DNA of 64,000 nucleotides from Variovorax paradoxus (GTDB lineage Bacteria > Pseudomonadota > Gammaproteobacteria > Burkholderiales > Burkholderiaceae_C): contig NZ_CP123990.1 of assembly GCF_029919115.1 (NCBI RefSeq), positions 5,110,501-5,174,500 on the forward strand, written 5' to 3'. This document shows, in pieces, positions 1-64,000 of the stretch; position 1 is the stretch's first letter; every line of letters begins with the position of its first letter. A model generated the notes under the pieces. It ran no database searches. It saw only the letters and a program-made list of their open reading frames with translations, and was not told where the DNA came from. The translations under genes were made by a program, and so were the position numbers.

Positions 1-359
1 TCGAGCTTGGCCAGGTTGGCCTTCGGGTCCTTGCCGGGCATTTCCTTGGCGGCCGTCTGCCATTCGGTGATGGCGCTCTTGATCATCTCGGTCTGACGCT
101 GCACCACGGTTTGCAGGCCCTGGTAGGACTTTTCGTTGGCCTGCATCAGCGCCTGGAGGTCCTTCTGGCCGCTTTCGAGCAGCTTGCTCGCGCCGCTGGT
201 CAGGTTGAGTTCCTGCAGGCGATCGGTCATGGCCTTGAGATTCTTCAGCGGATTGAGCATGTCGGCGGCGTCAGGGGCGGATGCCCTGGTGCTGCCATTG
301 CTGTTGTCGCTGCTGCTGGCCGTGGTCTTCTTGGCGGCGGCTTTCTTGGCTGTGGCCAT
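1..359 (-). CDS. Phasin family protein, C-terminus beyond the window
   Basis: The gene begins at an ATG at 359 with AGGAGA about nine bases upstream, and runs off the left edge, so only about the first 119 residues are seen. The N-terminus is rich in Ala, Lys, Ser and Thr. It is followed by an amphipathic helical stretch with many Gln, Leu and Met residues, containing LLESGQKDLQALMQANEKSY. This layout is typical of phasins, which coat polyhydroxyalkanoate granules in the cytoplasm. No polyhydroxyalkanoate synthesis genes are in the window. The phasin call rests on composition and helix pattern rather than a catalytic motif. Confidence 0.72.
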   Translation of the reverse strand, partial: MATAKKAAAKKTTASSSDNSNGSTRASAPDAADMLNPLKNLKAMTDRLQELNLTSGASKLLESGQKDLQALMQANEKSYQGLQTVVQRQTEMIKSAITEWQTAAKEMPGKDPKANLAKL

Positions 360-501
360 GGTGCGGTATCTCCTGTGTCGGGGTGGACGGGTGAATGGCA
401 AGGACCGGCCGGACGGCGAAGTCCCCCGCCACGATACGCCGCACTGGAACGGCCGCAATGCCCGCGGCAACAAATTCGCCTGCGGGATTTCCCTTGGGGC
501 C

Positions 502-1134
502 CTACATCGGCGGCGCAAAGCCGTTGCGGCCGGCGGTGACGCGCAGCGCCGTGGGCGTGCCGTTCTTTTCCTGCGCATTGACCAGCACCTTGGCGCCAGG
601 CACCAGCAGTGACTCGGTGCCGGGGCGGAAGGTTACGACCGGCACGTCGGGCGGTACCACGACGGTCTTTTCTCCACCCTTGTACGTCAGCCGAAGCTGC
701 TGGCCGCCGCGTACCGATTTCGGCGCCGCGGCGAGGTCGGCCACGGTGGCGTTGGTCATGGTGCTCTGCGGCAGCAGGTCCCACGGACGGTGGCCTTCGC
801 CGGTGCCGCGCGCGGCCTCGGGGAACACCACCACCTCGAGCGCCTTTTGCGAACCGTCTGCCTGCGGCATGGCGGCGGTGCCGATGAAGCTCCCCCGCTT
901 GATGTCGGACAGCTTGATCGGATAGACCTCCGACACGGCCATGTCGGCCGGCCGGGCGAGGCTGACGACCTCGCCGCTGCGGTCTTGCACCACGAGGGTG
1001 GTCTCGTCGACACGGACGATGGTGCCGCGGATGCGGACCTGCTCGGAGGTAGCTTGCGCTGAGGCAAGGACCGGCGCGCCGGCGGCAAGCAGGGATGCCG
1101 AGGCCAGCAAGACCTGGGAGATTCTGAAAAGCAT
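502..1134 (-). CDS. Secreted protein of unknown function
   Basis: A 210-residue protein with a Sec signal peptide of about 26 residues ending in ASA. The mature part has repeated short beta-type segments such as [19 protein letters not shown], and a second copy-like stretch near the C-terminus ([20 protein letters not shown]). This recalls small OB-like periplasmic domains of the DUF5666 kind, but I cannot assign a family firmly. There are no cysteines and no catalytic motif. It diverges from ahcY, sharing the 250-base intergenic region that holds the ahcY promoter and riboswitch. Function unknown. Confidence 0.7.
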
Positions 1135-1217
1135 GGATGAACTTCCGTCGTTGGGAGCAGATCAATGTACGCCTCGGATATGAAACGCGCTTTCCGGTAT
1201 GTGGGATATCCCGGCGA

Positions 1218-1246
1218 TTGGCTCGCTTTGCCACCCCGTCTACAAT
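1218..1246 (+). promoter_or_regulatory. Sigma-70 type promoter of ahcY
   Basis: TTGGCT at 1218-1223 and TACAAT at 1241-1246 are separated by exactly 17 bases. Transcription would start at about 1252-1254, just at the 5' edge of the SAH riboswitch, which supports both calls. Confidence 0.8.
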
Positions 1247-1253
1247 CCCCCGT

Positions 1254-1340
1254 TCCGAGGAGCGTTGCAGCGCCATCAGGCGTGAGGCTCGGACTACATC
1301 GCAACCACGCTCACCCGCTGTTCTCGCGGTGAGTCTTTTC
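1254..1340 (+). promoter_or_regulatory. SAH riboswitch with expression platform
   Basis: The aptamer has the hallmark pairing of the S-adenosylhomocysteine riboswitch. P1 pairs CCGAG at 1255-1259 with CTCGG at 1288-1292. P2 pairs CGCC (1271-1274) with GGCG (1279-1282). The pseudoknot pairs GAGCG (1260-1264) with CGCTC (1308-1312), and GTTGC (1264-1268) with GCAAC (1301-1305). Immediately after, CTCACCCGC (1310-1318) can pair with GCGGTGAG (1326-1333), followed by TCTTTT. This terminator-like hairpin shares bases 1310-1312 with the pseudoknot, so the two should exclude each other. SAH binding would then favour read-through, as expected for this class, which activates ahcY. Confidence 0.9.
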
Positions 1341-1385
1341 CCCGAACGCAGTGGCACCTTTCAAACTAGCTTTGTTGGAGTTCTC

Positions 1386-2825
<1,440 letters not shown>

Positions 2826-3617
2826 ATGCGCGCTGATCAATTGCTGGTCGAACGCGGCTTTGCCGCGTCGCGCTCGCAGGCCGTGCGGCTGATTGCCGGC
2901 GGCATGCGCTGGCGCGACGCCGGCACGGGCGACGCGTGGCGCTCCGTCGTGAAGAACCGCGACGAAGTGCCCGAATCGGCCGAAGTCGAACTCGACGACG
3001 CGGCGGAGGCGCGCTACGTGTCGCGTGGCGGGCTCAAGCTTGAGGGTGCGCTGGCAGCGAGCGGCCTGGACCCATCGGGCAAGCTGTGCCTCGACGTGGG
3101 CCAGTCGACCGGAGGCTTCACCGACTGCCTGCTGCAGCGCGGCGCTGCGAAGGTGGTGGGCGTCGACGTGGGCCACGGGCAGTTGCATGCGCGGTTGCGC
3201 GAAGACGAGCGTGTGGTCGCCATCGAAGGCGTCAATGCGCGCGCGTTGACGGCGGACGATCTGCAAGAGGAGGGCGAAGAAGAGCCTTCCGAACTGCGCT
3301 TCGACCTCATCGTCGGCGACCTGTCGTTCATTTCGCAGACGCTGGTGCTGCCGGCGCTGATGCCGTTCCTGGCCGATGACGGCCATTTGCTGATGCTGGT
3401 CAAGCCGCAGTTCGAATTGCAGCCGGGGCAGGTCGGCAAGGGCGGCATCGTCCGCGACGAGTCGATGTATGCGGTGGTCGAAAAGCGCCTGCGCGATGCC
3501 TGCGAAGCCCTCGAGCTTCGCGTGCTGCAGTGGTTCGACAGCCCCATTGCCGGCGGCGACGGCAACCGCGAGTTTTTCATTCACGCCGTGCGCGCTGTTC
3601 AAGCGGACGGCTCTTAA
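2826..3617 (+). CDS. tlyA: TlyA family rRNA 2'-O-methyltransferase
   Basis: A 263-residue protein with an N-terminal S4 RNA-binding domain (about residues 1-60, beginning MRADQLLVERGFAASRSQA). A Rossmann methyltransferase domain of the FtsJ type follows, with its SAM loop in LDVGQSTGGFTDCLLQ. In characterised members it methylates cytidine 2'-OH groups in 16S/23S rRNA; the hemolysin label used in older annotation is misleading. The start codon follows the ahcY stop directly, so the two are probably translationally coupled. As a SAM user placed behind a SAH-sensing switch, it shares its control with ahcY and metF. Confidence 0.9.
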   Translation: MRADQLLVERGFAASRSQAVRLIAGGMRWRDAGTGDAWRSVVKNRDEVPESAEVELDDAAEARYVSRGGLKLEGALAASGLDPSGKLCLDVGQSTGGFTDCLLQRGAAKVVGVDVGHGQLHARLREDERVVAIEGVNARALTADDLQEEGEEEPSELRFDLIVGDLSFISQTLVLPALMPFLADDGHLLMLVKPQFELQPGQVGKGGIVRDESMYAVVEKRLRDACEALELRVLQWFDSPIAGGDGNREFFIHAVRAVQADGS

Positions 3618-3627
3618 GGAGACGCAG

Positions 3628-4452
3628 GTGCGCCTTCCGCTGAGCTTCGAATTCTTTCCGACCAAGACGCCAGAAGGCGCGGTCAAGCTGCGCGCCGTGC
3701 GCCAGCAGCTCTATGCGCGCAAGCCCGAGTTCTGCTCGGTCACCTACGGCGCTGGCGGCTCTACGCACCAGGGCACGTTCGGTGCGGTGCAGGAGATCCT
3801 GTCCGAGGGCGTCGACGCCGCAAGCCACTTCTCGTGCATTGGCGCCACGCGCGCCACGGTGCGCGAGCAGTTGGCCGAGCTCAAGTCCATGGGCGTGAAG
3901 CGCCTCGTCGCGCTGCGCGGCGACCTGCCGAGTGGCTACGGCATCGGCGGCGAATTTCTGTACGCGAGCGATCTCGTGGGCTTCATTCGCGAAGAAACCG
4001 GCCGAGACTTCCACATCGAGGTGGCCTGCTATCCCGAAGTGCATCCCCAGGCGCGCTCGCCCGAGGCCGACCTGCAGGCCTTTGCCGCCAAGGTGAAGGC
4101 CGGCGCCGATTCGGCAATCACGCAGTATTTCTTCAGCCCCGAGGCCTACTTCCGATTTGTCGACGACGCCCGCAAGCTGGGGCTCGACATACCGATCGTC
4201 CCCGGCGTCATGCCGATCATCAGCTCGACGCAGCTCATGCGCTTCTCCGACGCCTGCGGCGCCGAGATCCCGCGCTGGATTCGCCTGCGGCTGCAGGGCT
4301 TTGGCGACGACACGGCATCCATCAAGGCTTTTGGCCTCGACGTGGTGACCGACCTCTGCGCGCGGCTGCGCGATGGCGGCGCGCCGGCGCTGCATTTCTA
4401 CACAATGAACCAGTCGGCGCCGACGCTGGCTGTGCTGGAGCGCCTCGGTTGA
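3628..4452 (+). CDS. metF: Methylenetetrahydrofolate reductase
   Basis: Reduces 5,10-methylene-THF to 5-methyl-THF, the methyl donor for methionine synthesis, using FAD. The 274-residue product starts at a GTG at 3628, preceded by TAAGGAG at 3615-3621, which overlaps the tlyA stop. The FEFFPTKT start carries the catalytic Glu typical of the family, and VTYGAGGS follows in the expected place. A longer in-frame reading from 3469 overlaps tlyA and is rejected. With ahcY it completes a methyl-cycle operon under one SAH riboswitch. Confidence 0.96.
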   Translation: MRLPLSFEFFPTKTPEGAVKLRAVRQQLYARKPEFCSVTYGAGGSTHQGTFGAVQEILSEGVDAASHFSCIGATRATVREQLAELKSMGVKRLVALRGDLPSGYGIGGEFLYASDLVGFIREETGRDFHIEVACYPEVHPQARSPEADLQAFAAKVKAGADSAITQYFFSPEAYFRFVDDARKLGLDIPIVPGVMPIISSTQLMRFSDACGAEIPRWIRLRLQGFGDDTASIKAFGLDVVTDLCARLRDGGAPALHFYTMNQSAPTLAVLERLG

Positions 4453-5135
4453 GGGGGGGCGCAGAAGCAGGACGCTCGCTGCGCGGGGCCTTTCGGGTGG
4501 CCCTTGTCGCGGCAACCTGCGCACTGGCCGGCTGCTCCATGCCTCCGGCCACCGAAGGCTCGGCGACGGACACAAAAGACGCAAAGCTGTCGCCATTGCC
4601 GCGGCAATTGGCCGTGCCTGCGGGCGCACCGGCTCGTTCGAGCGTGCCTTCGGTCCGCTACGACCTTGCGGCGCCCAGCTCCGGCGACCTCGGGCCGGAC
4701 GATGGCGTGCCGGGCGACGGGGGGCCGCGCGAGATCTACGAACGGGGCGGAGCGTCCTGGTACGGCATCCAGTTTCACCAGCGCAAGACCGCGAGCGGCG
4801 AACGTTTCGACATGACGGCCATGACGGCGGCCCACAAGACCTTGCCGTTCAACACCCGTGTTTGCGTGCGCAGCCTGGTCACCGGCAGCGAAGTGCTGGT
4901 GCGCATTACCGACCGTGGTCCCTACGCGCAGGGCCGCATCATCGACCTGAGCCGTGCCGCGGCCGAACGCATCGGCATGATCGGCCTTGGCATCAAGCAG
5001 GTGGCACTGACGATCATCGACCGCGACGGCATGCGCTGCGGTGGCGCCGACGTGGAGGCGGCCGAGCAGCCGGTGGCATCTGCACCGGCAGCCCCGCGCC
5101 GCAAGGTGAACGTGCCGGCGCGTCGCCGACGCTGA
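4449..5135 (+). CDS. rlpA: RlpA-like septal ring lytic transglycosylase (lipoprotein)
   Basis: Contains a double-psi beta-barrel (about residues 100-195) with GGASWYG, the TASGE loop and ITDRGPYAQGRIIDLSRAAA, the signature of RlpA, which cleaves glycan strands lacking stem peptides at septa. The N-terminus has a lipobox, ALAGC. The product (228 residues) lacks the C-terminal SPOR domain found in E. coli RlpA. The best start is TTG at 4449, overlapping the metF stop and preceded by GGAG at 4437-4440; it supplies the arginines a signal peptide needs. A GTG at 4497 is the alternative. A run of seven G residues lies in codons 2-4. Confidence 0.85.
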   Translation: MRGGAEAGRSLRGAFRVALVAATCALAGCSMPPATEGSATDTKDAKLSPLPRQLAVPAGAPARSSVPSVRYDLAAPSSGDLGPDDGVPGDGGPREIYERGGASWYGIQFHQRKTASGERFDMTAMTAAHKTLPFNTRVCVRSLVTGSEVLVRITDRGPYAQGRIIDLSRAAAERIGMIGLGIKQVALTIIDRDGMRCGGADVEAAEQPVASAPAAPRRKVNVPARRRR

Positions 5136-5165
5136 AAACGCCGGGCGAAGAAAACCAGGAAAGGG

Positions 5166-6125
5166 CTAGCCGCCCGAATCGAGCGAGAAGGCGGCGTGCT
5201 TGTCCTGAGCCAGGCGCTCCACCAGCTGCGGCAGGGCAGCGGCCAGCAGCGGCTTCAGCGTATAGGGCGGGTTGATCAGGAACATGCCGCTGGCGGGCAG
5301 TCCCGGGCGCTGGGTTTCGCCCGTTGTCGTGGTGATCAGTTTGCTCGACTTGACCGTGAGCGTGGCGTGCAACCAAGACTTGCCGGCCTTGGTTGCCAGC
5401 GTCTTGAGCCGCCGCGGCAAATCATGCGCTTCGGGCCGCGGAATGATCGGGTACCAGATCGCATAGGTGCCGGTCGCAAAGCGCTTGAGCGCCTCGGCTG
5501 CGAAGTCGAGCACGCGGCCGTAGTCGCTCTTGATTTCGTAGCTGGGGTCCATGAGCACCAGCGCGCGGCGCGAAGGTGGAGGGAGGAACTTGGTGGCGCT
5601 GCCGAAGCCGTCTTCGCGCAGCACGGCGATCTGGCGGCCCGCCTCGAGTTGCGCAATGTTGGCATCCAGCGTGCGTGCGTCGGTCGGGTGCAGTTCGAAC
5701 AGCTTGAGCTTGTCGTGGTCGCGCAGCAGGTGCTGCACGATGAACGGCGAACCCGGGTAGACGCGCGCGCCGCCCTTGGGGTTGAAGTCGTGAATCACGC
5801 TGAGATAGCGCGCAATCGCGTCGGCCAGGGGTGTTTCGGCTTCGGGTGCTACCTTTTTAGTAGCGGACTTTGCAGCCGGAGCCGGTTGCGCCGTGGGAGC
5901 AGCAGCCTTTTTGTCGGAAAGCAGCCGCAATATGCCTTCAGCCGCCTCGCCGCTGGTGCCGGCGTAGTCCCCGTCGAGGCGGTAAAGGCCGGCGCCGGCG
6001 TGGGTGTCGATGACGGTCAGGGCTGCTTCTTTTTCAAGCAGGTGGTCGAGCGTGGCAATCAGCACCGTGTGCTTGAGCACGTCGGCGTGGTTGCCGGCAT
6101 GGAAGGCGTGGCGGTAACTGAACAT
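5166..6125 (-). CDS. rlmJ: 23S rRNA (adenine-2030 N6)-methyltransferase
   Basis: Methylates A2030 of 23S rRNA. Seen: the family N-terminus MFSYRHAFHAGNHADVLKH, the DTHAGAGLY segment, and the catalytic NPPY motif near the C-terminus (FLINPPYTL). At 319 residues it is longer than the roughly 280 of E. coli RlmJ. The excess is a low-complexity Ala/Pro/Lys insertion at about residues 73-101, probably a surface loop. It converges on rlpA and diverges from rplM. Confidence 0.93.
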   Translation of the reverse strand: MFSYRHAFHAGNHADVLKHTVLIATLDHLLEKEAALTVIDTHAGAGLYRLDGDYAGTSGEAAEGILRLLSDKKAAAPTAQPAPAAKSATKKVAPEAETPLADAIARYLSVIHDFNPKGGARVYPGSPFIVQHLLRDHDKLKLFELHPTDARTLDANIAQLEAGRQIAVLREDGFGSATKFLPPPSRRALVLMDPSYEIKSDYGRVLDFAAEALKRFATGTYAIWYPIIPRPEAHDLPRRLKTLATKAGKSWLHATLTVKSSKLITTTTGETQRPGLPASGMFLINPPYTLKPLLAAALPQLVERLAQDKHAAFSLDSGG

Positions 6126-6169
6126 AGGGTGAGGATGGTAACGTCTTGGGCTCCCCGGCAGGCTTCAAT

Positions 6170-6199
6170 TTGCTTCGATGGCCCGATTCTTCGTATAAT
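6170..6199 (+). promoter_or_regulatory. Sigma-70 type promoter of rplM-rpsI
   Basis: TTGCTT at 6170-6175 and a perfect TATAAT at 6194-6199 lie 18 bases apart. The transcript would carry a leader of about 140 bases before rplM. Within it AAAAGGG (around 6310) can pair with CCCTCTTTT, a weak hairpin. L13 autoregulation is known in other bacteria, but no specific leader motif could be confirmed here. Confidence 0.75.
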
Positions 6200-6347
6200 C
6201 GCGGGCTTCGCAGCGTTTTTGTGGCCCCGCGGCGAAGGCACGCAACCTGTTCTCCAGGGCGCGTGAAACCCACCTAAGAGATTCCCGTCAGAGGAACGCC
6301 GACCGTGGAAAAGGGCTCGCCAAACCCTCTTTTCAAGAGAAAAACTC

Positions 6348-6779
6348 ATGACCAAAACGTTCAGCGCAAAGCCCGCTGACGTGACGCACGAGTGGTTTGT
6401 GATTGACGCGACCGACAAGGTCCTCGGACGAGTAGCCAGCGAAGTTGCTCTCCGTTTGCGCGGCAAACACAAGGCCATTTATACGCCTCACGTCGATACC
6501 GGTGACTTCATCGTCATCATCAACGCAGCCCAGCTGCGCGTCACCGGCGCCAAGTCGATCGACAAGGTGTACTACCGTCACTCGGGCTACCCGGGCGGTA
6601 TCACGGCGACCAACTTCCGCGACATGCAATCCAAGCACCCGGGCCGCGCCCTGGAAAAGGCTGTCAAGGGCATGCTGCCCAAGGGCCCGCTCGGCTACGC
6701 GATGATCAAGAAACTCAAGGTGTACGGTGGCGCTGAGCACCCGCATACCGCCCAACAGCCCAAAGTGCTGGAACTGTAA
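6348..6779 (+). CDS. rplM: 50S ribosomal protein L13
   Basis: A 143-residue protein of the expected family size, beginning [20 protein letters not shown], with the conserved core [19 protein letters not shown] and a C-terminal [14 protein letters not shown]. It binds 23S rRNA early in large-subunit assembly. It is followed after 12 bases by rpsI, the usual pairing in bacteria. Confidence 0.98.
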
Positions 6780-6791
6780 GGAGCCTTGAGA

Positions 6792-7184
6792 ATGATTGGT
6801 GAATGGAACAATGGCACCGGCCGTCGCAAATCGAGCGTCGCCCGTGTGTTTCTGAAAAAGGGCTCGGGCAAGATCACGGTCAACGGCAAGGACATTCAAG
6901 AGTTCTTCGGCCGCGAAACCTCGATCATGATCGCGAAGCAACCCCTCGTGCTGACCAACAACCTCGAAGCTTTCGACGTGATGGTCAACGTGAACGGCGG
7001 CGGTGAATCGGGCCAGGCCGGCGCAACGCGCCACGGCATCACCCGTGCGCTGATCGACTACGACGCAAGCCTGAAGCCGGTGCTGAGCCAAGCTGGCTTC
7101 GTTACCCGCGATGCGCGTGAAGTCGAGCGTAAGAAGGTCGGTTTGCACTCTGCACGCCGCCGCAAGCAGTTCAGCAAGCGCTGA
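6792..7184 (+). CDS. rpsI: 30S ribosomal protein S9
   Basis: A 130-residue protein starting [20 protein letters not shown] and ending in the basic tail [16 protein letters not shown], which reaches the P site of the ribosome. The ATG at 6792 is chosen over an in-frame TTG at 6786 because the family starts here and AAGGAG lies at 6778-6783. It is co-transcribed with rplM and ends before a strong terminator. Confidence 0.98.
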
Positions 7185-7205
7185 TACTGTCCGCTGCAAG
7201 CAAGA

Positions 7206-7226
7206 GCCGCCTTCGGGCGGCTTTTT
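7206..7226 (+). terminator. Intrinsic terminator after rpsI
   Basis: GCCGCC (7206-7211), loop TTCG, GGCGGC (7216-7221) and five T residues form a textbook rho-independent terminator. Confidence 0.92.
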
Positions 7227-7361
7227 CATTGCGGCCTTGGCGGGGGCGGTTTTCGACCCCACTTGTGTTGGGTGCTCGCCAATGCCGCCCTGCCGAGAAT
7301 GCCGCATTGCAGTAGCATTGGTTCATTGGCCGCCTGTTCGGCCCTCAAGGAGTTATCCCAC

Positions 7362-7727
7362 ATGAGCGTTGTTGCCGAAAACATCCAGACCCAGATGCCA
7401 GAACCCATCGTCTTCACCGACAGTGCGGCGGCCAAGGTGGCCGACCTGATCGCCGAAGAAGGCAATCCCGACCTCAAGCTGCGCGTGTTCGTGCAAGGCG
7501 GCGGCTGCTCGGGCTTCCAGTACGGCTTCACTTTCGACGAAATCACGAATGAAGACGACACGACCATGACCAAGAACGGCGTGTCGCTGCTGATCGATGC
7601 CATGAGCTACCAGTACCTGGTCGGCGCTGAAATCGACTACAAGGAAGACCTGCAGGGCGCCCAGTTCGTGATCAAGAATCCGAACGCCACCAGCACCTGC
7701 GGCTGCGGATCGAGCTTCTCGGCTTGA
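7362..7727 (+). CDS. erpA: Iron-sulfur cluster insertion protein ErpA
   Basis: An A-type carrier that passes Fe-S clusters to apo-proteins. The 121-residue product holds the three conserved cysteines in GGGCSG and the C-terminal TCGCGSSF. The ATG at 7362 is preceded by AAGGAG about ten bases upstream; an in-frame start at 7263 lies in the intergenic region and is rejected. It is monocistronic, bounded on both sides by hairpin terminators. Confidence 0.95.
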
Positions 7728-7749
7728 TTTTGTTCTTCTGCCGGTAAAG

Positions 7750-7770
7750 GCCGCCTTCGGGCGGCTTTTT
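7750..7770 (+). terminator. Intrinsic terminator after erpA
   Basis: GCCGCC (7750-7755), TTCG, GGCGGC (7760-7765) and five T residues. Stem and loop are the same as in the rpsI terminator. Confidence 0.92.
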
Positions 7771-7830
7771 GTTGCCTGGTGCTTTTGTTCTTGCCCGCAA
7801 ACGAGAAAGCGTGCTCCGCTTGCGGGAATC

Positions 7831-8958
7831 TCAGGCCGGGTAAATCGCGCCCAGCACGCGGGGGCCACGTGCACCGGTCACGCTGGCAAGGTTGCCTGCC
7901 TCGCGCCGCACGGTGCTGCGCGCAAGCCATGCAAAGGCCGCAGCCTCGACCTGCAGGGGGGGCAGGCCGTGCTTCGTGGACGCGTCCACCGCCACGCCCG
8001 GCAGCAATGCGCGCAAACGGGCGAGCAGCTCGTGGTTCAAGGCACCGCCACCGCAAACAACCAGCAGTCCGCTATCATTTCCATAGCGACGCACATCAGC
8101 CGCACAAACGCTGGCGGTGAATTCGGTCAGGGTCGCCTGCACGTCGGCAGGCGCGGCGCCCGCAGCCGCCGCAAGGCGCGCTGAAAGCCAAGGCGGGTTG
8201 AACAGGTCGCGACCCGTGCTCTTGGGTGGCGCCTTTGCGAAATAGGGCTCGGCCTGCAGCGTTGCAAGCAGCTCGAGCAGCACCTGCCCACTTGCGGCCC
8301 ATTGCCCCCCGCGATCGAAGGGCTGGCCGGTGTGAAGCTGGCACCAGTAATCCATCAAGGCATTGCCTGGCCCGCAGTCGAAACCCAGCACGGCGGGCTC
8401 TCCCGGCGCATCAGCGGCGGGTAGCAGGCTCAAATTGGAAATGCCGCCGATGTTCAGCACCGCCACGGGTTCGTCGGCGCGCGCGAAGAGCGCACGGTGG
8501 AATGCCGGCACCAGTGGAGCGCCCTGGCCGCCCGCGGCGAGGTCGCGGCTGCGAAAGTCTGCAACCACGTCGATGCCGCTCAACTCGGCCAGCAGCGACG
8601 GGTTGTTGATCTGCAGCGTGTAGCCCAAGGCGTCGAATTCGGTGGGACGGTGGCGAACCGTCTGGCCATGAGCGCCAAGCGCCGTAACGGCACTGGCTGG
8701 AGTCCCGCTGTCCGCGAGGAGCTGGCCGACGACGCCTGCATAGATGCGGGCCAAGCCATTGCCGGCTAGCGCAGCGCGGTGCAGCTCGTTGTCGCCGGGC
8801 GTGTTGAGCGCCATCAGTTCCGTCCGCAGATCGGCGGGGAAAGCGGCGGTAGCGTAGGCCCGTACCGCGATGCGGCCTTCGGAAAAGTCGGCCAGGACGC
8901 CATCGACACCGTCGAGCGACGTGCCGGACATCAAGCCGATGAACAGTTCGGCGGCCAT
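7831..8958 (-). CDS. anmK: Anhydro-N-acetylmuramic acid kinase
   Basis: Phosphorylates and opens 1,6-anhydroMurNAc released by lytic transglycosylases, returning it to MurNAc-6-phosphate for cell-wall recycling. The protein is 375 residues, as usual. Seen: the N-terminal GLMSGTSLDGVD sugar-kinase motif, and FDCGPGNALMDYWC in the middle. The ATG at 8958 fits the family; a longer frame to 9135 only adds low-quality Arg/Pro sequence. It lies 55 bases downstream of a peptidoglycan peptidase gene on the same strand, suggesting shared function. Confidence 0.96.
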   Translation of the reverse strand: MAAELFIGLMSGTSLDGVDGVLADFSEGRIAVRAYATAAFPADLRTELMALNTPGDNELHRAALAGNGLARIYAGVVGQLLADSGTPASAVTALGAHGQTVRHRPTEFDALGYTLQINNPSLLAELSGIDVVADFRSRDLAAGGQGAPLVPAFHRALFARADEPVAVLNIGGISNLSLLPAADAPGEPAVLGFDCGPGNALMDYWCQLHTGQPFDRGGQWAASGQVLLELLATLQAEPYFAKAPPKSTGRDLFNPPWLSARLAAAAGAAPADVQATLTEFTASVCAADVRRYGNDSGLLVVCGGGALNHELLARLRALLPGVAVDASTKHGLPPLQVEAAAFAWLARSTVRREAGNLASVTGARGPRVLGAIYPA

Positions 8959-9013
8959 TGCTGAACGGGGCGGGCGGGGCGTTGTGGGGCCGCCGCTATT
9001 GCCCCGCGGGTGC

Positions 9014-10354
9014 TCAGTCCGCGCTGGCCTGGATGACCGAGAACGCCGCGGCCAGTTCGGTGCGAGCACCGACCGCGATGCGTTCGAAGGCCGGGCGCAT
9101 GGCCGCGGTGATTGGAGCGCCGCCTTCCTGGGCAATGGAAGCCGGGTCCTGGTATTCGCCGTTCACGCGGAACTCGAAGTGCAGGTGAGGGCCGGTGGCC
9201 CAGCCGGTGGAGCCCACGGCGCCGATGGTTTGGCCCTGGCTGATGCTTTCGCCGGCCTTGACGTCGACGCGGCTCAGGTGGGCGTAGGCCGTCTGCTGGT
9301 TGTTGCGGTGCTTGACGATGACGATGTTGCCGTAGCCGCTTTGCGTGCCCGCGAAATCGACGGTGCCGTCGCCGACGCTGCGCACTGCCGTACCCGTGGG
9401 CGCGGCAAAGTCGATGCCGTTGTGCTGGCGCCAGCTGTTGAGAATGGGGTGCATGCGCATCGCAAAGCCGCTCGACACGCGCGAAAACTCGACCGGCGAG
9501 CTCAGGTACGCCTTGCGCAGGCTGTCGCCGTTCGGGCGGTAGTAGCTGCCCTTTTGGCCGGGGGGCTGGAACCACACGGCCTGGTGCACCTTGCCGCCGC
9601 TCTCGAACTCGGCCGAGAGCACGCGGCCGCTGCGCAGCGCCTGGCCGTCGGCTTCGAAGGTTTCGTACACCACGGCAAAGCGGTCGCCCTTGCGCAGTGC
9701 ACGCACGTCGACATCGCCTGCAAAGATGTCGGCCAGCTGGCTTGCGACCGAATCGGGAACGCGGGAGTCGTCGGTGGCTGCGAACAGCGAGGTGCGGATG
9801 GTGCCGCTGGCCAGGCGTGTGCCGGGCGTCAGGGTGTCGCGCTCGGTGAGTGCAACGAAGCCGACGGCCGTGCGCTCGATCACGAAACGCTTGAAGCCGC
9901 CGTCGCCGTCGGGAATCCAGCGGGCGCTCAGCTTCTTGAGCTGGTTTTCCTGGGTGGCTTCGGCCGTGATGGTGCGGCCCGCACGCGCGAACAGTGCGTT
10001 GCGGGCTTCGCCGCTCGCGCGCACGAAGGCGGTGGCGGCGGGGTCTGAAATACCCAGGCGCTTCAGCAGGGCCTCGGCCGTGTCGCTGGAGCGGGTGATG
10101 TCGGTGCGAAACAGCGTGAAGCTGAAGTTCTCGAGCGATTCGCTCTGTTCTGCAAAGGACAGGGGCGCGGTCGCTTCAAGCACCTGTTGGACTGGGAGGT
10201 CGGAGGCGTCGGGGCCAAGGGAGGCCACCGCCAGGGTTCCGGCGCTCAGCAAGGCAGCCGCGATGGCCGCGGTGATCTGCTTGGGATAGGTCCGGAATGT
10301 ATAGGCCACGCGAGAAGCCAGGAGCTCCTCGGCGGCGAGAATGCCGTTGATCAA
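9014..10354 (-). CDS. M23 family murein endopeptidase
   Basis: A zinc peptidase that cuts peptidoglycan cross-links. The 446-residue protein has one N-terminal membrane segment (about residues 25-47, AAIAAALLSAGTLAVASL). A central region of about 230 residues follows, then a LytM domain with zinc ligands in QHNGIDF (HxxxD) and PHLHFEFR (HxH). The layout resembles MepM and related divisome or elongation peptidases. It has its own upstream region shared with divergent tyrS and is followed by anmK. Confidence 0.93.
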   Translation of the reverse strand: MINGILAAEELLASRVAYTFRTYPKQITAAIAAALLSAGTLAVASLGPDASDLPVQQVLEATAPLSFAEQSESLENFSFTLFRTDITRSSDTAEALLKRLGISDPAATAFVRASGEARNALFARAGRTITAEATQENQLKKLSARWIPDGDGGFKRFVIERTAVGFVALTERDTLTPGTRLASGTIRTSLFAATDDSRVPDSVASQLADIFAGDVDVRALRKGDRFAVVYETFEADGQALRSGRVLSAEFESGGKVHQAVWFQPPGQKGSYYRPNGDSLRKAYLSSPVEFSRVSSGFAMRMHPILNSWRQHNGIDFAAPTGTAVRSVGDGTVDFAGTQSGYGNIVIVKHRNNQQTAYAHLSRVDVKAGESISQGQTIGAVGSTGWATGPHLHFEFRVNGEYQDPASIAQEGGAPITAAMRPAFERIAVGARTELAAAFSVIQASAD

Positions 10355-10511
10355 ACTTTGGATTCCAGCTCAGGTTCTGCAAATCCGCGCTGCAAAGCCC
10401 AGAACGGACAGGGCGGCAGGACGGTGCGGAAAAAAGCGCCGCTTAGAATCCGGCGCTTGAAAAGTCGGGCTGAGTATAGCTTCGGCAACCTGAAAATCAG
10501 CCAAAAAGCCT

Positions 10512-11744
10512 ATGAATGCCGAATCTGTTACATCCAATGGCCTGTCCGATAGTGTAAGACGAGCGCTTGAAATCTCCCTCCGTGGCGCCGACGAGCTCCT
10601 GCCGCAGGACGAATGGGTGCGCAAGCTGCAGCGCTCGGAGGCAAGCGGAACGCCGCTGCGCATCAAGTTGGGGCTCGACCCGACAGCCCCCGATATCCAC
10701 ATTGGCCATACGGTTGTCCTCAACAAGATGCGCCAGCTCCAGGATCTGGGGCATCGGGTAATTTTCCTGATCGGCGACTTCACGACCACCATCGGCGACC
10801 CCTCCGGCCGCAACAGCACTCGGCCGCCTCTCACCCGGGAGCAGATCGAGGCCAACGCCCAAACTTACTACCGGCAGGCCAGCCTGGTGCTGGACCCTGA
10901 AAAGACCGAGATTCGCTACAACTCCGAATGGAGCGACCCGCTGGGCGCGCGCGGCATGATCCAGCTGGCCGCCAAGTACACCGTCGCCCGCATGATGGAG
11001 CGCGACGATTTCAACAAGCGCTTCAAGGCCGGCCAGTCGATCTCGGTGCACGAGTTCCTCTACCCGCTGATGCAGGGCTACGACTCGGTGGCGCTCAGGA
11101 GTGACCTCGAGCTGGGCGGCACCGACCAGAAGTTCAACCTGCTCGTGGGCCGCCATCTCCAGCAGGAATACGGCCAAGAGCCGCAGTGCATACTCACTAT
11201 GCCTCTGCTGGAAGGGCTCGACGGTGTCGAGAAGATGTCCAAGAGCAAGAACAACTACATCGGCATCAGCGAAGACGCCAACACCATGTTTGCCAAGGTG
11301 CTGTCGATCTCGGACGACCTGATGTGGCGGTGGTACACCTTGATGAGCTTCCAGCCGCTGGAGCAGATCGAGGCGCTCAAGGCCGAGATTGCGGCCGGCC
11401 GCAATCCGAAGGACGCGAAGGTGGCGCTGGCCAAGGAAATCACCGCCCGCTTCCACAGCGCGGCAGCGGCAGAGACGGCGGAGCAGGACTTCATCAACCG
11501 CAGCAAGGGCGGCGTGCCTGACGACATCCCCGAGGTGTCGCTCGGCGGTGCGCCGCTGGGCATTGCCCAGTTGCTCAAGCAGGCCGGGCTGGCACCCTCG
11601 ACCTCCGAGGGCAACCGGCTGATCGACGGCGGCGGCGTGCGGGTCGACTCGGTCGTGGTCAGCGACAAGGCCTTGAAGCTGCCCGCGGGCAGCTACGTGG
11701 TACAGGTCGGCAAGCGCAAGTTTGCGCGCGTAACCCTCAGCTGA
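10512..11744 (+). CDS. tyrS: Tyrosine--tRNA ligase
   Basis: Attaches tyrosine to tRNA-Tyr. The 410-residue class I synthetase shows the HIGH signature ([10 protein letters not shown]), [12 protein letters not shown], and a C-terminal S4 RNA-binding domain (last 65 residues, [20 protein letters not shown]). The ATG at 10512 precedes [11 protein letters not shown]. It is divergent from the M23 peptidase gene and ends just before an unusual poly-G tract. Confidence 0.97.
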
Positions 11745-11746
11745 CG

Positions 11747-11785
11747 GTGGGGAGGGCGGGGGGGAGGGCGGGGGGGGGGGGGCGG
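11747..11785 (+). repeat. G-rich tract with a run of 13 G
   Basis: Between the stop codons of convergent tyrS and the OmpA-like gene lies a run of GGG blocks (GGTGGGGAGGGCGGGGGGGAGGGC) followed by 13 uninterrupted G residues at 11770-11782. It can form G-quadruplexes on the plus strand and is prone to slippage in replication and sequencing. Confidence 0.9.
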
Positions 11786-11804
11786 CGTCGGCCGCCAACC
11801 GCAT

Positions 11805-12425
11805 TTACCGGACTTCGATGGTGACGCGGCGGTTGCGCGGCTCGTCCACTTCGTCGGCGGTAGAAACGGCCAGCTCACGTTCGCCGCGGCCCACAGCCTC
11901 GATGCGCCTGGCCGGAAACTCGCGGTCCACGAAGAGCTGCACCACCTCCTGCGCCCGGCGCTTCGAAAGCATGTCGTTCTGCTCGAGAGCACCCTTGGTG
12001 TCGGTGTGCCCGGTTACCACGATGTCGCTGCCGCTGCGGGTTTGCGCCGCAATGAGCGCTTCGTTCATGACCTGCTGCGATGCGGGCGTGAGCGTGGTGC
12101 CGCCGGCGTCGAAAAACACTGTGTAGCGCTGCGGCGGAGGCGGGCGCATGTCGAACAGCACCTTGTTCTCGGCCTGCACCTTGGCTGGGTCCGCCTTGTC
12201 GACCACCGGGGCGCCGGAAGCGCCGACAGCAGCTGTCGCGCGCTGATAGGGCGTGGAAAGCGTTTCTTCACCGTCTTTTGCGCGCACGACCACTGCCGAA
12301 GGCTTGCCATCTGCCTGGGGCAGCAGCACCACACGGGTGCCTGGCGTGGTACAGGCGGCAAGCACCGAAGTGATCAGGGCGACAAAAACGATGAAAGAGG
12401 CATGGGACCGCAATTTCATGGTCAT
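11805..12425 (-). CDS. OmpA family lipoprotein
   Basis: A 206-residue outer-membrane lipoprotein. The signal peptide ends in the lipobox LAAC (Cys about residue 25). The C-terminal 110 residues form an OmpA-type peptidoglycan-binding domain, with VVTGHTDTKGALEQNDMLSKRRA and ending EPRNRRVTIEV. The domain anchors the outer membrane to the wall through diaminopimelate. Its ATG overlaps the stop of the upstream FecR-domain gene by four bases, so the two are co-translated. Confidence 0.9.
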   Translation of the reverse strand: MTMKLRSHASFIVFVALITSVLAACTTPGTRVVLLPQADGKPSAVVVRAKDGEETLSTPYQRATAAVGASGAPVVDKADPAKVQAENKVLFDMRPPPPQRYTVFFDAGGTTLTPASQQVMNEALIAAQTRSGSDIVVTGHTDTKGALEQNDMLSKRRAQEVVQLFVDREFPARRIEAVGRGERELAVSTADEVDEPRNRRVTIEVR

Positions 12426-12919
12426 GGTTGGCCGTCGGCTTGCACGATGAAGTCGGTTCCACGGATCCCGATCGTGGCCGTTTGCGTTTCCACGCGGATC
12501 GCGTCGGAGTTGGTCTTGCCGATCAGGCCGGTGATCATGCGCATGGAGCCGCGCAAAAGCGACACGAGCACGCCGCCTTCATGCGTTGTGGCGTTGAAGT
12601 GAAATTCCTTCAGGTCCAGCCGCGACGAAGGCCCGACCACGAGCGTTGTGTCGTCGCGCAAGACCACGGCGGCGGAAGAGTCCGGGCCCGTCACGATGCG
12701 ATCCACCGCGCTGAGCGCATCGCCTGGCTTCGCGTCGCGAGGCGCGCCGGCGGCACTGAGCAGCTGTACGCTGCCGCGCACCGATTTCATGAAGCCCGCC
12801 TGGAGCTCGGCGACCGGCGCTGCTGCCGGCGCGGTAGAGGTGGTTGCTTGTGCGTGGGCCAGCGCCACTGCGCCCCAAAAGGCAAAGCCTCCCAAGGCGG
12901 TCAGGATTTTTTTCATCAT
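12422..12919 (-). CDS. FecR domain-containing periplasmic protein
   Basis: About 165 residues: a Sec signal peptide (cleaved after AHAQA) and a FecR-type domain. The domain includes SVRGSVQLLSAAG, VDRIVTGPDSSAAVVLRDDT and a C-terminal TATIGIRGTDFIV, a pattern shared with FecR-domain surface proteins rather than with the anti-sigma FecR, which has a cytoplasmic part. There is no transmembrane helix. Two adjacent ATG codons (12919, 12916) and a GTG (12922) could start it. It is coupled to the OmpA lipoprotein gene by an ATGA overlap. The role of the pair is unknown. Confidence 0.83.
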   Translation of the reverse strand: MMKKILTALGGFAFWGAVALAHAQATTSTAPAAAPVAELQAGFMKSVRGSVQLLSAAGAPRDAKPGDALSAVDRIVTGPDSSAAVVLRDDTTLVVGPSSRLDLKEFHFNATTHEGGVLVSLLRGSMRMITGLIGKTNSDAIRVETQTATIGIRGTDFIVQADGQP

Positions 12920-13062
12920 CACTCTCTGCGAATGTCTCGCGGTGACACAAATATTAAATTGAACCTGTTACAAGCGGTGGCTCCGTTTGATAACTCGGCT
13001 ACAAAGATGCGGCCTTTTACCGCATTTCCGTCGTTTTTATTGATCGACGCTTCTCACCGCGC

Positions 13063-13974
13063 ATGACTTTCACTCCCAAGACGCTGCTTCGCGTTTCCGT
13101 TGCCGTTGCCCTGGTCACGATCCTGCTCAAGGGAATGGCCGGCTATGTGACGAACTCGATGGGCCTGATTTCAGACGCCATGGAGTCGTTCGTCAATCTT
13201 GCGAGCGCAATGTTCGCCCTGGCAATGGTGACCGTGGCGGCGCGCCCTGCCGACGAGGACCATCCCTACGGCCACCACAAGGCCGAATACTTTTCATCGG
13301 GCTTCGAAGGCATTCTCATCGTCGCAGCGGCGGGCGCCATTCTCTGGGTTTCGGTGCAGCGGCTGCTTTCTCCCCAGCCGCTCGAGCAACTGGGCTGGGG
13401 GCTGGGGCTTTCGGTGCTCAGCTCGGGCTTCAATGCGGCCTTGGCCTTTGCGCTGTTTCGCGCGGCTCACACGCACCGGTCTATCGCGCTGGAGGCCGAC
13501 GCACGGCATTTGGTGACCGACGTCTGGACATCGGCTGCAGTCCTCATAGGCATCGTGGCCGTGCATTTCAGCGGATGGCTCTGGCTCGATCCGCTGCTGG
13601 CCATCGGCGTGGCGCTCAACATCGTGCGCGAAGGTGTAAAGCTCGTGTGGCGCTCGTCGCAAGGGTTGATGGACGAAGCGCTGGAGCCCGAGACCATCGC
13701 CACGCTGCGCACCACGCTCGATCAGTTTGCCGCGCGCCTGCCTGAGGGCGCGCGGTTGCGCTTCGACGACATGGTCACCCGGCGTGCGGGCCAGCGCCGG
13801 TTTGCCGACCTGCACATGCACGTGCCTGGCGAGTGGACACTGCAGCATGCGGCGGCCATGCGTGATGAACTGGAGCAGGCACTGATGGACGCCGTGCCCG
13901 GCCTGCGCGTGACCATCCAGCTGCTGCCGCTGGGCATGGAAGCGCGCGCTACGCAAATGGAGGAAGAGGGATGA
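13063..13974 (+). CDS. Cation diffusion facilitator family transporter
   Basis: A 303-residue proton-coupled divalent metal exporter of the inner membrane with about six helices (residues 10-210) and a C-terminal cytoplasmic metal-binding fold. The second half of the transport site is canonical (H149-x3-D153 in HLVTDVWTS). The first half reads SDAMESFVN, with Glu41 and Asn45 at the positions that are usually His/Asp and Asp. The substrate is therefore hard to predict. Its stop overlaps dtd by four bases (ATGA). Confidence 0.9.
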
Positions 13975-14414
13975 AAGCGGTAGTTCAGCGTACGGCCGGC
14001 GCGCGCGTCGATATTGCCGGGCAGACAGTGGGCGCCATCGAGGCCGGCCTGCTCGTGCTGCTTTGTGCAGAGCGCGGCGACATGGATGCGCTGGCCGACC
14101 GCATGCTCGCCAAGATATTGAAGCTGCGCATTTTTTCGGATGACGCGGGCAAGATGAACCGCAGCCTGCAGGACGTCGGCGGCGGCCTGCTCGTGGTGAG
14201 CCAATTCACGCTTGCGGCTGACGTGAGCGGCGGCAATCGTCCCAGCTTCACGCAGGCGGCGGCACCTGACGAGGGGCGGAGGCTCTACGAATATTTTGTG
14301 GCGCAGGCCCGCGCTGCGCACCCCGTCGTTGCAACGGGCGAATTTGGCGCCGACATGCAGGTGCACCTGATCAACGACGGACCGGTCACCATTCCACTGC
14401 AGATGGTGGCCTAG
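13971..14414 (+). CDS. dtd: D-aminoacyl-tRNA deacylase
   Basis: Removes D-amino acids (and glycine from tRNA-Ala) mischarged onto tRNA. The 147-residue protein starts [20 protein letters not shown] and contains the family motifs [21 protein letters not shown] and the C-terminal [12 protein letters not shown], matching the SQFTL and NxGPVT active-site signatures (here NDGPVT). It overlaps the upstream transporter gene. Confidence 0.96.
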
Positions 14415-14424
14415 CGCGCCGCAT

Positions 14425-15021
14425 TCACTCGCGTTCGAGCACGGCTTCCCAGAGCACCTTCGGTTGCTCGTAGCGCTCGACCGTGCGTTCCTCCAGGTGC
14501 AGCATGCGCCAGCCGTCGGCAAAGAGCCGCTGCACCGCCGCACGGTCGAAAAAGCGCTTGGGCATGCCGTCCACCAAGAAGAAGGAATCTTCGCCCTCCG
14601 GCGGCGGGCCATTGGCGCCGTGGTGAAAGTCGTTCACCGAATTCAACCGGCACAGCAGCACGCCGCCCGGGCGAAGCACCCGGTGAATCCGCCGTGCCAA
14701 AGCCAGTGTTTCATCCCATGCAAAGTAGTGCAGCGAAAGGCTCGCGAGAACCGCGCCGCCGCTTTCGTCGGCCAGTGGAAAAGACTCTCGGAAATCGCGG
14801 CAGTGAAACTCCGCGCCATGCGGGACACGCGCCCGCGCAGCTGCTACCGATTCGGTCGAGAGCTCAATGCCCACCACATGCAGCCCCGCGTTCACCAGCA
14901 CCGCGCTGTCCCGGCCCGTTCCGCAGCCCAGTTCCAGCACCGGGGCTGTTCCTGCGCGCTCGGCGACCAGACCGAGCCAGCGGTCCAGCCACGGATCGGT
15001 GCCCGCTTGCGGCGCCGGCAT
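14425..15021 (-). CDS. Class I SAM-dependent methyltransferase
   Basis: A 198-residue single-domain methyltransferase. Motif I is PVLELGCGTGRDSAVL, with the acidic end of beta-2 in VVGIELS, and a late motif LRPGGVLLCRLNS. The C-terminal part contains GEDSFFLVDGMPKRFFDR. Its substrate cannot be told. The ATG at 15021 lies immediately after the ybeY stop, so it is the last gene of a phoH-ybeY-methyltransferase unit; a longer frame into ybeY is rejected. Confidence 0.85.
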   Translation of the reverse strand: MPAPQAGTDPWLDRWLGLVAERAGTAPVLELGCGTGRDSAVLVNAGLHVVGIELSTESVAAARARVPHGAEFHCRDFRESFPLADESGGAVLASLSLHYFAWDETLALARRIHRVLRPGGVLLCRLNSVNDFHHGANGPPPEGEDSFFLVDGMPKRFFDRAAVQRLFADGWRMLHLEERTVERYEQPKVLWEAVLERE

Positions 15022-15022
15022 G

Positions 15023-15484
15023 CTAGCGGCCGTATGGATTGCGAATGCCGAGGCCCGCGAGGATCTCGATCTCGCGCGCTTCCATTTCCTCGGCGTCCGC
15101 CTCACTGGTTTCGTGGTCCCAGCCCTGTGCATGCAGGGTGCCGTGAACCAGCAGGTGCGCGTAGTGCGCGGCCAGGGTCTTGCGTTCTTGCTTCGCTTCG
15201 CTGGCCACCACCGGCGCGCAGAGCACGAGGTCGGCCATGACGACCGGGCTTTGCGCATAGTCGAAAGTCAGCACGTTGGTCGCATAGTCCTTGCCGCGGA
15301 ATTCGCGGTTCAGGCGCTGGCCTTCCTCGGCATCGACGATGCGCACGGTGATCTCGCCGTCGACGTCCAGCGCATGGCGGATCCAGCGGGCCACGCTGTG
15401 CCGCGGCAATGCGGCGCGGTGACGCTCGATGCCCTTGAAGCCTGGCGCGAACTGCAGCGAAAGCGAAAGCTGGGCCAGCGCCAT
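15023..15484 (-). CDS. ybeY: Endoribonuclease YbeY (rRNA maturation factor)
   Basis: A zinc-dependent endoribonuclease for 16S rRNA 3' maturation and ribosome quality control. The 153-residue protein has the three-His zinc motif [15 protein letters not shown], and the upstream segment [19 protein letters not shown]. It begins at the ATG at 15484, one base after the phoH-like stop, the standard order in proteobacteria. Confidence 0.95.
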
Positions 15485-15485
15485 A

Positions 15486-16433
15486 TCAATGCGACCCCGC
15501 GCGCTTGCGCTGGCCGTCGTAGGCATCGACGATCTTGGCGACCAGCGGGTGCCGCACCACGTCCGAACTGGTGAAGTGCGTGATCGCAATGCCGCTCACG
15601 CGCCGCAACACGCGCTCGGCGTCGATCAGTCCGCTCAGCTGCTGCTTGGGCAGGTCGATCTGGCTCACGTCGCCCGTGACCACCGCCTTGGCGCCGAAGC
15701 CAATGCGCGTAAGAAACATCTTCATCTGCTCGACCGTGGTGTTCTGCGCTTCATCCAGGATGACGAAGGCATTGTTCAGCGTGCGCCCGCGCATGAAGGC
15801 CAATGGCGCAATTTCGAGTGCGTTGCGTTCGAAAGCCTTCTGCACCTTTTCATAGCCCATCAGGTCGTACAGCGCGTCGTACAGCGGACGCAGGTAAGGG
15901 TCGACCTTCTGCGTCAGGTCGCCCGGCAAGAAGCCGAGCCGCTCGCCGGCTTCCACCGCCGGTCGCGTGAGCACGATGCGCTGCACAGCCGCGCGCTCCA
16001 GCGCATCGACCGCGCAGGCCACCGCCAGGTAGGTCTTGCCGGTGCCGGCCGGGCCGATGCCGAAGGTGATGTCGTGCTTGGCGATGTTGTCCAGGTACAG
16101 CGCCTGGGTGGGCGTGCGCGCGCGCAGGTCGGCGCGGCGCGTGACGAGCATGGCCGCGTCCTCGTCGCCGTCGATCATGGAGCCGTCGCCCGCCAGCGTG
16201 AGCTGCACCACGGCCGGGTCGATCGGGCGCTGGGCAATTTCGTACAGCGCCTGCAGCACGTCCATCGCCCGTTGCGCGGAAGCCTTGGGGCCGTCGACCT
16301 TGAACTGCTCGTGGCGGTGCGCGATCTTCACGCCCAAGGCCTCTTCGATGCGCCGCAGGTGCGCGTCCAGCGGCCCGCACAGGTGGCCGAGGCGCGAGTT
16401 GTTCGGTGGGGCAAAAGTGTGTCGCAGAATCAC
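15486..16433 (-). CDS. PhoH-like ATPase (YbeZ)
   Basis: A 315-residue cytosolic ATPase of the PhoH family. The Walker A loop is [18 protein letters not shown], and the Walker B-like [16 protein letters not shown] follows. An N-terminal KH-like region precedes the ATPase fold. In E. coli, YbeZ associates with YbeY in rRNA processing, consistent with the adjacent ybeY here. It is the first gene of the three-gene minus-strand unit; the intergenic repeat upstream also lies in front of ruvA. Confidence 0.93.
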
Positions 16434-16514
16434 GCGGTATCCATTTCCATCTTTTTGGCAGCCCTATGCAAGACCAGCCATGCTCGAAAAAACGCAATCC
16501 AAAGCGGGGAACAC

Positions 16515-16600
16515 CGCGGAACCGGCTTTGCCGGGCCGCCGGTGTTGCCCCCTCGAGGGGGGAGGCGGCTACACGAAGTGAGCAAGCAACGGGGGTGGGC
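16515..16600 (+). repeat. Dispersed intergenic repeat, copy A
   Basis: The first 37 bases (CGCGGAACCGGCTTTGCCGG onwards) match 35 of 37 positions in the reverse complement of copy B at 47789-47878. The tails also share an ACGAAGTG core and a GGGGGTG end. It holds the hairpin CCGGC-TTT-GCCGG. It lies in the region between divergent phoH and ruvA. Confidence 0.8.
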
Positions 16601-16602
16601 CA

Positions 16603-17175
16603 ATGATAGGCAAACTCACCGGCATCCTGGCCGAGCGCAACCCACCGCAGGTGGTGGTGGACTGCAACGGCGTCGGTTACGAGGTCGATGTGCCGATGAG
16701 CACGTTCTACAACCTGCCCGGCACCGGAGAGCGCGTTTCGCTGCTCACGCACTTCGTGGTGCGCGAGGACGCGCAGATTCTCTACGGTTTCGGCACCGCC
16801 GAGGAGCGTGCGGCTTTTCGGCAACTCATCAAGATCACCGGCGTGGGGCCGCGCACGGCGCTCGGCCTGCTTTCGGGCATGAGCGTGGGCGAGCTGTCGC
16901 AGGCCATCACCACGCAGGAGCTCGGCCGGCTCGTCAAGATTCCGGGCATCGGCAAGAAAACCGCCGAGCGGCTGCTGCTGGAACTCAAGGGCAAGCTGGG
17001 CGCCGACATCGGCCTGCCCGCGCATGCGGCCTCCGACGCGCAGGCCGACATCCTTCAGGCGCTCATTGCGCTGGGCTACAGCGACAAGGAAGCCGCGCTG
17101 GCGCTGAAGGCACTGCCAAAGGATGCGACAGTGAGCGAGGGCATCAAGCTGGCGCTGAAGGCGTTGGCGAAGTAG
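16603..17175 (+). CDS. ruvA: Holliday junction branch migration protein RuvA
   Basis: Binds Holliday junctions and loads the RuvB motor. The 190-residue protein begins [16 protein letters not shown], then an OB fold, two helix-hairpin-helix motifs ([13 protein letters not shown] and [17 protein letters not shown]), and a C-terminal RuvB-binding domain ([11 protein letters not shown]). ruvB is not adjacent but 6.6 kb away, beyond an oppositely oriented seven-gene lipid operon. Confidence 0.97.
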
Positions 17176-17191
17176 GGCGCCGGACCCCCGC

Positions 17192-17818
17192 TCAGGGGTG
17201 GATCTTCTCGCCCTTGGCGAGCATTTCAACGAATTGCGCAATACGCCGCGCCCGGGTCTCGGGCTTCTTTGCGCCCTGCGTGCGGAACAGCACCGAATAG
17301 CGGTTGCGTGAATCGAGCTTGGCAAAGAAGGCTGCGGCCTTGGGATTCGCATCGAGGGCCGTCTGCAGGTCGGACGGCACGGTGGCGACGCTCTGGGCGT
17401 CGTAGGCCGCATCCCAGCGGCCGTCGGCCCGGGCGCGGTCGACCTCGGCCAGGCCGGCAGGCTGCATGCGGCCTTCCCCGATCAGCTTCAGTGCCTTGTC
17501 GCGGTTGATCTTCGACCAGGTGCTGCGCGGCGTACGCGGGGTGAAGCGCTGCAGAAAGTGCGTGTCGTCTTCCGCCTTGCGCTGCCCGTCGATCCAGCCG
17601 TAGCACAGCGCAACTTCGAGGGCCTCGGCGTGGGTGGCCGATGCAATGCCGCTGTCCTTCCTTGCGATTCGCAGCCACACGCCGGCTGCGGCGGCATGGT
17701 GGCGCTTGAGCCACCGCTCCCATGACGCGGCGGTGGTGCATTCGACGGGCGTGTCGTGCGGAACGCGCTCGGCCGCCATCGCTTTCTTTGCCCTGGTACT
17801 TGCGCGTGCCGTGCTCAC
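17192..17818 (-). CDS. YdeI/OmpD-associated (bacteriocin-resistance type) family protein
   Basis: A 208-residue cytosolic protein. It has the family core ASWERWLKRHHAAAAGVWLR, the ALCYGWIDGQRK segment and the FTPRTPRSTWSKIN motif, plus a C-terminal YdeI extension (FFAKLDSRNRYSVLFR). The biochemical role of this family is unknown. The GTG at 17818 overlaps the stop of the cytidylyltransferase gene (GTGA), as do other joins in this operon; an ATG at 17779 is the alternative. It is the last gene of the lipid operon and may simply be a co-transcribed passenger. Confidence 0.82.
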   Translation of the reverse strand: MSTARASTRAKKAMAAERVPHDTPVECTTAASWERWLKRHHAAAAGVWLRIARKDSGIASATHAEALEVALCYGWIDGQRKAEDDTHFLQRFTPRTPRSTWSKINRDKALKLIGEGRMQPAGLAEVDRARADGRWDAAYDAQSVATVPSDLQTALDANPKAAAFFAKLDSRNRYSVLFRTQGAKKPETRARRIAQFVEMLAKGEKIHP

Positions 17819-18768
17819 GGCACCCACCAGTAGCGCAAGGCGTGAAAGTAGATCGGCGCCGCGAAGATCACCGAGTCGAGCCGGTCGAGCATGCCGCCGT
17901 GGCCTTCGATCATCGAGCCCCAGTCTTTCACGCCCCGGTCGCGCTTGATGGCCGACATCACGAGCCCGCCGAAGAAGCCCATGAGGCAGATGGTGAGCGC
18001 CATCAGCGCGGCTTGCCACGGATTGAAGGGCGTCGCCCAATAGAGCGCCGCACCCAGCGCGGTGGCGCTGGCGACCCCGCCGACCAGGCCTTCCCAGGTC
18101 TTGGAGGGCGAAAGTTCGGGCGCCACCTTGCGCTTGCCGAAGAGCTTGCCCCAGACGTACTGCAGCACGTCGCTGCCCTGCACCACGATCACCAGAAAAG
18201 CGATCAGCAGCAGGTTGCGTCCCTCAAAACCGGGAATCTGCAGCGTGAGCAGCGCGGGCACGTGGCTGATGCAGAACACGCAGATCATCAGGCCCCACTG
18301 GATCTTGGAGGTGCGCTCCAGAAAGCGCTGCGTGTCGCCGCCCACGGCCGCAAGAATCGGCAGCACCAGAAAGGCGTAGACCGGAATGAAGATCGAATAG
18401 AGCCCGTACCACTCGATCCACACCAAAAAGTATTGCACCGGCAGCCCGATGTAGAACGCCGCCGCAATTGCATGATGGTCGCCGCGCCGCGTGTAGGCCA
18501 GGCTGATGAACTCGCGCAGCGCATAGAACGAGATCAGATAGAACAGCGCGATCACGCCGCCCTTGCCGAAGGCAAAGGCAAGGCCGATCACCGCCACCAT
18601 CACCCACCACGCATTGACGCGGGCGTTGAGGTTGTCGATGACGGAATTGGGCTGGCCCTGCGCCACGCGCCACTTGAGCGTGGCGCCAATGGCGGAGGCA
18701 AGTATCAGCACGCCGGCCACGCCTCCGAACAGTTGCAGCGTGGTCTGGGTGGAGGGCGAGATGTTCAT
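17815..18768 (-). CDS. ynbB: Phosphatidate cytidylyltransferase (YnbB-like)
   Basis: Makes CDP-diacylglycerol from phosphatidic acid and CTP in the inner membrane. The 317-residue protein has about eight membrane helices and the family signature near the C-terminus, SPSKTWEGLVGG, followed by SAIKRDRGVKDWG and a final HGGMLDRLDSVIFAAP. The gene sits in an operon with the acyltransferase, head-group transferase and phosphatase genes rather than with frr-uppS-dxr, where the housekeeping cdsA usually lies. That supports a YnbB-type paralogue. The ATG overlaps the upstream stop (ATGA). Confidence 0.9.
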   Translation of the reverse strand: MNISPSTQTTLQLFGGVAGVLILASAIGATLKWRVAQGQPNSVIDNLNARVNAWWVMVAVIGLAFAFGKGGVIALFYLISFYALREFISLAYTRRGDHHAIAAAFYIGLPVQYFLVWIEWYGLYSIFIPVYAFLVLPILAAVGGDTQRFLERTSKIQWGLMICVFCISHVPALLTLQIPGFEGRNLLLIAFLVIVVQGSDVLQYVWGKLFGKRKVAPELSPSKTWEGLVGGVASATALGAALYWATPFNPWQAALMALTICLMGFFGGLVMSAIKRDRGVKDWGSMIEGHGGMLDRLDSVIFAAPIYFHALRYWWVP

Positions 18769-19499
18769 GGCGTGGTTGCAGCTGCTTTTTCTTGTTCGGG
18801 CACGCGGTCGTATTCGGGGCGCAGGTCGAGCATGGCGGCGCGCGCGCGGGCGAGAAAGCTGGTCTTGTCTTCGCCGTCGGCCAGGCGGATCGGCGCGCCG
18901 AAGCGAACCGTGCAGGCCAATGGAATGGGCACCAGCGTGCCCTTGGGCAACACGCGCTTCAGGTTTTCGATCCACACAGGTACCAGCCGCACTTCGGGGC
19001 AGGCGCGTGCCAGGTGATAGAGCCCGCTCTTGAGCGGCAGCAGGATCTCGTCGCCGGTGTTGCGCGTGCCCTCGGGAAACATGATGAGCGAGTCCCCACC
19101 TTCCAGCGCTGCTTTCATCTGATCGACAGGGTTGCCGCCCTGGCCCGAGCCGTCGCGGCGGATCATCAGTGCGTTGAACACATCGGCGCCAATGAACCGG
19201 CGCACCTTGGAGGCCATCCAGTAGTCCTGCCCCGCCACCGGCCGCGTCAGCGCGCGAAGATCGGGCGGCAGCGTGGCCCACAGCAGCACGAAGTCGCCGT
19301 GGCTCGTGTGGTTGGCGAAATACAGCGTCTGCTCGGCCTTGGGCGTGGTGCCGCTCCAGATGGCGCGCACGCCCGTCAAGAGCCCGGCTGCGCCGATGAT
19401 CAGCTTGCCCGCAACCACGGCGAGTGCGCGGCGAAATAGCGTGCTCTCGGGCCGGGAGTCTTTTTCTTTGTTGTTGCTGTTGTTGTCTTCTTCGGTCAC
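18765..19499 (-). CDS. Lysophospholipid acyltransferase, PlsC type
   Basis: Probably acylates lysophosphatidic acid to phosphatidic acid at the inner membrane. The 244-residue protein has the acyltransferase motifs NHTSHGDF (HX4D) and FPEGTRN, with an N-terminal hydrophobic segment (VVAGKLIIGAAGLLTGV). The GTG at 19499 overlaps the stop of the preceding small gene (GTGA); a longer start at 19547 is less likely. E. coli ynbABCD has no such acyltransferase gene. Here it would supply the substrate for the cytidylyltransferase encoded next. Confidence 0.88.
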   Translation of the reverse strand: MTEEDNNSNNKEKDSRPESTLFRRALAVVAGKLIIGAAGLLTGVRAIWSGTTPKAEQTLYFANHTSHGDFVLLWATLPPDLRALTRPVAGQDYWMASKVRRFIGADVFNALMIRRDGSGQGGNPVDQMKAALEGGDSLIMFPEGTRNTGDEILLPLKSGLYHLARACPEVRLVPVWIENLKRVLPKGTLVPIPLACTVRFGAPIRLADGEDKTSFLARARAAMLDLRPEYDRVPEQEKAAATTP

Positions 19500-19936
19500 G
19501 ACAGGTCCTGTGTCATCAAGGCAAGGAGAAACATCGCGCTCTGGCAAGCAACCACGATGGCATGCCGCTGCATGAGCTGCCGCGTGCCTTGCACGCGGTC
19601 ATCGAGCGGCCGCAGGGCCATGGGCGGTTGTGCGTTGCGCAGGCCGAGCCGGTCGAGTGCGGAGTCGAGCGCGTCGAGCGATGCGATGGTGCCGCGCGCC
19701 AGATTGGCGAACAACGCCTCGTCGAACCGCAGCCTGAATGCGAAATAGCGTTCGAGCGCTCCAAGCACCACCACCGCGCCAAGGCTCATGGCTGCCGTGG
19801 TCGAGAGGGAGCGCACCGTGAGGGCGAGCACCAGCGCCGCAATGCACATGAGTGCGAAACCCCACACCGCCAGCACCGTCACCGAGCGCAGCAATCCGGC
19901 AAGGGCGGCGCAGGTGGCGCGATCGCTTTCAGTCAT
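19496..19936 (-). CDS. Small membrane protein of unknown function
   Basis: A 146-residue protein not matched to a known family. It has a hydrophobic stretch at about residues 10-35 (SVTVLAVWGFALMCIAALVL), another at about 38-52 (SLSTTAAMSLGAVVVLGALE), and a third at the C-terminus (IVVACQSAMFLLALM). Between them is a soluble helical part with charged residues (FRLRFDEALFANLARG). It overlaps the PAP2/phosphatase gene by eight bases upstream and the acyltransferase gene downstream, so it is clearly part of the operon. Confidence 0.7.
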   Translation of the reverse strand: MTESDRATCAALAGLLRSVTVLAVWGFALMCIAALVLALTVRSLSTTAAMSLGAVVVLGALERYFAFRLRFDEALFANLARGTIASLDALDSALDRLGLRNAQPPMALRPLDDRVQGTRQLMQRHAIVVACQSAMFLLALMTQDLS

Positions 19937-21287
19937 GGGGCGGCACTCCGGGAACAGTGGTGCCCAGCGGCTCGAGCGAAACGCGCCACGCGGGGCGAAG
20001 AACGATCTGCGGACGCGCCATGCGCACCGTGTCTTCCGCCTGCGCCAGCCCGCCTGACGCGCCGTAGCGCCCCAGCCATGCGATGGTTGCCGCGGCGCTG
20101 CGCGAGAAGCCCAGCGCGCAGCAGACCCACACGGCTGCGCCTCCGGCATCGAGGCGCTGCCCTTCGATCACCGCGGCGGCGCGTTGCAGCCGCACGGTCG
20201 GTGGCACGGTCAGGTCGAGTATCGGCACGCAGCGCGCGTGCGGAACGCCGGCTGGCGTCTGCAGTTCGGCGCACAGGCTGACGAGCCGGGGCTGCCCGGC
20301 AGCAATCCACTCGGCCTTTGTCGGCAGGCGTCCGAGGCGCAGCCCCGGTACTACTTCGACCGAGGCGGGCAGCTTGCGCGTCCAGAGCCACGCATTGAGG
20401 GCGGCGCCCAGGCGATAGGGCGCAAACAGCCAACGCGCGGCCCAGCTCATGTGCCCGCCGCCGTTCATCTGGAAGCCACGGGCGCCGAAGCCGATGTAGT
20501 TGAGCGCCACCAAGGCCAGCGAAACCGCAGGCCAGGCGAGCCACAGCAATAGGCCGCCGCCATACAGGCCGGCGGCAAGAAACAACGCCGCGCCGGCGGC
20601 ATAGAAGCTCGCGAGCTTGCGGCGCTGCGCATCGCGCGTGCATTGCCAGGCGCGCGGCATCGACACCGTGCGCTCCAGCGGCCACAGCCATACGCAGAAA
20701 AGGCCCAGCAGTGCGCCCGTGGGAATGTCGATGAAGTGGTGCTGCCAGGTGGTGAGCACCGATGCGCAGATGGCGAATGCCCACACATGCAGCACCCATC
20801 TTGTCCACGCTGCGCGCAGGAACTGCCGGTACCAGTCCCACAGGATCACTGCCAGTGCAATGTGCAGCGACGGCGCCTGGTTGTAGGGCTGGTCGAAGCC
20901 GCGCAGCGCATTGAACAGGAACGCGGGGGCACCCTGGACCTCCGGTTGCCCAAAGCTGAAATGCAGCGGCCAGAGCACGAAGCAGGTGCACGCGATGAGC
21001 GTGGCGCTCACCAGCCGCAGCGCATGCCGGTCGAGCGTGTGCTTGCTGCGCGCGAGAAAAAGCGAGAGTGCGTAGAAGACGTTGATCGTCCAGTACGGAA
21101 AGATCGTCCAGGCCCAGAACGGCACCTGCCGCTCCCACTCGAAAGCCATCGAGGGCACCTGCGCGCGCGTGGTGGCCCACCAATTGGCAAGGCCGTAGGT
21201 CGTATAGAACAGCGGCCCCAGGAGCACCAGCCATGCCGCGGCCCGCTTCCACGGGCGTTGTGCCAGCCAGTGCTTCATTTTGCGCAA
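19929..21287 (-). CDS. ynbD: PAP2 / dual-specificity phosphatase fusion (YnbD-like)
   Basis: A 452-residue two-part protein. The N-terminal half is a multi-helix membrane PAP2-type lipid phosphatase or phosphotransferase, with APSLHIALAV and HHFIDIPTGALLG carrying the two active-site histidines. The C-terminal 130 residues form a cytosolic dual-specificity/tyrosine-phosphatase fold, with the CX5R loop at Cys390-Arg396 (CALGFSRS). The same fusion is known in E. coli YnbD, whose substrate is not established. It follows the hydrolase/methyltransferase gene by ten bases. Whether it removes a phosphate from a lipid, a protein or a sugar is open. Confidence 0.9.
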   Translation of the reverse strand: MRKMKHWLAQRPWKRAAAWLVLLGPLFYTTYGLANWWATTRAQVPSMAFEWERQVPFWAWTIFPYWTINVFYALSLFLARSKHTLDRHALRLVSATLIACTCFVLWPLHFSFGQPEVQGAPAFLFNALRGFDQPYNQAPSLHIALAVILWDWYRQFLRAAWTRWVLHVWAFAICASVLTTWQHHFIDIPTGALLGLFCVWLWPLERTVSMPRAWQCTRDAQRRKLASFYAAGAALFLAAGLYGGGLLLWLAWPAVSLALVALNYIGFGARGFQMNGGGHMSWAARWLFAPYRLGAALNAWLWTRKLPASVEVVPGLRLGRLPTKAEWIAAGQPRLVSLCAELQTPAGVPHARCVPILDLTVPPTVRLQRAAAVIEGQRLDAGGAAVWVCCALGFSRSAAATIAWLGRYGASGGLAQAEDTVRMARPQIVLRPAWRVSLEPLGTTVPGVPPHD

Positions 21288-21297
21288 GGCCCCGAGC

Positions 21298-23109
21298 TCA
21301 TGCCATCCTCACTGCGAGCGAGACGGTGAAGATGCCCCACTCGTCGATGCGCTGGTCGATCTTGCGGAAGCCCGCTTCTTCGACCAGCTGGTCCATCTCG
21401 GCCTGCGTGCGGCGGCGCATGACCCAGGCCTCACCCTGGCGGTGGCTGGTGAGCGCGCGCGCAATCATCTCGAGCTGCGGATGCCAGGGCTGGCCGGTGT
21501 AGACCAGGTAGCCGCGGTCTTCCACCGCGTCGCCCACACCCGCGAGAGAACGCCGCACCATGTCGTTGTCGGGAAAGAGTTCGTACAGGCCCGACACCAC
21601 GGCCAGCGTGGGGCGCGGCGTTACGGTCGCCAGGCTGATGCGGTCGAAGGCGTCGGCCTGAACGAACTGCGCGACGTCTTCCAGGCCTTTTTCGGCGATG
21701 AGCGCGCGGCCGTCGCGCACGTTGATGTCGCTGTAGTCGCGCAGCAGGATCGAGCTGGCCTTCACAGGGCTTGCAGCCACCGCGTCGAGCACATAGCGGC
21801 CATGGCCCGCTGCGATGTCCATCACGCGCACCTCGCGATGCATTTCGGCCAGCCGCTCCATCGCAATGCGGATCAACTCCTCGACATGGATCTTGCGCTG
21901 CCGGATGCCGCGCCAGCCGATCGAGTTCAGGTAGGTCTTGTCGATGGAGCGGCCGAGCGGCCCCTTGCCTTCCGGATGATTGCGGTAGACGTAGTCGAGC
22001 GTGCTGCCCGAATCGAAGCCGGTGTCGTGCCCCAGCTTCACGCCGCGCGAAAGAGTGCCGCCAAAGCGCAGCCCGGCGCGCGTCAGTCCCCAGTAGGCGC
22101 CGCGCGGAGACAGCGTCGCCAATGGCTCGGCCAGCGCGCGCGACTCGTCGGCCGTGTTGCCGCTCAGGTGTGCGGCGCGCAGGTCGACCGGTGCCGGCGG
22201 CTCCTCGAACAGCTGCAGGACGAACTCGCGGATGGCCTGCACCGCCGGTGCGCGGTCCTTCTCGCCCAGCGTGTCGTGAAAGAAGCCCGGCAGTTCCAGC
22301 TTGGTCTTGATGGCACTGCCCAGCCGCTCGAAGAACTGGTGCTGCGGCTTGTGGTGCACCACCCAGTCGGCGCCCGAGATCAGCAGCTGAACCGGCAGCG
22401 TGATGGCGTTGGCATCGGCCACCACGCGGTCGGCGGCTTCGTAGAGGCCCAGCAGGATGTTGACGGCGATGGGCCGCGAGATCAGCGGATCGCTCTCGTA
22501 GCTCGCAATGCGCTCCCGGTCGTGCGTGAGGAACTTCGCCTTCACATAGCTGTTGACGAAGAACAGGCCGCGCAGCTTGTGCATCAGGCCCAGCCCGGCG
22601 CGCGCAAAAGGCACGTAGAGCTTGACCTTGAAGGCCGGCGAGGCCAGCGTGAGCCCGCGCACCTTGGGCGCGTAGTCGTGCGCCCAGGTGGAGACCAGCA
22701 CGGCCCCCACGCTCTGCGCAACAACGTGGATGTCCTGCTCGGCCACGCCATGCGCGCTGCCGATGTGCTGGACGAAGGTCTGCACGTCGCGCACCGACGT
22801 GGCAAAGCTCGGGCTGTAGCCGCGCTGGCCCGGCGAGCGGCCGTGGCCGCGCGCGTCCCAGGCAAAAAAGTCGAAGTCGGGCAGGTTGAGTTCGTCGACC
22901 AGGTGCGCCATGCGCGCGCCGTGCTCGTGCCCGCGGTGAAACAGCACGATGGCGCCGCGGCGCGCTGCGCCCGTGGCCGGCCAATGCCGGTAGAAGAGCG
23001 ATTCGCCGTCGTGCGTGCGGAACTGGCGCTCTTGCGCCGTGCGTTGGTGGGTGTTGGTATCGGTATCGGTCATTGAATCCAGATCGCTGTTCTTTTGTTT
23101 GTTATGCAT
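21298..23109 (-). CDS. ynbC: Alpha/beta hydrolase-methyltransferase fusion (YnbC-like)
   Basis: A 603-residue fusion. Residues 30-310 form a monoacylglycerol-lipase-like alpha/beta hydrolase, with FFAWDARGHGRS and the nucleophile Ser133 in VVAQSVGAVL (Ala where the first Gly of GxSxG usually is). Residues 345-603 form a class I SAM methyltransferase with motif I in VMDIAAGHGRYVLDAV. This pairing is characteristic of YnbC and suggests lysophospholipase-like plus methyl-transfer steps on one lipid, but no substrate is known. The ATG at 23109 is four bases past the ynbA-like stop; MTDTD at 23073 is an alternative start. Confidence 0.9.
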   Translation of the reverse strand: MHNKQKNSDLDSMTDTDTNTHQRTAQERQFRTHDGESLFYRHWPATGAARRGAIVLFHRGHEHGARMAHLVDELNLPDFDFFAWDARGHGRSPGQRGYSPSFATSVRDVQTFVQHIGSAHGVAEQDIHVVAQSVGAVLVSTWAHDYAPKVRGLTLASPAFKVKLYVPFARAGLGLMHKLRGLFFVNSYVKAKFLTHDRERIASYESDPLISRPIAVNILLGLYEAADRVVADANAITLPVQLLISGADWVVHHKPQHQFFERLGSAIKTKLELPGFFHDTLGEKDRAPAVQAIREFVLQLFEEPPAPVDLRAAHLSGNTADESRALAEPLATLSPRGAYWGLTRAGLRFGGTLSRGVKLGHDTGFDSGSTLDYVYRNHPEGKGPLGRSIDKTYLNSIGWRGIRQRKIHVEELIRIAMERLAEMHREVRVMDIAAGHGRYVLDAVAASPVKASSILLRDYSDINVRDGRALIAEKGLEDVAQFVQADAFDRISLATVTPRPTLAVVSGLYELFPDNDMVRRSLAGVGDAVEDRGYLVYTGQPWHPQLEMIARALTSHRQGEAWVMRRRTQAEMDQLVEEAGFRKIDQRIDEWGIFTVSLAVRMA

Positions 23110-23113
23110 GGGT

Positions 23114-23716
23114 TCATGCGGCTTCGGCCAGCGCGCGCCGCACGCGGTTGGCCACTGTCCAGGCGACCAGCACTGCGATAAGCGGCATCAGCCAGGCGGT
23201 CCAGCCCGGCAGGGGCCAGCCCAGCGCCACATAAAGGCCGAGCGCCCCGAACACGAAGGCGCGGTCGCTCTTGCCGAGCGGGCCGTCGTAGCGGCGGGAG
23301 GCGCCCACCGTGGGGCCAAGTGCGCCGGCAAACTCGCTCAGTCCGGCGAGCATGATCACGGCGCCGACCCAGAACGGGCTGAACGGCTGAACCAGCGCAA
23401 ACGGCAGGTAGAGCGCAGCATCGGAGACCACGTCGGTCAGTTCGTTGAGGAAAGCGCCGAGCTTGCTCTGCTGCCCGTGCTCGCGCGCCAGCATGCCGTC
23501 GATGGCGTTGAAAGCCATGCGCACGAACATCCAGGCCGGTATGAGCGCAAAGGCCGCGAGCGACGGCGCCGCAAAGAAAAGCCAGAGCCCGATGGCCACC
23601 GAAACCACGCACGCGGCCAGCGTGACCTGGTTGGCGGTGATGCCCATGGCGTGCAGCCGGCCGACGAGCGGCCGCAGCAGCGCCTGGAACCGAGGCTTCA
23701 GTTCGTAGATCGACAC
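23114..23716 (-). CDS. ynbA: CDP-alcohol phosphatidyltransferase-like protein (YnbA-like)
   Basis: A 200-residue membrane protein of the CDP-alcohol phosphotransferase family, first gene of the lipid operon. The family motif DxxDGxxARx8Gx3Dx3D is present but reads N70-x2-D73-G74-x2-A77-R78-x8-G87-x3-N91-x3-D95. Two of the four metal-binding or catalytic aspartates are therefore asparagine. A conserved [10 protein letters not shown] follows. The GTG at 23716 ([10 protein letters not shown]) is preferred because GAGGGG lies upstream; the longer frame to 23782 would cross the ruvB promoter region. Whether it is a true transferase with altered chemistry is open. Confidence 0.88.
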
Positions 23717-23798
23717 CCTTGGCTTCCCCTCGTTTGTTATATGGCCGGAGCATTCTGCCAGTGTGGCAGGCACTAAACTCAAGCCGAAGACCCCTCAA

Positions 23799-24863
23799 AT
23801 GACCATTCAGACCGACGACTTCGCGCCCGCTCCTCCTCGCGTGGTGTCCGCCGCCCCCGCGTCGCCCCAGGAAGAGGCGATAGAGCGGGCGCTGCGCCCC
23901 AAGCTGCTCGACGAATACGTCGGCCAAGCCAAGGTGCGCGAGCAGCTCGAAATCTTCATTGGCGCGGCGCGCAAGCGCAAGGAGGCGCTCGACCACGTGC
24001 TGCTGTTCGGCCCCCCCGGCCTCGGCAAGACCACGCTGTCGCACATCATTGCGGCCGAACTGGGCGTGAACCTGCGCCAGACCTCCGGCCCGGTGCTCGA
24101 GAAGCCCAAGGACCTTGCCGCGCTGTTGACCAATCTCGAGCCGAACGACGTGCTCTTCATCGACGAGATCCACCGCCTGAGCCCGGTGGTCGAGGAAATC
24201 CTCTACCCCGCGCTGGAGGACTACCAGATCGACATCATGATCGGCGAAGGCCCCGCGGCGCGCAGCATCAAGCTCGACCTGCAGCCCTTCACGCTGGTGG
24301 GCGCCACCACGCGTGCCGGCATGCTCACCAACCCATTGCGCGACCGCTTCGGCATCGTCGCGCGGCTGGAGTTCTACACGCCCGAGGAGCTGGCGCTCAT
24401 CGTGCGGCGCAGCGCCGGGCTTCTCAAGGTCGAAACGGACGAAGCCGGCGGCTTCGAGATTGCGCGCCGTTCACGCGGTACGCCCCGCATTGCCAACCGC
24501 CTGCTGCGGCGCGTGCGCGACTACGCCGAGGTAAAGGGCAACGGCCGCATCACCGAAGAGATTGCGCACAAGGCCCTCGCCATGCTCGACGTCGATCCGC
24601 AGGGCTTCGACCTGATGGACCGCAAGCTGCTCGAGGCTGTGATCCACCGTTTCGACGGCGGCCCGGTGGGCCTTGACAACGTGGCGGCCAGCATCGGCGA
24701 GGAGCGGGACACCATCGAGGACGTGATCGAGCCCTACCTCATTCAACAGGGCTACCTCCAGCGCACTCCGCGCGGACGCATCGCCACGCTGGCGGCCTAC
24801 CGCCACCTGGGCGTGACGCCGCCTTCGAGCCGCTCGGACGGACAAGACCTTTTCGGAATCTGA
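23799..24863 (+). CDS. ruvB: Holliday junction helicase RuvB
   Basis: The hexameric AAA+ motor of branch migration. The 354-residue protein has Walker A ([15 protein letters not shown]), Walker B ([11 protein letters not shown]), sensor 1 in [10 protein letters not shown], and a C-terminal winged helix ([17 protein letters not shown]). The ATG at 23799 starts MTIQTDDF; an in-frame extension to 23763 runs into the divergent promoter region. It is divergent from the ynbA-like gene and separated from ruvA by the lipid operon. Confidence 0.97.
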
Positions 24864-24872
24864 TTTTTATCC

Positions 24873-25859
24873 ATGCATACCCATGACCTGAGTGCCTGGC
24901 AGCACGACCATCATTTCGGCGCAGGCAACGAATCGGCCGAGCGCAGCACCCGCCTCGTGATGTGGATCACCGTCGCCGCGATGGTGGTCGAGATCGGCGC
25001 CGGCTGGTGGTTCAACTCCATGGCGCTGCTGGCCGACGGCTGGCACATGAGCTCACATGCGCTGGCCATCGGCCTGAGCGCCTTTGCCTATGCGGCGGCG
25101 CGGCGCTACGCGAACGATCCGCGCTTTGCTTTCGGCACTTGGAAGATCGAGGTGCTGGGCGGCTTTGCGAGCGCGCTGATGCTGCTCGGCGTTGCGGCGC
25201 TGATGGTGGTGGGCTCCATCGAACGGCTTCTCTCGCCTTCGGCCATCCACTACCGCGAAGCGGTGGCTGTGGCTGTGCTGGGGCTGGTGGTCAACCTGGT
25301 CTGTGCGCGGCTGCTCGGATCGGCTCACCACCACGGGCATGGGCACGACCATGACCACGGACATGCGCACCATCACGACGATCATGGCCACTCGCACGGC
25401 CATGCACACGGTTCTCACGGCCACGACCTGAACCTGCGCTCGGCCTACCTGCACGTGGTGGCCGACGCCGCCACCTCCGTGCTCGCCATCGCGGCGCTGC
25501 TGGGCGGCTGGTTCTTCGGCTGGGCCTGGCTCGACCCGATGATGGGTATCGTCGGCGCGGTGCTGGTGTCGGTCTGGGCCAAGGGCCTGCTGAAGGAAAC
25601 CGGCCGCGTGCTGCTCGATCGCGAGATGGACCATCCCGTCACGGCCGAGATTCGCGAAGGCGTGGAAACCATGCTGGCCGATTCGGAAACGCGCGTGGTC
25701 GACCTGCATGTGTGGCGCGTGGGGCGCGAGGCCTATGCCTGTGCGCTCACCGTGGTGACGCATTCCCCCACGCTCTCGGCCGACGAGGTGCGCGCCTGCT
25801 TCTCGATGCACGAGGAAATCCGCCACTCGACGGTGGAAATCCAGCGCTGCACAACTTGA
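24873..25859 (+). CDS. dmeF: Cobalt/nickel efflux CDF transporter, DmeF type
   Basis: A 328-residue inner-membrane cation diffusion facilitator. The first transport motif is DGWHMSSHA and the second HVVADAATS (H-x3-D). Between helices 4 and 5 lies a long His/Asp/Gly loop (about residues 151-183, some 20 histidines), typical of DmeF, which exports Co(II) and Ni(II). The N-terminal HTHDLSAWQHDHHF is also a family hallmark. No DmeR repressor gene is adjacent. The start lies ten bases after ruvB. Confidence 0.92.
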   Translation: MHTHDLSAWQHDHHFGAGNESAERSTRLVMWITVAAMVVEIGAGWWFNSMALLADGWHMSSHALAIGLSAFAYAAARRYANDPRFAFGTWKIEVLGGFASALMLLGVAALMVVGSIERLLSPSAIHYREAVAVAVLGLVVNLVCARLLGSAHHHGHGHDHDHGHAHHHDDHGHSHGHAHGSHGHDLNLRSAYLHVVADAATSVLAIAALLGGWFFGWAWLDPMMGIVGAVLVSVWAKGLLKETGRVLLDREMDHPVTAEIREGVETMLADSETRVVDLHVWRVGREAYACALTVVTHSPTLSADEVRACFSMHEEIRHSTVEIQRCTT

Positions 25860-25953
25860 GCCGACTGCGGCGCGTGGCGTCCTGACCACGCGTCACCGGA
25901 GTGTCACGGGAAAGCCATCGCGCCGTCACGCGGCGGTGGGAGCCTACCCGTCC

Positions 25954-26823
25954 ATGCAACGCGACGATGCTTTCCTCCGCGCATGGCGCGACACCGCGAC
26001 CCGGACCCCCGAGCCGGAGGACGACGATCTTGCGCGCCCGCCGCTGCGCTATCGCACCCTCTGGATCTCCGATCTGCACCTGGGCACGCCCGGCTGCCAG
26101 GCCCGTGCGCTGCTCGACTTTTTGAAGCACACCGAGTGCGAAACCCTGTTCCTGGTCGGCGACATCATCGACGGCTGGCAACTCAAGCGGCACTGGTACT
26201 GGCCGCAGGCGCACAACGACGTGATCCAGAAGCTGCTGCGCAAGGCGCGCAAGGGCACCCGCGTGATCTTCATTCCGGGCAATCACGACGAGTTTGCGCG
26301 CAAGTACCTGCACCACAATTTCGGCGGTATCGACGTGGCGGAGGAATGGATTCATGAGACGGCGGACGGCCGCAAGCTCTGGATCATTCACGGCGACCTG
26401 TTCGACGGCGTGATCCAGTGCGCCAAGTGGCTCGCGCATGTGGGCGATTCGCTCTACGAGTTCACGCTCAAGCTCAACCGGCACCTCAACTCGCTGCGCG
26501 CGCGCATGGGGCTGCCCTACTGGTCGCTTTCCAAGTATCTCAAGGGCAAGGTCAAGCGTGCCGTGAGCTACGTGGGCGACTTCGAGAACGCGGTGGCGCG
26601 CGAGGCTCGCAAGCGCGGGGTGCAGGGCGTGGTCTGCGGCCACATCCACCACGCCGAAATGCGCGACATCGACGGCATCCTCTATTGCAACGACGGCGAC
26701 TGGGTCGAAAGCCTCACGGCCCTGGCCGAGCATGCCGACGGCACGCTGGAGATCATCGACTGGGCCCGGCACATGCCGGTGAACGCGAAGGCCGGCGCGC
26801 AGCGCGAGCCCGTCGCGGCCTGA
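25954..26823 (+). CDS. LpxH-like UDP-2,3-diacylglucosamine diphosphatase family protein
   Basis: A calcineurin-like metallophosphoesterase of 289 residues. It has the metal-binding motifs SDLHLGTPG, GDIIDGW, PGNHDEF, IHGDLFD and CGHIHHAEM in the standard order. Family members hydrolyse UDP-2,3-diacylglucosamine to lipid X in lipid A synthesis. This protein is longer than E. coli LpxH (about 240), so it may be a paralogue with another substrate; I give no gene symbol. The ATG at 25954 is chosen over a GTG at 25936 because GGGAG lies upstream of it. Confidence 0.82.
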   Translation: MQRDDAFLRAWRDTATRTPEPEDDDLARPPLRYRTLWISDLHLGTPGCQARALLDFLKHTECETLFLVGDIIDGWQLKRHWYWPQAHNDVIQKLLRKARKGTRVIFIPGNHDEFARKYLHHNFGGIDVAEEWIHETADGRKLWIIHGDLFDGVIQCAKWLAHVGDSLYEFTLKLNRHLNSLRARMGLPYWSLSKYLKGKVKRAVSYVGDFENAVAREARKRGVQGVVCGHIHHAEMRDIDGILYCNDGDWVESLTALAEHADGTLEIIDWARHMPVNAKAGAQREPVAA

Positions 26824-26842
26824 ACAAGGGGCGGCTCAGCGG

Positions 26843-27091
26843 CTACTGGCCGGCTCCAGGCCGATGCGGCGACTGGCCGAGGTGCTGTTCGCGCCAGCTG
26901 TCGTAGTGCCGCAGCATGGACTTGCCCACTTCATCGGCCCAAAGCCACCAGGCGAGCGCAAGATTTTCTGCGCCCGTGGGTTCCGGTAGCGGGTCGGCCG
27001 TTGGGGCGGCTTGTGCCTGCGGGTCTGGCAGTTCGTAGTCGCACAGCCGCTCGACGCTGGCGTGCGAGAAATTCGTGGCGACAAGGCTCAA
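26843..27091 (-). CDS. Small hypothetical protein
   Basis: An 82-residue acidic-to-neutral protein with a Trp-rich helix (LALAWWLWADEVGKSMLRHY) near the C-terminus. I recognise no family. The start chosen is TTG at 27091, because AAGGAG lies seven bases upstream and the longer frame adds an Arg-rich, uncharacteristic N-terminus. The upstream 160 bases contain no other gene. Confidence 0.55.
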   Translation of the reverse strand: MSLVATNFSHASVERLCDYELPDPQAQAAPTADPLPEPTGAENLALAWWLWADEVGKSMLRHYDSWREQHLGQSPHRPGAGQ

Positions 27092-27258
27092 GGTTGCTCT
27101 CCTTCGAGCGGCGCGTTCTGGGGCACCTAAGAACAACTCCCGTAACGAATTGGAACAGTAAACGCGGGAGAAAGCGCCTCGGGCAATCCCGAATGAAAAC
27201 AAAAGAGTTCATAAAGCGGGGCGTTTCCACAGCGCATCGAGTGCCCTGGAGCGCCAGC

Positions 27259-28548
27259 TCAGCGCCGCATCGTGTCGAGCTGTGTCACGGGCGGGCTGTC
27301 GTTGCCCCATGAGCCGCGGACGAAGGCGAGCACCGCGGCCACGTCGCCCGCGTCCAGCAGGTGTCCGAACGGCGGCATGCCGTAGGGGCGCGGATTGCCT
27401 TCGGTGGCGGGCAGGTAGCCACCGTGCGCGATCACCTGGATCAGGTTCGCCGTCTGCGCCATGTTCACGGCGCGGTTCCCTGCCAGCGGCGGAAACGCCC
27501 CTGGCACTCCCTGGCCCTGGTCGCCATGGCAATAGGCGCAGCGCTGATCGTAGATCTTCGCGCCTCGCGCCATGGTGCCGGCGTCCCGGCGCAGGACGGC
27601 GGCAGGTTGCGCGGGGGCGGCAGTTGCAGCCGGCGCGCCGGGCAGGTCTTTCAGGTAGCTCGCCATCGCGGCCAGGTCGGCATCGCTCAGGTATTGGGTG
27701 CTGCGAAACACCACGTCGGCCATCGGCCCCATGACGGAGCCGCGCGGTGCGATGCCGCTCTTGAGCAGCGCGACCACTTCCGCCGTGGGCCAGTCGGCCA
27801 CGCCCGCTTCGTGCGGATCGGCAAGCGACGGCGCATACCAGTTCTCTGCCGCGATCAGCCCGCCCGAAAGGCCGAGCTGGGTCTGCGTGGCGCCCAGCGA
27901 ATCGCGGGGGCCGTGGCAGGCGATGCAGTGGCCCAGCCCGCCGACAAGGTACGCGCCGCGGTTCCATTCCGCGGGCTTGCCTGCGTTGGCGACGAAGGTC
28001 TCGGGCTTGAAGGAAAGAGCCCGCCACACTGCCAGCGCGGCCTGCGTGTCGTAGGGAAACCGCAGCCGGTGCGCCAGGTTGGGCGCCGGCGCGGGTGGCA
28101 GGCTGCGCAGGTAGGCATAGATGGCGTCCGAATCTTCGCGCGTGACCTGCGTGAAGTTGGGGTAAGGGAACGCGGGATACAGCAGCCGGCCATCCTTGCT
28201 GCGGCCGTTGTGCATTGCGCGCCAGAAGTGGGCGCTGCTCCAGCTGCCGATGCCGGATTTTTCGTCCGGCGTCAGGTTGCTCGAATACACGGTGCCGAAA
28301 GGCGTTTTGATCGGCAGGCCGCCCGCGTAGGGCTGGCCGCCGCGCGTGGTGTGGCAACCGGCGCAGTTGCCGGCCAGCGCAAGATAACGACCGCGCTCGA
28401 CCTGCTGGGGCGTGGCGTTGAAGGCCTCGGCCTGCTCCGGCAGCGGGTCTTCGCCGCGCAGGTTCAGCGCCACGATGCCGCCGGCCGCGCCGCCCAGCAG
28501 CAGCACCACAGCCAGCAGCGTCCAGCCGAGATATTTCATCTTCTTCAT
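27259..28548 (-). CDS. Three-haem cytochrome c, alcohol-dehydrogenase subunit type
   Basis: A 429-residue periplasmic cytochrome anchored by an N-terminal helix (about residues 7-28). Three haem c sites are seen: CAGCH near residue 62, CIACH near residue 209 and CAYCH near residue 339. The layout matches the membrane cytochrome subunit of alcohol, gluconate or aldehyde dehydrogenase complexes that pass electrons to quinone or oxidase. No dehydrogenase subunit is encoded next to it, so the electron donor is unknown. It lies seven bases downstream of the two-haem cytochrome gene. Confidence 0.9.
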   Translation of the reverse strand: MKKMKYLGWTLLAVVLLLGGAAGGIVALNLRGEDPLPEQAEAFNATPQQVERGRYLALAGNCAGCHTTRGGQPYAGGLPIKTPFGTVYSSNLTPDEKSGIGSWSSAHFWRAMHNGRSKDGRLLYPAFPYPNFTQVTREDSDAIYAYLRSLPPAPAPNLAHRLRFPYDTQAALAVWRALSFKPETFVANAGKPAEWNRGAYLVGGLGHCIACHGPRDSLGATQTQLGLSGGLIAAENWYAPSLADPHEAGVADWPTAEVVALLKSGIAPRGSVMGPMADVVFRSTQYLSDADLAAMASYLKDLPGAPAATAAPAQPAAVLRRDAGTMARGAKIYDQRCAYCHGDQGQGVPGAFPPLAGNRAVNMAQTANLIQVIAHGGYLPATEGNPRPYGMPPFGHLLDAGDVAAVLAFVRGSWGNDSPPVTQLDTMRR

Positions 28549-28555
28549 CGCCGCC

Positions 28556-29263
28556 TCACTTCGGCATGCCGCCGCACGCCATCGGCGGCGGTGCGGGCAA
28601 GGACGAGGCGGGCTTCGGATCGGCCGGCATGGGCTGCACTGCGAGCCAACTGGCCACGGCGTTGATGTCGGCGGTGGTCATGCGGCGGCCGATCTCGGCC
28701 ATGCAGTCGGGCGCGAGCGCATGACGCTCGTTGGTAAGCCAAGCGCCGAGCTGCGACGACACGTAGAGCCGCGGCAGCCCGAGCAGCCCGGGAATGGCCG
28801 GTTGCACGCCGGTGAGCGCTGCGCCGTGGCATTGCACGCAGGCGGGAATGCGGCGCGCCGCATCGCCTTCGAGCGCCAACTGGCGGCCGCGCGCCAGCTG
28901 CGTGGGCGTTGCATCGCTCGCGTTCGAAACGGGCGGATAGGGCAGGTCCAGGCCCGCAAAGTATTCGGCCATTTCCATCAGGTACGCATCGGAGAGGTGC
29001 TGCACCATGTAGGTCATGTCGGCATTGAAGCGCCGGCCGTCGCGAAAGCTCCGCAACTGGTTGAACAGGTACCCGGCGGGCTTGCCGGACAGGCGCGGAA
29101 AGTAGCCGGCATTGGTGGTGGCGCCTTCGCGCCCGTGGCAGGCAATGCAGGCGGCCACGCGCTGCTCGATGCCGCTGGCCGCCATGGCAGCCCCGTGGCC
29201 GCCGAGCAGCAACAGCAATGCGATTCCTGCAAGGCCTCTGAAGAAGTGGCGGACGGCCTTCAT
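28556..29263 (-). CDS. Two-haem periplasmic cytochrome c
   Basis: A 235-residue cytochrome c4-like protein. The signal peptide (LAGIALLLLLGGHGAAMAA) is followed by two haem sites, CIACH (about residue 40) and CVQCH (about residue 148). Each half has a cytochrome c fold with a Met ligand candidate. The ATG at 29263 shares its A with the stop of the upstream DUF2970 gene (TGATG). With the three-haem protein it probably forms an electron-transfer pair at the outer face of the inner membrane. Confidence 0.87.
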   Translation of the reverse strand: MKAVRHFFRGLAGIALLLLLGGHGAAMAASGIEQRVAACIACHGREGATTNAGYFPRLSGKPAGYLFNQLRSFRDGRRFNADMTYMVQHLSDAYLMEMAEYFAGLDLPYPPVSNASDATPTQLARGRQLALEGDAARRIPACVQCHGAALTGVQPAIPGLLGLPRLYVSSQLGAWLTNERHALAPDCMAEIGRRMTTADINAVASWLAVQPMPADPKPASSLPAPPPMACGGMPK

Positions 29264-29451
29264 CACGTGCCGGCCGCAAAGTGCGCAAGCGCCAGCAGCC
29301 CCGCAATGAGCAGCAGCACCGTGACCAGCGCGACGCCGATCAGCGGCAGCACCCCGACCTGCTCGGTGCGCCGGTCGGCATCCGCACGGCGGCCGCTCAG
29401 CCCGATGAAACTCCAGAGAACAGCGCGTACCGCGCGCATGAGATTGACCAT
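29263..29451 (-). CDS. DUF2970 small membrane protein
   Basis: A 62-residue protein with the DUF2970 pattern: an N-terminal AVLWSFIGL segment, a short charged linker and one C-terminal membrane helix (PLIGVALVTVLLLIAGLLAL). Its role is unknown, but DUF2970 genes are often near cytochrome genes in betaproteobacteria. It is translationally coupled to the two-haem cytochrome (TGATG) and diverges from the MocR-type regulator gene. Confidence 0.75.
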   Translation of the reverse strand: MVNLMRAVRAVLWSFIGLSGRRADADRRTEQVGVLPLIGVALVTVLLLIAGLLALAHFAAGT

Positions 29452-29548
29452 GCACCGACTGTGCCGCAACCGCACGCAAAAAAACAGATGCAGTTCAGGA
29501 TCAAATCACCAGTGCAGATAAAGTCATCCAGATGAAAGCAGGCCCGCG

Positions 29549-31067
29549 ATGAAGCGCTACGAAGCCCTTGCCGCCGACATCGAGACATCGATCCGCCAGG
29601 GCACGCTGAAGACCGGCGACCGCCTGCCTTCGGTGCGGCAGACCGGCGAGAGCCGAGGTGTGAGCGCGTCCACCGTGTTCCAGGCGTATTACCTGCTGGA
29701 GGCTCGCGGGCTGGTACGCGCGCGGGACCGTTCGGGCTACTACGTCACGGCCGGCGGGCTGCGCGATGCCCTGCCCGAAGCCAACCTCACCTCGCGCCCG
29801 GCCGAAGGGCGTCACGGCCGGCGGGCTGCGCGATGCCCTGCCCGAAGCCAACCTCACCTCGCGCCCGGCCGAAGGGCCGAAGTCGCTCGACGTGAGCGGC
29901 CACGTGTTCGACATTCTCGAGGCCAGCATGTCGCGCAAGGTGGTGCCCTTCGGCTCGGCGTTTCCAAGCCCGCTGCTGTTCCCGCTCGCGCGGCTGGGGC
30001 AGTTCATGGCCGCCAGCGCCAAGTCGCTCGACCCGTGGAGCACGGTGGACGACCTCACGCCCGGCAGCGCGGCGCTGCGCCGGCAGATTGCGCTGCGCTA
30101 CCTGGGCGACGGCATGCAGGTGCCGGCCGATGAAATCGTCGTCACCAACGGCGCGCTGGAGGCGCTCAACCTGTGCCTTGCGGCGGTCACCCGGCCCGGC
30201 GATTCGCTGATCGTCGAATCGCCGACCTTCTATGCGGCACTGCAGGCGCTGGAGCGCATGGGCCTGCGTGCAATCGAGGTGCCAACGCATCCTGGCGAAG
30301 GCATCGACCTCGAGGCGCTGGAGCTTGCCATTGCGGCTCACCAGCCCAAGGCCTGCTGGTTGATGACCACCTTCCAGAATCCGCTCGGCAGCCTCATGCC
30401 CGATGCGAAGAAGAAAGCCCTGGTGGATCTGCTCGCCCGGCACGCGCTGCCGCTGATCGAGGACGACGTATACGCCGAGCTCTATTTCGGCGACCGGCGC
30501 CCGGCTCCGGCCAAGGCCTTCGACACGCAGGGCCTCGTGCTTCATTGCTCTTCATTCTCGAAGTGCCTGGCGCCGGGCTATCGCATCGGGTGGGCATCGG
30601 CGGGGCGCTTCGCGCGGTCCGTGGCGCGGCTGAAGCTGACCACCACACTGAGCACTTCGGTGCCCGCGCAACTCGCGCTGGCAGGCTATCTGGAGAAGGG
30701 CGGCCTCGACAAGCACCTGCGCAAGCTGCGCCAGACGCTGGCCGTTCAACAGGCGAGCTTTGCGCAAGCCGTGGGCCATTACTTTCCGGAAGGTACGCGC
30801 GCCACGCGGCCGCTTGGCGGGTACTTCATGTGGGTCGAATTGCCTGCGCACGTGAATGCGCTCGATATCCACCGGCAGGCGCTGGAACTCGGGATCAGCG
30901 TCGCGCCCGGGCCGATCTTTTCGGCGACGCGAGGCTTCTCCCATTGCCTGCGGTTGAACTACGGACATGCATGGGACGGGCAGGCGGAAAAGGCGATGCA
31001 GACGCTCGGGCGCTTGGTGGCAAAGACAGCGGCCCGCGGCCCCGGGCACGAGAAAATCGCTTCGTGA
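29549..31067 (+). pseudogene. MocR/PdxR-type regulator, frameshifted by a tandem duplication
   Basis: The original product would be a 483-residue GntR-type winged helix (about residues 5-75, MKRYEALAADIETSIRQGTL) joined to a class I aminotransferase fold that binds pyridoxal phosphate (Lys316 in SSFSKCLAPG). A perfect 67-bp tandem duplication at residue 66 adds 67 bases, which is not a multiple of three, and shifts the frame. The first frame then stops at 30133. The aminotransferase part stays open in another frame from 29766 to 31067. Removing one copy restores an uninterrupted 1452-base gene. Such regulators usually control adjacent divergent genes, here the cytochromes. The overlap with alkB is GTGA. 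Confidence 0.9.
29744..29877 (+). repeat. Perfect 67-bp tandem duplication
   Basis: Bases 29744-29810 and 29811-29877 are identical at all 67 positions, beginning GTCACGGCCGGCGGGCTGCG and ending GCCGAAGGGC. They lie at the join between the helix-turn-helix domain and the linker of the MocR-type gene. Confidence 0.97.
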
Positions 31068-31714
31068 CGCTCGATCTTTTCTCCGACGCAGAACTGCCGC
31101 GCCGCAACGAGGCGATCGGCCCGGGCGCGTGGGTGCTGCGTGGCTTCGCGCTGCCCTTCGTGAACGAACTCCTGCCCGCATTGAATGAGGTCGAACAGCG
31201 CGCCGCCTTCCGGCACCTCGTGACTCCGGGCGGTCTCACCATGTCGGTGGCAATGACCAACTGTGGCCGCCTCGGCTGGATCTCGGACCGGCGCGGCTAC
31301 CGCTACGGCGAACTCGATCCCGAAACCGGCCGGCCATGGCCGCCGATGCCCGCGGTGTTCGAGCGCTTGGCGCAAACGGCCGCGGCCGAAGCCGGGTACG
31401 AAGGGTTTGCGCCGGACGCCTGCCTGGTCAATCGCTACGAGCCCGGCACGCGGCTGTCGCTGCACCAGGACAAGGATGAGCGCGACTACGGCGCGCCCAT
31501 CGTCTCGGTTTCGCTCGGCATGCCGGCCACATTCCTGTTTGGCGGGCTCGCGCGCGGCGACAAGGCCGCTCGCGTTCCGCTCGGTCATGGCGATGTCGTC
31601 GTGTGGGGCGGGCCGGACCGGCTGCGCTATCACGGCGTGCTGCCGCTCGAAGACCGGCCGCATGCGCTGCTGGGCAGCCGGCGCATCAATCTCACTTTCC
31701 GCAAGGCAGGCTGA
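31064..31714 (+). CDS. alkB: DNA oxidative demethylase AlkB
   Basis: An Fe(II)/2-oxoglutarate dioxygenase that repairs 1-methyladenine and 3-methylcytosine in DNA. The 216-residue protein carries the iron ligands His134 and Asp136 (SLHQDKDE) and His190 (RYHGVLPL), plus the 2-oxoglutarate-binding arginines in SRRINLTFRK. The GTG at 31064 overlaps the end of the MocR-type gene, so its translation may depend on ribosomes reaching that stop. No ada gene is nearby. Confidence 0.95.
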   Translation: MTLDLFSDAELPRRNEAIGPGAWVLRGFALPFVNELLPALNEVEQRAAFRHLVTPGGLTMSVAMTNCGRLGWISDRRGYRYGELDPETGRPWPPMPAVFERLAQTAAAEAGYEGFAPDACLVNRYEPGTRLSLHQDKDERDYGAPIVSVSLGMPATFLFGGLARGDKAARVPLGHGDVVVWGGPDRLRYHGVLPLEDRPHALLGSRRINLTFRKAG

Positions 31715-31920
31715 GCCGGGGTGGCGCTACGTTTCAGTTAAGTCAAACGGATGACTTGTCCCGCTTTTCTGTGCACAACTCTGTGGGTTGTCTGAGGACC
31801 CGGGTCGCCGGAGCAAGCACTGGCGCGGGTTTGCACCACATTGCCCGTTGAACGGGCACCGGGGCCGGCAGTGGAAAAAACAGCGTCGAAAAGAGCCAAA
31901 CTTGCGAGCCGCGGAAAACA

Positions 31921-31957
31921 AAAAAGCCTTGCAAGTCGTTGACTTGCAAGGCTTTTA
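31921..31957 (-). terminator. Intrinsic terminator after the tRNA
   Basis: On the minus strand, AAAAGCCTTGCAAGTC and GACTTGCAAGGCTTTT form a perfect 16-bp stem around a three-base loop, ending in a run of T residues. It lies directly downstream of the tRNA. Confidence 0.9.
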
Positions 31958-31964
31958 ATGATCT

Positions 31965-32041
31965 TGGTGGCTCTTCACGGATTCGAACCGCGGACCTGTG
32001 GATTATGATTCCATCGCTCTAACCGACTGAGCTAAAGAGCC
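31965..32041 (-). tRNA. tRNA-Met (anticodon CAT)
   Basis: A 77-base cloverleaf with encoded CCA (31965-31967). The acceptor stem is GGCTCTT pairing AAGAGCC, the D arm GCTCAGTCGGTTAGAGC, and the T arm CGCGGTTCGAATCCGTG. The anticodon loop is ATCATAA with CAT in the centre. CAT also occurs in lysidine-modified tRNA-Ile2. The T4-A69 pair favours elongator methionine, but this is inference. The initiator is excluded because the first base pair is G-C. Confidence 0.85.
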
Positions 32042-32189
32042 GTTCGGCGCAGTTTTGTGCCGAGCCCAAGATTATAGCGCAGGCTGCGGGGCTTCAATCA
32101 AGACCCGGTGCGCCCAGGAGGTGTCTTTTTTGCAAGGACCAACCCCGAAGCCGCCCGCCGCCCGTACAAGCCCGGGTGAGAATCCTCCG

Positions 32190-32855
32190 ATGTCCGCGCT
32201 CCCCCGCGCCCCTTCCGCCAAAGCCGCCACCGAGCGCGACGCCATGCCCGACGATCAGTTGATGCTGGCCTACGCGCGCGGCGACGGCGCCGCGTTCGAT
32301 GTGCTCTATGCACGCCACGAAGGCGGGCTGTTCCGCTTCGTCAAGCGGCTGCTGGGCGCGCGGCTGGCGGCGCAGGCCGACGAAGTGTTTCAGGACACCT
32401 GGGTGCGCATCATTTCCGCGCGCGACAGTTTTTCGCCGCAAGGCGCCGCCTGGCGCACATGGGCCTTCACCATCGCGCACAACCTGGCCATGGACCGGCT
32501 GCGCGTGAGCGGCCGCGAGGTGGCGCTCGACGCTCATCCGGACGAGGGCGACGACGCCGTGCCCACGCTCGACCGCGGTGTGCGCGGCGCGGTCGATGCC
32601 GCCGCGCATCCCTCGGCCGAAGAACTCGCGTTCTGGCGCGCCGCCGGCCGCCGGTTGCTGGCCTGCCTCGACGAACTGCCGCCCGAGCAGCGCGCCGCAT
32701 TCCTGCTGCACCATGAAGACGGGCTGACGGTCGAGGCGCTCGCGGCCAGCCTGGAAATCGGTTTCGAGACCGTGCGCAGCCGCCTTCGCTACGGGCTGCA
32801 GAAACTGCGTGGCTGCATGGAGCGCTACTTGGCGGTGCTGGAGCAGCGCGCATGA
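32190..32855 (+). CDS. ECF-type RNA polymerase sigma factor
   Basis: A 221-residue sigma factor with region 2 (FDVLYARHEGGLFRFVKRLL through EVFQDTWVRI) and region 4 (LDELPPEQRAAFLLHHEDGL through FETVRSRLRYGLQKLRG). Region 3 is absent, as in extracytoplasmic-function sigma factors. The ATG at 32190 is chosen, with MSALPRAP; an upstream extension to 32055 enters the tRNA region. The next gene, overlapping by four bases (ATGA), is a one-helix membrane protein and probable anti-sigma factor. The inducing signal is not evident. Confidence 0.9.
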   Translation: MSALPRAPSAKAATERDAMPDDQLMLAYARGDGAAFDVLYARHEGGLFRFVKRLLGARLAAQADEVFQDTWVRIISARDSFSPQGAAWRTWAFTIAHNLAMDRLRVSGREVALDAHPDEGDDAVPTLDRGVRGAVDAAAHPSAEELAFWRAAGRRLLACLDELPPEQRAAFLLHHEDGLTVEALAASLEIGFETVRSRLRYGLQKLRGCMERYLAVLEQRA

Positions 32856-34111
32856 ACACCGGCGGCAAGAACGGCGGCGGTTTCAACGGCGATGATGACG
32901 GCGCATTGCACGACCTCGTATTGCGCCGCGCGCTGGACCATGCGCCGGACAACGAAGCGCTGCCCGATCCGCGCACCCGGGACGCGATCCGGAAGATGGC
33001 GCATAACCTGACGCCTGTTTCCAATCCGGTCCCCCCGTCCGAAGCCGGGGGCGCCGCGCCCTGGTGGCGCCGCTTGTTCGGCGAAGGAAATGCGCGTTCC
33101 CGCATGCCCTGGAATGCGGCTTTTGCAACCGTGCTCGTGGCCACTTTCGTGACCGTGCTCTGGTATCGCGAGCCGGTGCCTGATGCGCGGCTCGATGGCG
33201 AGGCGCAGGTGGGCGGTGCCGCTGTACCCGCACCGCAGGAAGCGGCACCCGTCCAACCAGCTCCGCAGGCCACAGAAGCTGCGCGCGATACGGCGAATGA
33301 GGAGTTGGCCCGGAGCAGGGCCGATGCCTTGCGCCGGCCCGCGCCGGCATCCTCCGGCAAACAGGCCGCGACCGCGCCGGACATTGACAGGAAGACGTCG
33401 GAGGCGCCTCCGGCACCCGTACTCGCCGCGCCGCCGTCCGCACCGACACCTGCACCTGCACCTGCACCTGCACCTGCACCGGAGCCTGCCGCCGTACCCT
33501 TCCCGCCGCCGGCCCCTGCCGCTGCGGCATCGAAGGTGATGCCTGCGCCGTCGATTGCGGAGCAATCGGCAGCCGAGCCGCGGGCATTCCCGCGCACCGA
33601 AGATCGAAGCACGGCCGCGCCCGTGGCCGCGGCAGCGCCACCGCCGATGCAGCGCGAGCGGACGGAAATTGCGCCGGCATTGTCCGCACAGCGCAATGCC
33701 GATGCCCAGCCTTCCGGCGCATTGCGCCCGGCACCCGCTCCGCGCGCGGCAGCCACCGCCGGGGCCGCAAGCCCGCAGGGCGATACATCGCCGTTCTCGG
33801 CGTTGGACAACTGGACGTCCTTCAACTACGTGCGGGCGGGGCAAGCCGTGCGCCACGCGCGTGGCGACATCGAGGGATTGGCCGCGTCGGTGAACACGGT
33901 GGCTCGTTCGGCCACGCTTACCGGCAGCGACCTGGCCGCGCCGGTTGAAGCGCGCCTGGAGCTCTACAGCGGCACGGCGCTGCTGGCCGTGCTCGAGATT
34001 GCGGGCGACCAGGTGCGATGGACGCCCCAACAAGCGGGCGGGCGTCCCTTGGTGGGCACGCCGCCGGCATCGGCGCTCGCCGCGCTGCGGGCGCTGCTCA
34101 CGCGGCAATAG
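32852..34111 (+). CDS. Probable membrane anti-sigma factor with Pro/Ala-rich linker
   Basis: A 419-residue protein with a short cytosolic N-terminus, one membrane helix (about residues 86-105, NAAFATVLVATFVTVLWY), a long Ala/Pro-rich periplasmic region (about residues 110-310), and a folded C-terminus starting near DNWTSFNYVRAGQAVRH. The overlap with the sigma gene is the basis for calling it an anti-sigma factor. I do not recognise a standard zinc-binding anti-sigma motif. The linker holds a (ACCTGC) repeat at 33448-33480. Confidence 0.7.
   Translation: MNTGGKNGGGFNGDDDGALHDLVLRRALDHAPDNEALPDPRTRDAIRKMAHNLTPVSNPVPPSEAGGAAPWWRRLFGEGNARSRMPWNAAFATVLVATFVTVLWYREPVPDARLDGEAQVGGAAVPAPQEAAPVQPAPQATEAARDTANEELARSRADALRRPAPASSGKQAATAPDIDRKTSEAPPAPVLAAPPSAPTPAPAPAPAPAPEPAAVPFPPPAPAAAASKVMPAPSIAEQSAAEPRAFPRTEDRSTAAPVAAAAPPPMQRERTEIAPALSAQRNADAQPSGALRPAPAPRAAATAGAASPQGDTSPFSALDNWTSFNYVRAGQAVRHARGDIEGLAASVNTVARSATLTGSDLAAPVEARLELYSGTALLAVLEIAGDQVRWTPQQAGGRPLVGTPPASALAALRALLTRQ
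33448..33480 (+). repeat. Hexanucleotide repeat (ACCTGC)5 plus 3 bases
   Basis: Five whole copies of ACCTGC in a row plus ACC encode alternating Ala-Pro in the probable anti-sigma factor. A six-base unit keeps the frame, so copy-number change would only alter linker length. Confidence 0.95.
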
Positions 34112-34142
34112 CAATCTGGAGAGCGCCGCAGCGCTGTTGCCG

Positions 34143-34922
34143 TCAGGCGTTCTTGAAATCGGGCTGGCGCTTGTTGAGGAAGGCGTCCATGCCTTCCTTC
34201 TGGTCAGCCGTGGCAAACAGCGCGTGGAACAGCCGGCGTTCGAACATCACGCCATCGGACAGGCCGCTTTCGAAAGCGCGGTTGACCGACTCCTTGGCCG
34301 CCATCACCGCGATCTGCGAGTAGCCCGCAATGACCAGCGCGGCGCCCAGCGCCTCGTCGGCCAGCTTTTCGTAAGGCACCACGCGGCTCACGAGGCCCGC
34401 GCGCTCGGCTTCCGCCGCGTCCATCATGCGGGCGGTGAGCGCCATGTCCATCGCCTTGCTCTTGCCCACTGCGCGCGGCAGGCGCTGCGTGCCGCCGGCG
34501 CCGGGGATCACGCCGATCTTGATTTCGGGCTGGCCGAACTTGGCGTTGTCGGCCGCAATGATGAAGTCGCACATCATCGCGAGCTCGCAGCCGCCGCCAA
34601 GCGCAAAGCCGCTCACGGCCGCGATCACCGGCTTGCGGATCGAGCGGATGGTTTCCCAGTTGCGCGTGATGTAGTCGCCCTTGTACGTGTCGATGAAGCT
34701 GTACTTGGCCATCGCCGCAATGTCGGCGCCGGCCGCAAAGGCGCGTTCGCTGCCCGTCAGGATGATGCAGCCGATGGCGTCGTCGGCATCGAAGGCCTTG
34801 AGGGCGGTGCCCAATTCAGTCATCAGCGCGTCGTTGAGCGCATTGAGCGCCTTGGGACGGTTGAGGGTGATGATGCCGACCTTGCCTGCTTCGGTCCGCA
34901 CTTCGATGTTTTCGTAGCTCAT
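34143..34922 (-). CDS. Enoyl-CoA hydratase
   Basis: Hydrates trans-2-enoyl-CoA in fatty-acid beta-oxidation. The 259-residue crotonase has the oxyanion-hole segment AFAAGADI, the catalytic glutamates in [12 protein letters not shown] and FGQPEIKIG, and [11 protein letters not shown]. The closest pattern is the mitochondrial-type short-chain hydratase. It stands alone, divergent from the DUF2325 gene, and its upstream region includes the Fur-like palindrome. Confidence 0.95.
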
Positions 34923-35012
34923 GGTGTCTCCGGGGGAAAGAAAAAACGCCTCGCTTCACTATACCCAGCATCCAGCGCAGGCCTCCCTTGCTGCGCCAGG
35001 TAAGACTTTAGT

Positions 35013-35027
35013 TGAGAATTATTCTCA
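35013..35027 (+). promoter_or_regulatory. Fur-type operator
   Basis: TGAGAATTATTCTCA is a perfect 7-1-7 palindrome, matching the Fur consensus TGATAATNATTATCA at 13 of 15 positions. It lies 16 bases before the ATG of the DUF2325 gene and 90 bases from the divergent enoyl-CoA hydratase start. Confidence 0.82.
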
Positions 35028-35042
35028 TCTAGAATCGCCACC

Positions 35043-35693
35043 ATGGAGTTCCCGATGCAAGAGCAAAGGCAAGAGCAAGACCTGGCGAAAGAGCACGAAC
35101 ATGCCGTGTTGCTGCGGGCGTATGCGCGCGTACAGGAGCGCTGCTCGCGCCTCCTGGCCGAGCAGGCCGCAATGATCGAACGGCTCGAAGCGCGGGTCGT
35201 GCGGCTGCGTGGTGCACTGGTGGCGCGCGATTCGGCCATTGCCATCGTGCGCGAAGAACTCGCGGCACGCGCTGCCGTTGGCAACGCATTGCCGAAGCGC
35301 CTTGACGCGCTGCTGGCGCCGGCAAGCCGGCGCCGCATCACGCCATCTCACGGCGCGCCTGCCGATCTTCGCGAGAAAGCGGTGCTGTGCGTGGGCCGCG
35401 GAGAAGAAGCGCCATCGCTCGCACGGCAACTGGTGGAGATTGCCGGCGGCCGCTATCTGCACCATGACGGCGGAGACGACGTCGACGACCCCGCGCTCGA
35501 GGCCGGCCTGCGCGCCGCCGACCTGGTGATTTGCCAGACCGGCTGCGTGAGCCACGGTGCGTACTGGCGCGTGCAAGACCATTGCCGGCGAACCGGCAAG
35601 CCCTGCGTGCTGGTGGGCGGGCCCCAGCCGATCCAGTTCGTGCGGCAGCAGCCGGCCGGCGAGCCCGCCGCGCAGAGCGAGCGTCGGCCGTAG
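35043..35693 (+). CDS. DUF2325 domain-containing protein
   Basis: A 216-residue cytosolic protein. Residues 10-75 form a likely coiled coil (EQAAMIERLEARVVRLRGAL). Residues 112-200 are a DUF2325 domain, with AVLCVGRGEE, a YLHHDGGD segment, and DLVICQTGCVSHGAYWRVQD; Cys and His residues there could bind metal. The function is unknown. The Fur-type palindrome immediately upstream predicts repression by iron. ATG codons at 35043 and 35055 are both possible. Confidence 0.85.
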   Translation: MEFPMQEQRQEQDLAKEHEHAVLLRAYARVQERCSRLLAEQAAMIERLEARVVRLRGALVARDSAIAIVREELAARAAVGNALPKRLDALLAPASRRRITPSHGAPADLREKAVLCVGRGEEAPSLARQLVEIAGGRYLHHDGGDDVDDPALEAGLRAADLVICQTGCVSHGAYWRVQDHCRRTGKPCVLVGGPQPIQFVRQQPAGEPAAQSERRP

Positions 35694-35711
35694 TTCAGCG
35701 ACCGCCTCGGC

Positions 35712-37562
35712 TCAGCGCCGTGCGGGCGCGAGCCAGGCCGCCACTTTCGCCGCATCGTGCAGGAACAGCCGCCACGTGGTGGCACCTTCCGGCCGCACCA
35801 GCGGCAGCCTCAGCAGCTTGCGGTCGCGCGCCACCAGCGCGGTAAAGCGCGTGGCATCGCCTAAATAAAGTGCCAGGTCCTCGAGCTTGGTAATGCGCCA
35901 GGCCTGCTCGGGCCGCTGCTGTCCCTTCTTGCCGACGGCCGGCAGCTCGATGCCGATCCATTCGTCATTGGCCGAGAAGCCGGCCTTTTCAGCAGCGCCG
36001 CCGCGCAGCACCACCTTGACCTGAACGCTGCCGTTGGCTTCCGCCACGCGCAGGCCCAGTGCCTGTGCCGGCTGCGACGGATCGTCGAGTGCCGCAACGC
36101 CATGCGCGCGCAGCAAGTCTGAAAGCGGCAGCTCGTCGGTGGAATGCACCCACTGCGCAAGTTCCGCCGCGTAAGAACGGCCGCCCACGGCTTCGAGCGC
36201 AGCGGTGAAATCGGCTTCGCTGATCGGACCGCCGCCGCTTTGCACCCACAGGTGGCGCATTACGTCGTCGAGCGTGCCCTTGCCTTCGCGCCGCAGCGTG
36301 AGGTCGAAGCACAGCGCCACCAGCGCGCCCTTGGTGTAGTAGCTGACGGTGCTGTTGGGCGTTTGCTCGTCCTGCCGGTAGTACTTGATCCAGGCGTCGA
36401 AGCTTGCGTCGGCCACCGGCTGGACCAGCCGGCCCGGCGTTTGCAGCACCTGGTTGATGGTCTTGTTGAGCAGGCGCAGGTAGCCGGCGTCGTCGATGCG
36501 GCCCGCGCGGCGCAGCAGCAGGTCGTCGTAGTAGCTGGTAAAGCCCTCGAAGAACCAGAGCAGCTGCGTGTAGTTTTCGCGGCCGTAGTCGTAATGCGCG
36601 AACTCCGCCGGGCGCATGCGCTTGACGTTCCAGGTGTGGAAGTACTCGTGACTGATAAGCCCCATCAGCGTGGTGTAGCCCTCGGGCTGCTTCTTGGCGT
36701 TGCGCTGGGGCAGGTCGCGCCGGTTGCAGATCAGCGCGGTGGAATGCCGGTGCTCGAGTCCGCCGTAGCCGTCGTCCACCGCATTGAGCATGAACACGTA
36801 GCGGTCGATCGGCAGCTTGGGCCCGCCGCGCTTGCCGGCCTTGTCGCCATGCCAGAAGCGGATCTCGGCCTCGCAGATGGCTTGTGTATCGGCAATCAGC
36901 CGCTCGCCGTCGAACGAGGCTGCGGCACCCGCGATGACGAAGCGGTGCGGCACGCCGCAGGCTTCGAACTCCGCGCTCCAGAAGGCGCCCATTTCGACAG
37001 GGCTGTCGGCCAGCTCGTCATAGCCAGCGGCCAGGTAGCTGCCGAAGCCATGCTTGTCGGTCTTCGACGGAACAAGCGCGGTGGCGCACGACCAGCGCGC
37101 ATCGCCTGGTGAAAGCGCAGGCGCAACGATGTCCAGCGCATGCGGCGCATCGGTCTGGCCCTCGGCCCGCAGGCACAGGCTGGTGCCGTTGAAGAAGCCG
37201 CGCTCGGCGTCGAGCCAGGCGGTGCGCACCGAGTTGTCGTAGGCGCACACCTGGTAGTGCAGCACCAGCGGCTGGCCCGGCACGCAATCGATCTGCCAGC
37301 TGCATTTGTCGAGCTGCGTCAGCACCGGCTTGCGGCGCCCTTGCACGGCGCGCAGGCCCTGCAGGTTCTTGGCAAACTCGCGCACCAGGTAGCTGCCCGG
37401 AATCCACACCGGCAGCGTCACGCGCTGCTGCGCCGCAGGCGCTTCGATGGTCAGGGTCACCGCGAAGAGGTGCGCATGCAGGTCTGCGCATTCGATGCGG
37501 TAACGCACGGCGGCAGCCGGCGCAGCCGCTGCCGCGCGCCGGGAAACGGTCGGCGTGCCCAT
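35712..37562 (-). CDS. M61 family metallopeptidase with PDZ domain
   Basis: A 616-residue glycyl-aminopeptidase-like enzyme. It has an N-terminal beta domain, then a zinc peptidase core with HEYFHTWNVKRMRP (HExxH) and the downstream Glu in WFFEGFTSYYDD, and a C-terminal PDZ domain (about residues 520-600). No clear signal peptide is seen. The ATG at 37562 overlaps the dsbC stop (TGATG), so the two are translationally coupled. Biological substrates of bacterial M61 peptidases are poorly known. Confidence 0.93.
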   Translation of the reverse strand: MGTPTVSRRAAAAAPAAAVRYRIECADLHAHLFAVTLTIEAPAAQQRVTLPVWIPGSYLVREFAKNLQGLRAVQGRRKPVLTQLDKCSWQIDCVPGQPLVLHYQVCAYDNSVRTAWLDAERGFFNGTSLCLRAEGQTDAPHALDIVAPALSPGDARWSCATALVPSKTDKHGFGSYLAAGYDELADSPVEMGAFWSAEFEACGVPHRFVIAGAAASFDGERLIADTQAICEAEIRFWHGDKAGKRGGPKLPIDRYVFMLNAVDDGYGGLEHRHSTALICNRRDLPQRNAKKQPEGYTTLMGLISHEYFHTWNVKRMRPAEFAHYDYGRENYTQLLWFFEGFTSYYDDLLLRRAGRIDDAGYLRLLNKTINQVLQTPGRLVQPVADASFDAWIKYYRQDEQTPNSTVSYYTKGALVALCFDLTLRREGKGTLDDVMRHLWVQSGGGPISEADFTAALEAVGGRSYAAELAQWVHSTDELPLSDLLRAHGVAALDDPSQPAQALGLRVAEANGSVQVKVVLRGGAAEKAGFSANDEWIGIELPAVGKKGQQRPEQAWRITKLEDLALYLGDATRFTALVARDRKLLRLPLVRPEGATTWRLFLHDAAKVAAWLAPARR

Positions 37563-38284
37563 CAGTTGGACGACGCGGTGAGTTGCTTCTCGACCTGCTC
37601 CGCCGGAATGGCGCCCGGCGTGCGGGTGCCGTCGGCGAAGATCAGCGTCGGCGTGCCGGTGATGTTGTACTTGCGGCCGAATTCCACGTTGCGCTGCAAT
37701 GCGGTCACATCGCAGCTGCTGGCCGCGGCGGCGGGCTTGGTGCTGGTTTCCATCCAGTCGCCCCACGCCTTGCCCTTGTCCTTGCTGCACCAGATGTCAC
37801 GCGACTTGGTGGCCGAATCGGGACCGAGCACCGGATAGAGAAACAGGTAGACGGTCACGTTGTCGACCGTCTTCATGTCTTTCTCGAACCGCTTGCAGTA
37901 GCCGCAATTCGGGTCTTCGAACACCGCGAGCTTGCGCTTGCCGTTGCCGCGCACGATCTTGATGGCGTCCTTCACGGGCAGCTTGTCGAACGAAACCTGG
38001 CTGAGCTTCTCGATGCGCTCCTCGGTCAGGTTCTTGCGCGCGTTCACGTCGATGAGGTTGCCCTGCAGCAGGTAGTTGCCCTGCTCGTCGGTGTAGTAGA
38101 TCTGGAAGCCGTTCACGCGCACTTCATACAGGCCCGGCAGAGGCGACTTGGTGACTTCGTCGATGGCCGGAAACTGCGGAATGCGGGCCGGAAGGTTCTT
38201 GCGAATCTCGGCCTCGCCGGCAAGGGCTGTGACAGCCGCACCCAGCGTGCAGGCGGCGAGAAGAAGGTGGCGTGCGAGTTTCAT
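37562..38284 (-). CDS. dsbC: Thiol:disulfide interchange protein DsbC
   Basis: A periplasmic disulfide isomerase. The 240-residue protein has a signal peptide (cleaved after ALA, about residue 22), an N-terminal dimerisation domain, and a thioredoxin fold with the active site CGYC (FEDPNCGYCKRFEKDM) and the cis-Pro loop ITGTPTLIF. It is encoded between a UbiH-type hydroxylase gene and the M61 peptidase gene on the same strand. Confidence 0.95.
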   Translation of the reverse strand: MKLARHLLLAACTLGAAVTALAGEAEIRKNLPARIPQFPAIDEVTKSPLPGLYEVRVNGFQIYYTDEQGNYLLQGNLIDVNARKNLTEERIEKLSQVSFDKLPVKDAIKIVRGNGKRKLAVFEDPNCGYCKRFEKDMKTVDNVTVYLFLYPVLGPDSATKSRDIWCSKDKGKAWGDWMETSTKPAAAASSCDVTALQRNVEFGRKYNITGTPTLIFADGTRTPGAIPAEQVEKQLTASSN

Positions 38285-38304
38285 TGAAAGTCCGGTCGAT
38301 GGAT

Positions 38305-39453
38305 TCATGCCTTCAAGCCCATCGCCTGGTTGGCGATCCAGTGCTTGAGGAGGCGCGTGCGGTCGAAGCCGCGCATGCCCCAGTTGCGCAGCGCGGGCAG
38401 GGGGCCCAAGCTGTGCGAAAAAAGTTGCTGCAGGCCGTCGGTGGCAAGGCTCATCTGCAGCACGTCGGCGCGGCGGGCGCGTTCGTAGCGGCGCAGCAGG
38501 CGCGCATCGCCCACGCTGCGCCAGTACTCGCGCTGCTTGATCACCTCGGCCAGCATGGCCGCGTCGGCCAGGCCGAGATTGAGGCCTTGGCCGGCAAGCG
38601 GGTGCACGGTGTGGGCAGCATCGCCCGCCAGCGCCCAGGATTGCGCGGAAGAAGCGGATGCGCCTTGCGCCTGGCCAGGCATGGAACCGGTCCAGCGGTC
38701 GGCAATGGCGCGTGCGAGCGGCCACGCGGCGCGCTCGCTCGTGAGTTGCAGCGCGCCAAGTGCGCCATGGCTGGCCTCGTTCGCGGCGGCGTTGAATTCT
38801 TCGGTGCTCTGCGCAAGCAGCGCGGGCGCACGAAGCTGGTCGACCGACCACACGAGCGCAAGCGAACGGCCATGCACGCCGCCCATCGGCAACAGCGCCA
38901 GTATCTCGCCCCTGTCGTTGAACCACTGGCGCGCCACGCCGTCGTGCGGCTCCGCCGCTTCGAGCCGCGCCGCGATTGCGTGTTGGGGATAGCGTGTCAC
39001 CGCGTAGGTCACGCCGAGCGCTTCGCGCGTTGTGCTGGCCTTGCCTTCGCACACCACCGTGAGCGGGGCTGGGACCGGTTCGGCCACCACCTCGACCTGG
39101 GGCTGGAAGCGAACCGCGTCCGCCAGCTGCTTTTCGAGCGCGGGCACGTCGACGATCCAGGCCAGCGCCTCGACTTTCTGCCGCACCGCGTTGAACTGCA
39201 CGCGGCCGCCCTCGTCGCCGTTCACGAGCATTTCGCGCACCGGCGTGGCATGGGCCGCGTCGGGCCAGGCGCGCAGCGATTCGAGCAGCTTCCTGGAGGC
39301 GGTGTTGAGCGCGTAGGCCCGGATATCTTCCTTGCCGGCCGCTGCGGGCGGAACCACCAGCGCAACGCGCACGCGCTCGCGCGCAAGCAACAGGGCCAAC
39401 GTCCGGCCGACGATGCCGGCACCGCGTATGCAAACTTCAGGGGGGAGGGCCAT
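38305..39453 (-). CDS. UbiH/UbiF/COQ6 family FAD-dependent hydroxylase
   Basis: A 382-residue flavin monooxygenase. The FAD-binding GxGxxG is in IRGAGIVGRTLALLLA, and the second FAD motif is GDAAHTVHPLAGQGLNLGLADA, characteristic of ubiquinone ring hydroxylases. Which ring position it hydroxylates cannot be told from the sequence, so no gene symbol is given. It starts at ATG 39453, 20 bases upstream of dsbC, and diverges from the MOSC gene. Confidence 0.9.
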   Translation of the reverse strand: MALPPEVCIRGAGIVGRTLALLLARERVRVALVVPPAAAGKEDIRAYALNTASRKLLESLRAWPDAAHATPVREMLVNGDEGGRVQFNAVRQKVEALAWIVDVPALEKQLADAVRFQPQVEVVAEPVPAPLTVVCEGKASTTREALGVTYAVTRYPQHAIAARLEAAEPHDGVARQWFNDRGEILALLPMGGVHGRSLALVWSVDQLRAPALLAQSTEEFNAAANEASHGALGALQLTSERAAWPLARAIADRWTGSMPGQAQGASASSAQSWALAGDAAHTVHPLAGQGLNLGLADAAMLAEVIKQREYWRSVGDARLLRRYERARRADVLQMSLATDGLQQLFSHSLGPLPALRNWGMRGFDRTRLLKHWIANQAMGLKA

Positions 39454-39542
39454 CGGCTCATTGTAAGAACTATGCCTGGCCCCGGGAGGCGCCGGAAATG
39501 GCCGATGCGGGACAATCTCGGCCGAATTCCAAGGAACCCCAC

Positions 39543-40424
39543 GTGCCACAGTCCGCTTTCGATCTTCAAGCCACCATTGCGCGCCTGTTCGTCTATCCCG
39601 TCAAATCGTGCGCGGGAGTCGAGCTCCCCGAGGCGTTGCTCACCGAAACCGGCCTCGAATTCGACCGCGCCTGGATGGTGGTCGATGCAGAGGGTGAGTT
39701 CGTCACCCAGCGGCAGCTGCCGCGCATGGCGCTCATCAAGCCGCAGATGAAGCAGATGGAAGTGGTGTTGCGGGCGCCGGGCATGCTGGCCCTGCATCTC
39801 GCGTTCGACAAGGTCGAGAAGCCGGTGCGCGTGCGCGTCTGGAAAGACGAAGTCGCCGCCTACGACATGGGCGATATCGCCGCGCAATGGTTCAGCGACT
39901 TTCTCTCCGAACCGGGCAAGCCGCAGAAGCTGCGGCTGGTGCGCTTCGATCCGGAGCACAAGCGCCTGTCAAGCCTGGATTGGACGGACGGCGTCGAGGC
40001 GACCAACCAGTTTGCCGACGGCTATCCGCTGCTGGTGGCCAGCGAGGGGTCGCTGGCCGAACTCAACGAGCGGCTGGCTGCCGCGGGGCACGATGCGGTC
40101 GGCATCGAACGTTTCCGGCCCAACATCGTGCTGGCTGGCATCGAGTCGCACGACGAAGACCGTGTCGACGCACTGCACATCGAAACAGCCGAAGGCGAGG
40201 CCGAACTCAAGCCCGTGAAGCCATGCACGCGCTGCCCGATTCCGGACATCGACCCGGCCACGGGCGTCAGCAGCCCCGAGGTCGGCGACATGCTGCGCAC
40301 CTACCGCGCCGATGCGCGCGTCGGCGGACGGATCACCTTCGGCATGAACTGCATCGTGCTGCAGGGCGTGGAGCACATGCTCAAGGTGGGGCAGGCGGTG
40401 GGCGCGAACTACCGGTTCGAATAA
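39543..40424 (+). CDS. MOSC domain protein with N-terminal beta barrel
   Basis: A 293-residue protein of the YcbX/mARC type. The N-terminal MOSC barrel is RLFVYPVKSCAGVELPEAL. The C-terminal MOSC domain has the molybdenum-binding cysteine region CTRCPIPDIDPATG and FGMNCIVL. Relatives reduce N-hydroxylated bases using molybdenum cofactor and an electron-transfer partner. Unlike E. coli YcbX there is no C-terminal ferredoxin domain. The GTG at 39543 follows AAGGA by about nine bases. Confidence 0.9.
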   Translation: MPQSAFDLQATIARLFVYPVKSCAGVELPEALLTETGLEFDRAWMVVDAEGEFVTQRQLPRMALIKPQMKQMEVVLRAPGMLALHLAFDKVEKPVRVRVWKDEVAAYDMGDIAAQWFSDFLSEPGKPQKLRLVRFDPEHKRLSSLDWTDGVEATNQFADGYPLLVASEGSLAELNERLAAAGHDAVGIERFRPNIVLAGIESHDEDRVDALHIETAEGEAELKPVKPCTRCPIPDIDPATGVSSPEVGDMLRTYRADARVGGRITFGMNCIVLQGVEHMLKVGQAVGANYRFE

Positions 40425-40436
40425 GAGAGGCGTGCC

Positions 40437-40829
40437 TCAGAAGCTGACGCCAGCAATGAGAATGATGTTGGCGTAGGGCGTGCATTCACCCGTGCGCACA
40501 ATGGCGCGAGCCTTTGCGCTGCGGCGCTTGAACTCTTCGTGCGACACGGTTTGCGGCGCAATGCCGAGCGACTGCGGATACCAGGCGGGCAAGGCCTTGG
40601 CGCCGTTCAGCGCTTCGTCCGCCACCACCACGCTCTCGACCTGCATCTCTGAAAGAACAGCTTGAAGCACGTCGGTGAGCAGCGGCACGCCGCGCGTCAC
40701 CGCAAGATCGATGCGCCGCGGACCATCCGGAATCGGAAGGCCCGCATCGCCGATCACCAGCATGTCGCCGTGACCCAGCGAGGCGATGACCTGGGACAGT
40801 TCGGAGTTGAGAAGGGCGGTACGTTTCAC
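40437..40829 (-). CDS. rbsD: D-ribose pyranase
   Basis: Interconverts the pyranose and furanose forms of ribose so that ribokinase can use it. The 130-residue protein starts MKRTALLNSELSQVIASLGHGD, the diagnostic N-terminus, and has the catalytic region IGDAGLPIPDG and the C-terminal GECTPYANIILIAG. It is the last gene of the ribose operon, overlapping rbsK by four bases. Confidence 0.96.
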   Translation of the reverse strand: MKRTALLNSELSQVIASLGHGDMLVIGDAGLPIPDGPRRIDLAVTRGVPLLTDVLQAVLSEMQVESVVVADEALNGAKALPAWYPQSLGIAPQTVSHEEFKRRSAKARAIVRTGECTPYANIILIAGVSF

Positions 40830-41794
40830 AGCGCGGTCCAGTCAGGGGGCATGGGGCTTTGCAGCACGGCACTGCGCTGCGGAATGGAAGGTTGGGCGCC
40901 GGGCCGCTGAATGCACAGCGCGGCGGCGCGAATGCCCAGGCGTACGGCGTCGTCGAATGACTGGCCTTCGCCGAGCGCAACCGCCAGCGCGCCCAGGAAG
41001 GTGTCGCCCGCCGCGGTGGTGTCTATCGCCTGCACCTTGGGTGCGGAATGATGGCGGGCGCCGTTGGCATCGACGGCCACAGCGCCGCGTGCCCCAAGCG
41101 TGACGACCACGCGCCGGACGCCCTTGGCACGCAAGGCCTGGCCGGCCAGTGCCGCTTCCTGGGGGCTGTCGGCCGCCTGTCCACAGAGTGCCTGGGCTTC
41201 GATTTCGTTGACGACCAGCGTGTCGATGCGCGGCCACAGCGGCTCGGCAATGGGCTGCACCGGCGACGGGTTGAGCAGCACCTTGCAGCCCGCATCGTGT
41301 GCCACCGTGAGGGCACGGGCGACCTGGTGCATCGGTGTCTCGAACTGCGCCACCAGAAACGCCGCGCCTTGCAGCTGTTGCCGCAGCGCCGCCTCGTCGA
41401 TCTCGACCTTTGCGTTCGCGCCGGGAATCATCACGATGCGGTTCTGGCCGCTGTCTTCCACCAGGATCAGCGCGGTGCCGGTGGGCTCCGCGCCGTCCGT
41501 GCGCAGCGCGGCGGTGTCGATGCCGTCTTGCGTGAGCGCTGTGCGCAGCGCCAGGCCGTGCGCGTCGTTGCCAACGCAGCCGATCATGCTGACCCTGCCC
41601 CCTTCGCGTGCGCAGCTCACGGCCTGGTTGGCACCCTTGCCGCCGGGAATGTGGGCGATCGAGCGGCCCAGCAGGGTTTCACCGGCGGACGGCGCCTGCG
41701 GCACGCGCAGCACGATGTCCATGTTCAGGCTGCCGAGCACCACGATGCGGGGCGGCTGCTGCGCAGCGCTGGAAGAAGAAGGCTGGGAACTCAC
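40826..41794 (-). CDS. rbsK: Ribokinase
   Basis: Phosphorylates ribose to ribose-5-phosphate. The 322-residue PfkB-family kinase shows VLGSLNMDIVLRVP at the N-terminus, GGKGANQAVSCAR, and the anion-hole/base motif DTTAAGDTFLGALAVAL. It overlaps rbsR upstream and rbsD downstream by ATGA, giving a tightly coupled metabolic end of the operon. Confidence 0.97.
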   Translation of the reverse strand: MSSQPSSSSAAQQPPRIVVLGSLNMDIVLRVPQAPSAGETLLGRSIAHIPGGKGANQAVSCAREGGRVSMIGCVGNDAHGLALRTALTQDGIDTAALRTDGAEPTGTALILVEDSGQNRIVMIPGANAKVEIDEAALRQQLQGAAFLVAQFETPMHQVARALTVAHDAGCKVLLNPSPVQPIAEPLWPRIDTLVVNEIEAQALCGQAADSPQEAALAGQALRAKGVRRVVVTLGARGAVAVDANGARHHSAPKVQAIDTTAAGDTFLGALAVALGEGQSFDDAVRLGIRAAALCIQRPGAQPSIPQRSAVLQSPMPPDWTAL

Positions 41795-42882
41795 GGGGCG
41801 CGGGACTTTCGGTTTTCCGTTGGAGAAGAAACAGGCGCGGAGGCAGGGGCAGGCGCGGCCGCCTCGCGGAAGCTCGCATGCCGCGCCGTCGAGGCGCGCA
41901 CGCGCAGCTCGGGCTGCAGCACCACCTTGCGCGCATCGCGCCGCTTGCCGCCCACGCGCTCCAGCAGCATGTCCACCGCCAGTGCGCCGATGCGCTCCTT
42001 GGGCTGCGCCACGGTGGTGAGCGGCGGGCTGGTATAGGCCGAGAGTTCGATGTCGTCGAAGCCGACGATCGAAAGATCATCCGGCACATGCACGCCGCTT
42101 TCATGCGCCGCGCGCAGGGCGCCGATGGCCATCAGGTCGTTGCACACGAACACGGCCGAAGGCGCGTGCTCGGTGCGCAAGATGGCGTGCATCGCCTCGT
42201 AGCCGCCTTGGCTCGTGAAGCCGCCGCGCCACAGCAGCGCGTCCGCATTGGGGGCGGCGCCGGCTTCGGCCAGCGCCATGCGCCAGCCCTCGATGCGCTG
42301 CTCGCTCGGCATCACGCCCACCGGCCCGCCAATGCAGGCAATGCGCTTGTGGCCGAGCGAAAGCAGGTGCCGCACCGCGAGCAGGCCGCCCTGCATGTGG
42401 GCGGTTTCCACCAGGTCGCAGGCGGGGTCCGCAATTTCGCGGTCGACCAGCACGGTGGGAATGCGCAGGCCGTGCAGTTGTGTGACCAGCGAGTCGTCGT
42501 CGCCGGCGCCCGTCGACACCACGATCAGCCCATCGATGCGGCGCTCCGCCAGCACCTGCAGGTACACGCTCTGGCGCCGGGGCTCGTCGTCGGTGTTGCA
42601 CAGCACCAGCGTGTAGCCGGCGCCGAAGCAGCGGTCTTCCACGATGCGCACGATCTCGGCAAAGTAAGGGTTCGAGCTGTTCGGAATCAGCATGCCGAGC
42701 GTCGACGTGGTGTTGCTCTTCAGGCTGCGCGCCATTGCGTTGGGCACGTAGCCCAGCTCGCGGATGGCCTCTTCCACGCGCTCGCGGCCCTTGGCGCTTA
42801 CATGCCGCGTATCGTTGACCACATGCGAGACGGTGGTAACCGAAACTCCTGCCCTCAGCGCAACGTCCTTGATGGTGGCCAT
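41791..42882 (-). CDS. rbsR: LacI-family ribose operon repressor
   Basis: A 363-residue regulator with the LacI helix-turn-helix (residues 1-25, TIKDVALRAGVSVTTVSHV), the hinge helix (PNAMARSLK) and a periplasmic-binding-protein-like ligand domain. It is encoded inside the operon between rbsC and rbsK, so it should control its own level. Its expected targets are the tandem palindromes at 46570-46593, before rbsB. The inducing sugar is inferred to be ribose from context. Confidence 0.93.
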   Translation of the reverse strand: MATIKDVALRAGVSVTTVSHVVNDTRHVSAKGRERVEEAIRELGYVPNAMARSLKSNTTSTLGMLIPNSSNPYFAEIVRIVEDRCFGAGYTLVLCNTDDEPRRQSVYLQVLAERRIDGLIVVSTGAGDDDSLVTQLHGLRIPTVLVDREIADPACDLVETAHMQGGLLAVRHLLSLGHKRIACIGGPVGVMPSEQRIEGWRMALAEAGAAPNADALLWRGGFTSQGGYEAMHAILRTEHAPSAVFVCNDLMAIGALRAAHESGVHVPDDLSIVGFDDIELSAYTSPPLTTVAQPKERIGALAVDMLLERVGGKRRDARKVVLQPELRVRASTARHASFREAAAPAPASAPVSSPTENRKSRAP

Positions 42883-42905
42883 GGCGTGTTCCTTTTCTTG
42901 AAGCG

Positions 42906-43889
42906 TCAGGCCAGGCGGCGATCGGCCCGGCGCTGGCGCAAGGTGTCGATGATCACCGCAACCACGATCACCGCGCCGGTGATGATGCGTTTGCTCGGCT
43001 CGCTGGCGCCCACCTGTGCGAGCCCGGCTTCGAGCACCGCGATGATGAGCACGCCGAAGAAGGTGTTGACCACCGAGCCGCGTCCGCCCATGAGGCTGGT
43101 GCCGCCGATCACCACGGCCGCGATCACCTGCAGCTCGATGCCGACGCCGGCATTCGGGTCGGCCGCCTCGAGCCGTGCCGACTGCATCAGCCCCGCGAGC
43201 CCGGCCAGGAGGCCGGTGGCCGCAAACACGATGATGCGGATCGGCCGCGGATCGATGCCCGCAAGCCGCATCGCTTCTTCATTGGTGCCGATGCCCACTA
43301 CATGCCGGCCGAACACCGTGCGTGTGAGAACCAGTTGGCCCACCGCCACCAGCACCACTGCCAGCACGAAAGCCGCGGAGATGCCGCCGACCCAGGGCGC
43401 AGCCAAGCCGGAGATCGCGTCGCCCACATACTGCGTGCGCGAATCGGTCACCAGGTACGCACCGCCGCGCACCGCTTCGAGCATGCCCAGCGAGACGATG
43501 AAGCTCGGAAGGCGCCACGCCACCGACACCGCGCCCGTGACCGTGCCGCACACCAGCCCGGTCGCCAAGCCCAGCGCGGCGGCCGCGGGAACCGGGAGCT
43601 GCCACTGCAGGATGGCCGCAGCCGTGACCGCGGCGCTGAGTGCCAGCACCGAACCCACCGAAAGATCGATGCCCGCGATGATCAGCACGAAGGTCATGCC
43701 AACGGCCATCACGGCGAGCGCAGGAATTTCGTTGGCTATGGAAATGAAGGTTTCGCGGGTAAAGAAATACTCGCTCAGCGACCCGAAGAGCACGACCATG
43801 CCCACGAGCACGACGGTAAGGCCAAGGTAGGTGCCCAACTGGCCCTTGAGAGCGGAGGGCTGGGCGGATGTGGCGGCGGCTGAGTTCAT
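42906..43889 (-). CDS. rbsC: Ribose ABC transporter permease
   Basis: A 327-residue inner-membrane permease with about eight to ten helices. It contains the family segments IIAGIDLSVGSVLALS and VGIGTNEEAMRLAGID (the cytoplasmic coupling region). It forms a homodimer with RbsA in the CUT2 type of sugar ABC importer. The ATG at 43889 overlaps the rbsA stop by four bases; a longer frame starting inside rbsA is rejected. Confidence 0.95.
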   Translation of the reverse strand: MNSAAATSAQPSALKGQLGTYLGLTVVLVGMVVLFGSLSEYFFTRETFISIANEIPALAVMAVGMTFVLIIAGIDLSVGSVLALSAAVTAAAILQWQLPVPAAAALGLATGLVCGTVTGAVSVAWRLPSFIVSLGMLEAVRGGAYLVTDSRTQYVGDAISGLAAPWVGGISAAFVLAVVLVAVGQLVLTRTVFGRHVVGIGTNEEAMRLAGIDPRPIRIIVFAATGLLAGLAGLMQSARLEAADPNAGVGIELQVIAAVVIGGTSLMGGRGSVVNTFFGVLIIAVLEAGLAQVGASEPSKRIITGAVIVVAVIIDTLRQRRADRRLA

Positions 43890-45526
43890 GGTGTCTCGGC
43901 TGGGGCTGGTTGGGCCGGGTTCGAATCGGAAACGACGGATGCGGCCGTCGGGCTCGTCGCAGTGGTGGCGCGTCCTGCCGCGTCGCTGAAAGCGGCGGCG
44001 AGCAGCGATTGTTCGCTCCATTGGCCGCGCTCGAATACCGCAACCAGCCGGCCGGCGCTCATCACGCCGATGCGGTCGCACATGGCCATCAGCTCGCGCA
44101 GGTCGCTCGACACCATCAGGAGCGCCTTGCCGGTCTCGGTCATGCGGTCGAGTTCGGCGTACAGGTCGGCACGTGCGCCCACGTCCACGCCGCGCGTGGG
44201 CTCGTCCAGCAGCAGCACCTTGCACTCGCGGTGCAGCCAGCGTGCGAACACCACCTTCTGCTGATTGCCGCCGCTCAAGGTGGCAACGGGTTGTTCGATG
44301 CTGCGCGAGCGAATGCGCAGCAGCTCGACGAGCCGCCTGGCAATGCCGCGCTCCTTGGCGCGTTGCAGCCAGCCGGCGTGCGAAATGGCGCCCAGATCGC
44401 TCAGCGTGGCGTTGACGCGAATCGGCTGGGTGAGCAGCAGACCTTGCGACTTGCGGTCCTCGGTCACCAGGCCGATGCCCGCGCGAATGGCCTGCATCGG
44501 CGAGCGCCAGCCTTTGGGCGCGCGCTGCACCGGCTGCGTGCTGGCAACGCCGTCGTAGAGAAGAATCTCGCCGCGGTCGGCGCGGTCCGCACCGAACAGC
44601 AGCCGCACGAGTTCGGTCCGGCCCGAGCCGACCAGGCCCGCCAGGCCCATGACTTCGCCCGCGTGCAGGTCGATGTCCACGTCCTTCACAACCTGGGCGC
44701 GGCCAATGCCTCTTGCACTCAGCAAAACCGGGCCCGCCATGCGGCGGTCGCGGCCTTCGTGCTCGTGCACTGCGCGGCCCACCATGCGTTGCACCAGTTC
44801 GGATTCACGCACGCCGACCATGGCGCGCACGTCGACCAGGCGGCCGTCGCGCAGCACCGCCACGCGGTCGGCGATGCGCTGCAGCTCTTCGAGGCGATGC
44901 GACACATAGACGATGGCCACGCCGTGCGCCTTCAGCAGTTCGATCTGCTCGAAGAGGTGCGAGGTTTCGCGTGGCGTGAGCATGGCGGTGGGCTCGTCGA
45001 GCACCAGCACGCGCGTGTCGTCCTGCAGGTTGCGCGCAATCTCGACCATCTGCTGCTGGCCGATGCCCAGCCGCGCCACGGGCGTGGCCGGGTCGATGTT
45101 CTGCATGCCGATTTTTGCGAGCTGCTGCGCGGCCAGCTCGTGCAGCTTGCCGCGGCGGATCCAGCCCGCCTGGTTGGGGAGCCGGTCGAGCAGCAGGTTC
45201 TCGGCCACCGACAGCGTGTTGACCAGTCCCAGCTCCTGCATGACCATGCGCACGCCCAGCCGCTCGGCGTCGCGGCGCGATGCGGGCTGGAACGGCACGC
45301 CGTCCAGCAGCATCTGGCCGCGCGTCGGCTGCACCAGGCCGCAGACGATTTTCGACAGCGTGCTCTTGCCGGCACCGTTCTCGCCCGTGAGCGCGAGTAC
45401 CTCTCCGGCGTTCAACACAAGAGAAACGTCGTCGAGCACCGGCGCCGCGTAGTCCTTGCCAAGCGCGCTCATCGAGAGCACGGGCGGTGCAAGGCTTGCG
45501 TTCATGGCGGCGGCGGATGCGTTCAA
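43886..45526 (-). CDS. rbsA: Ribose ABC transporter ATP-binding protein
   Basis: A 546-residue protein with two fused ATPase domains, the hallmark of CUT2 importers. The first has Walker A GENGAGKSTLSK and signature LGIGQQQMVEIA. The second has the usual degenerate Walker A (GLVGSGRTELVR) and signature LSGGNQQKVVFARWL. The TTG at 45526 has an AAGAG-like site upstream; an ATG at 45505 is the alternative start. It lies 22 bases after rbsB. Confidence 0.95.
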   Translation of the reverse strand: MNASAAAMNASLAPPVLSMSALGKDYAAPVLDDVSLVLNAGEVLALTGENGAGKSTLSKIVCGLVQPTRGQMLLDGVPFQPASRRDAERLGVRMVMQELGLVNTLSVAENLLLDRLPNQAGWIRRGKLHELAAQQLAKIGMQNIDPATPVARLGIGQQQMVEIARNLQDDTRVLVLDEPTAMLTPRETSHLFEQIELLKAHGVAIVYVSHRLEELQRIADRVAVLRDGRLVDVRAMVGVRESELVQRMVGRAVHEHEGRDRRMAGPVLLSARGIGRAQVVKDVDIDLHAGEVMGLAGLVGSGRTELVRLLFGADRADRGEILLYDGVASTQPVQRAPKGWRSPMQAIRAGIGLVTEDRKSQGLLLTQPIRVNATLSDLGAISHAGWLQRAKERGIARRLVELLRIRSRSIEQPVATLSGGNQQKVVFARWLHRECKVLLLDEPTRGVDVGARADLYAELDRMTETGKALLMVSSDLRELMAMCDRIGVMSAGRLVAVFERGQWSEQSLLAAAFSDAAGRATTATSPTAASVVSDSNPAQPAPAETP

Positions 45527-45548
45527 CGGCGACTCTTTTTCTTGTTGC

Positions 45549-46502
45549 TTACTTCGACGACTTGGTGACCAGCACCACGTCGGTCTTCACTTCGGCGGGC
45601 ATGCTCGACTGCGGCTTCTTGTCGGCCAGCGCCTTGAGTGCGGTCTCGATGCCGAACACCGCTTGCTTGGCCGCGAACTGGTCGGCGGTGGCAAGCACGC
45701 GGCCGTCCTTCAGCATCGGCTTGATGGCGCCGATGTTGTCGTAGCCCACCACCAGCACCTTGCCGGTCTTGCCGGCGGCCTTGACCGCGGCCACGGCGCC
45801 AAGCGCCATGCTGTCGTTGCCCGCGAGCAGCGCCTTCAGGTCGGGGTGCTCACGCATCATGCCGGCGGCCACCGTGTTGCCCTTGTCGATTTCCCACTGG
45901 CCCGACTGCACGCCCACCACCGTCACGCCGGCGGCCTTCATGGCGTCCTGGTAGCCGAGGGTGCGCTGCTGCGCATTGAAGGTGGTCGACACGCCTTCGA
46001 TGATGCCGACCTTGTCGCCGGCCTTCAGGCTCTTGGCCAGTTCATCGCCGACCAGCTTGGCGCCGGCGCGGTTGTCGGGGCCGACGAAGGGCACCTGAAT
46101 GCCTTTTTCCTTCAGCGCGGCGGCGTCGAACTGGTTGTCGATGTTCACCACGAGGATGCCCCGGTCGATGGCCGCCTTGACCACCGGTACCAGCGCCTTC
46201 GAATCGGCCGGCGCAATGACCAGCGCATTGATCTTCTGCGCCATCATCTGCTCGACCATCTTGATCTGGGCGGCCGTGTCGGTCTCGTCCTTGATGCCGT
46301 TGGCCACCAGCGTGTATTGCGAGGCGTTGGCTTTCTGGTGCGCCTTGGCGCCGTCTTCCATGGTGCGGAAGAACTCATTGGCCAGCGACTTCATGACCAG
46401 CGCCACCTTGGGCTTCTCCTGGGCGAGGGCGGGCGTGGCGGCAAAGGCCCCCAGCAACGTCAGTGCGGCTGCGCTCTGCAGCGTACGGCGGGTGAACTTC
46501 AT
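45549..46502 (-). CDS. rbsB: Ribose ABC transporter substrate-binding protein
   Basis: A 317-residue periplasmic protein. The twin-Arg-containing signal peptide ends ALA (MKFTRRTLQSAAALTLLGAF), and the mature part has the CUT2 sugar-binding signatures VNIDNQFDAAAL and LLAGNDSMALGAVAAVKA. It is the first gene of the operon. The ATG at 46502 has AGGAGA upstream; a longer frame to 46616 crosses the operator and is rejected. Confidence 0.95.
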   Translation of the reverse strand: MKFTRRTLQSAAALTLLGAFAATPALAQEKPKVALVMKSLANEFFRTMEDGAKAHQKANASQYTLVANGIKDETDTAAQIKMVEQMMAQKINALVIAPADSKALVPVVKAAIDRGILVVNIDNQFDAAALKEKGIQVPFVGPDNRAGAKLVGDELAKSLKAGDKVGIIEGVSTTFNAQQRTLGYQDAMKAAGVTVVGVQSGQWEIDKGNTVAAGMMREHPDLKALLAGNDSMALGAVAAVKAAGKTGKVLVVGYDNIGAIKPMLKDGRVLATADQFAAKQAVFGIETALKALADKKPQSSMPAEVKTDVVLVTKSSK

Positions 46503-46557
46503 GATGGTGTGTCTCCTGAGGTGGTTGAGCGGTGCGCCGGTCTTGGCCGGGGCTCCA

Positions 46558-46593
46558 ATATTAACCAACGAAAACGTTTGCGCAAACGTTTGC
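46558..46593 (-). promoter_or_regulatory. rbs promoter with tandem LacI-family operators
   Basis: On the minus strand, TTGCGC (46580-46585) and TAATAT (46558-46563) are spaced by 16 bases. Over the -35 lie two adjacent palindromes: 46582-46593 (GCAAACGTTTGC, perfect) and 46570-46581 (GAAAACGTTTGC, near-perfect), with centres 12 bases apart. The AAACGTTT core with central CG is the LacI/PurR/RbsR type. RbsR binding here would block the promoter. Confidence 0.85.
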
Positions 46594-46694
46594 TTCTTGG
46601 GTTTAACCCTGAGCAATTTGAGCTGTCTCGCACACTCCGCAAACGGTGGCTGAGCCGGCTCGCCTAAAATCCTGGGTTACCCAGAGGACCCCCC

Positions 46695-47786
46695 ATGAGT
46701 TTGCAATGCGGCATCGTCGGCCTGCCCAACGTCGGTAAATCCACCCTTTTCAATGCGTTGACCAAGGCCGGTATCGCAGCGGAAAACTATCCGTTCTGCA
46801 CCATCGAGCCCAATGTGGGCGTGGTGGAAGTGCCCGATCCGCGGCTCGCGCAGCTCAGCGAGATCGTCAAGCCCGAGCGCGTGGTGCCCGCCATCGTCGA
46901 GTTCGTCGACATCGCCGGCCTGGTGGCCGGTGCCAGCACGGGCGAGGGCCTGGGCAACAAGTTTCTTGCGCACATCCGCGAAACCGACGCCACGGTGAAT
47001 GTGGTGCGCTGCTTCGACGACGAGAACGTGATTCACGTGGCCGGCAAGGTCGACCCGATCTCCGACATCGAAGTGATCCAGACCGAACTCTGCCTGGCCG
47101 ACCTGGCCACGGTAGAAAAGGCGCTGCACCGCCACACCAAGGTGGCCCGCTCGGGCGACAAGGATGCGCAGAAGCTCGTCGGCCTGCTGGAGCGCTGCCA
47201 GGCCGCGCTGAACGAGAACACGCCGGTGCGCGCGCTCGAGTTCACCAAGGAAGAGCAGCCGCTGGTCAAGAGCTTCACGCTCATCACCGCCAAGCCCGCG
47301 ATGTTCGTCGGCAACGTGGCCGAAGACGGCTTCGAGAACAACCCGTACCTCGACCGCCTGCGCGAATACGCCGCCAAGCAGGGCGCACCCGTGGTCGCCA
47401 TCTGCGCCAAGATCGAAGCCGACTTGGCCGAGATGGACGACGAAGACAAGAAGATGTTCCTCGCCGAAATCGGCCAGGAAGAGCCGGGCCTCAATCGCCT
47501 GATTCGTGCGGCCTTCAAGCTGCTGGGCCTGCAGACCTACTTCACCGCCGGCGTGAAGGAAGTGCGCGCCTGGACCATCCACATCGGCGACACCGGCCCG
47601 CAGGCGGCCGGCGTGATTCACGGCGACTTCGAAAAGGGCTACATCCGAGCCCAGACCATCGCGTTCGAAGACTACATCGCCTATAAGGGCGAGCAGGGCG
47701 CGAAGGACGCGGGCAAGATGCGTTCGGAAGGCAAGGAATACGTCGTCAAGGACGGCGACGTGATGAATTTCCTCTTCAGTTCCTAA
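46695..47786 (+). CDS. ychF: Redox-regulated ATPase YchF
   Basis: A 363-residue Obg-family P-loop protein that prefers ATP over GTP and binds ribosomes. The P-loop is [18 protein letters not shown] and G3 is [12 protein letters not shown]; the C-terminal TGS domain contains [20 protein letters not shown] -10-like TAAAAT lies at 46665-46670. The gene is divergent from the ribose operon. In other bacteria ychF often pairs with pth, but not here. Confidence 0.96.
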
Positions 47787-47788
47787 CT

Positions 47789-47878
47789 GGCTCACCCCCA
47801 GTCTTCGCGCACTTCGTGGCGCTACGCCAACCCCGTCGCCGGGGGCAACACCAGCGGCCCGGCGAAGCCGGTTCCGCG
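47789..47878 (-). repeat. Dispersed intergenic repeat, copy B
   Basis: In reverse complement this matches copy A at 16515-16600: 35 of the first 37 bases are identical, and both carry CCGGC-TTY-GCCGG hairpins, an ACGAAGTG core and a GGGGGTG end. It lies between ychF and the glutathione transferase gene and may double as an RNA stem-loop. Confidence 0.8.
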
Positions 47879-47925
47879 ATGTTCCACGAAAAAGGCACGC
47901 CCTTCCTTCAAGCACCTGCCGACCT

Positions 47926-48600
47926 ATGCTCACCGTCCATCACCTGAACAACTCGCGCTCGCAGCGCGTGCTGTGGCTTCTCGAAGAACTCGGGCTGCCC
48001 TACGAGATCGTTCACTACCAGCGCGATCCGCAAACCATGTTGGCGCCCGCTTCGCTGCGGGCCGTTCATCCGCTTGGCAAGTCGCCGGTGGTCACCACGG
48101 ACGACGGGCTCACGCTTGCGGAATCGGGCGCGATCATCGAGACGGTGATCGAGCGCTATGGCAACGGCCGGTTGGCACCGGCTGCGGGCACACCCGAGGC
48201 GCTGCGCTATCGCTACTGGCTGCACTTTGCGGAAGGCACGGCCATGTCGCCGCTGCTGCTGAAACTGGTGTTCGACAAGATCGAGCGCAGCAAGATGCCT
48301 TTCTTCGTGAAGCCGATTGCAAAGATGATTTCGGGTAAGGCCAAGGCGGCCATCGTCATGCCCAACATCGAGAGCCATCTGAACTTCATGGAAGCCGAGC
48401 TCGGCAAGAGCGAATGGTTTGCCGGCAGTGAATTCACGGGGGCCGACATCCAGATGAGCTTTCCCGTCGAAGCTTCGCAGGCGCGCGGCGGCCTGAATGC
48501 AACGCGTCCCCGCCTCATGGCCTATCTCGAGCGCATCTACGCGCGCCCAGCCTACCGGCGTGCGCTGGAACGCGGCGGTCCCTACGATCTATTGAGCTGA
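47926..48600 (+). CDS. Glutathione S-transferase family protein
   Basis: A 224-residue cytosolic GST. The N-terminal thioredoxin-like domain has the glutathione-contact region LNNSRSQRVLWLLEELGLPY and the cis-Pro and Ser region KSPVVTTDDGLTLAESGAII. The C-terminal domain is helical with FTGADIQMSF. Substrate unknown. It lies downstream of ychF past the dispersed repeat, so it is probably a separate transcript. Confidence 0.92.
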   Translation: MLTVHHLNNSRSQRVLWLLEELGLPYEIVHYQRDPQTMLAPASLRAVHPLGKSPVVTTDDGLTLAESGAIIETVIERYGNGRLAPAAGTPEALRYRYWLHFAEGTAMSPLLLKLVFDKIERSKMPFFVKPIAKMISGKAKAAIVMPNIESHLNFMEAELGKSEWFAGSEFTGADIQMSFPVEASQARGGLNATRPRLMAYLERIYARPAYRRALERGGPYDLLS

Positions 48601-48622
48601 GCCCGCCGGGAGCAGCGCGGGG

Positions 48623-49093
48623 CTACCCCGGAAAGATGTAGAGCAGCGCGACGGTCATGCACACATAGCGCAAGAATTTGCCGATGACCATGTAGCCGAG
48701 GCATGGCCAGAACGGCAGCTTGAGCCAACCCGCCACCGCGCAGAGCGGATCGCCGACGATCGGCAGCCAGCTCAAGAGGCATGCCTTCGGGCCGAGCCGC
48801 TCCAGCCAGCTCAATACGCGCACATGATGTTTCGAGTGCGAGTATTTGTCTGCCACCTTGTGTGCGCCGTAGCCAATCCACCAGTCGACGGCGCCGCCCA
48901 GCGTGTTGCCCACGGTTGCCACCAGAATGGCCGGCCAGAACATCTCGGGGTTGAGCTTGAGCAGGCCGAAAAGAATCGGCTCCGAACCCACGGGCAACAG
49001 CGTGGCCGACACAAAGGCCGCGATGAACAGCGTAGAGAGGCCGTATTGCGGAAGCGCAAGTAGCGCCAGGAGAGCGTCGAGCCAGGCTTGCAT
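48623..49093 (-). CDS. YqaA-type DedA-related membrane protein
   Basis: A 156-residue inner-membrane protein with about four hydrophobic segments. YqaA features seen are LFIAAFVSATLLPVGSEPIL, VATVGNTLGGAVDWWIG and SWLPIVGDPLCAVAGWL. DedA relatives act in membrane homeostasis and lipid scrambling or flipping, but the function of YqaA is not established. The ATG at 49093 fits the family; upstream in-frame sequence does not. Confidence 0.9.
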   Translation of the reverse strand: MQAWLDALLALLALPQYGLSTLFIAAFVSATLLPVGSEPILFGLLKLNPEMFWPAILVATVGNTLGGAVDWWIGYGAHKVADKYSHSKHHVRVLSWLERLGPKACLLSWLPIVGDPLCAVAGWLKLPFWPCLGYMVIGKFLRYVCMTVALLYIFPG

Positions 49094-49274
49094 AAGGTGA
49101 AATGAGTCGACGCAGTATAGGTAGCCCGGCTGCTTGAACAGGTCGGAGAAAGCGCCGAGGAGCGCGGGTTTCATTCCCCTACCTCAAGCGCAAATCGTTT
49201 CATTCGCCGAAATCGCGCGTGGCTACAATCGTGCCTCATTTTTCAGCAGCCGGACTCGCGACGCTATCTCCTCC

Positions 49275-50333
49275 ATGACCTTGCAGATCGGCACTCACAC
49301 GCTGGAAAACCGCCTGTTCGCCGCGCCGATGGCCGGCGTGACGGACCGGCCTTTCCGCATGCTGTGCCGCCAGCTTGGCGCGGGTTATGCGGTCAGCGAG
49401 ATGGTGACCTCGCGCAAAGACCTCTGGAACACGCTCAAGACGTCGCGCCGCGCCAACCACGACGGCGAGCCCGGCCCCATCGCGGTGCAGATCGCCGGCA
49501 CCGATGCGGCCATGATGGCCGAGGCCACGGTCTACAACATCGAGCGCGGCGCGCAGATCATCGACATCAACATGGGCTGCCCGGCCAAGAAGGTCTGCAA
49601 CAAGTGGGCCGGGTCGGCGTTGATGCGCGACGAGCCGCTGGCGCGCGAGATCGTGCAGGCGGTGGTGGATGCAGCCCAACCTTTCAATGTGCCGGTCACG
49701 CTCAAGATGCGTACCGGATGGAGCCAGGAGCACCGCAATGCGGTGCGGCTCGCGCGCGATTTCGAATCGGCCGGCGTGCAGATGCTCACCGTGCACGGCC
49801 GCACGCGAGAGCAAGGCTACAAGGGCAGCGCCGAGTACGACACCATTGCCGCCGTGAAGGCCGCGGTGCGCATTCCCGTGGTGGCCAACGGAGACATCAA
49901 TTCACCGGAGAAGGCGCGCGATGTGCTCGCGGCCACCAGTGCCGATGCGGTGATGATCGGCCGCGCGGCGCAAGGCCGGCCGTGGATCTTTCGTGAGATT
50001 TCTCACTTTCTCGCAACGGGTACGCATCTTGCGCCGCCGCTGGTCATTGAAGTTCGTCGCTTGCTGCTCGATCATCTGGTGGAGCACTATGCGCTCTACG
50101 GCGAGTTCAGCGGCGTGCGCACGGCGCGCAAGCACATCGGCTGGTATGTGCGTACGCTCGCGGACGGCGAAGCCTTCCGCGCGCAGATGAACACCATCGA
50201 AGATTCCGCCGCGCAGCTGCGTGCGGTCGGCGATTATTTCGACGGGTTGGCGGACCGCATGGACCGCATGCCCGTGCATCAGGCGGCCGAAGAGCTGTCC
50301 GGTGAAGAGGAGGCGGCTTGCGCCGCTGATTGA
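49275..50333 (+). CDS. dusB: tRNA-dihydrouridine synthase B
   Basis: Flavin enzyme that reduces U17 in tRNA to dihydrouridine. The 352-residue protein has the FMN-binding TIM barrel with APMAGVTDRPFRML, the catalytic Cys in NMGCPAKKVCNKWAG, and VANGDINSPEKA. It is followed after 22 bases by fis, as in E. coli, where the two form one operon. A -10-like TACAAT lies at 49224-49229. Confidence 0.95.
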   Translation: MTLQIGTHTLENRLFAAPMAGVTDRPFRMLCRQLGAGYAVSEMVTSRKDLWNTLKTSRRANHDGEPGPIAVQIAGTDAAMMAEATVYNIERGAQIIDINMGCPAKKVCNKWAGSALMRDEPLAREIVQAVVDAAQPFNVPVTLKMRTGWSQEHRNAVRLARDFESAGVQMLTVHGRTREQGYKGSAEYDTIAAVKAAVRIPVVANGDINSPEKARDVLAATSADAVMIGRAAQGRPWIFREISHFLATGTHLAPPLVIEVRRLLLDHLVEHYALYGEFSGVRTARKHIGWYVRTLADGEAFRAQMNTIEDSAAQLRAVGDYFDGLADRMDRMPVHQAAEELSGEEEAACAAD

Positions 50334-50355
50334 GAGAGAAGAAGAGAAGAAAAGC

Positions 50356-50592
50356 ATGAGCAAGAAACACATCGAGGACTGCGTTCGCACCAGTCTGGAC
50401 AGCTACTTTCGCGATTTGCGCGGCACCGAACCCGACGGCATGTACGAGATGCTCGTGCGCGTGGTCGAGAAGCCCTTGCTCGATGTCGTGATGACGCGCG
50501 CCGAAGGCAACCAGTCGAAGGCTGCGCAATGGTTGGGCCTGAATCGCAACACGCTTCGCAAGAAGCTGGTTGAACACAAACTTTTGAAATAA
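50356..50592 (+). CDS. fis: Fis family DNA-binding protein
   Basis: A 78-residue nucleoid protein and regulator of stable RNA and recombination. The C-terminal helix-turn-helix is [20 protein letters not shown], and helix B carries [12 protein letters not shown]. It is shorter than the 98-residue E. coli Fis at the N-terminus, as usual in betaproteobacteria. It is co-transcribed with dusB; purH begins only 16 bases downstream, so it may join the same transcript. Confidence 0.93.
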
Positions 50593-50608
50593 CTACACGG
50601 CATATTCC

Positions 50609-52216
50609 ATGGCCCAGACCGCACTCATCTCCGTCTCCGACAAAACCGGCATCCTCGAATTCGCGCAAGCGCTGCATGGCCTTGGCATCAAGCTGCTGTC
50701 CACCGGCGGCACCGCCAAGCTGCTCGCCGATGCCGGCCTGCCGGTCACCGAAGTGGCCGACCACACCGGCTTTCCCGAAATGCTCGACGGCCGCGTGAAG
50801 ACGCTGCATCCCAAGATCCACGGCGGCCTGTTGGCGCGCCGCGACCTGCCCGCGCACGTGGCGGCCATCAAGGAACACGGCATCGACACCATCGACCTGC
50901 TGGTGGTCAATCTCTATCCGTTCGAAGCCACGGTGGCCAAGGCCGGCTGCACGCTCGAAGACGCCATCGAGAACATCGACATCGGCGGACCGGCCATGGT
51001 GCGCAGCGCCGCCAAGAACTGGAAAGACGTCGGCGTGCTGACCGATGCCTCGCAGTATCCCGTGGCGCTGGCCGAGCTCCAGGCCGGCGGCAAGCTCAGC
51101 GACAAGACCAAGTTCGCGTTCTCGGTGGCCGCGTTCAACCGCATTGCCGACTATGACGGCGCCATCAGCGACTATCTCTCGGCCATCGACTTCGAGGCCA
51201 GCATCGGCCAGCCTGCGCCCACGCGCTCGCTGTTCCCGGCGCAAAGCAACGGCCGCTTCGTGAAGGTGCAAGACCTGCGCTATGGCGAGAACCCGCACCA
51301 GCAGGCCGCGTTCTACCGCGACCTGCATCCGGCGCCGGGCTCGCTCGTGTCTGCCAGGCAGCTGCAAGGCAAGGAGCTCAGCTACAACAACATTGCCGAC
51401 GCAGACGCCGCATGGGAATGCGTCAAGAGCTTCGACGTGCCGGCCTGTGTGATCGTGAAGCATGCCAATCCTTGCGGTGTTGCGGTTGGCAAGGATGCGG
51501 CCGAAGCCTATGGCAAGGCTTTCAAGACCGATCCGACTTCCGCCTTCGGCGGCATCATTGCTTTCAATCGTCCGGTCGACGGCGAAACCGCGCAGGCTAT
51601 TGCCAAGCAATTCGTCGAAGTGCTGATGGCGCCCGGCTACACGCCCGAGGCGCTCGAAGTGTTCCAGGCCACCAAGGCCAAGCTCAACGTGCGCGTGCTC
51701 GAGATCGCATTGCCCAAGGGTGGCGCCACCGACTGGGACAACGGCCGCAATGCAATGGACGTCAAGCGCGTCGGCTCGGGCCTCCTGATCCAGACCGCCG
51801 ACAACCACGAGCTCGCGGTGAGCGACCTCAAGGTAGTGACCAAGAAACAACCCACGCCCGAACAGCTGCAAGACCTGCTGTTCGCATGGAAGGTCGCCAA
51901 GTACGTGAAGAGCAACGCCATTGTGTTCTGCGCCGGCGGCATGACCATGGGCGTGGGCGCCGGCCAGATGAGCCGCCTCGATTCGGCGCGCATCGCGAGC
52001 ATCAAGGCCGAGCATGCAGGCCTGTCGCTCAAGGACACGGCCGTGGCAAGCGATGCGTTCTTCCCGTTCCGCGACGGCCTCGACGTGGTGGTCGACGCCG
52101 GTGCGAGCTGCGTCATTCAACCGGGCGGTTCGATGCGCGACCAGGAAGTGATCGATGCCGCCGACGAGCGCGGCGTGGTCATGGTGCTTTCGGGCGTGCG
52201 CCACTTCCGCCACTGA
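50609..52216 (+). CDS. purH: Bifunctional AICAR formyltransferase/IMP cyclohydrolase
   Basis: Catalyses the last two steps of IMP synthesis. The 535-residue protein has the N-terminal cyclohydrolase (MGS-like) domain with [14 protein letters not shown] and [14 protein letters not shown]. The C-terminal formyltransferase domain has the motif [13 protein letters not shown] and ends in [17 protein letters not shown]. It follows fis closely and stops just before a 20-bp stem terminator. Confidence 0.97.
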
Positions 52217-52248
52217 GCGCCAACCGCTCATGCGCCCGTCTGGGCGAA

Positions 52249-52296
52249 GGCCGGGTTGTCCGCCAGCGTTTCGCTGGTGGGCAGCCCGGCCTTTTT
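52249..52296 (+). terminator. Long-stem intrinsic terminator between purH and hemL
   Basis: Bases 52249-52268 pair with 52272-52291 over 20 bp, with three G-U wobbles and a three-base TTT loop, followed by TTTTT. It is on the plus strand after purH and probably also slows transcription from convergent hemL. Confidence 0.9.
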
Positions 52297-52318
52297 CTTG
52301 GCGGGACGGACGTTCGGC

Positions 52319-53614
52319 TTAACGGCGCTTGGACGCCTTGAAGATCTGCCTTGCCGCTTCGATCGTGACGGCAATGTCGTCGTCGCTGTGCGCGGCGCTC
52401 ACAAAGCCCGCTTCGTAGAGCGCCGGTGCGATGTACACGCCGCGGTCGAGCAGGCCGTGGAACAGCGCGTTGAACTGCGCGTTGTCCGTGGTCATCACGG
52501 TCGCGTAGTTCTGCGGCAGTTCGTTCATGAGAAAGAAGCCGAACATGCCGCCTTCGCTGTCGGCATTGAAGGCTTGGCCTTCCGCCGCGGCAGCCGCCTT
52601 CAGGCCGGCGACCAGCGACTGCGTCTTCTTCGACAGCGCTTCATAGAAGCCGGGCTTGGCGATCTCCTTCAGCGTGGCCAAGCCGCAGGCCGTGGCCACG
52701 GGGTTGCCCGAGAGCGTGCCGGCCTGGTAGACCGGGCCGAGCGGTGCAAGCTGCTCCATGATGGCGCGCGGGCCGCCGAAAGCCGCCAGCGGCATGCCTC
52801 CGCCAATGACCTTGCCGAGCACCGTGAGATCGGGCGTGATGCCCAGCACGCCTTGCGCGCCGTGCAGGCCCACACGAAAGCCCGTCATCACTTCGTCGAA
52901 CACCAGCAGCGCGCCGTGCTGCGTGCACAGGTCGCGGCAGCGCTTGGCGAATTCGGGCGTGGCGCGCACGAAGTTCATGTTGCCGGCGATCGCCTCGATC
53001 ATCAGGCAGGCGATGTCGTTGCCGTGCAGCGCGAAGGCTTCTTCGAGTTGGGCGATGTTGTTGTACTCGAGCACCAGCGTGTGCTGCGTCACCTCGGGCG
53101 GCACGCCGGCCGACGTAGGGTGGCCGAAGGTGGCGAGGCCCGAGCCGGCCTTGACCAGCAGCGCGTCGGCGTGGCCGTGGTAGCAGCCTTCGAACTTGAT
53201 GATGTGCTTGCGGCCGGTGGCGCCGCGGGCCAGGCGCAGCGCGCTCATGGCGGCTTCGGTGCCCGAACTCACGAGCCGCACCATCTCCATCGACGGCACC
53301 AGCGCAAGGATGGCTTCGGCCAGCTCGATCTCGCGCTCGGTGGGCGCGCCGTACGAGAAGCCCTCGAGCACGGCCTTTTGCACCGCCTCGACGACGGCCG
53401 GGTGGCCGTGGCCAAGGATCATGGGGCCCCACGATCCGATGTAGTCGATGTAGCGCTTGTCGTTGGCGTCCCAGAAGTAGGCGCCTTCGGCACGGCGGAT
53501 GAAGCGCGGCGTGCCGCCCACGGCCTTGAAGGCGCGCACGGGCGAATTGACGCCGCCGGGAATGACTGCGCGTGCGCGGTCGAAAAGAATGTCGTTTTGG
53601 TCAGCGTTTGGCAT
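52319..53614 (-). CDS. hemL: Glutamate-1-semialdehyde 2,1-aminomutase
   Basis: Makes 5-aminolevulinate, the first committed haem precursor, in the C5 pathway. The 431-residue PLP enzyme has [34 protein letters not shown], and the PLP lysine in [18 protein letters not shown]. The ATG at 53614 shares its first base with the stop of the upstream kinase gene (TGATG). It converges on purH. Confidence 0.97.
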
Positions 53615-54576
53615 CAATGTCTGGTGTCGTGAGGGGGCAGGGCAAAGTCGGGTGGCGTGTCGGGGTCTTCCTCGTCATCGTCGTCTTCGGGCTCGGCCCA
53701 GAACAGGCGGTCGGGAAGCACGTGGCCCATGCCGGGCCTGAAGCCCGCATCGAGGCAGCGGTCCATGTAGGCCAAGGCTTCGGTGGTGGCGGCCACCAGG
53801 TCGGTGCCGCTCGCGAGCAAGGCCGCCAGCGCGGCCGAAAGAGTGTCGCCGGCGCCAGCAAAAACGGCTTCGAGCCGCTCGTACTTTTCGCTAGCGAGCA
53901 CTGACTGCGGAGAGGCCAGCACGTTGTCGATGAACTGGTCGGGCAGCACCATGCCGGTTACCAGTGTGTAGGGCACGCCAAACTCCCCGGCGGCCTTGGC
54001 GATGTCGCGTGCGCCGGGCGGGCGGTCACCGCTCCAGTCGGGAAGCAGCCACCGCCACAGCGTACTGTGGTTTCCAACCAACACTGTGGCCTGCGGCAAA
54101 AGTAACTCTCTAAAAGCGTCCAGGTAGGGCTCGATCAGGTTCTCGTCCCACCAGGAAAGGTTGGGCATATAGGCCACCAATGGCACATCGGGGTAGTCGG
54201 ACGCGGTCTCGGCAATGGTGCTCAGGGTGTCCGGGCTGCCGACAAAGCCTACCTTGATCAGCTGGACTTCCACGTCCTCGAGGATGGCGCGCGCCTGCTC
54301 GGCCACGGCCTCTTCGTCGAAGGCGAAATGGTCGAATATCTCAGCCGTGTCCCGGGCGTAGGCGCCTGTGACCACGGGAAGCATGTGTGCGCCCACCGAC
54401 GCCATTGCCAGGGCATCGGCGCCCAGGCCGCCGGCACCGCTCGGATCGCTGGCGTTGAAGACCAGCACGCACGGCGGATTCAGGTCGCGCTCGGCTACCT
54501 CTTCGGCGTCCGCCGAGGGGTCGTTAAGATCGCCCGGGTTGCGGGCGTTGTCTGCTGGATGTAAGTAAATGGTCAT
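53614..54576 (-). CDS. ThiD-like hydroxymethylpyrimidine kinase
   Basis: A 320-residue kinase of the ThiD/PdxK ribokinase fold. It has [18 protein letters not shown] at the N-terminus of the domain, and [18 protein letters not shown] with the catalytic Asp. An N-terminal extension of about 35 residues and a very acidic C-terminus ([12 protein letters not shown]) are unusual. It may phosphorylate hydroxymethylpyrimidine in thiamine synthesis, but no other thi gene is adjacent. It is coupled to hemL and diverges from rubredoxin. Confidence 0.85.
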
Positions 54577-54687
54577 ACGCCGGGCAAAATCCCCTGGATG
54601 GTGGCATAGGCGCGACGTTTACGGTCCGCCAGTGAGATACGCATAGATACACTCGTTGCATTTAATGAACAAGGACTTTAAGCTCCG

Positions 54688-54858
54688 ATGAATACGAAAA
54701 CTTGGATGTGCCTGATTTGTGGGTGGATCTATGACGAAGCGGTTGGTGTACCGGAAGACGGCATCGCAGCAGGCACGGCCTGGGCTGATGTTCCGATGAA
54801 CTGGACCTGTCCTGAGTGCGGTGCGCGCAAGGAAGACTTCGAAATGGTTGAAATCTGA
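54688..54858 (+). CDS. Rubredoxin
   Basis: A 56-residue one-iron electron carrier. Four cysteines at positions 8, 11, 41 and 44 (CLIC and CPEC) bind the iron, and the fold signature is [18 protein letters not shown]. The ATG at 54688 is followed by an uninterrupted frame to TGA at 54856-54858. Likely partners (alkane hydroxylase, rubredoxin reductase) are not encoded here. It lies 83 bases upstream of pilG. Confidence 0.97.
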
Positions 54859-54941
54859 AGAGCATGGCATAGGGCTACGCGATTTGCGTCGATGTACGGC
54901 GCGGCGGGCATCCAAGTCTCATCTCAGCAGGAGCGTGTGCA

Positions 54942-55340
54942 ATGGGGCCGAATGGATCAGGTTACAAGGTGCTTGTCATCGATGACAGCAATACGATCCG
55001 GCGCAGTGCCGAAATATTTCTGAAGCAGGGCGGTCACGAGGTTCTTCTGGCGGAAGACGGCTTTGACGCGCTCTCGAAAATCAATGACCACAAGCCGCAT
55101 CTGATTTTCTGCGACATCCTGATGCCTCGCCTGGACGGTTACCAGACCTGCGCCATCATCAAGCGCAATGCTCAATTCTCCAATGTTCCGGTCGTGATGC
55201 TCTCCTCGAAAGACGGCGTCTTCGACAAGGCCCGCGGCCGCATGGTCGGATCGCAAGACTACCTGACCAAGCCTTTCACCAAAGACCAGCTGCTGCAGGC
55301 CGTGCAGCAGTTTGGCATTGTTCAACAGGAAGTGCAGTAA
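54942..55340 (+). CDS. pilG: Twitching motility response regulator PilG
   Basis: A 132-residue single-domain CheY-like receiver. The phosphoacceptor Asp is in LIFCDILMPRLDGYQ, the acidic pocket in KVLVIDDSNTIRRSAE, and the conserved Lys in DYLTKPFT. It is the first gene of the Chp chemosensory operon. In Pseudomonas, PilG promotes pilus extension. It overlaps pilH by one base (TAATG). Confidence 0.95.
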   Translation: MGPNGSGYKVLVIDDSNTIRRSAEIFLKQGGHEVLLAEDGFDALSKINDHKPHLIFCDILMPRLDGYQTCAIIKRNAQFSNVPVVMLSSKDGVFDKARGRMVGSQDYLTKPFTKDQLLQAVQQFGIVQQEVQ

Positions 55341-55705
55341 TGCCCATTCGAAAAATCCTCGTCGTAGACGACTCCAAGACGGAACTGGTGTTCCTGTCAG
55401 ACCTGCTCCGCAAGAACGGCTTTGCCGTCAAGACCGCTGAAAACGCCGACGACGCCATGCGCCGTCTCGAAGAAGAGCAGCCCGACCTGATCCTCATGGA
55501 CGTGGTGATGCCCGGCCAGAACGGCTTTCAGCTGACCCGCGCGATTGCCCGCGACCCGAAGTACGGCTCGATCCCGATCATTCTTTGCACCAGCAAGAAC
55601 CAGGAAACCGACCGCGTCTGGGGCATGCGCCAGGGCGCGCGCGACTACATCGTGAAGCCGGTCAACGAGGCCGACCTGATGTCGAAGATCACCGCGCTCG
55701 CCTGA
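55340..55705 (+). CDS. pilH: Twitching motility response regulator PilH
   Basis: A 121-residue CheY-like receiver with KILVVDDSKTELVFLSDL, phospho-Asp in LILMDVVMPGQNGFQ, and Lys in DYIVKPVNEADL. In the Chp system it works opposite to or buffers PilG in control of pilus retraction. It follows pilG with a one-base overlap and lies 19 bases before the CheW-like gene. Confidence 0.95.
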   Translation: MPIRKILVVDDSKTELVFLSDLLRKNGFAVKTAENADDAMRRLEEEQPDLILMDVVMPGQNGFQLTRAIARDPKYGSIPIILCTSKNQETDRVWGMRQGARDYIVKPVNEADLMSKITALA

Positions 55706-55724
55706 GCTGGAGCCGACCGAGTCC

Positions 55725-56258
55725 ATGGCCAATCGCGACGCTCTCCGAGCCTTCCAGTCCCGGCTTGCAAGCCGCCTGCAGGCTGCACGCACGACTGGCG
55801 TCGCCGCCACGTGGCTCGCGGTCGAGGCGGGGGAGGGCAAGTTCCTCTTTCCTCTCGGCCACGCGGGCGAAATATTCCCCTGGACGCCTCCGCAGCCCGT
55901 GCCCTACTCGCAGCCGTGGTTCCTGGGCGTTGCCAACCTGCGCGGCGGCCTTTATGGCGTGGTGCAGCTTTCGGCATTCGCCTCGGGCGTTCCGAGCGGA
56001 CCGGCCGCCACCGAGGCGGCCCGCATGCAATCGCGGCTCGTTGCCCTCAACGAGCTGCTCGAAGTCAACTGCGCATTGCTGGTCGACCGACTGGCGGGGT
56101 TGCGCGGCGCCGAGGCCTTCACGGCCGCGGAGCCGCCAAGCGCAGAAGCACCTGCCTGGCTGGGGCATCTGTACACCGATGCGGCGGGTGAGCGCTGGCA
56201 GGAAATCAACCTGCAAGCGCTTTCGCAGCAACCCGAGTTTTTGAGTATTGGCGCCTAG
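55725..56258 (+). CDS. pilI: CheW-like adaptor PilI
   Basis: A 177-residue CheW-domain protein that couples the PilJ receptor to the CheA-like kinase. CheW features are FLFPLGHAGEIFPW, WFLGVANLRGGLYGVVQLS and a following beta-barrel half ending in IGA. A short N-terminal helix (RDALRAFQSRLASRLQ) precedes the barrel. It lies 43 bases upstream of pilJ. Confidence 0.92.
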   Translation: MANRDALRAFQSRLASRLQAARTTGVAATWLAVEAGEGKFLFPLGHAGEIFPWTPPQPVPYSQPWFLGVANLRGGLYGVVQLSAFASGVPSGPAATEAARMQSRLVALNELLEVNCALLVDRLAGLRGAEAFTAAEPPSAEAPAWLGHLYTDAAGERWQEINLQALSQQPEFLSIGA

Positions 56259-56301
56259 TGCCTTCGCACAGCCCAAAGACAACCACCCTGAAGGACCGAC
56301 C

Positions 56302-58626
56302 GTGAGCTCGATCGCCGACAAGTTCAAGAAATTACTGCCCGCGAACAGCGGCAACGAAAAGGCCCGCGTCGACGGCTCAGGTTCCACCTTGTCGCTCGAC
56401 GATGTCGATACGGTGCAGGCACTGGACGAGAAGACCGTCCGCCTGGCCCGAAAACAAGGCCGCTCCGCCGACGAGCCCACGCCCACCGGCTTTGCCGATG
56501 GCGGCGCGCTGCCTCCCAGCGAAGCCGCCAATGAGGCCGGCGCGGGCGCGCTCGACGCGGCCCAGGCCGCCGCAGCCGCCAAGGCCGGCTCCAGGCCGGC
56601 GCGTCAGCAGCGGATCCTGGCCATCATGCTGGCCGTCGTGGTGTTGCTGCTGTTGCTGGTGGCCGGCTCCGCCATTCTTCGCGCCGAACGGCTCGCCCAG
56701 CAGGTGGCTGCCACCGGTCAGTCACTGATGCAATCGCAGCGTCTCGCAAAATCGATCTCGCAGGCTCTCGTGGGCAGCGCGCCCGCGTTCGTCGAAGTGA
56801 AGGACAGCGCCGACGACCTCACGCGCCGCGTGCAGGGCCTCACCAACGGCGACGATGCCTTGCGACTCGAGCGTGTGGGCAACCAGTACGACGAGGACAT
56901 GGCCAAGATCAACCCGCTGGTCGCCCGTGCGGATGCCAGCGCCAAGGTCGTGCTGTCGCAGCGCCAGATCCTGACCCAGGTGGGTGCCGCCTTGCGCGAC
57001 ATCAACCAGCAATCGTCCGCGCTGCTCGAAATGACGGAAACCGTCGCTTCGCTGAAGATGCAGCAGAACGCCACGCTGCCTGAAATTTCGGCCGCCGGCC
57101 AGCTCGTGATGCTGACCCAGCGTATCGGCAAGTCGACCAACGAATTCTTCACGGTCGAGGGCGTGAACCCCGACGCCGTGTTCCTGCTCGGCAAAGACTT
57201 GAACACCTTCCAGGAAACCACCCGCGGCCTGCTCGACGGCAATGCGCAGCAGCGCTTCCCCGGCTCGAAAGACCCGCAGACCCGCCAGCAGCTCGAAGCC
57301 ATCCTGAAGACCTACGAGCAGATGCGCACGCAGGCATCCGCCATTCTGGGCAACCTGCAGGGCCTGGTGGCCGCGCGCGAAGCGCAGGCTTCCATCCTGA
57401 CCGACAGCGAGCCACTGCGTAAATCGCTCGGCGAGCTGCAGGACAAGCTGTCCGCACGCACGGGCCTCGGCGCCGGAACCATCGTGCTGCTGTTCGTGCT
57501 GTCGCTGGCTGCCCTGGCCCTGGCCGGCGCCATCGGTTTCGTGCAGGTGCGCGAAGGCCGCGAACGTGCCGCCATCGCTGAACGCGAGCGTCTTGCAGCC
57601 GAACAGGCCAGCGACGAAGCCGGCCGCATCAACAACGCCAACCAGGCCGCCATTCTTCGGCTGATGAACGAACTGCAGACGGTGGCCGAAGGCGACCTGA
57701 CGCAGGAAGCAACCGTGACCGAGGACATTACCGGCGCTATTGCCGACTCGGTGAACTACACGGTGGAAGAACTGCGCCTGCTGGTGGGCAACGTGCAGAA
57801 CACGGCAACCCGCGTGGCGCAGACGACGTCGCAGGTGGAAAGCACCTCGACCGAACTGCTCGCCGCCTCGACCGAACAGCTGCGCGAAATTCGCGAGACT
57901 GGTCAGTCAGTGCTGACAATGGCCGAGCGAATCAACGGCGTGTCCTCGCAAGCGCAAGAGTCGGCCACTGTGGCGCGCCAGTCGCTGCAAGCCGCATCGT
58001 CGGGCCTGCAGGCCGTGCAGAACGCCATCGGCGGTATGAACTCCATCCGCGACCAGATCCAGGAAACCTCCAAGCGGATCAAGCGCCTGGGCGAATCCTC
58101 GCAGGAGATCGGTGAAATCACCGAGCTGATCTCGGACATTACCGAACAGACGAACGTGCTGGCGCTGAACGCCGCCATTCAGGCCGCATCGGCCGGTGAA
58201 GCCGGTCGCGGCTTCTCGGTGGTGGCGGAAGAAGTGCAGCGGCTGGCTGAACGCTCCGCGGACGCCACGCGCCAGATTTCGGCGCTGGTGAAGGCCATTC
58301 AGACCGACACGCAAGACGCGGTGGGCGCCATGGAGCGTTCCACCCAGGGTGTGGTCGAAGGAGCCAAGCTGTCCGACAATGCCGGTACCGCACTGACGGA
58401 GATTGACCGCGTGTCGCGCCGCCTCGCAGAACTGATTGAGCAGATTTCGCAATCCGCCTCCCGCGAAGCCGATTCGGCCAACGTGGTGGCTGCCAACATC
58501 CAGCACATTTTTGCGGTAACCGAGCAGACCGGAGAAGGTACCCGTACCACCGCCCAGCAGGTGCGCGAGCTTTCGCAGATGGCGGAAGAACTGCGTCGCT
58601 CGGTGGCCCGTTTCAAAATTGCCTGA
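56302..58626 (+). CDS. pilJ: Type IV pilus methyl-accepting chemoreceptor PilJ
   Basis: A 774-residue transmembrane chemoreceptor. An acidic/Ala-rich cytosolic N-terminus of about 100 residues precedes TM1 (about 105-127). A periplasmic region with two PilJ-type helical domains extends to TM2 (about 392-415). HAMP-like and signalling coiled coils follow, with the hairpin tip EQTNVLALNAAIQAA at about residue 615. The GTG at 56302 has AAGGA six bases upstream; a longer frame from 56248 overlaps pilI. PilJ senses pilus-related cues in Pseudomonas. Confidence 0.95.
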   Translation: MSSIADKFKKLLPANSGNEKARVDGSGSTLSLDDVDTVQALDEKTVRLARKQGRSADEPTPTGFADGGALPPSEAANEAGAGALDAAQAAAAAKAGSRPARQQRILAIMLAVVVLLLLLVAGSAILRAERLAQQVAATGQSLMQSQRLAKSISQALVGSAPAFVEVKDSADDLTRRVQGLTNGDDALRLERVGNQYDEDMAKINPLVARADASAKVVLSQRQILTQVGAALRDINQQSSALLEMTETVASLKMQQNATLPEISAAGQLVMLTQRIGKSTNEFFTVEGVNPDAVFLLGKDLNTFQETTRGLLDGNAQQRFPGSKDPQTRQQLEAILKTYEQMRTQASAILGNLQGLVAAREAQASILTDSEPLRKSLGELQDKLSARTGLGAGTIVLLFVLSLAALALAGAIGFVQVREGRERAAIAERERLAAEQASDEAGRINNANQAAILRLMNELQTVAEGDLTQEATVTEDITGAIADSVNYTVEELRLLVGNVQNTATRVAQTTSQVESTSTELLAASTEQLREIRETGQSVLTMAERINGVSSQAQESATVARQSLQAASSGLQAVQNAIGGMNSIRDQIQETSKRIKRLGESSQEIGEITELISDITEQTNVLALNAAIQAASAGEAGRGFSVVAEEVQRLAERSADATRQISALVKAIQTDTQDAVGAMERSTQGVVEGAKLSDNAGTALTEIDRVSRRLAELIEQISQSASREADSANVVAANIQHIFAVTEQTGEGTRTTAQQVRELSQMAEELRRSVARFKIA

Positions 58627-58654
58627 CAAGAGATAAGAACGGCGAGCATCCAAC

Positions 58655-61600
58655 GTGTCGATCCAAACCCCTGCCACGGCCCCCCTCGCTGGCAACGTGC
58701 CGGCCACCGAAGACCTTGGGCCGCTGGCCTGGGTTCTGGGAGAAATCCAGAAATCCCTCGACAGCGTTGCCAAGTCGCTGCGGCGCTTCGTGCGCGACGT
58801 GGGCAATACCGCGGAACTCGAGAGTGGCCCGCTGCAAGTGGCTCGCCAGCAGCTGCACCAGTCCGTCGGTGCGTTGCAGATGGTGGGCAACACTGCGCCG
58901 GCGCTGGTGCTTGGCGCCATCGAATTCGCGGTCCAGGGCTTCATTGCCGAACCGCAGCGCTGCACCGAGAGCGCGGTCGTAAAGATCGAGCGTGCCGGCT
59001 TTGCCGTCGTCGATTTCCTCAACGCCCTGCTGGCCGGCAAGCCCGTGTCGTCGGTGGCGCTGTTTCCGCAGTACCGCGATGTGCTCGAACTGGTCGGCAA
59101 CGAGCGCGTCCATCCGGCGGACCTGTGGAGCATTGCCTGGCGTTGGGTCGAAGTCCGTCCCGCGCTGACCCAGGCCGCATTGGCCTATGACCCGGCGGTG
59201 CGTTCGCGGCTCGACCGCGAAGTGCTGCAACTGGTCAAGACCGGCGACGCACAAGCTGCTCGCCGGCTGCACGCGCTGTGCCTGGGGCTCGGACGCGGCG
59301 CGCTGCTGCCCCGCGTCGCAAGCTTCTGGACGCTGGCCGCGGGCTTCTTCGAGGCTTTGGCGCTCGAGCTGATTCCGTCGGACTCATACGTCAAGCGTGC
59401 CGCTTCGCGGGTGCTGCTGCAATACGCCACGCTCGCGCGCGGCGACAGCACTGTCTCCGACCGCCTGGGCCAGGACCTGCTGTTCTTCTGCGCACAGGCC
59501 GTGCCTACCGGCCGCGATGACGCCGCCACGCTGCGCACCGTGCGCAGCGCCTGGGGCGTGGCAAACGAGCCCTACGTCAACTACAGCGTCGAGCAATTCG
59601 GCCGCTTCGATCCGCTGGTGCTCACGCAAGCCCGCAAGCGCATCGAAACCGCCAAGGAAATGTGGTCGGCGCTTTCGGGCGGCGACGTCACCCGTACCCG
59701 CCAGGTGTCCGACACCTTTGCGCAGTTGGGCGAATCGCTGCAGAAGCTGCATCCGCCGAGCCTGCCGATGGTGGAAGCGCTGACGCACGCGGTCGAAGCG
59801 TCCGTGCGCAGCGGCCAGGCGCCCGACACCGAACTTGCGATGGAAGTCGCCACCTCGGTGCTCTACCTGGAAGCCGCGCTCGAAGACCTCGACCCGAGCG
59901 ATCCGCAGCTCACCTCCCGCACCCTGCAACTGGCCGGCCGCATCGAGCGCGTTCGCGCCGGCGGCCATTCGGAGCCGCTCGAGCCCTGGATGGAAGACCT
60001 GTATCGCCGCGTGAGCGATCGCCAGACCATGGGAACCGTGGTCGACGAGCTGCGCAGCCACCTGAGCGAACTCGAAAAGTCGCTCGACCAGTACTTCCGC
60101 CGCCCGGCCGAAAAGGCACTGCTGCGCACCGTGCCGAGCCAACTGCTGCAAATGCGCGGGGTGTTCTCGGTGTTGGGCCTGGAGCAGGCCGCGCACACCG
60201 TGCAGCGCATGCGCGACGACGTCGAGCAGATGCTCGTGGGCAATGCTTCGCCCGTCGAGGAAATGCACAGCTTCGATGCGCTCGGCAACAACCTGGGCGC
60301 GCTCGGCTTCCTGATCGACATGCTGGGCTACCAGCCGGCGCTGGCCAAGCGCCTGTTCGTGTTCGATGCCGAAGCCGGCGAACTCAAGCCGCTGATGGGC
60401 CGCCAGGCCGACACCGGCGGCGCAGATGCCGCAGTGGCAGACGGCAAGCCCGCGGCCGCCGAAGCCGTGCTCAGCATCGAGGAAGTCGATGCACAGATCG
60501 CTTCGAAGCTGGCCGCACTCGCCACGCCCAACCGCAAGGCGAAGGTGTCGCCCATCGAGGAATTCAGCCGCAAGGCCGACAGCTGGACCAACAAGATCAC
60601 CGGTCCCGCAGCGCTGCCCGACACCGAAGTTACCGAACTCGAAGAAGACGACCTGCAGAACATCTTCCTCGACGAGGCCCGCGAGGTGGTGCAAAACGGC
60701 CTGGCCGCCATCGACGAGCTTGGCGGCCACCCCGACGACACCGAAGAACTCACCATCCTGCGCCGTGCGTTCCACACGCTCAAGGGCAGCTCGCGCATGG
60801 TCGGGCTCACCGACTTCGGCGACGCCGCCTGGTCCTTCGAGCAGGTGCTCAACACCTGGCTGGCCGACCAGCGCGACGCCACGCCCGAGCTGCTTTCCGC
60901 CACCCGCAATGCGCTCGGCGAATTCAGCGAATGGGTGGAAGCCATTGCTTCCGGCGCCGCGCACAGCTGGCAGTCGTCGCATTTCAGCCGCGTGGCCAAC
61001 GCCCTGCTGGCCGGCGAACCCGTGCCGACCGCGCCGCCGCGCGCCGATGCGGACGCCCTTGCGGTAGCTGCGCGCCATATTGCCGCGGAGCCGCCTGTGG
61101 CTGCGCCGCTGCCGATGCCGGAGTTGCCCGAGCTTCCGGATCTGCCCGACCTGTCGCTGGCGCCCGTTGCGCCACAGGAGCCTGCACCCGCACCCGCACC
61201 CGCCTTCGAACTGCCGGTGCAGGCGCTGGAGGAGCCCGCAAGGCACGAAACCGACGACGACTTCGCATCGACCGACTTCCTCGACTTCGACACCAAGCCG
61301 AGCCCGGAAGAGTCTTTCGAGGTGCTGACCGGCAGCGGAGATTTCGATTTCCTTGCGGCCGAGAAGGTGGAGCCCGCACCGCCGGCCGCTCAATTTGCCG
61401 CCGAACCGGCCGCGGAACCCGCGCCGGTTGCCACGCCCGAGCCGCTGCCCGACCTGGACTGGGCACCCGAGCTCTCGCCAGCCAGGGAGAGCGAGCCCGC
61501 AGCCCTTGCCCCGGCCGAGCCTGTGTCCGTGTCCGTGGAAGAAGAGCCCGTGGCTGCCGCACCGGCGTTCCTGCTGGAGCCGGAAGAAGAACCCGCCGCA

Positions 61601-64000
61601 ACAGTGGCCGAAGCGCCTGCCGCACCGGCAGAGCCGGTCGAACCCCCGTTCGCGGTTGCAGAGACGGTTGCAGTTGCCGAAGAAGCGCCGCAACCCGAAC
61701 CCGAACCTGAACCCGAGGTGCAGGAAACGGCCGAAGCCGCTGCTCCCTCCGGTGCCGACGACCAGGTCAAGGTCATCGGACCGCTGCGCATAGGCATTGC
61801 GCTCTACAACGTCTACCTCAACGAAGCCGACGAGTGGTCGAGGCAGTTGGCTACCGAAGTCGGCGAGTGGGCGCTCGAATCGCACGAGCGCCTGTCCGAT
61901 TCGACCGTCGCGCTTGCGCATTCGCTGGCCGGCAGCTCGGCAACGGTCGGCTTCCACAGCCTTTCGGGCATGGCCCGCCTGCTCGAAGCCGCGCTGCAGC
62001 ATCTGCAAATGCAAGGCAGCGGTACGCGCGAACAGGGCGTGGTGCTGGTTGCTGCAGCCGACGAGCTGCGCCGCCTGCTGCACCAGTTTGCCGTCGGCTT
62101 CCTGCGCGAACCATCCGAAGGAACGCTGCAGGCGCTGCGCGACATTGCCGCCGCACCCATGCCGGCCGAGGCAGCTGCCCGCGCCGACGTGCGGCCGCTG
62201 CAGCACATGGTGGCGACCGACAGCGTTGCCGACGTGTCGCTGGACGACTCCGAAGATGCCATCGACGTGGCCGATGCGGTCGACGTCGACCTGTTCCCGA
62301 TCTTCGAGGAAGAAGCCGCGGAACTGCTGCCCCAGCTCGGCCAGGCGCTGCGCCAGTGGGCTCACCACCCCGACGACAACGCGCCTCGCGCATCGGTGCT
62401 GCGCACGCTGCACACGCTCAAGGGCAGCGCCCGGCTGGCCGGCGCCATGCGCCTTGGCGAGCGGGCGCACCGCATGGAGTCGGAGATCGAAGTCCTGGGT
62501 ACCCAGGGCGGTGCCGACCGGGCGGAAATCGAAAAGCTGCTCACGCGTCTCGACGCACTGCAGTCCACCTTCGACGCACTGCGCGCGGCGGACGATGCCA
62601 CCCAGGCCGAAGTGGCCCAGCTCGTGGTGGCGGCAACTGCTGCCCAGCCGGGCGTTCAGCTGGTGCAGGTTGCCGCCGAAGCTGGCGTGCCCGCCAACGA
62701 CGAGATTGCTGCTGGCGGCGACCAGAACGCCGATGCCGTGGAAACGGCCGCCGTGCCGTCGCTCCTGCCGCGTCCCGCTCCGGCGCTGCTCGCTCCTTTG
62801 CGCACTGCGTCCACCCAGGCCGTTCGCATTCGCACCCAGCTGCTCGACCGCCTGGTGGCGCAGACCGGCGAGGTCATCATCACGCGTTCGCGTCTCGAAG
62901 CCGAACTCGGCCAGTTGCGCGGTTCGCTCTCCGACCTGACGGGCAACCTCGACCGCCTGCGCCAGCAGCTGCGCGACATCGAAGTGCAGGCCGAAAGCCA
63001 GATGCAGTCCCGCCTGGCGCAAGCCAAGGACTCGCAGCAAAGCTTCGACCCGCTCGAGTTCGACCGCTTCACACGCGTGCAGGAACTCACGCGCATGATG
63101 GCCGAGTCGGTGAACGACGTGGCCACCGTGCAGCGCACGCTGCAAAAGACGGTGCAGGCAACAGAAGACGACCTGAGCGTCCAGGCACGCCAGACGCGTG
63201 AACTGCAGCGCGGCCTGCTGCGCACGCGCATGGTGGAGTTCGAAGGCATTTCGGACCGCCTCTACCGCGTGGTGCGCCAGGCATCGAAAGACACCGGCAA
63301 GCAGGTGCGGCTGGACATCGTCGGCGGCTCCATCGAAATGGACCGCGGCGTGCTCGACCGCATGACGCCCGCCTTCGAGCACCTGCTGCGCAATTGCGTG
63401 GCGCACGGCATCGAAGACCCGGCCGCGCGCGAAAAGGCCGGCAAGGACGCCAACGGCCTGATCGTGATCGACCTGCACCACGAGGGCAACGACGTCTCGG
63501 TGAGCTTCCGCGACGACGGCGCCGGCCTGGACCACAAGCGCATTGCCGAACGTGCCCGCACGCTGGGCCTGCTCGAGCCGGGCCAGGAACTGTCGCCCGA
63601 AGAAGCCACCGAGCTGATCTTCAAGCCCGGCTTTTCCACGGCGGGGCAGGTGTCCGAACTGGCTGGCCGCGGCATCGGCATGGACGTGGTGCGCGCGCAG
63701 ATCGCCGCGCTCGGCGGCCGTATCGAAACGCACAGCACCGCCGGACACGGCACCACCTTCAAGCTGGTGCTGCCGCTCACCACCGCGGTGACGCACGTGG
63801 TGATGCTGCGCGCCGGCGAGGTGTCGATCGGCGTGCCGTCCAACCTGGTGGAACTGGTCCAGCGCGTGAGCAGCACCGAGCTCGAAGCCGCCTACCTGCA
63901 CAACAGCCATCCGTTCGGCAGCGAACAGGTGCCGTTCTACTGGGCCGGCGCGTTGCTGCAGGCCTCGGCGCGCAGCGACCATCCCGCCGGCAAGAACAAC
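58655..64000 (+). CDS. CheA-like hybrid kinase of the Chp system (PilL/ChpA), partial
   Basis: At least 1782 residues, running off the right edge. It starts at the GTG at 58655 (VSIQTPATAPL). Three Hpt domains with an intact histidine are seen: His707 (FHTLKGSSRM), His1089 (AHSLAGSSATV) and His1253 (LHTLKGSARLAG). A long Ala/Pro/Glu-rich linker spans about 810-1040. The kinase core has the N-box at Asn1580 (LLRNCVAHGIEDP), DDGAGLDHKR and GRGIGMDVV, then the start of a CheW-like regulatory domain. A C-terminal receiver probably lies beyond the window. It phosphorylates PilG and PilH. Confidence 0.95.
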   Translation, partial: MSIQTPATAPLAGNVPATEDLGPLAWVLGEIQKSLDSVAKSLRRFVRDVGNTAELESGPLQVARQQLHQSVGALQMVGNTAPALVLGAIEFAVQGFIAEPQRCTESAVVKIERAGFAVVDFLNALLAGKPVSSVALFPQYRDVLELVGNERVHPADLWSIAWRWVEVRPALTQAALAYDPAVRSRLDREVLQLVKTGDAQAARRLHALCLGLGRGALLPRVASFWTLAAGFFEALALELIPSDSYVKRAASRVLLQYATLARGDSTVSDRLGQDLLFFCAQAVPTGRDDAATLRTVRSAWGVANEPYVNYSVEQFGRFDPLVLTQARKRIETAKEMWSALSGGDVTRTRQVSDTFAQLGESLQKLHPPSLPMVEALTHAVEASVRSGQAPDTELAMEVATSVLYLEAALEDLDPSDPQLTSRTLQLAGRIERVRAGGHSEPLEPWMEDLYRRVSDRQTMGTVVDELRSHLSELEKSLDQYFRRPAEKALLRTVPSQLLQMRGVFSVLGLEQAAHTVQRMRDDVEQMLVGNASPVEEMHSFDALGNNLGALGFLIDMLGYQPALAKRLFVFDAEAGELKPLMGRQADTGGADAAVADGKPAAAEAVLSIEEVDAQIASKLAALATPNRKAKVSPIEEFSRKADSWTNKITGPAALPDTEVTELEEDDLQNIFLDEAREVVQNGLAAIDELGGHPDDTEELTILRRAFHTLKGSSRMVGLTDFGDAAWSFEQVLNTWLADQRDATPELLSATRNALGEFSEWVEAIASGAAHSWQSSHFSRVANALLAGEPVPTAPPRADADALAVAARHIAAEPPVAAPLPMPELPELPDLPDLSLAPVAPQEPAPAPAPAFELPVQALEEPARHETDDDFASTDFLDFDTKPSPEESFEVLTGSGDFDFLAAEKVEPAPPAAQFAAEPAAEPAPVATPEPLPDLDWAPELSPARESEPAALAPAEPVSVSVEEEPVAAAPAFLLEPEEEPAATVAEAPAAPAEPVEPPFAVAETVAVAEEAPQPEPEPEPEVQETAEAAAPSGADDQVKVIGPLRIGIALYNVYLNEADEWSRQLATEVGEWALESHERLSDSTVALAHSLAGSSATVGFHSLSGMARLLEAALQHLQMQGSGTREQGVVLVAAADELRRLLHQFAVGFLREPSEGTLQALRDIAAAPMPAEAAARADVRPLQHMVATDSVADVSLDDSEDAIDVADAVDVDLFPIFEEEAAELLPQLGQALRQWAHHPDDNAPRASVLRTLHTLKGSARLAGAMRLGERAHRMESEIEVLGTQGGADRAEIEKLLTRLDALQSTFDALRAADDATQAEVAQLVVAATAAQPGVQLVQVAAEAGVPANDEIAAGGDQNADAVETAAVPSLLPRPAPALLAPLRTASTQAVRIRTQLLDRLVAQTGEVIITRSRLEAELGQLRGSLSDLTGNLDRLRQQLRDIEVQAESQMQSRLAQAKDSQQSFDPLEFDRFTRVQELTRMMAESVNDVATVQRTLQKTVQATEDDLSVQARQTRELQRGLLRTRMVEFEGISDRLYRVVRQASKDTGKQVRLDIVGGSIEMDRGVLDRMTPAFEHLLRNCVAHGIEDPAAREKAGKDANGLIVIDLHHEGNDVSVSFRDDGAGLDHKRIAERARTLGLLEPGQELSPEEATELIFKPGFSTAGQVSELAGRGIGMDVVRAQIAALGGRIETHSTAGHGTTFKLVLPLTTAVTHVVMLRAGEVSIGVPSNLVELVQRVSSTELEAAYLHNSHPFGSEQVPFYWAGALLQASARSDHPAGKNN

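Follow-up and report, generated by a model that had tools for sequence, protein, structure and literature searches.

A six-gene proteobacterial operon related to ynbABCD with an altered metal site in its CDP-alcohol phosphotransferase homologue

The closest described relative of the locus analyzed here is the ynbABCD operon of Escherichia coli K-12 (b1408-b1411). Its lipid product is not established, as a first-pass annotation of the present DNA had stated, and none was found in the literature searched. Biochemical data and a role in MPIase formation are known from E. coli alone for YnbB, a CdsA paralogue that makes CDP-diacylglycerol (CDP-DAG) in vitro, according to the consulted portion of PMC7018664. 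In the source portions consulted, the E. coli ynbB knockout is described as growing normally. YnbA-type proteins belong to the CDP-alcohol phosphotransferases, which share the four-aspartate motif D-x2-D-G-x2-A-R-x8-G-x3-D-x3-D. In Mycobacterium tuberculosis PgsA1, R155 and R195 hold the acceptor phosphate and R94 is needed with inositol phosphate. In Methanocaldococcus jannaschii PSS, Ser or Asn at the corresponding Asp lowers or abolishes activity, and the D62N variant (Asp3) is inactive and not rescued by Mg.

The window, a stretch of 64,000 nucleotides from Variovorax paradoxus (NZ_CP123990.1), contains orthologues of YnbA, YnbB, YnbC and YnbD side by side (45%, 39%, 58% and 38% identity to the E. 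coli proteins), which bears out the assignment as a Ynb-type operon with the same four families. The operon of the genes A, C, D, X, P and B is located on the minus strand between ruvA and ruvB. Gene A (23114..23719) encodes a YnbA-like CDP-alcohol phosphotransferase homologue of 201 aa with an N-D-N-D motif (N71, D74, N92, D96) and is followed after 4 nt by C (21298..23109; 603 aa), a YnbC-like alpha/beta hydrolase fused to a methyltransferase (PF12147). Downstream are D (19929..21278; 449 aa from ATG), a YnbD-like PAP2_3 membrane domain fused to a dual-specificity phosphatase domain, and X (19496..19936; 146 aa), a small helical and probably membrane-bound protein without a known family that tracks C across genomes. 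The PlsC-type acyltransferase P (18765..19499; 244 aa) with NHTSHGD and FPEGTR and the YnbB-type CDP-DAG synthase B (17815..18768; 317 aa) with a complete CdsA signature complete the set, and an OmdA/YdeI-like protein, Y (17192..17818; 208 aa), trails it. All seven frames were found on the minus strand where they had been placed, and the last five genes are joined by overlaps as described (8 nt for D/X; 4 nt each for X/P, P/B and B/Y). The accompanying claim of gaps of ten bases or less holds only if D starts at TTG 21287 (452 aa, 10 nt from C), as a start at ATG 21278 leaves 19 nt. The intergenic stretch between A and ruvB (23720..23798, minus strand) was judged by eye to be the putative operon promoter, with TTGAGT ... 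CAGAAT-like boxes, and ahead of A many of the compared Variovorax loci retain most of the block GGCAGAATGC. The E. coli operon shares the four orthologous families, the single strand and the tight packing, but its gene order is A-B-C-D and its locus is without P and X. The earlier proposal that the operon in the window extends ynbABCD does not hold: six genes are the usual form, and it is the E. coli operon that looks reduced.

The families assigned to the named genes were supported by Pfam and motif searches, with one match, DSPc, below its cut-off. A matched CDP-OH_P_transf (PF01066) with 39.8 bits (cut-off 22), C matched Hydrolase_4 (230 bits) and Methyltransf_20 (509 bits), and matches were also obtained for P (Acyltransferase, 59 bits), B (CTP_transf_1, 240 bits) and Y (OmdA, 82 bits). 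For X, the query was a 185-aa frame, 39 residues of which precede the likely start, and neither Pfam nor NCBIfam gave a match at E 0.001. The catalytic residues are widely conserved: the Ser-Asp-His of the C hydrolase was kept in 101/101 sequences and the SAM motif in 81/81, while P carried the PlsC-type motifs H-x4-D in 74/74 and FPEG[TS]R in 73/74. The signature S-x2-K-R-x4-K-D...GHGG-x2-D-R-x-D of CDP-DAG synthases was present in 90 of 91 B proteins (the sole miss is locus L068), and B is 39% identical to E. coli YnbB over most of its length. D matched PAP2_3 with 28.6 bits (cut-off 27) and DSPc with 25.4 bits, below the cut-off of 33.5. The phosphatase domain was nevertheless accepted, because CX5R is invariant in 48/48 aligned rows and the modelled domain matches the fold of dual-specificity phosphatases; by pattern, CX5R was found in 74 of 80 reads of D and was lacking in six. 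The PAP2 motifs P136-S137-x-H139 and H180-x3-D184 are invariant in the 48 rows, and the first PAP2 motif K-x6-R-P was not seen by eye in the alignment of D rows. Members of PAP2_3 may lack this first motif. D differs from PTPMT1 and other dual-specificity phosphatases by its fusion to the PAP2_3 membrane domain, and since the others match D as well as PTPMT1 does, its substrate cannot be read from the match.

The check proposed with the first-pass annotation, co-occurrence across genomes, came out in favor of a conserved set. Of 578 loci, the best 80, which favor close kin, were kept as named loci, and 72 of these had all six genes. Among 299 drawn Pseudomonadota genomes A-C-D-X-P-B stood in a row in 16 of the 21 other genomes bearing C. 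The set occurs in alpha-, beta- and gammaproteobacteria. The median dN/dS of the six genes against 10 Variovorax loci was 0.12-0.34, which together with this recurrence argues that the gene set is not due to chance. X accompanied C in 21 of 22 genomes, as judged with an X profile built from loci fetched via C, which might overlook a divergent X in the absence of C. The "seven-gene" operon stood only in part: six genes form the conserved set, and Y, present in 25 of the best 80 of 578 loci, all Variovorax, is a passenger outside it. The survey also recovered 46 intact N-D-N-D A genes in 45 of the 299 genomes (the A of the genomes with L145, L146 and L154 was taken from loci L098, L097 and L173); weaker A matches were only partly read and more N-D-N-D branches may exist. 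A YnbB-type CDP-DAG synthase was encoded near 42 of the 46, mostly together with an acyltransferase, as opposed to none of nine D-D-D-D relatives. These controls were six further relatives down the A ranking and the three paralogues of this genome; in five of them the four Asp were read by eye. Ynb-type operons themselves supplied the sequences for the P and B profiles, and, since related genomes do not contribute independent genes, the Fisher values for co-occurrence serve as a guide only. A, P and B also occur together without C, D and X, so that A+P+B is the recurring core, with C and the D-X pair apparently added to it. As N-D-N-D A genes have B nearby even without C, D and X, CDP-DAG is likely the common substrate. 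The tie is not absolute, since P and B were not near in 3 of the 22 C-bearing genomes and the same Variovorax genome has a second B-P pair with no A nearby. The acyltransferase and CDP-DAG synthase noted earlier in the operon are present with their family motifs and conserved alongside A.

The main new point, missed by the earlier annotation, is the altered active site of the transferase. A belongs to a large family, and its sequence indicates that, of the four metal-binding residues held to be essential, two differ: Asn replaces the metal ligands Asp1 and Asp3 in the intact YnbA-type proteins of the window and its relatives, in a register that was checked against structure 6h53, the best structure match by profile (E 1e-10). 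N-D-N-D was invariant in 38/38 aligned rows and found in 119/120 distant relatives, and with a dN/dS of 0.12 for A this argues against drift. In the tree, which carries long-branch warnings, the N-D-N-D group takes in L176, a single row in which Ala stands at Asp1. Asp2, Asp4 and the G-x2-A frame are kept in both the Ynb and the distant branches. R153 and R192 of A, paired with PgsA1 R155 and R195 by eye from a HMMER alignment, are invariant in the 38 rows, and these counterparts of the acceptor-phosphate pocket are also kept in the distant branch. A thus resembles PgsA1 and archaetidylinositol phosphate synthase in its best profile matches and phosphate-pocket arginines, but differs by Asn at Asp1 and Asp3. 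In addition, the Arg after Asp4 (PgsA1 R94) is Val, Ile or Met in the Ynb branch, whereas the distant branch keeps it. The best NCBIfam match, to an inositol-phosphate-type synthase, reached 79.1 bits, far under the equivalog cut-off of 180. Likeness to housekeeping enzymes had been named as an objection; A is set apart from the three other PF01066 proteins of the genome, all of which are D-D-D-D paralogues.

From the genes present, their conservation and motifs and the link of A with B and P, all of which were observed, we propose with a probability of roughly 0.55 that the operon is a dedicated inner-membrane pathway for one special phospholipid, in which A works with Asn at Asp1 and Asp3. 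P would acylate a lysophosphatidate-like acceptor, B would convert the resulting phosphatidate to CDP-DAG and A would move the phosphatidyl group onto a phosphorylated alcohol. The dual-specificity domain of D could then strip the terminal phosphate and/or its PAP2 domain move or hydrolyze the head group, with X as a putative membrane partner, and C may methylate the product and trim or swap an acyl chain. Apart from CDP-DAG synthesis by the YnbB orthologue, we infer these reactions, their order and the activity of A; a self-contained path from lysophosphatidate, as envisaged before, is plausible from the sequences, and nothing was found in support of the suggested phosphoprotein-regulated lipid. 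The six-gene conservation, the A-B tie, the invariance of the Asn exchange in A alongside its kept Asp2, Asp4 and phosphate-pocket arginines, the kept catalytic residues of B, C, P and D and the in vitro activity of YnbB support the proposal. It is weakened by the harmful Asp substitutions in M. jannaschii PSS, the missing Arg in the Ynb branch, the normal growth of the ynbB knockout, the exceptions to the tie, the six D reads lacking CX5R and the fact that none of the members has a known lipid.

Alternatively, A could have the transferase fold without catalytic activity, bind CDP-DAG and serve to steer or regulate B and P. The operon would then supply or channel CDP-DAG, and phospholipids would be remodeled or repaired by C and D. 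The loss of both metal ligands in every intact member read, the inactive D62N variant and the company of a CDP-DAG synthase (42/46), as expected of a partner subunit, fit this explanation, but it appears unlikely, as a scaffold need not keep the Asp2, Asp4, G-x2-A frame and phosphate-pocket arginines that are invariant in both branches. Less likely still, the operon makes no new lipid and instead turns over or repairs ordinary phospholipids under stress: C would deacylate, D dephosphorylate, P re-acylate, B re-activate and A transfer. Every part has turnover-type relatives, and the consulted part of PMC2435150 reports accumulation of polyphosphate in E. coli HMS174(DE3) with an insertion in ynbC, blamed by the authors on cell stress; in the same part, however, a ynbC deletion in the Keio background is without polyphosphate effect, and the separation of the A family from the three D-D-D-D paralogues argues for a different reaction. 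An MPIase-like pyrophosphate glycolipid, in which B would form sugar-PP-DAG, a reaction reported for E. coli YnbB, and the product would be modified or recycled by A, C and D, is improbable: the consulted parts of PMC6362211 and PMC7018664 describe increased MPIase on YnbB overproduction and restoration of MPIase, not phospholipids, by YnbB on CdsA depletion, but the source portions consulted also describe ynbB as dispensable and MPIase as unchanged on its loss, inspection of loci by eye revealed no recognizable sugar-nucleotide or glycosyltransferase gene next to them, and the distribution of the operon extends far beyond enterobacteria.

The preferred reading, a dedicated phospholipid pathway, leads to a broader and more tentative one, for which the odds fall somewhat short of even. 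N-D-N-D proteins may be a widespread, unrecognized class of CDP-alcohol phosphotransferases with a reduced or different metal center, each coupled to a CDP-DAG synthase and an acyltransferase of its own and jointly making an undescribed bacterial phospholipid, with Variovorax, Pseudomonas and E. coli representing a branch decorated with methyltransferase and phosphatase. The conserved set resembles a dedicated production line for a single membrane lipid. It places ynbABCD as an apparently reduced form of a proteobacterial set with a definable core (A+P+B) and the add-ons C and D-X, whose molecular hallmark is Asn at two metal-ligand positions of A. If this is true, the metal-center rule of the CDP-alcohol phosphotransferase superfamily has a natural exception, and bacteria with the operon would hold a phospholipid that has so far not been described.

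Seven tightly packed genes sit between ruvA (16603-17175) and ruvB (about 23799-24863), both on the plus strand and presumed from their translations, and lie on the strand opposite to both. Frame reading placed, all on the minus strand, the YnbA-like CDP-alcohol phosphotransferase homologue A (23719-23114), the YnbC-like hydrolase/methyltransferase C (23109-21298), the YnbD-like PAP2/dual-specificity phosphatase D (21278-19929), the small, probably membrane protein X (19936-19496), the PlsC-type acyltransferase P (19499-18765), the YnbB-type CDP-DAG synthase B (18768-17815) and the OmdA/YdeI-like Y (17818-17192). Neighbouring frames at 13971-14414 and 15486-16433 presumably encode a D-Tyr-tRNA deacylase and a PhoH-like ATPase, as judged by translation. 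The genome is a single contig of 5.81 Mb, and a search with C found Variovorax as its nearest named relatives. Pfam backs the domains named in the first-pass annotation, with DSPc only below its cut-off and X without a family. Identity to E. coli K-12 YnbA, YnbB, YnbC and YnbD is 45% for A, 39% for B, 58% for C and 38% for D. Median dN/dS against 10 Variovorax loci is 0.12 to 0.34 for genes A to B, highest for X, and these six genes look to be under purifying selection.

A C-based scan of species genomes yielded at least 578 relatives, and among the best 80 of these 578, which lean to close kin, A, C, D, X, P and B were all present in 72 loci. The remaining eight were short contigs or interrupted by a contig end, including L068, which has the order B-P-C-D and where A could not be placed. 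The first-pass annotation was correct about the parts, less so about the number seven: all seven genes are present and packed here, with Y detected in only 25 of the best 80 loci, every one Variovorax. Because this set leans to close kin, 299 evenly drawn Pseudomonadota genomes from 181 genera were also searched with PF12147, which located C in 22 genomes and 11 genera. With the window's own genome left out, 16 of the 21 C-bearing genomes hold an uninterrupted A-C-D-X-P-B. The others carry A-C-D-X with divergent P-B alongside (L126), C-D-X plus a divergent A with neither P nor B near (L122, L123), A-C only (L127), or A-C-P-B with the D-X pair about 41 kb off (L128, L180). The order in E. coli is A-B-C-D. 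By these arrangements six genes are the usual form, and ynbABCD of E. coli is best seen as reduced, which runs against the earlier description of an extended ynbABCD. The operon is real and conserved.

The X profile matched 22 of the 299 genomes, namely 21 of the 22 C genomes and G026, where the match is borderline and partial (E 6e-4); among the C genomes, just the one at L127, with its bare A-C pair, lacks X. Co-occurrence of X and C gave Fisher p values of 5e-30 by genome and 1e-14 by genus across the 299 genomes, a guide only as related genomes are not independent, and an upper view of the link because the profile was built from C-linked loci. D72, D91 and R114 are invariant in 51 aligned rows. 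A confident structure model of X (pLDDT 95.7) has one short and three long helices, and a structure search with it gave no informative match.

The more surprising element of the operon is the transferase family to which A belongs. A matches PF01066 yet reads N-x2-D-G-x2-A-R-x8-G-x3-N-x3-D, with Asn replacing the metal ligands Asp1 and Asp3 (N-D-N-D), whereas the genome's three other PF01066 proteins keep all four Asp (D-D-D-D). N-D-N-D was found in 80 of 81 A sequences (the miss, L018, was only partly captured), in 22 of 22 of another reading, E. coli among them, and in all 38 rows of the A3 alignment of A. In a profile alignment with M. tuberculosis PgsA1 (6h53), with residues paired by eye, the two Asn fall on D68 and D89, the kept Asp match D71 and D93, and R153 and R192 match R155 and R195. 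In PgsA1, the four Asp hold the two metals, and the ion bound by R155 and R195 is taken to show where the phosphate of the acceptor would sit (PMC6506517). For M. jannaschii PSS, activity is reported to be lowered or abolished by Ser or Asn at the Asp positions, with no rescue of D62N (Asp3) by Mg (PMC8633023). The active site of A reads as changed, not decayed: the two ligands are invariably lost in alpha-, beta- and gammaproteobacteria alike, and Asp2 and Asp4 are kept together with the phosphate pocket.

A was also searched against the 299 genomes and the matching loci were read. Five genomes (L170-L174) have A, P and B with no C, D or X within the stretch read, and a distant branch in 19 genomes reads N-x2-D-G-x-V-A-x-E ... 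N-[ED]-x-P-D-R. In G110 (L156/L175) the A gene is interrupted by an in-frame stop beside just a partial B match, and this set looks to be decaying; the diverged A-type protein of G233 (L176 8743-9333) has Ala in place of Asp1 and Asn in place of Asp3, and neither P nor B lies within about 8 kb. Intact N-D-N-D genes number 46 (22 + 5 + 19) in 45 genomes, G043 having both branches, and 42 of them (19/22, 5/5 and 18/19) have a YnbB-type B within the stretch read. B and P are both near A in 24 of 27 Ynb-branch cases and in 15 of 19 distant ones, read with 1.5 kb flanks only (16 with the wider G020 stretch L186). A full B or P adjoins none of nine D-D-D-D relatives (L188-L196), a comparison with only nine controls and differing stretch lengths; L190 shows a 28-bit B fragment at the stretch edge and L191 a 13-bit P match. 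This steady company of CDP-DAG synthase and acyltransferase suggests that CDP-DAG is the substrate or ligand of A. Against an exclusive tie counts a second YnbB-type B adjoining an acyltransferase in the window's genome (L197 4893-6789, C1 about 4.767 Mb), with no A near. The frame beside this pair is presumably ruvC; both B-P sets of this genome thus adjoin presumed ruv genes. Several Pseudomonas-type loci (L170 8890-12335; L112, L084, L085) have a further acyltransferase just upstream of A, which in L170 adjoins frames that we take to be gmhB and glyS.

Among the best 120 of 3831 relatives of one distant-branch protein in a large protein set, 119 are N-D-N-D, and all 119 keep an Arg after Asp4 that the Ynb branch is without. 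The equivalent PgsA1 R94 is described as conserved in inositol-phosphate-using enzymes (PMC6506517). The JGI name phosphatidylglycerophosphate synthase on several distant-branch rows (P0121-P0240), for which no support was found, is likely a misannotation, since two of the four motif aspartates are missing. In a 44-protein tree, with long-branch warnings, one branch (95/92; 94% of bootstrap trees) separates off the N-type rows.

The word ynbABCD was absent from the openly licensed papers searched, three of PA2536-PA2541 were not found together in one paper there, and the matches listed from this literature included neither a paper on an Asn variant nor a study of the operon's product. The operon is, as far as could be found, uncharacterised, in line with the first-pass remark that its product is not established. 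Other papers mention that polyphosphate accumulates in HMS174(DE3) with a ynbC insertion but not in the Keio deletion (PMC2435150), that ynbB emerged from TraDIS screening related to phosphoglyceride-linked ECA but was found dispensable for making it (PMC8609368), and that ynbC is listed among the genes that changed in a study of persistence (PMC13313352). E. coli YnbB makes CDP-DAG in vitro and raises MPIase when overproduced, but does not rescue CdsA loss for phospholipids (PMC6362211, PMC7018664).

In D, CX5R and the PAP2 residues are invariant in 48 of 48 aligned rows, and CX5R was found by pattern in 74 of 80 reads; C keeps its Ser-Asp-His set in 101/101 and its SAM motif in 81/81. Both add-on enzymes would fit later steps of a pathway. 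The phosphate-binding arginines of A and the phosphatase in D suggest that A would form a phosphatidyl-alcohol phosphate, which D would then dephosphorylate, if the steps follow this order.
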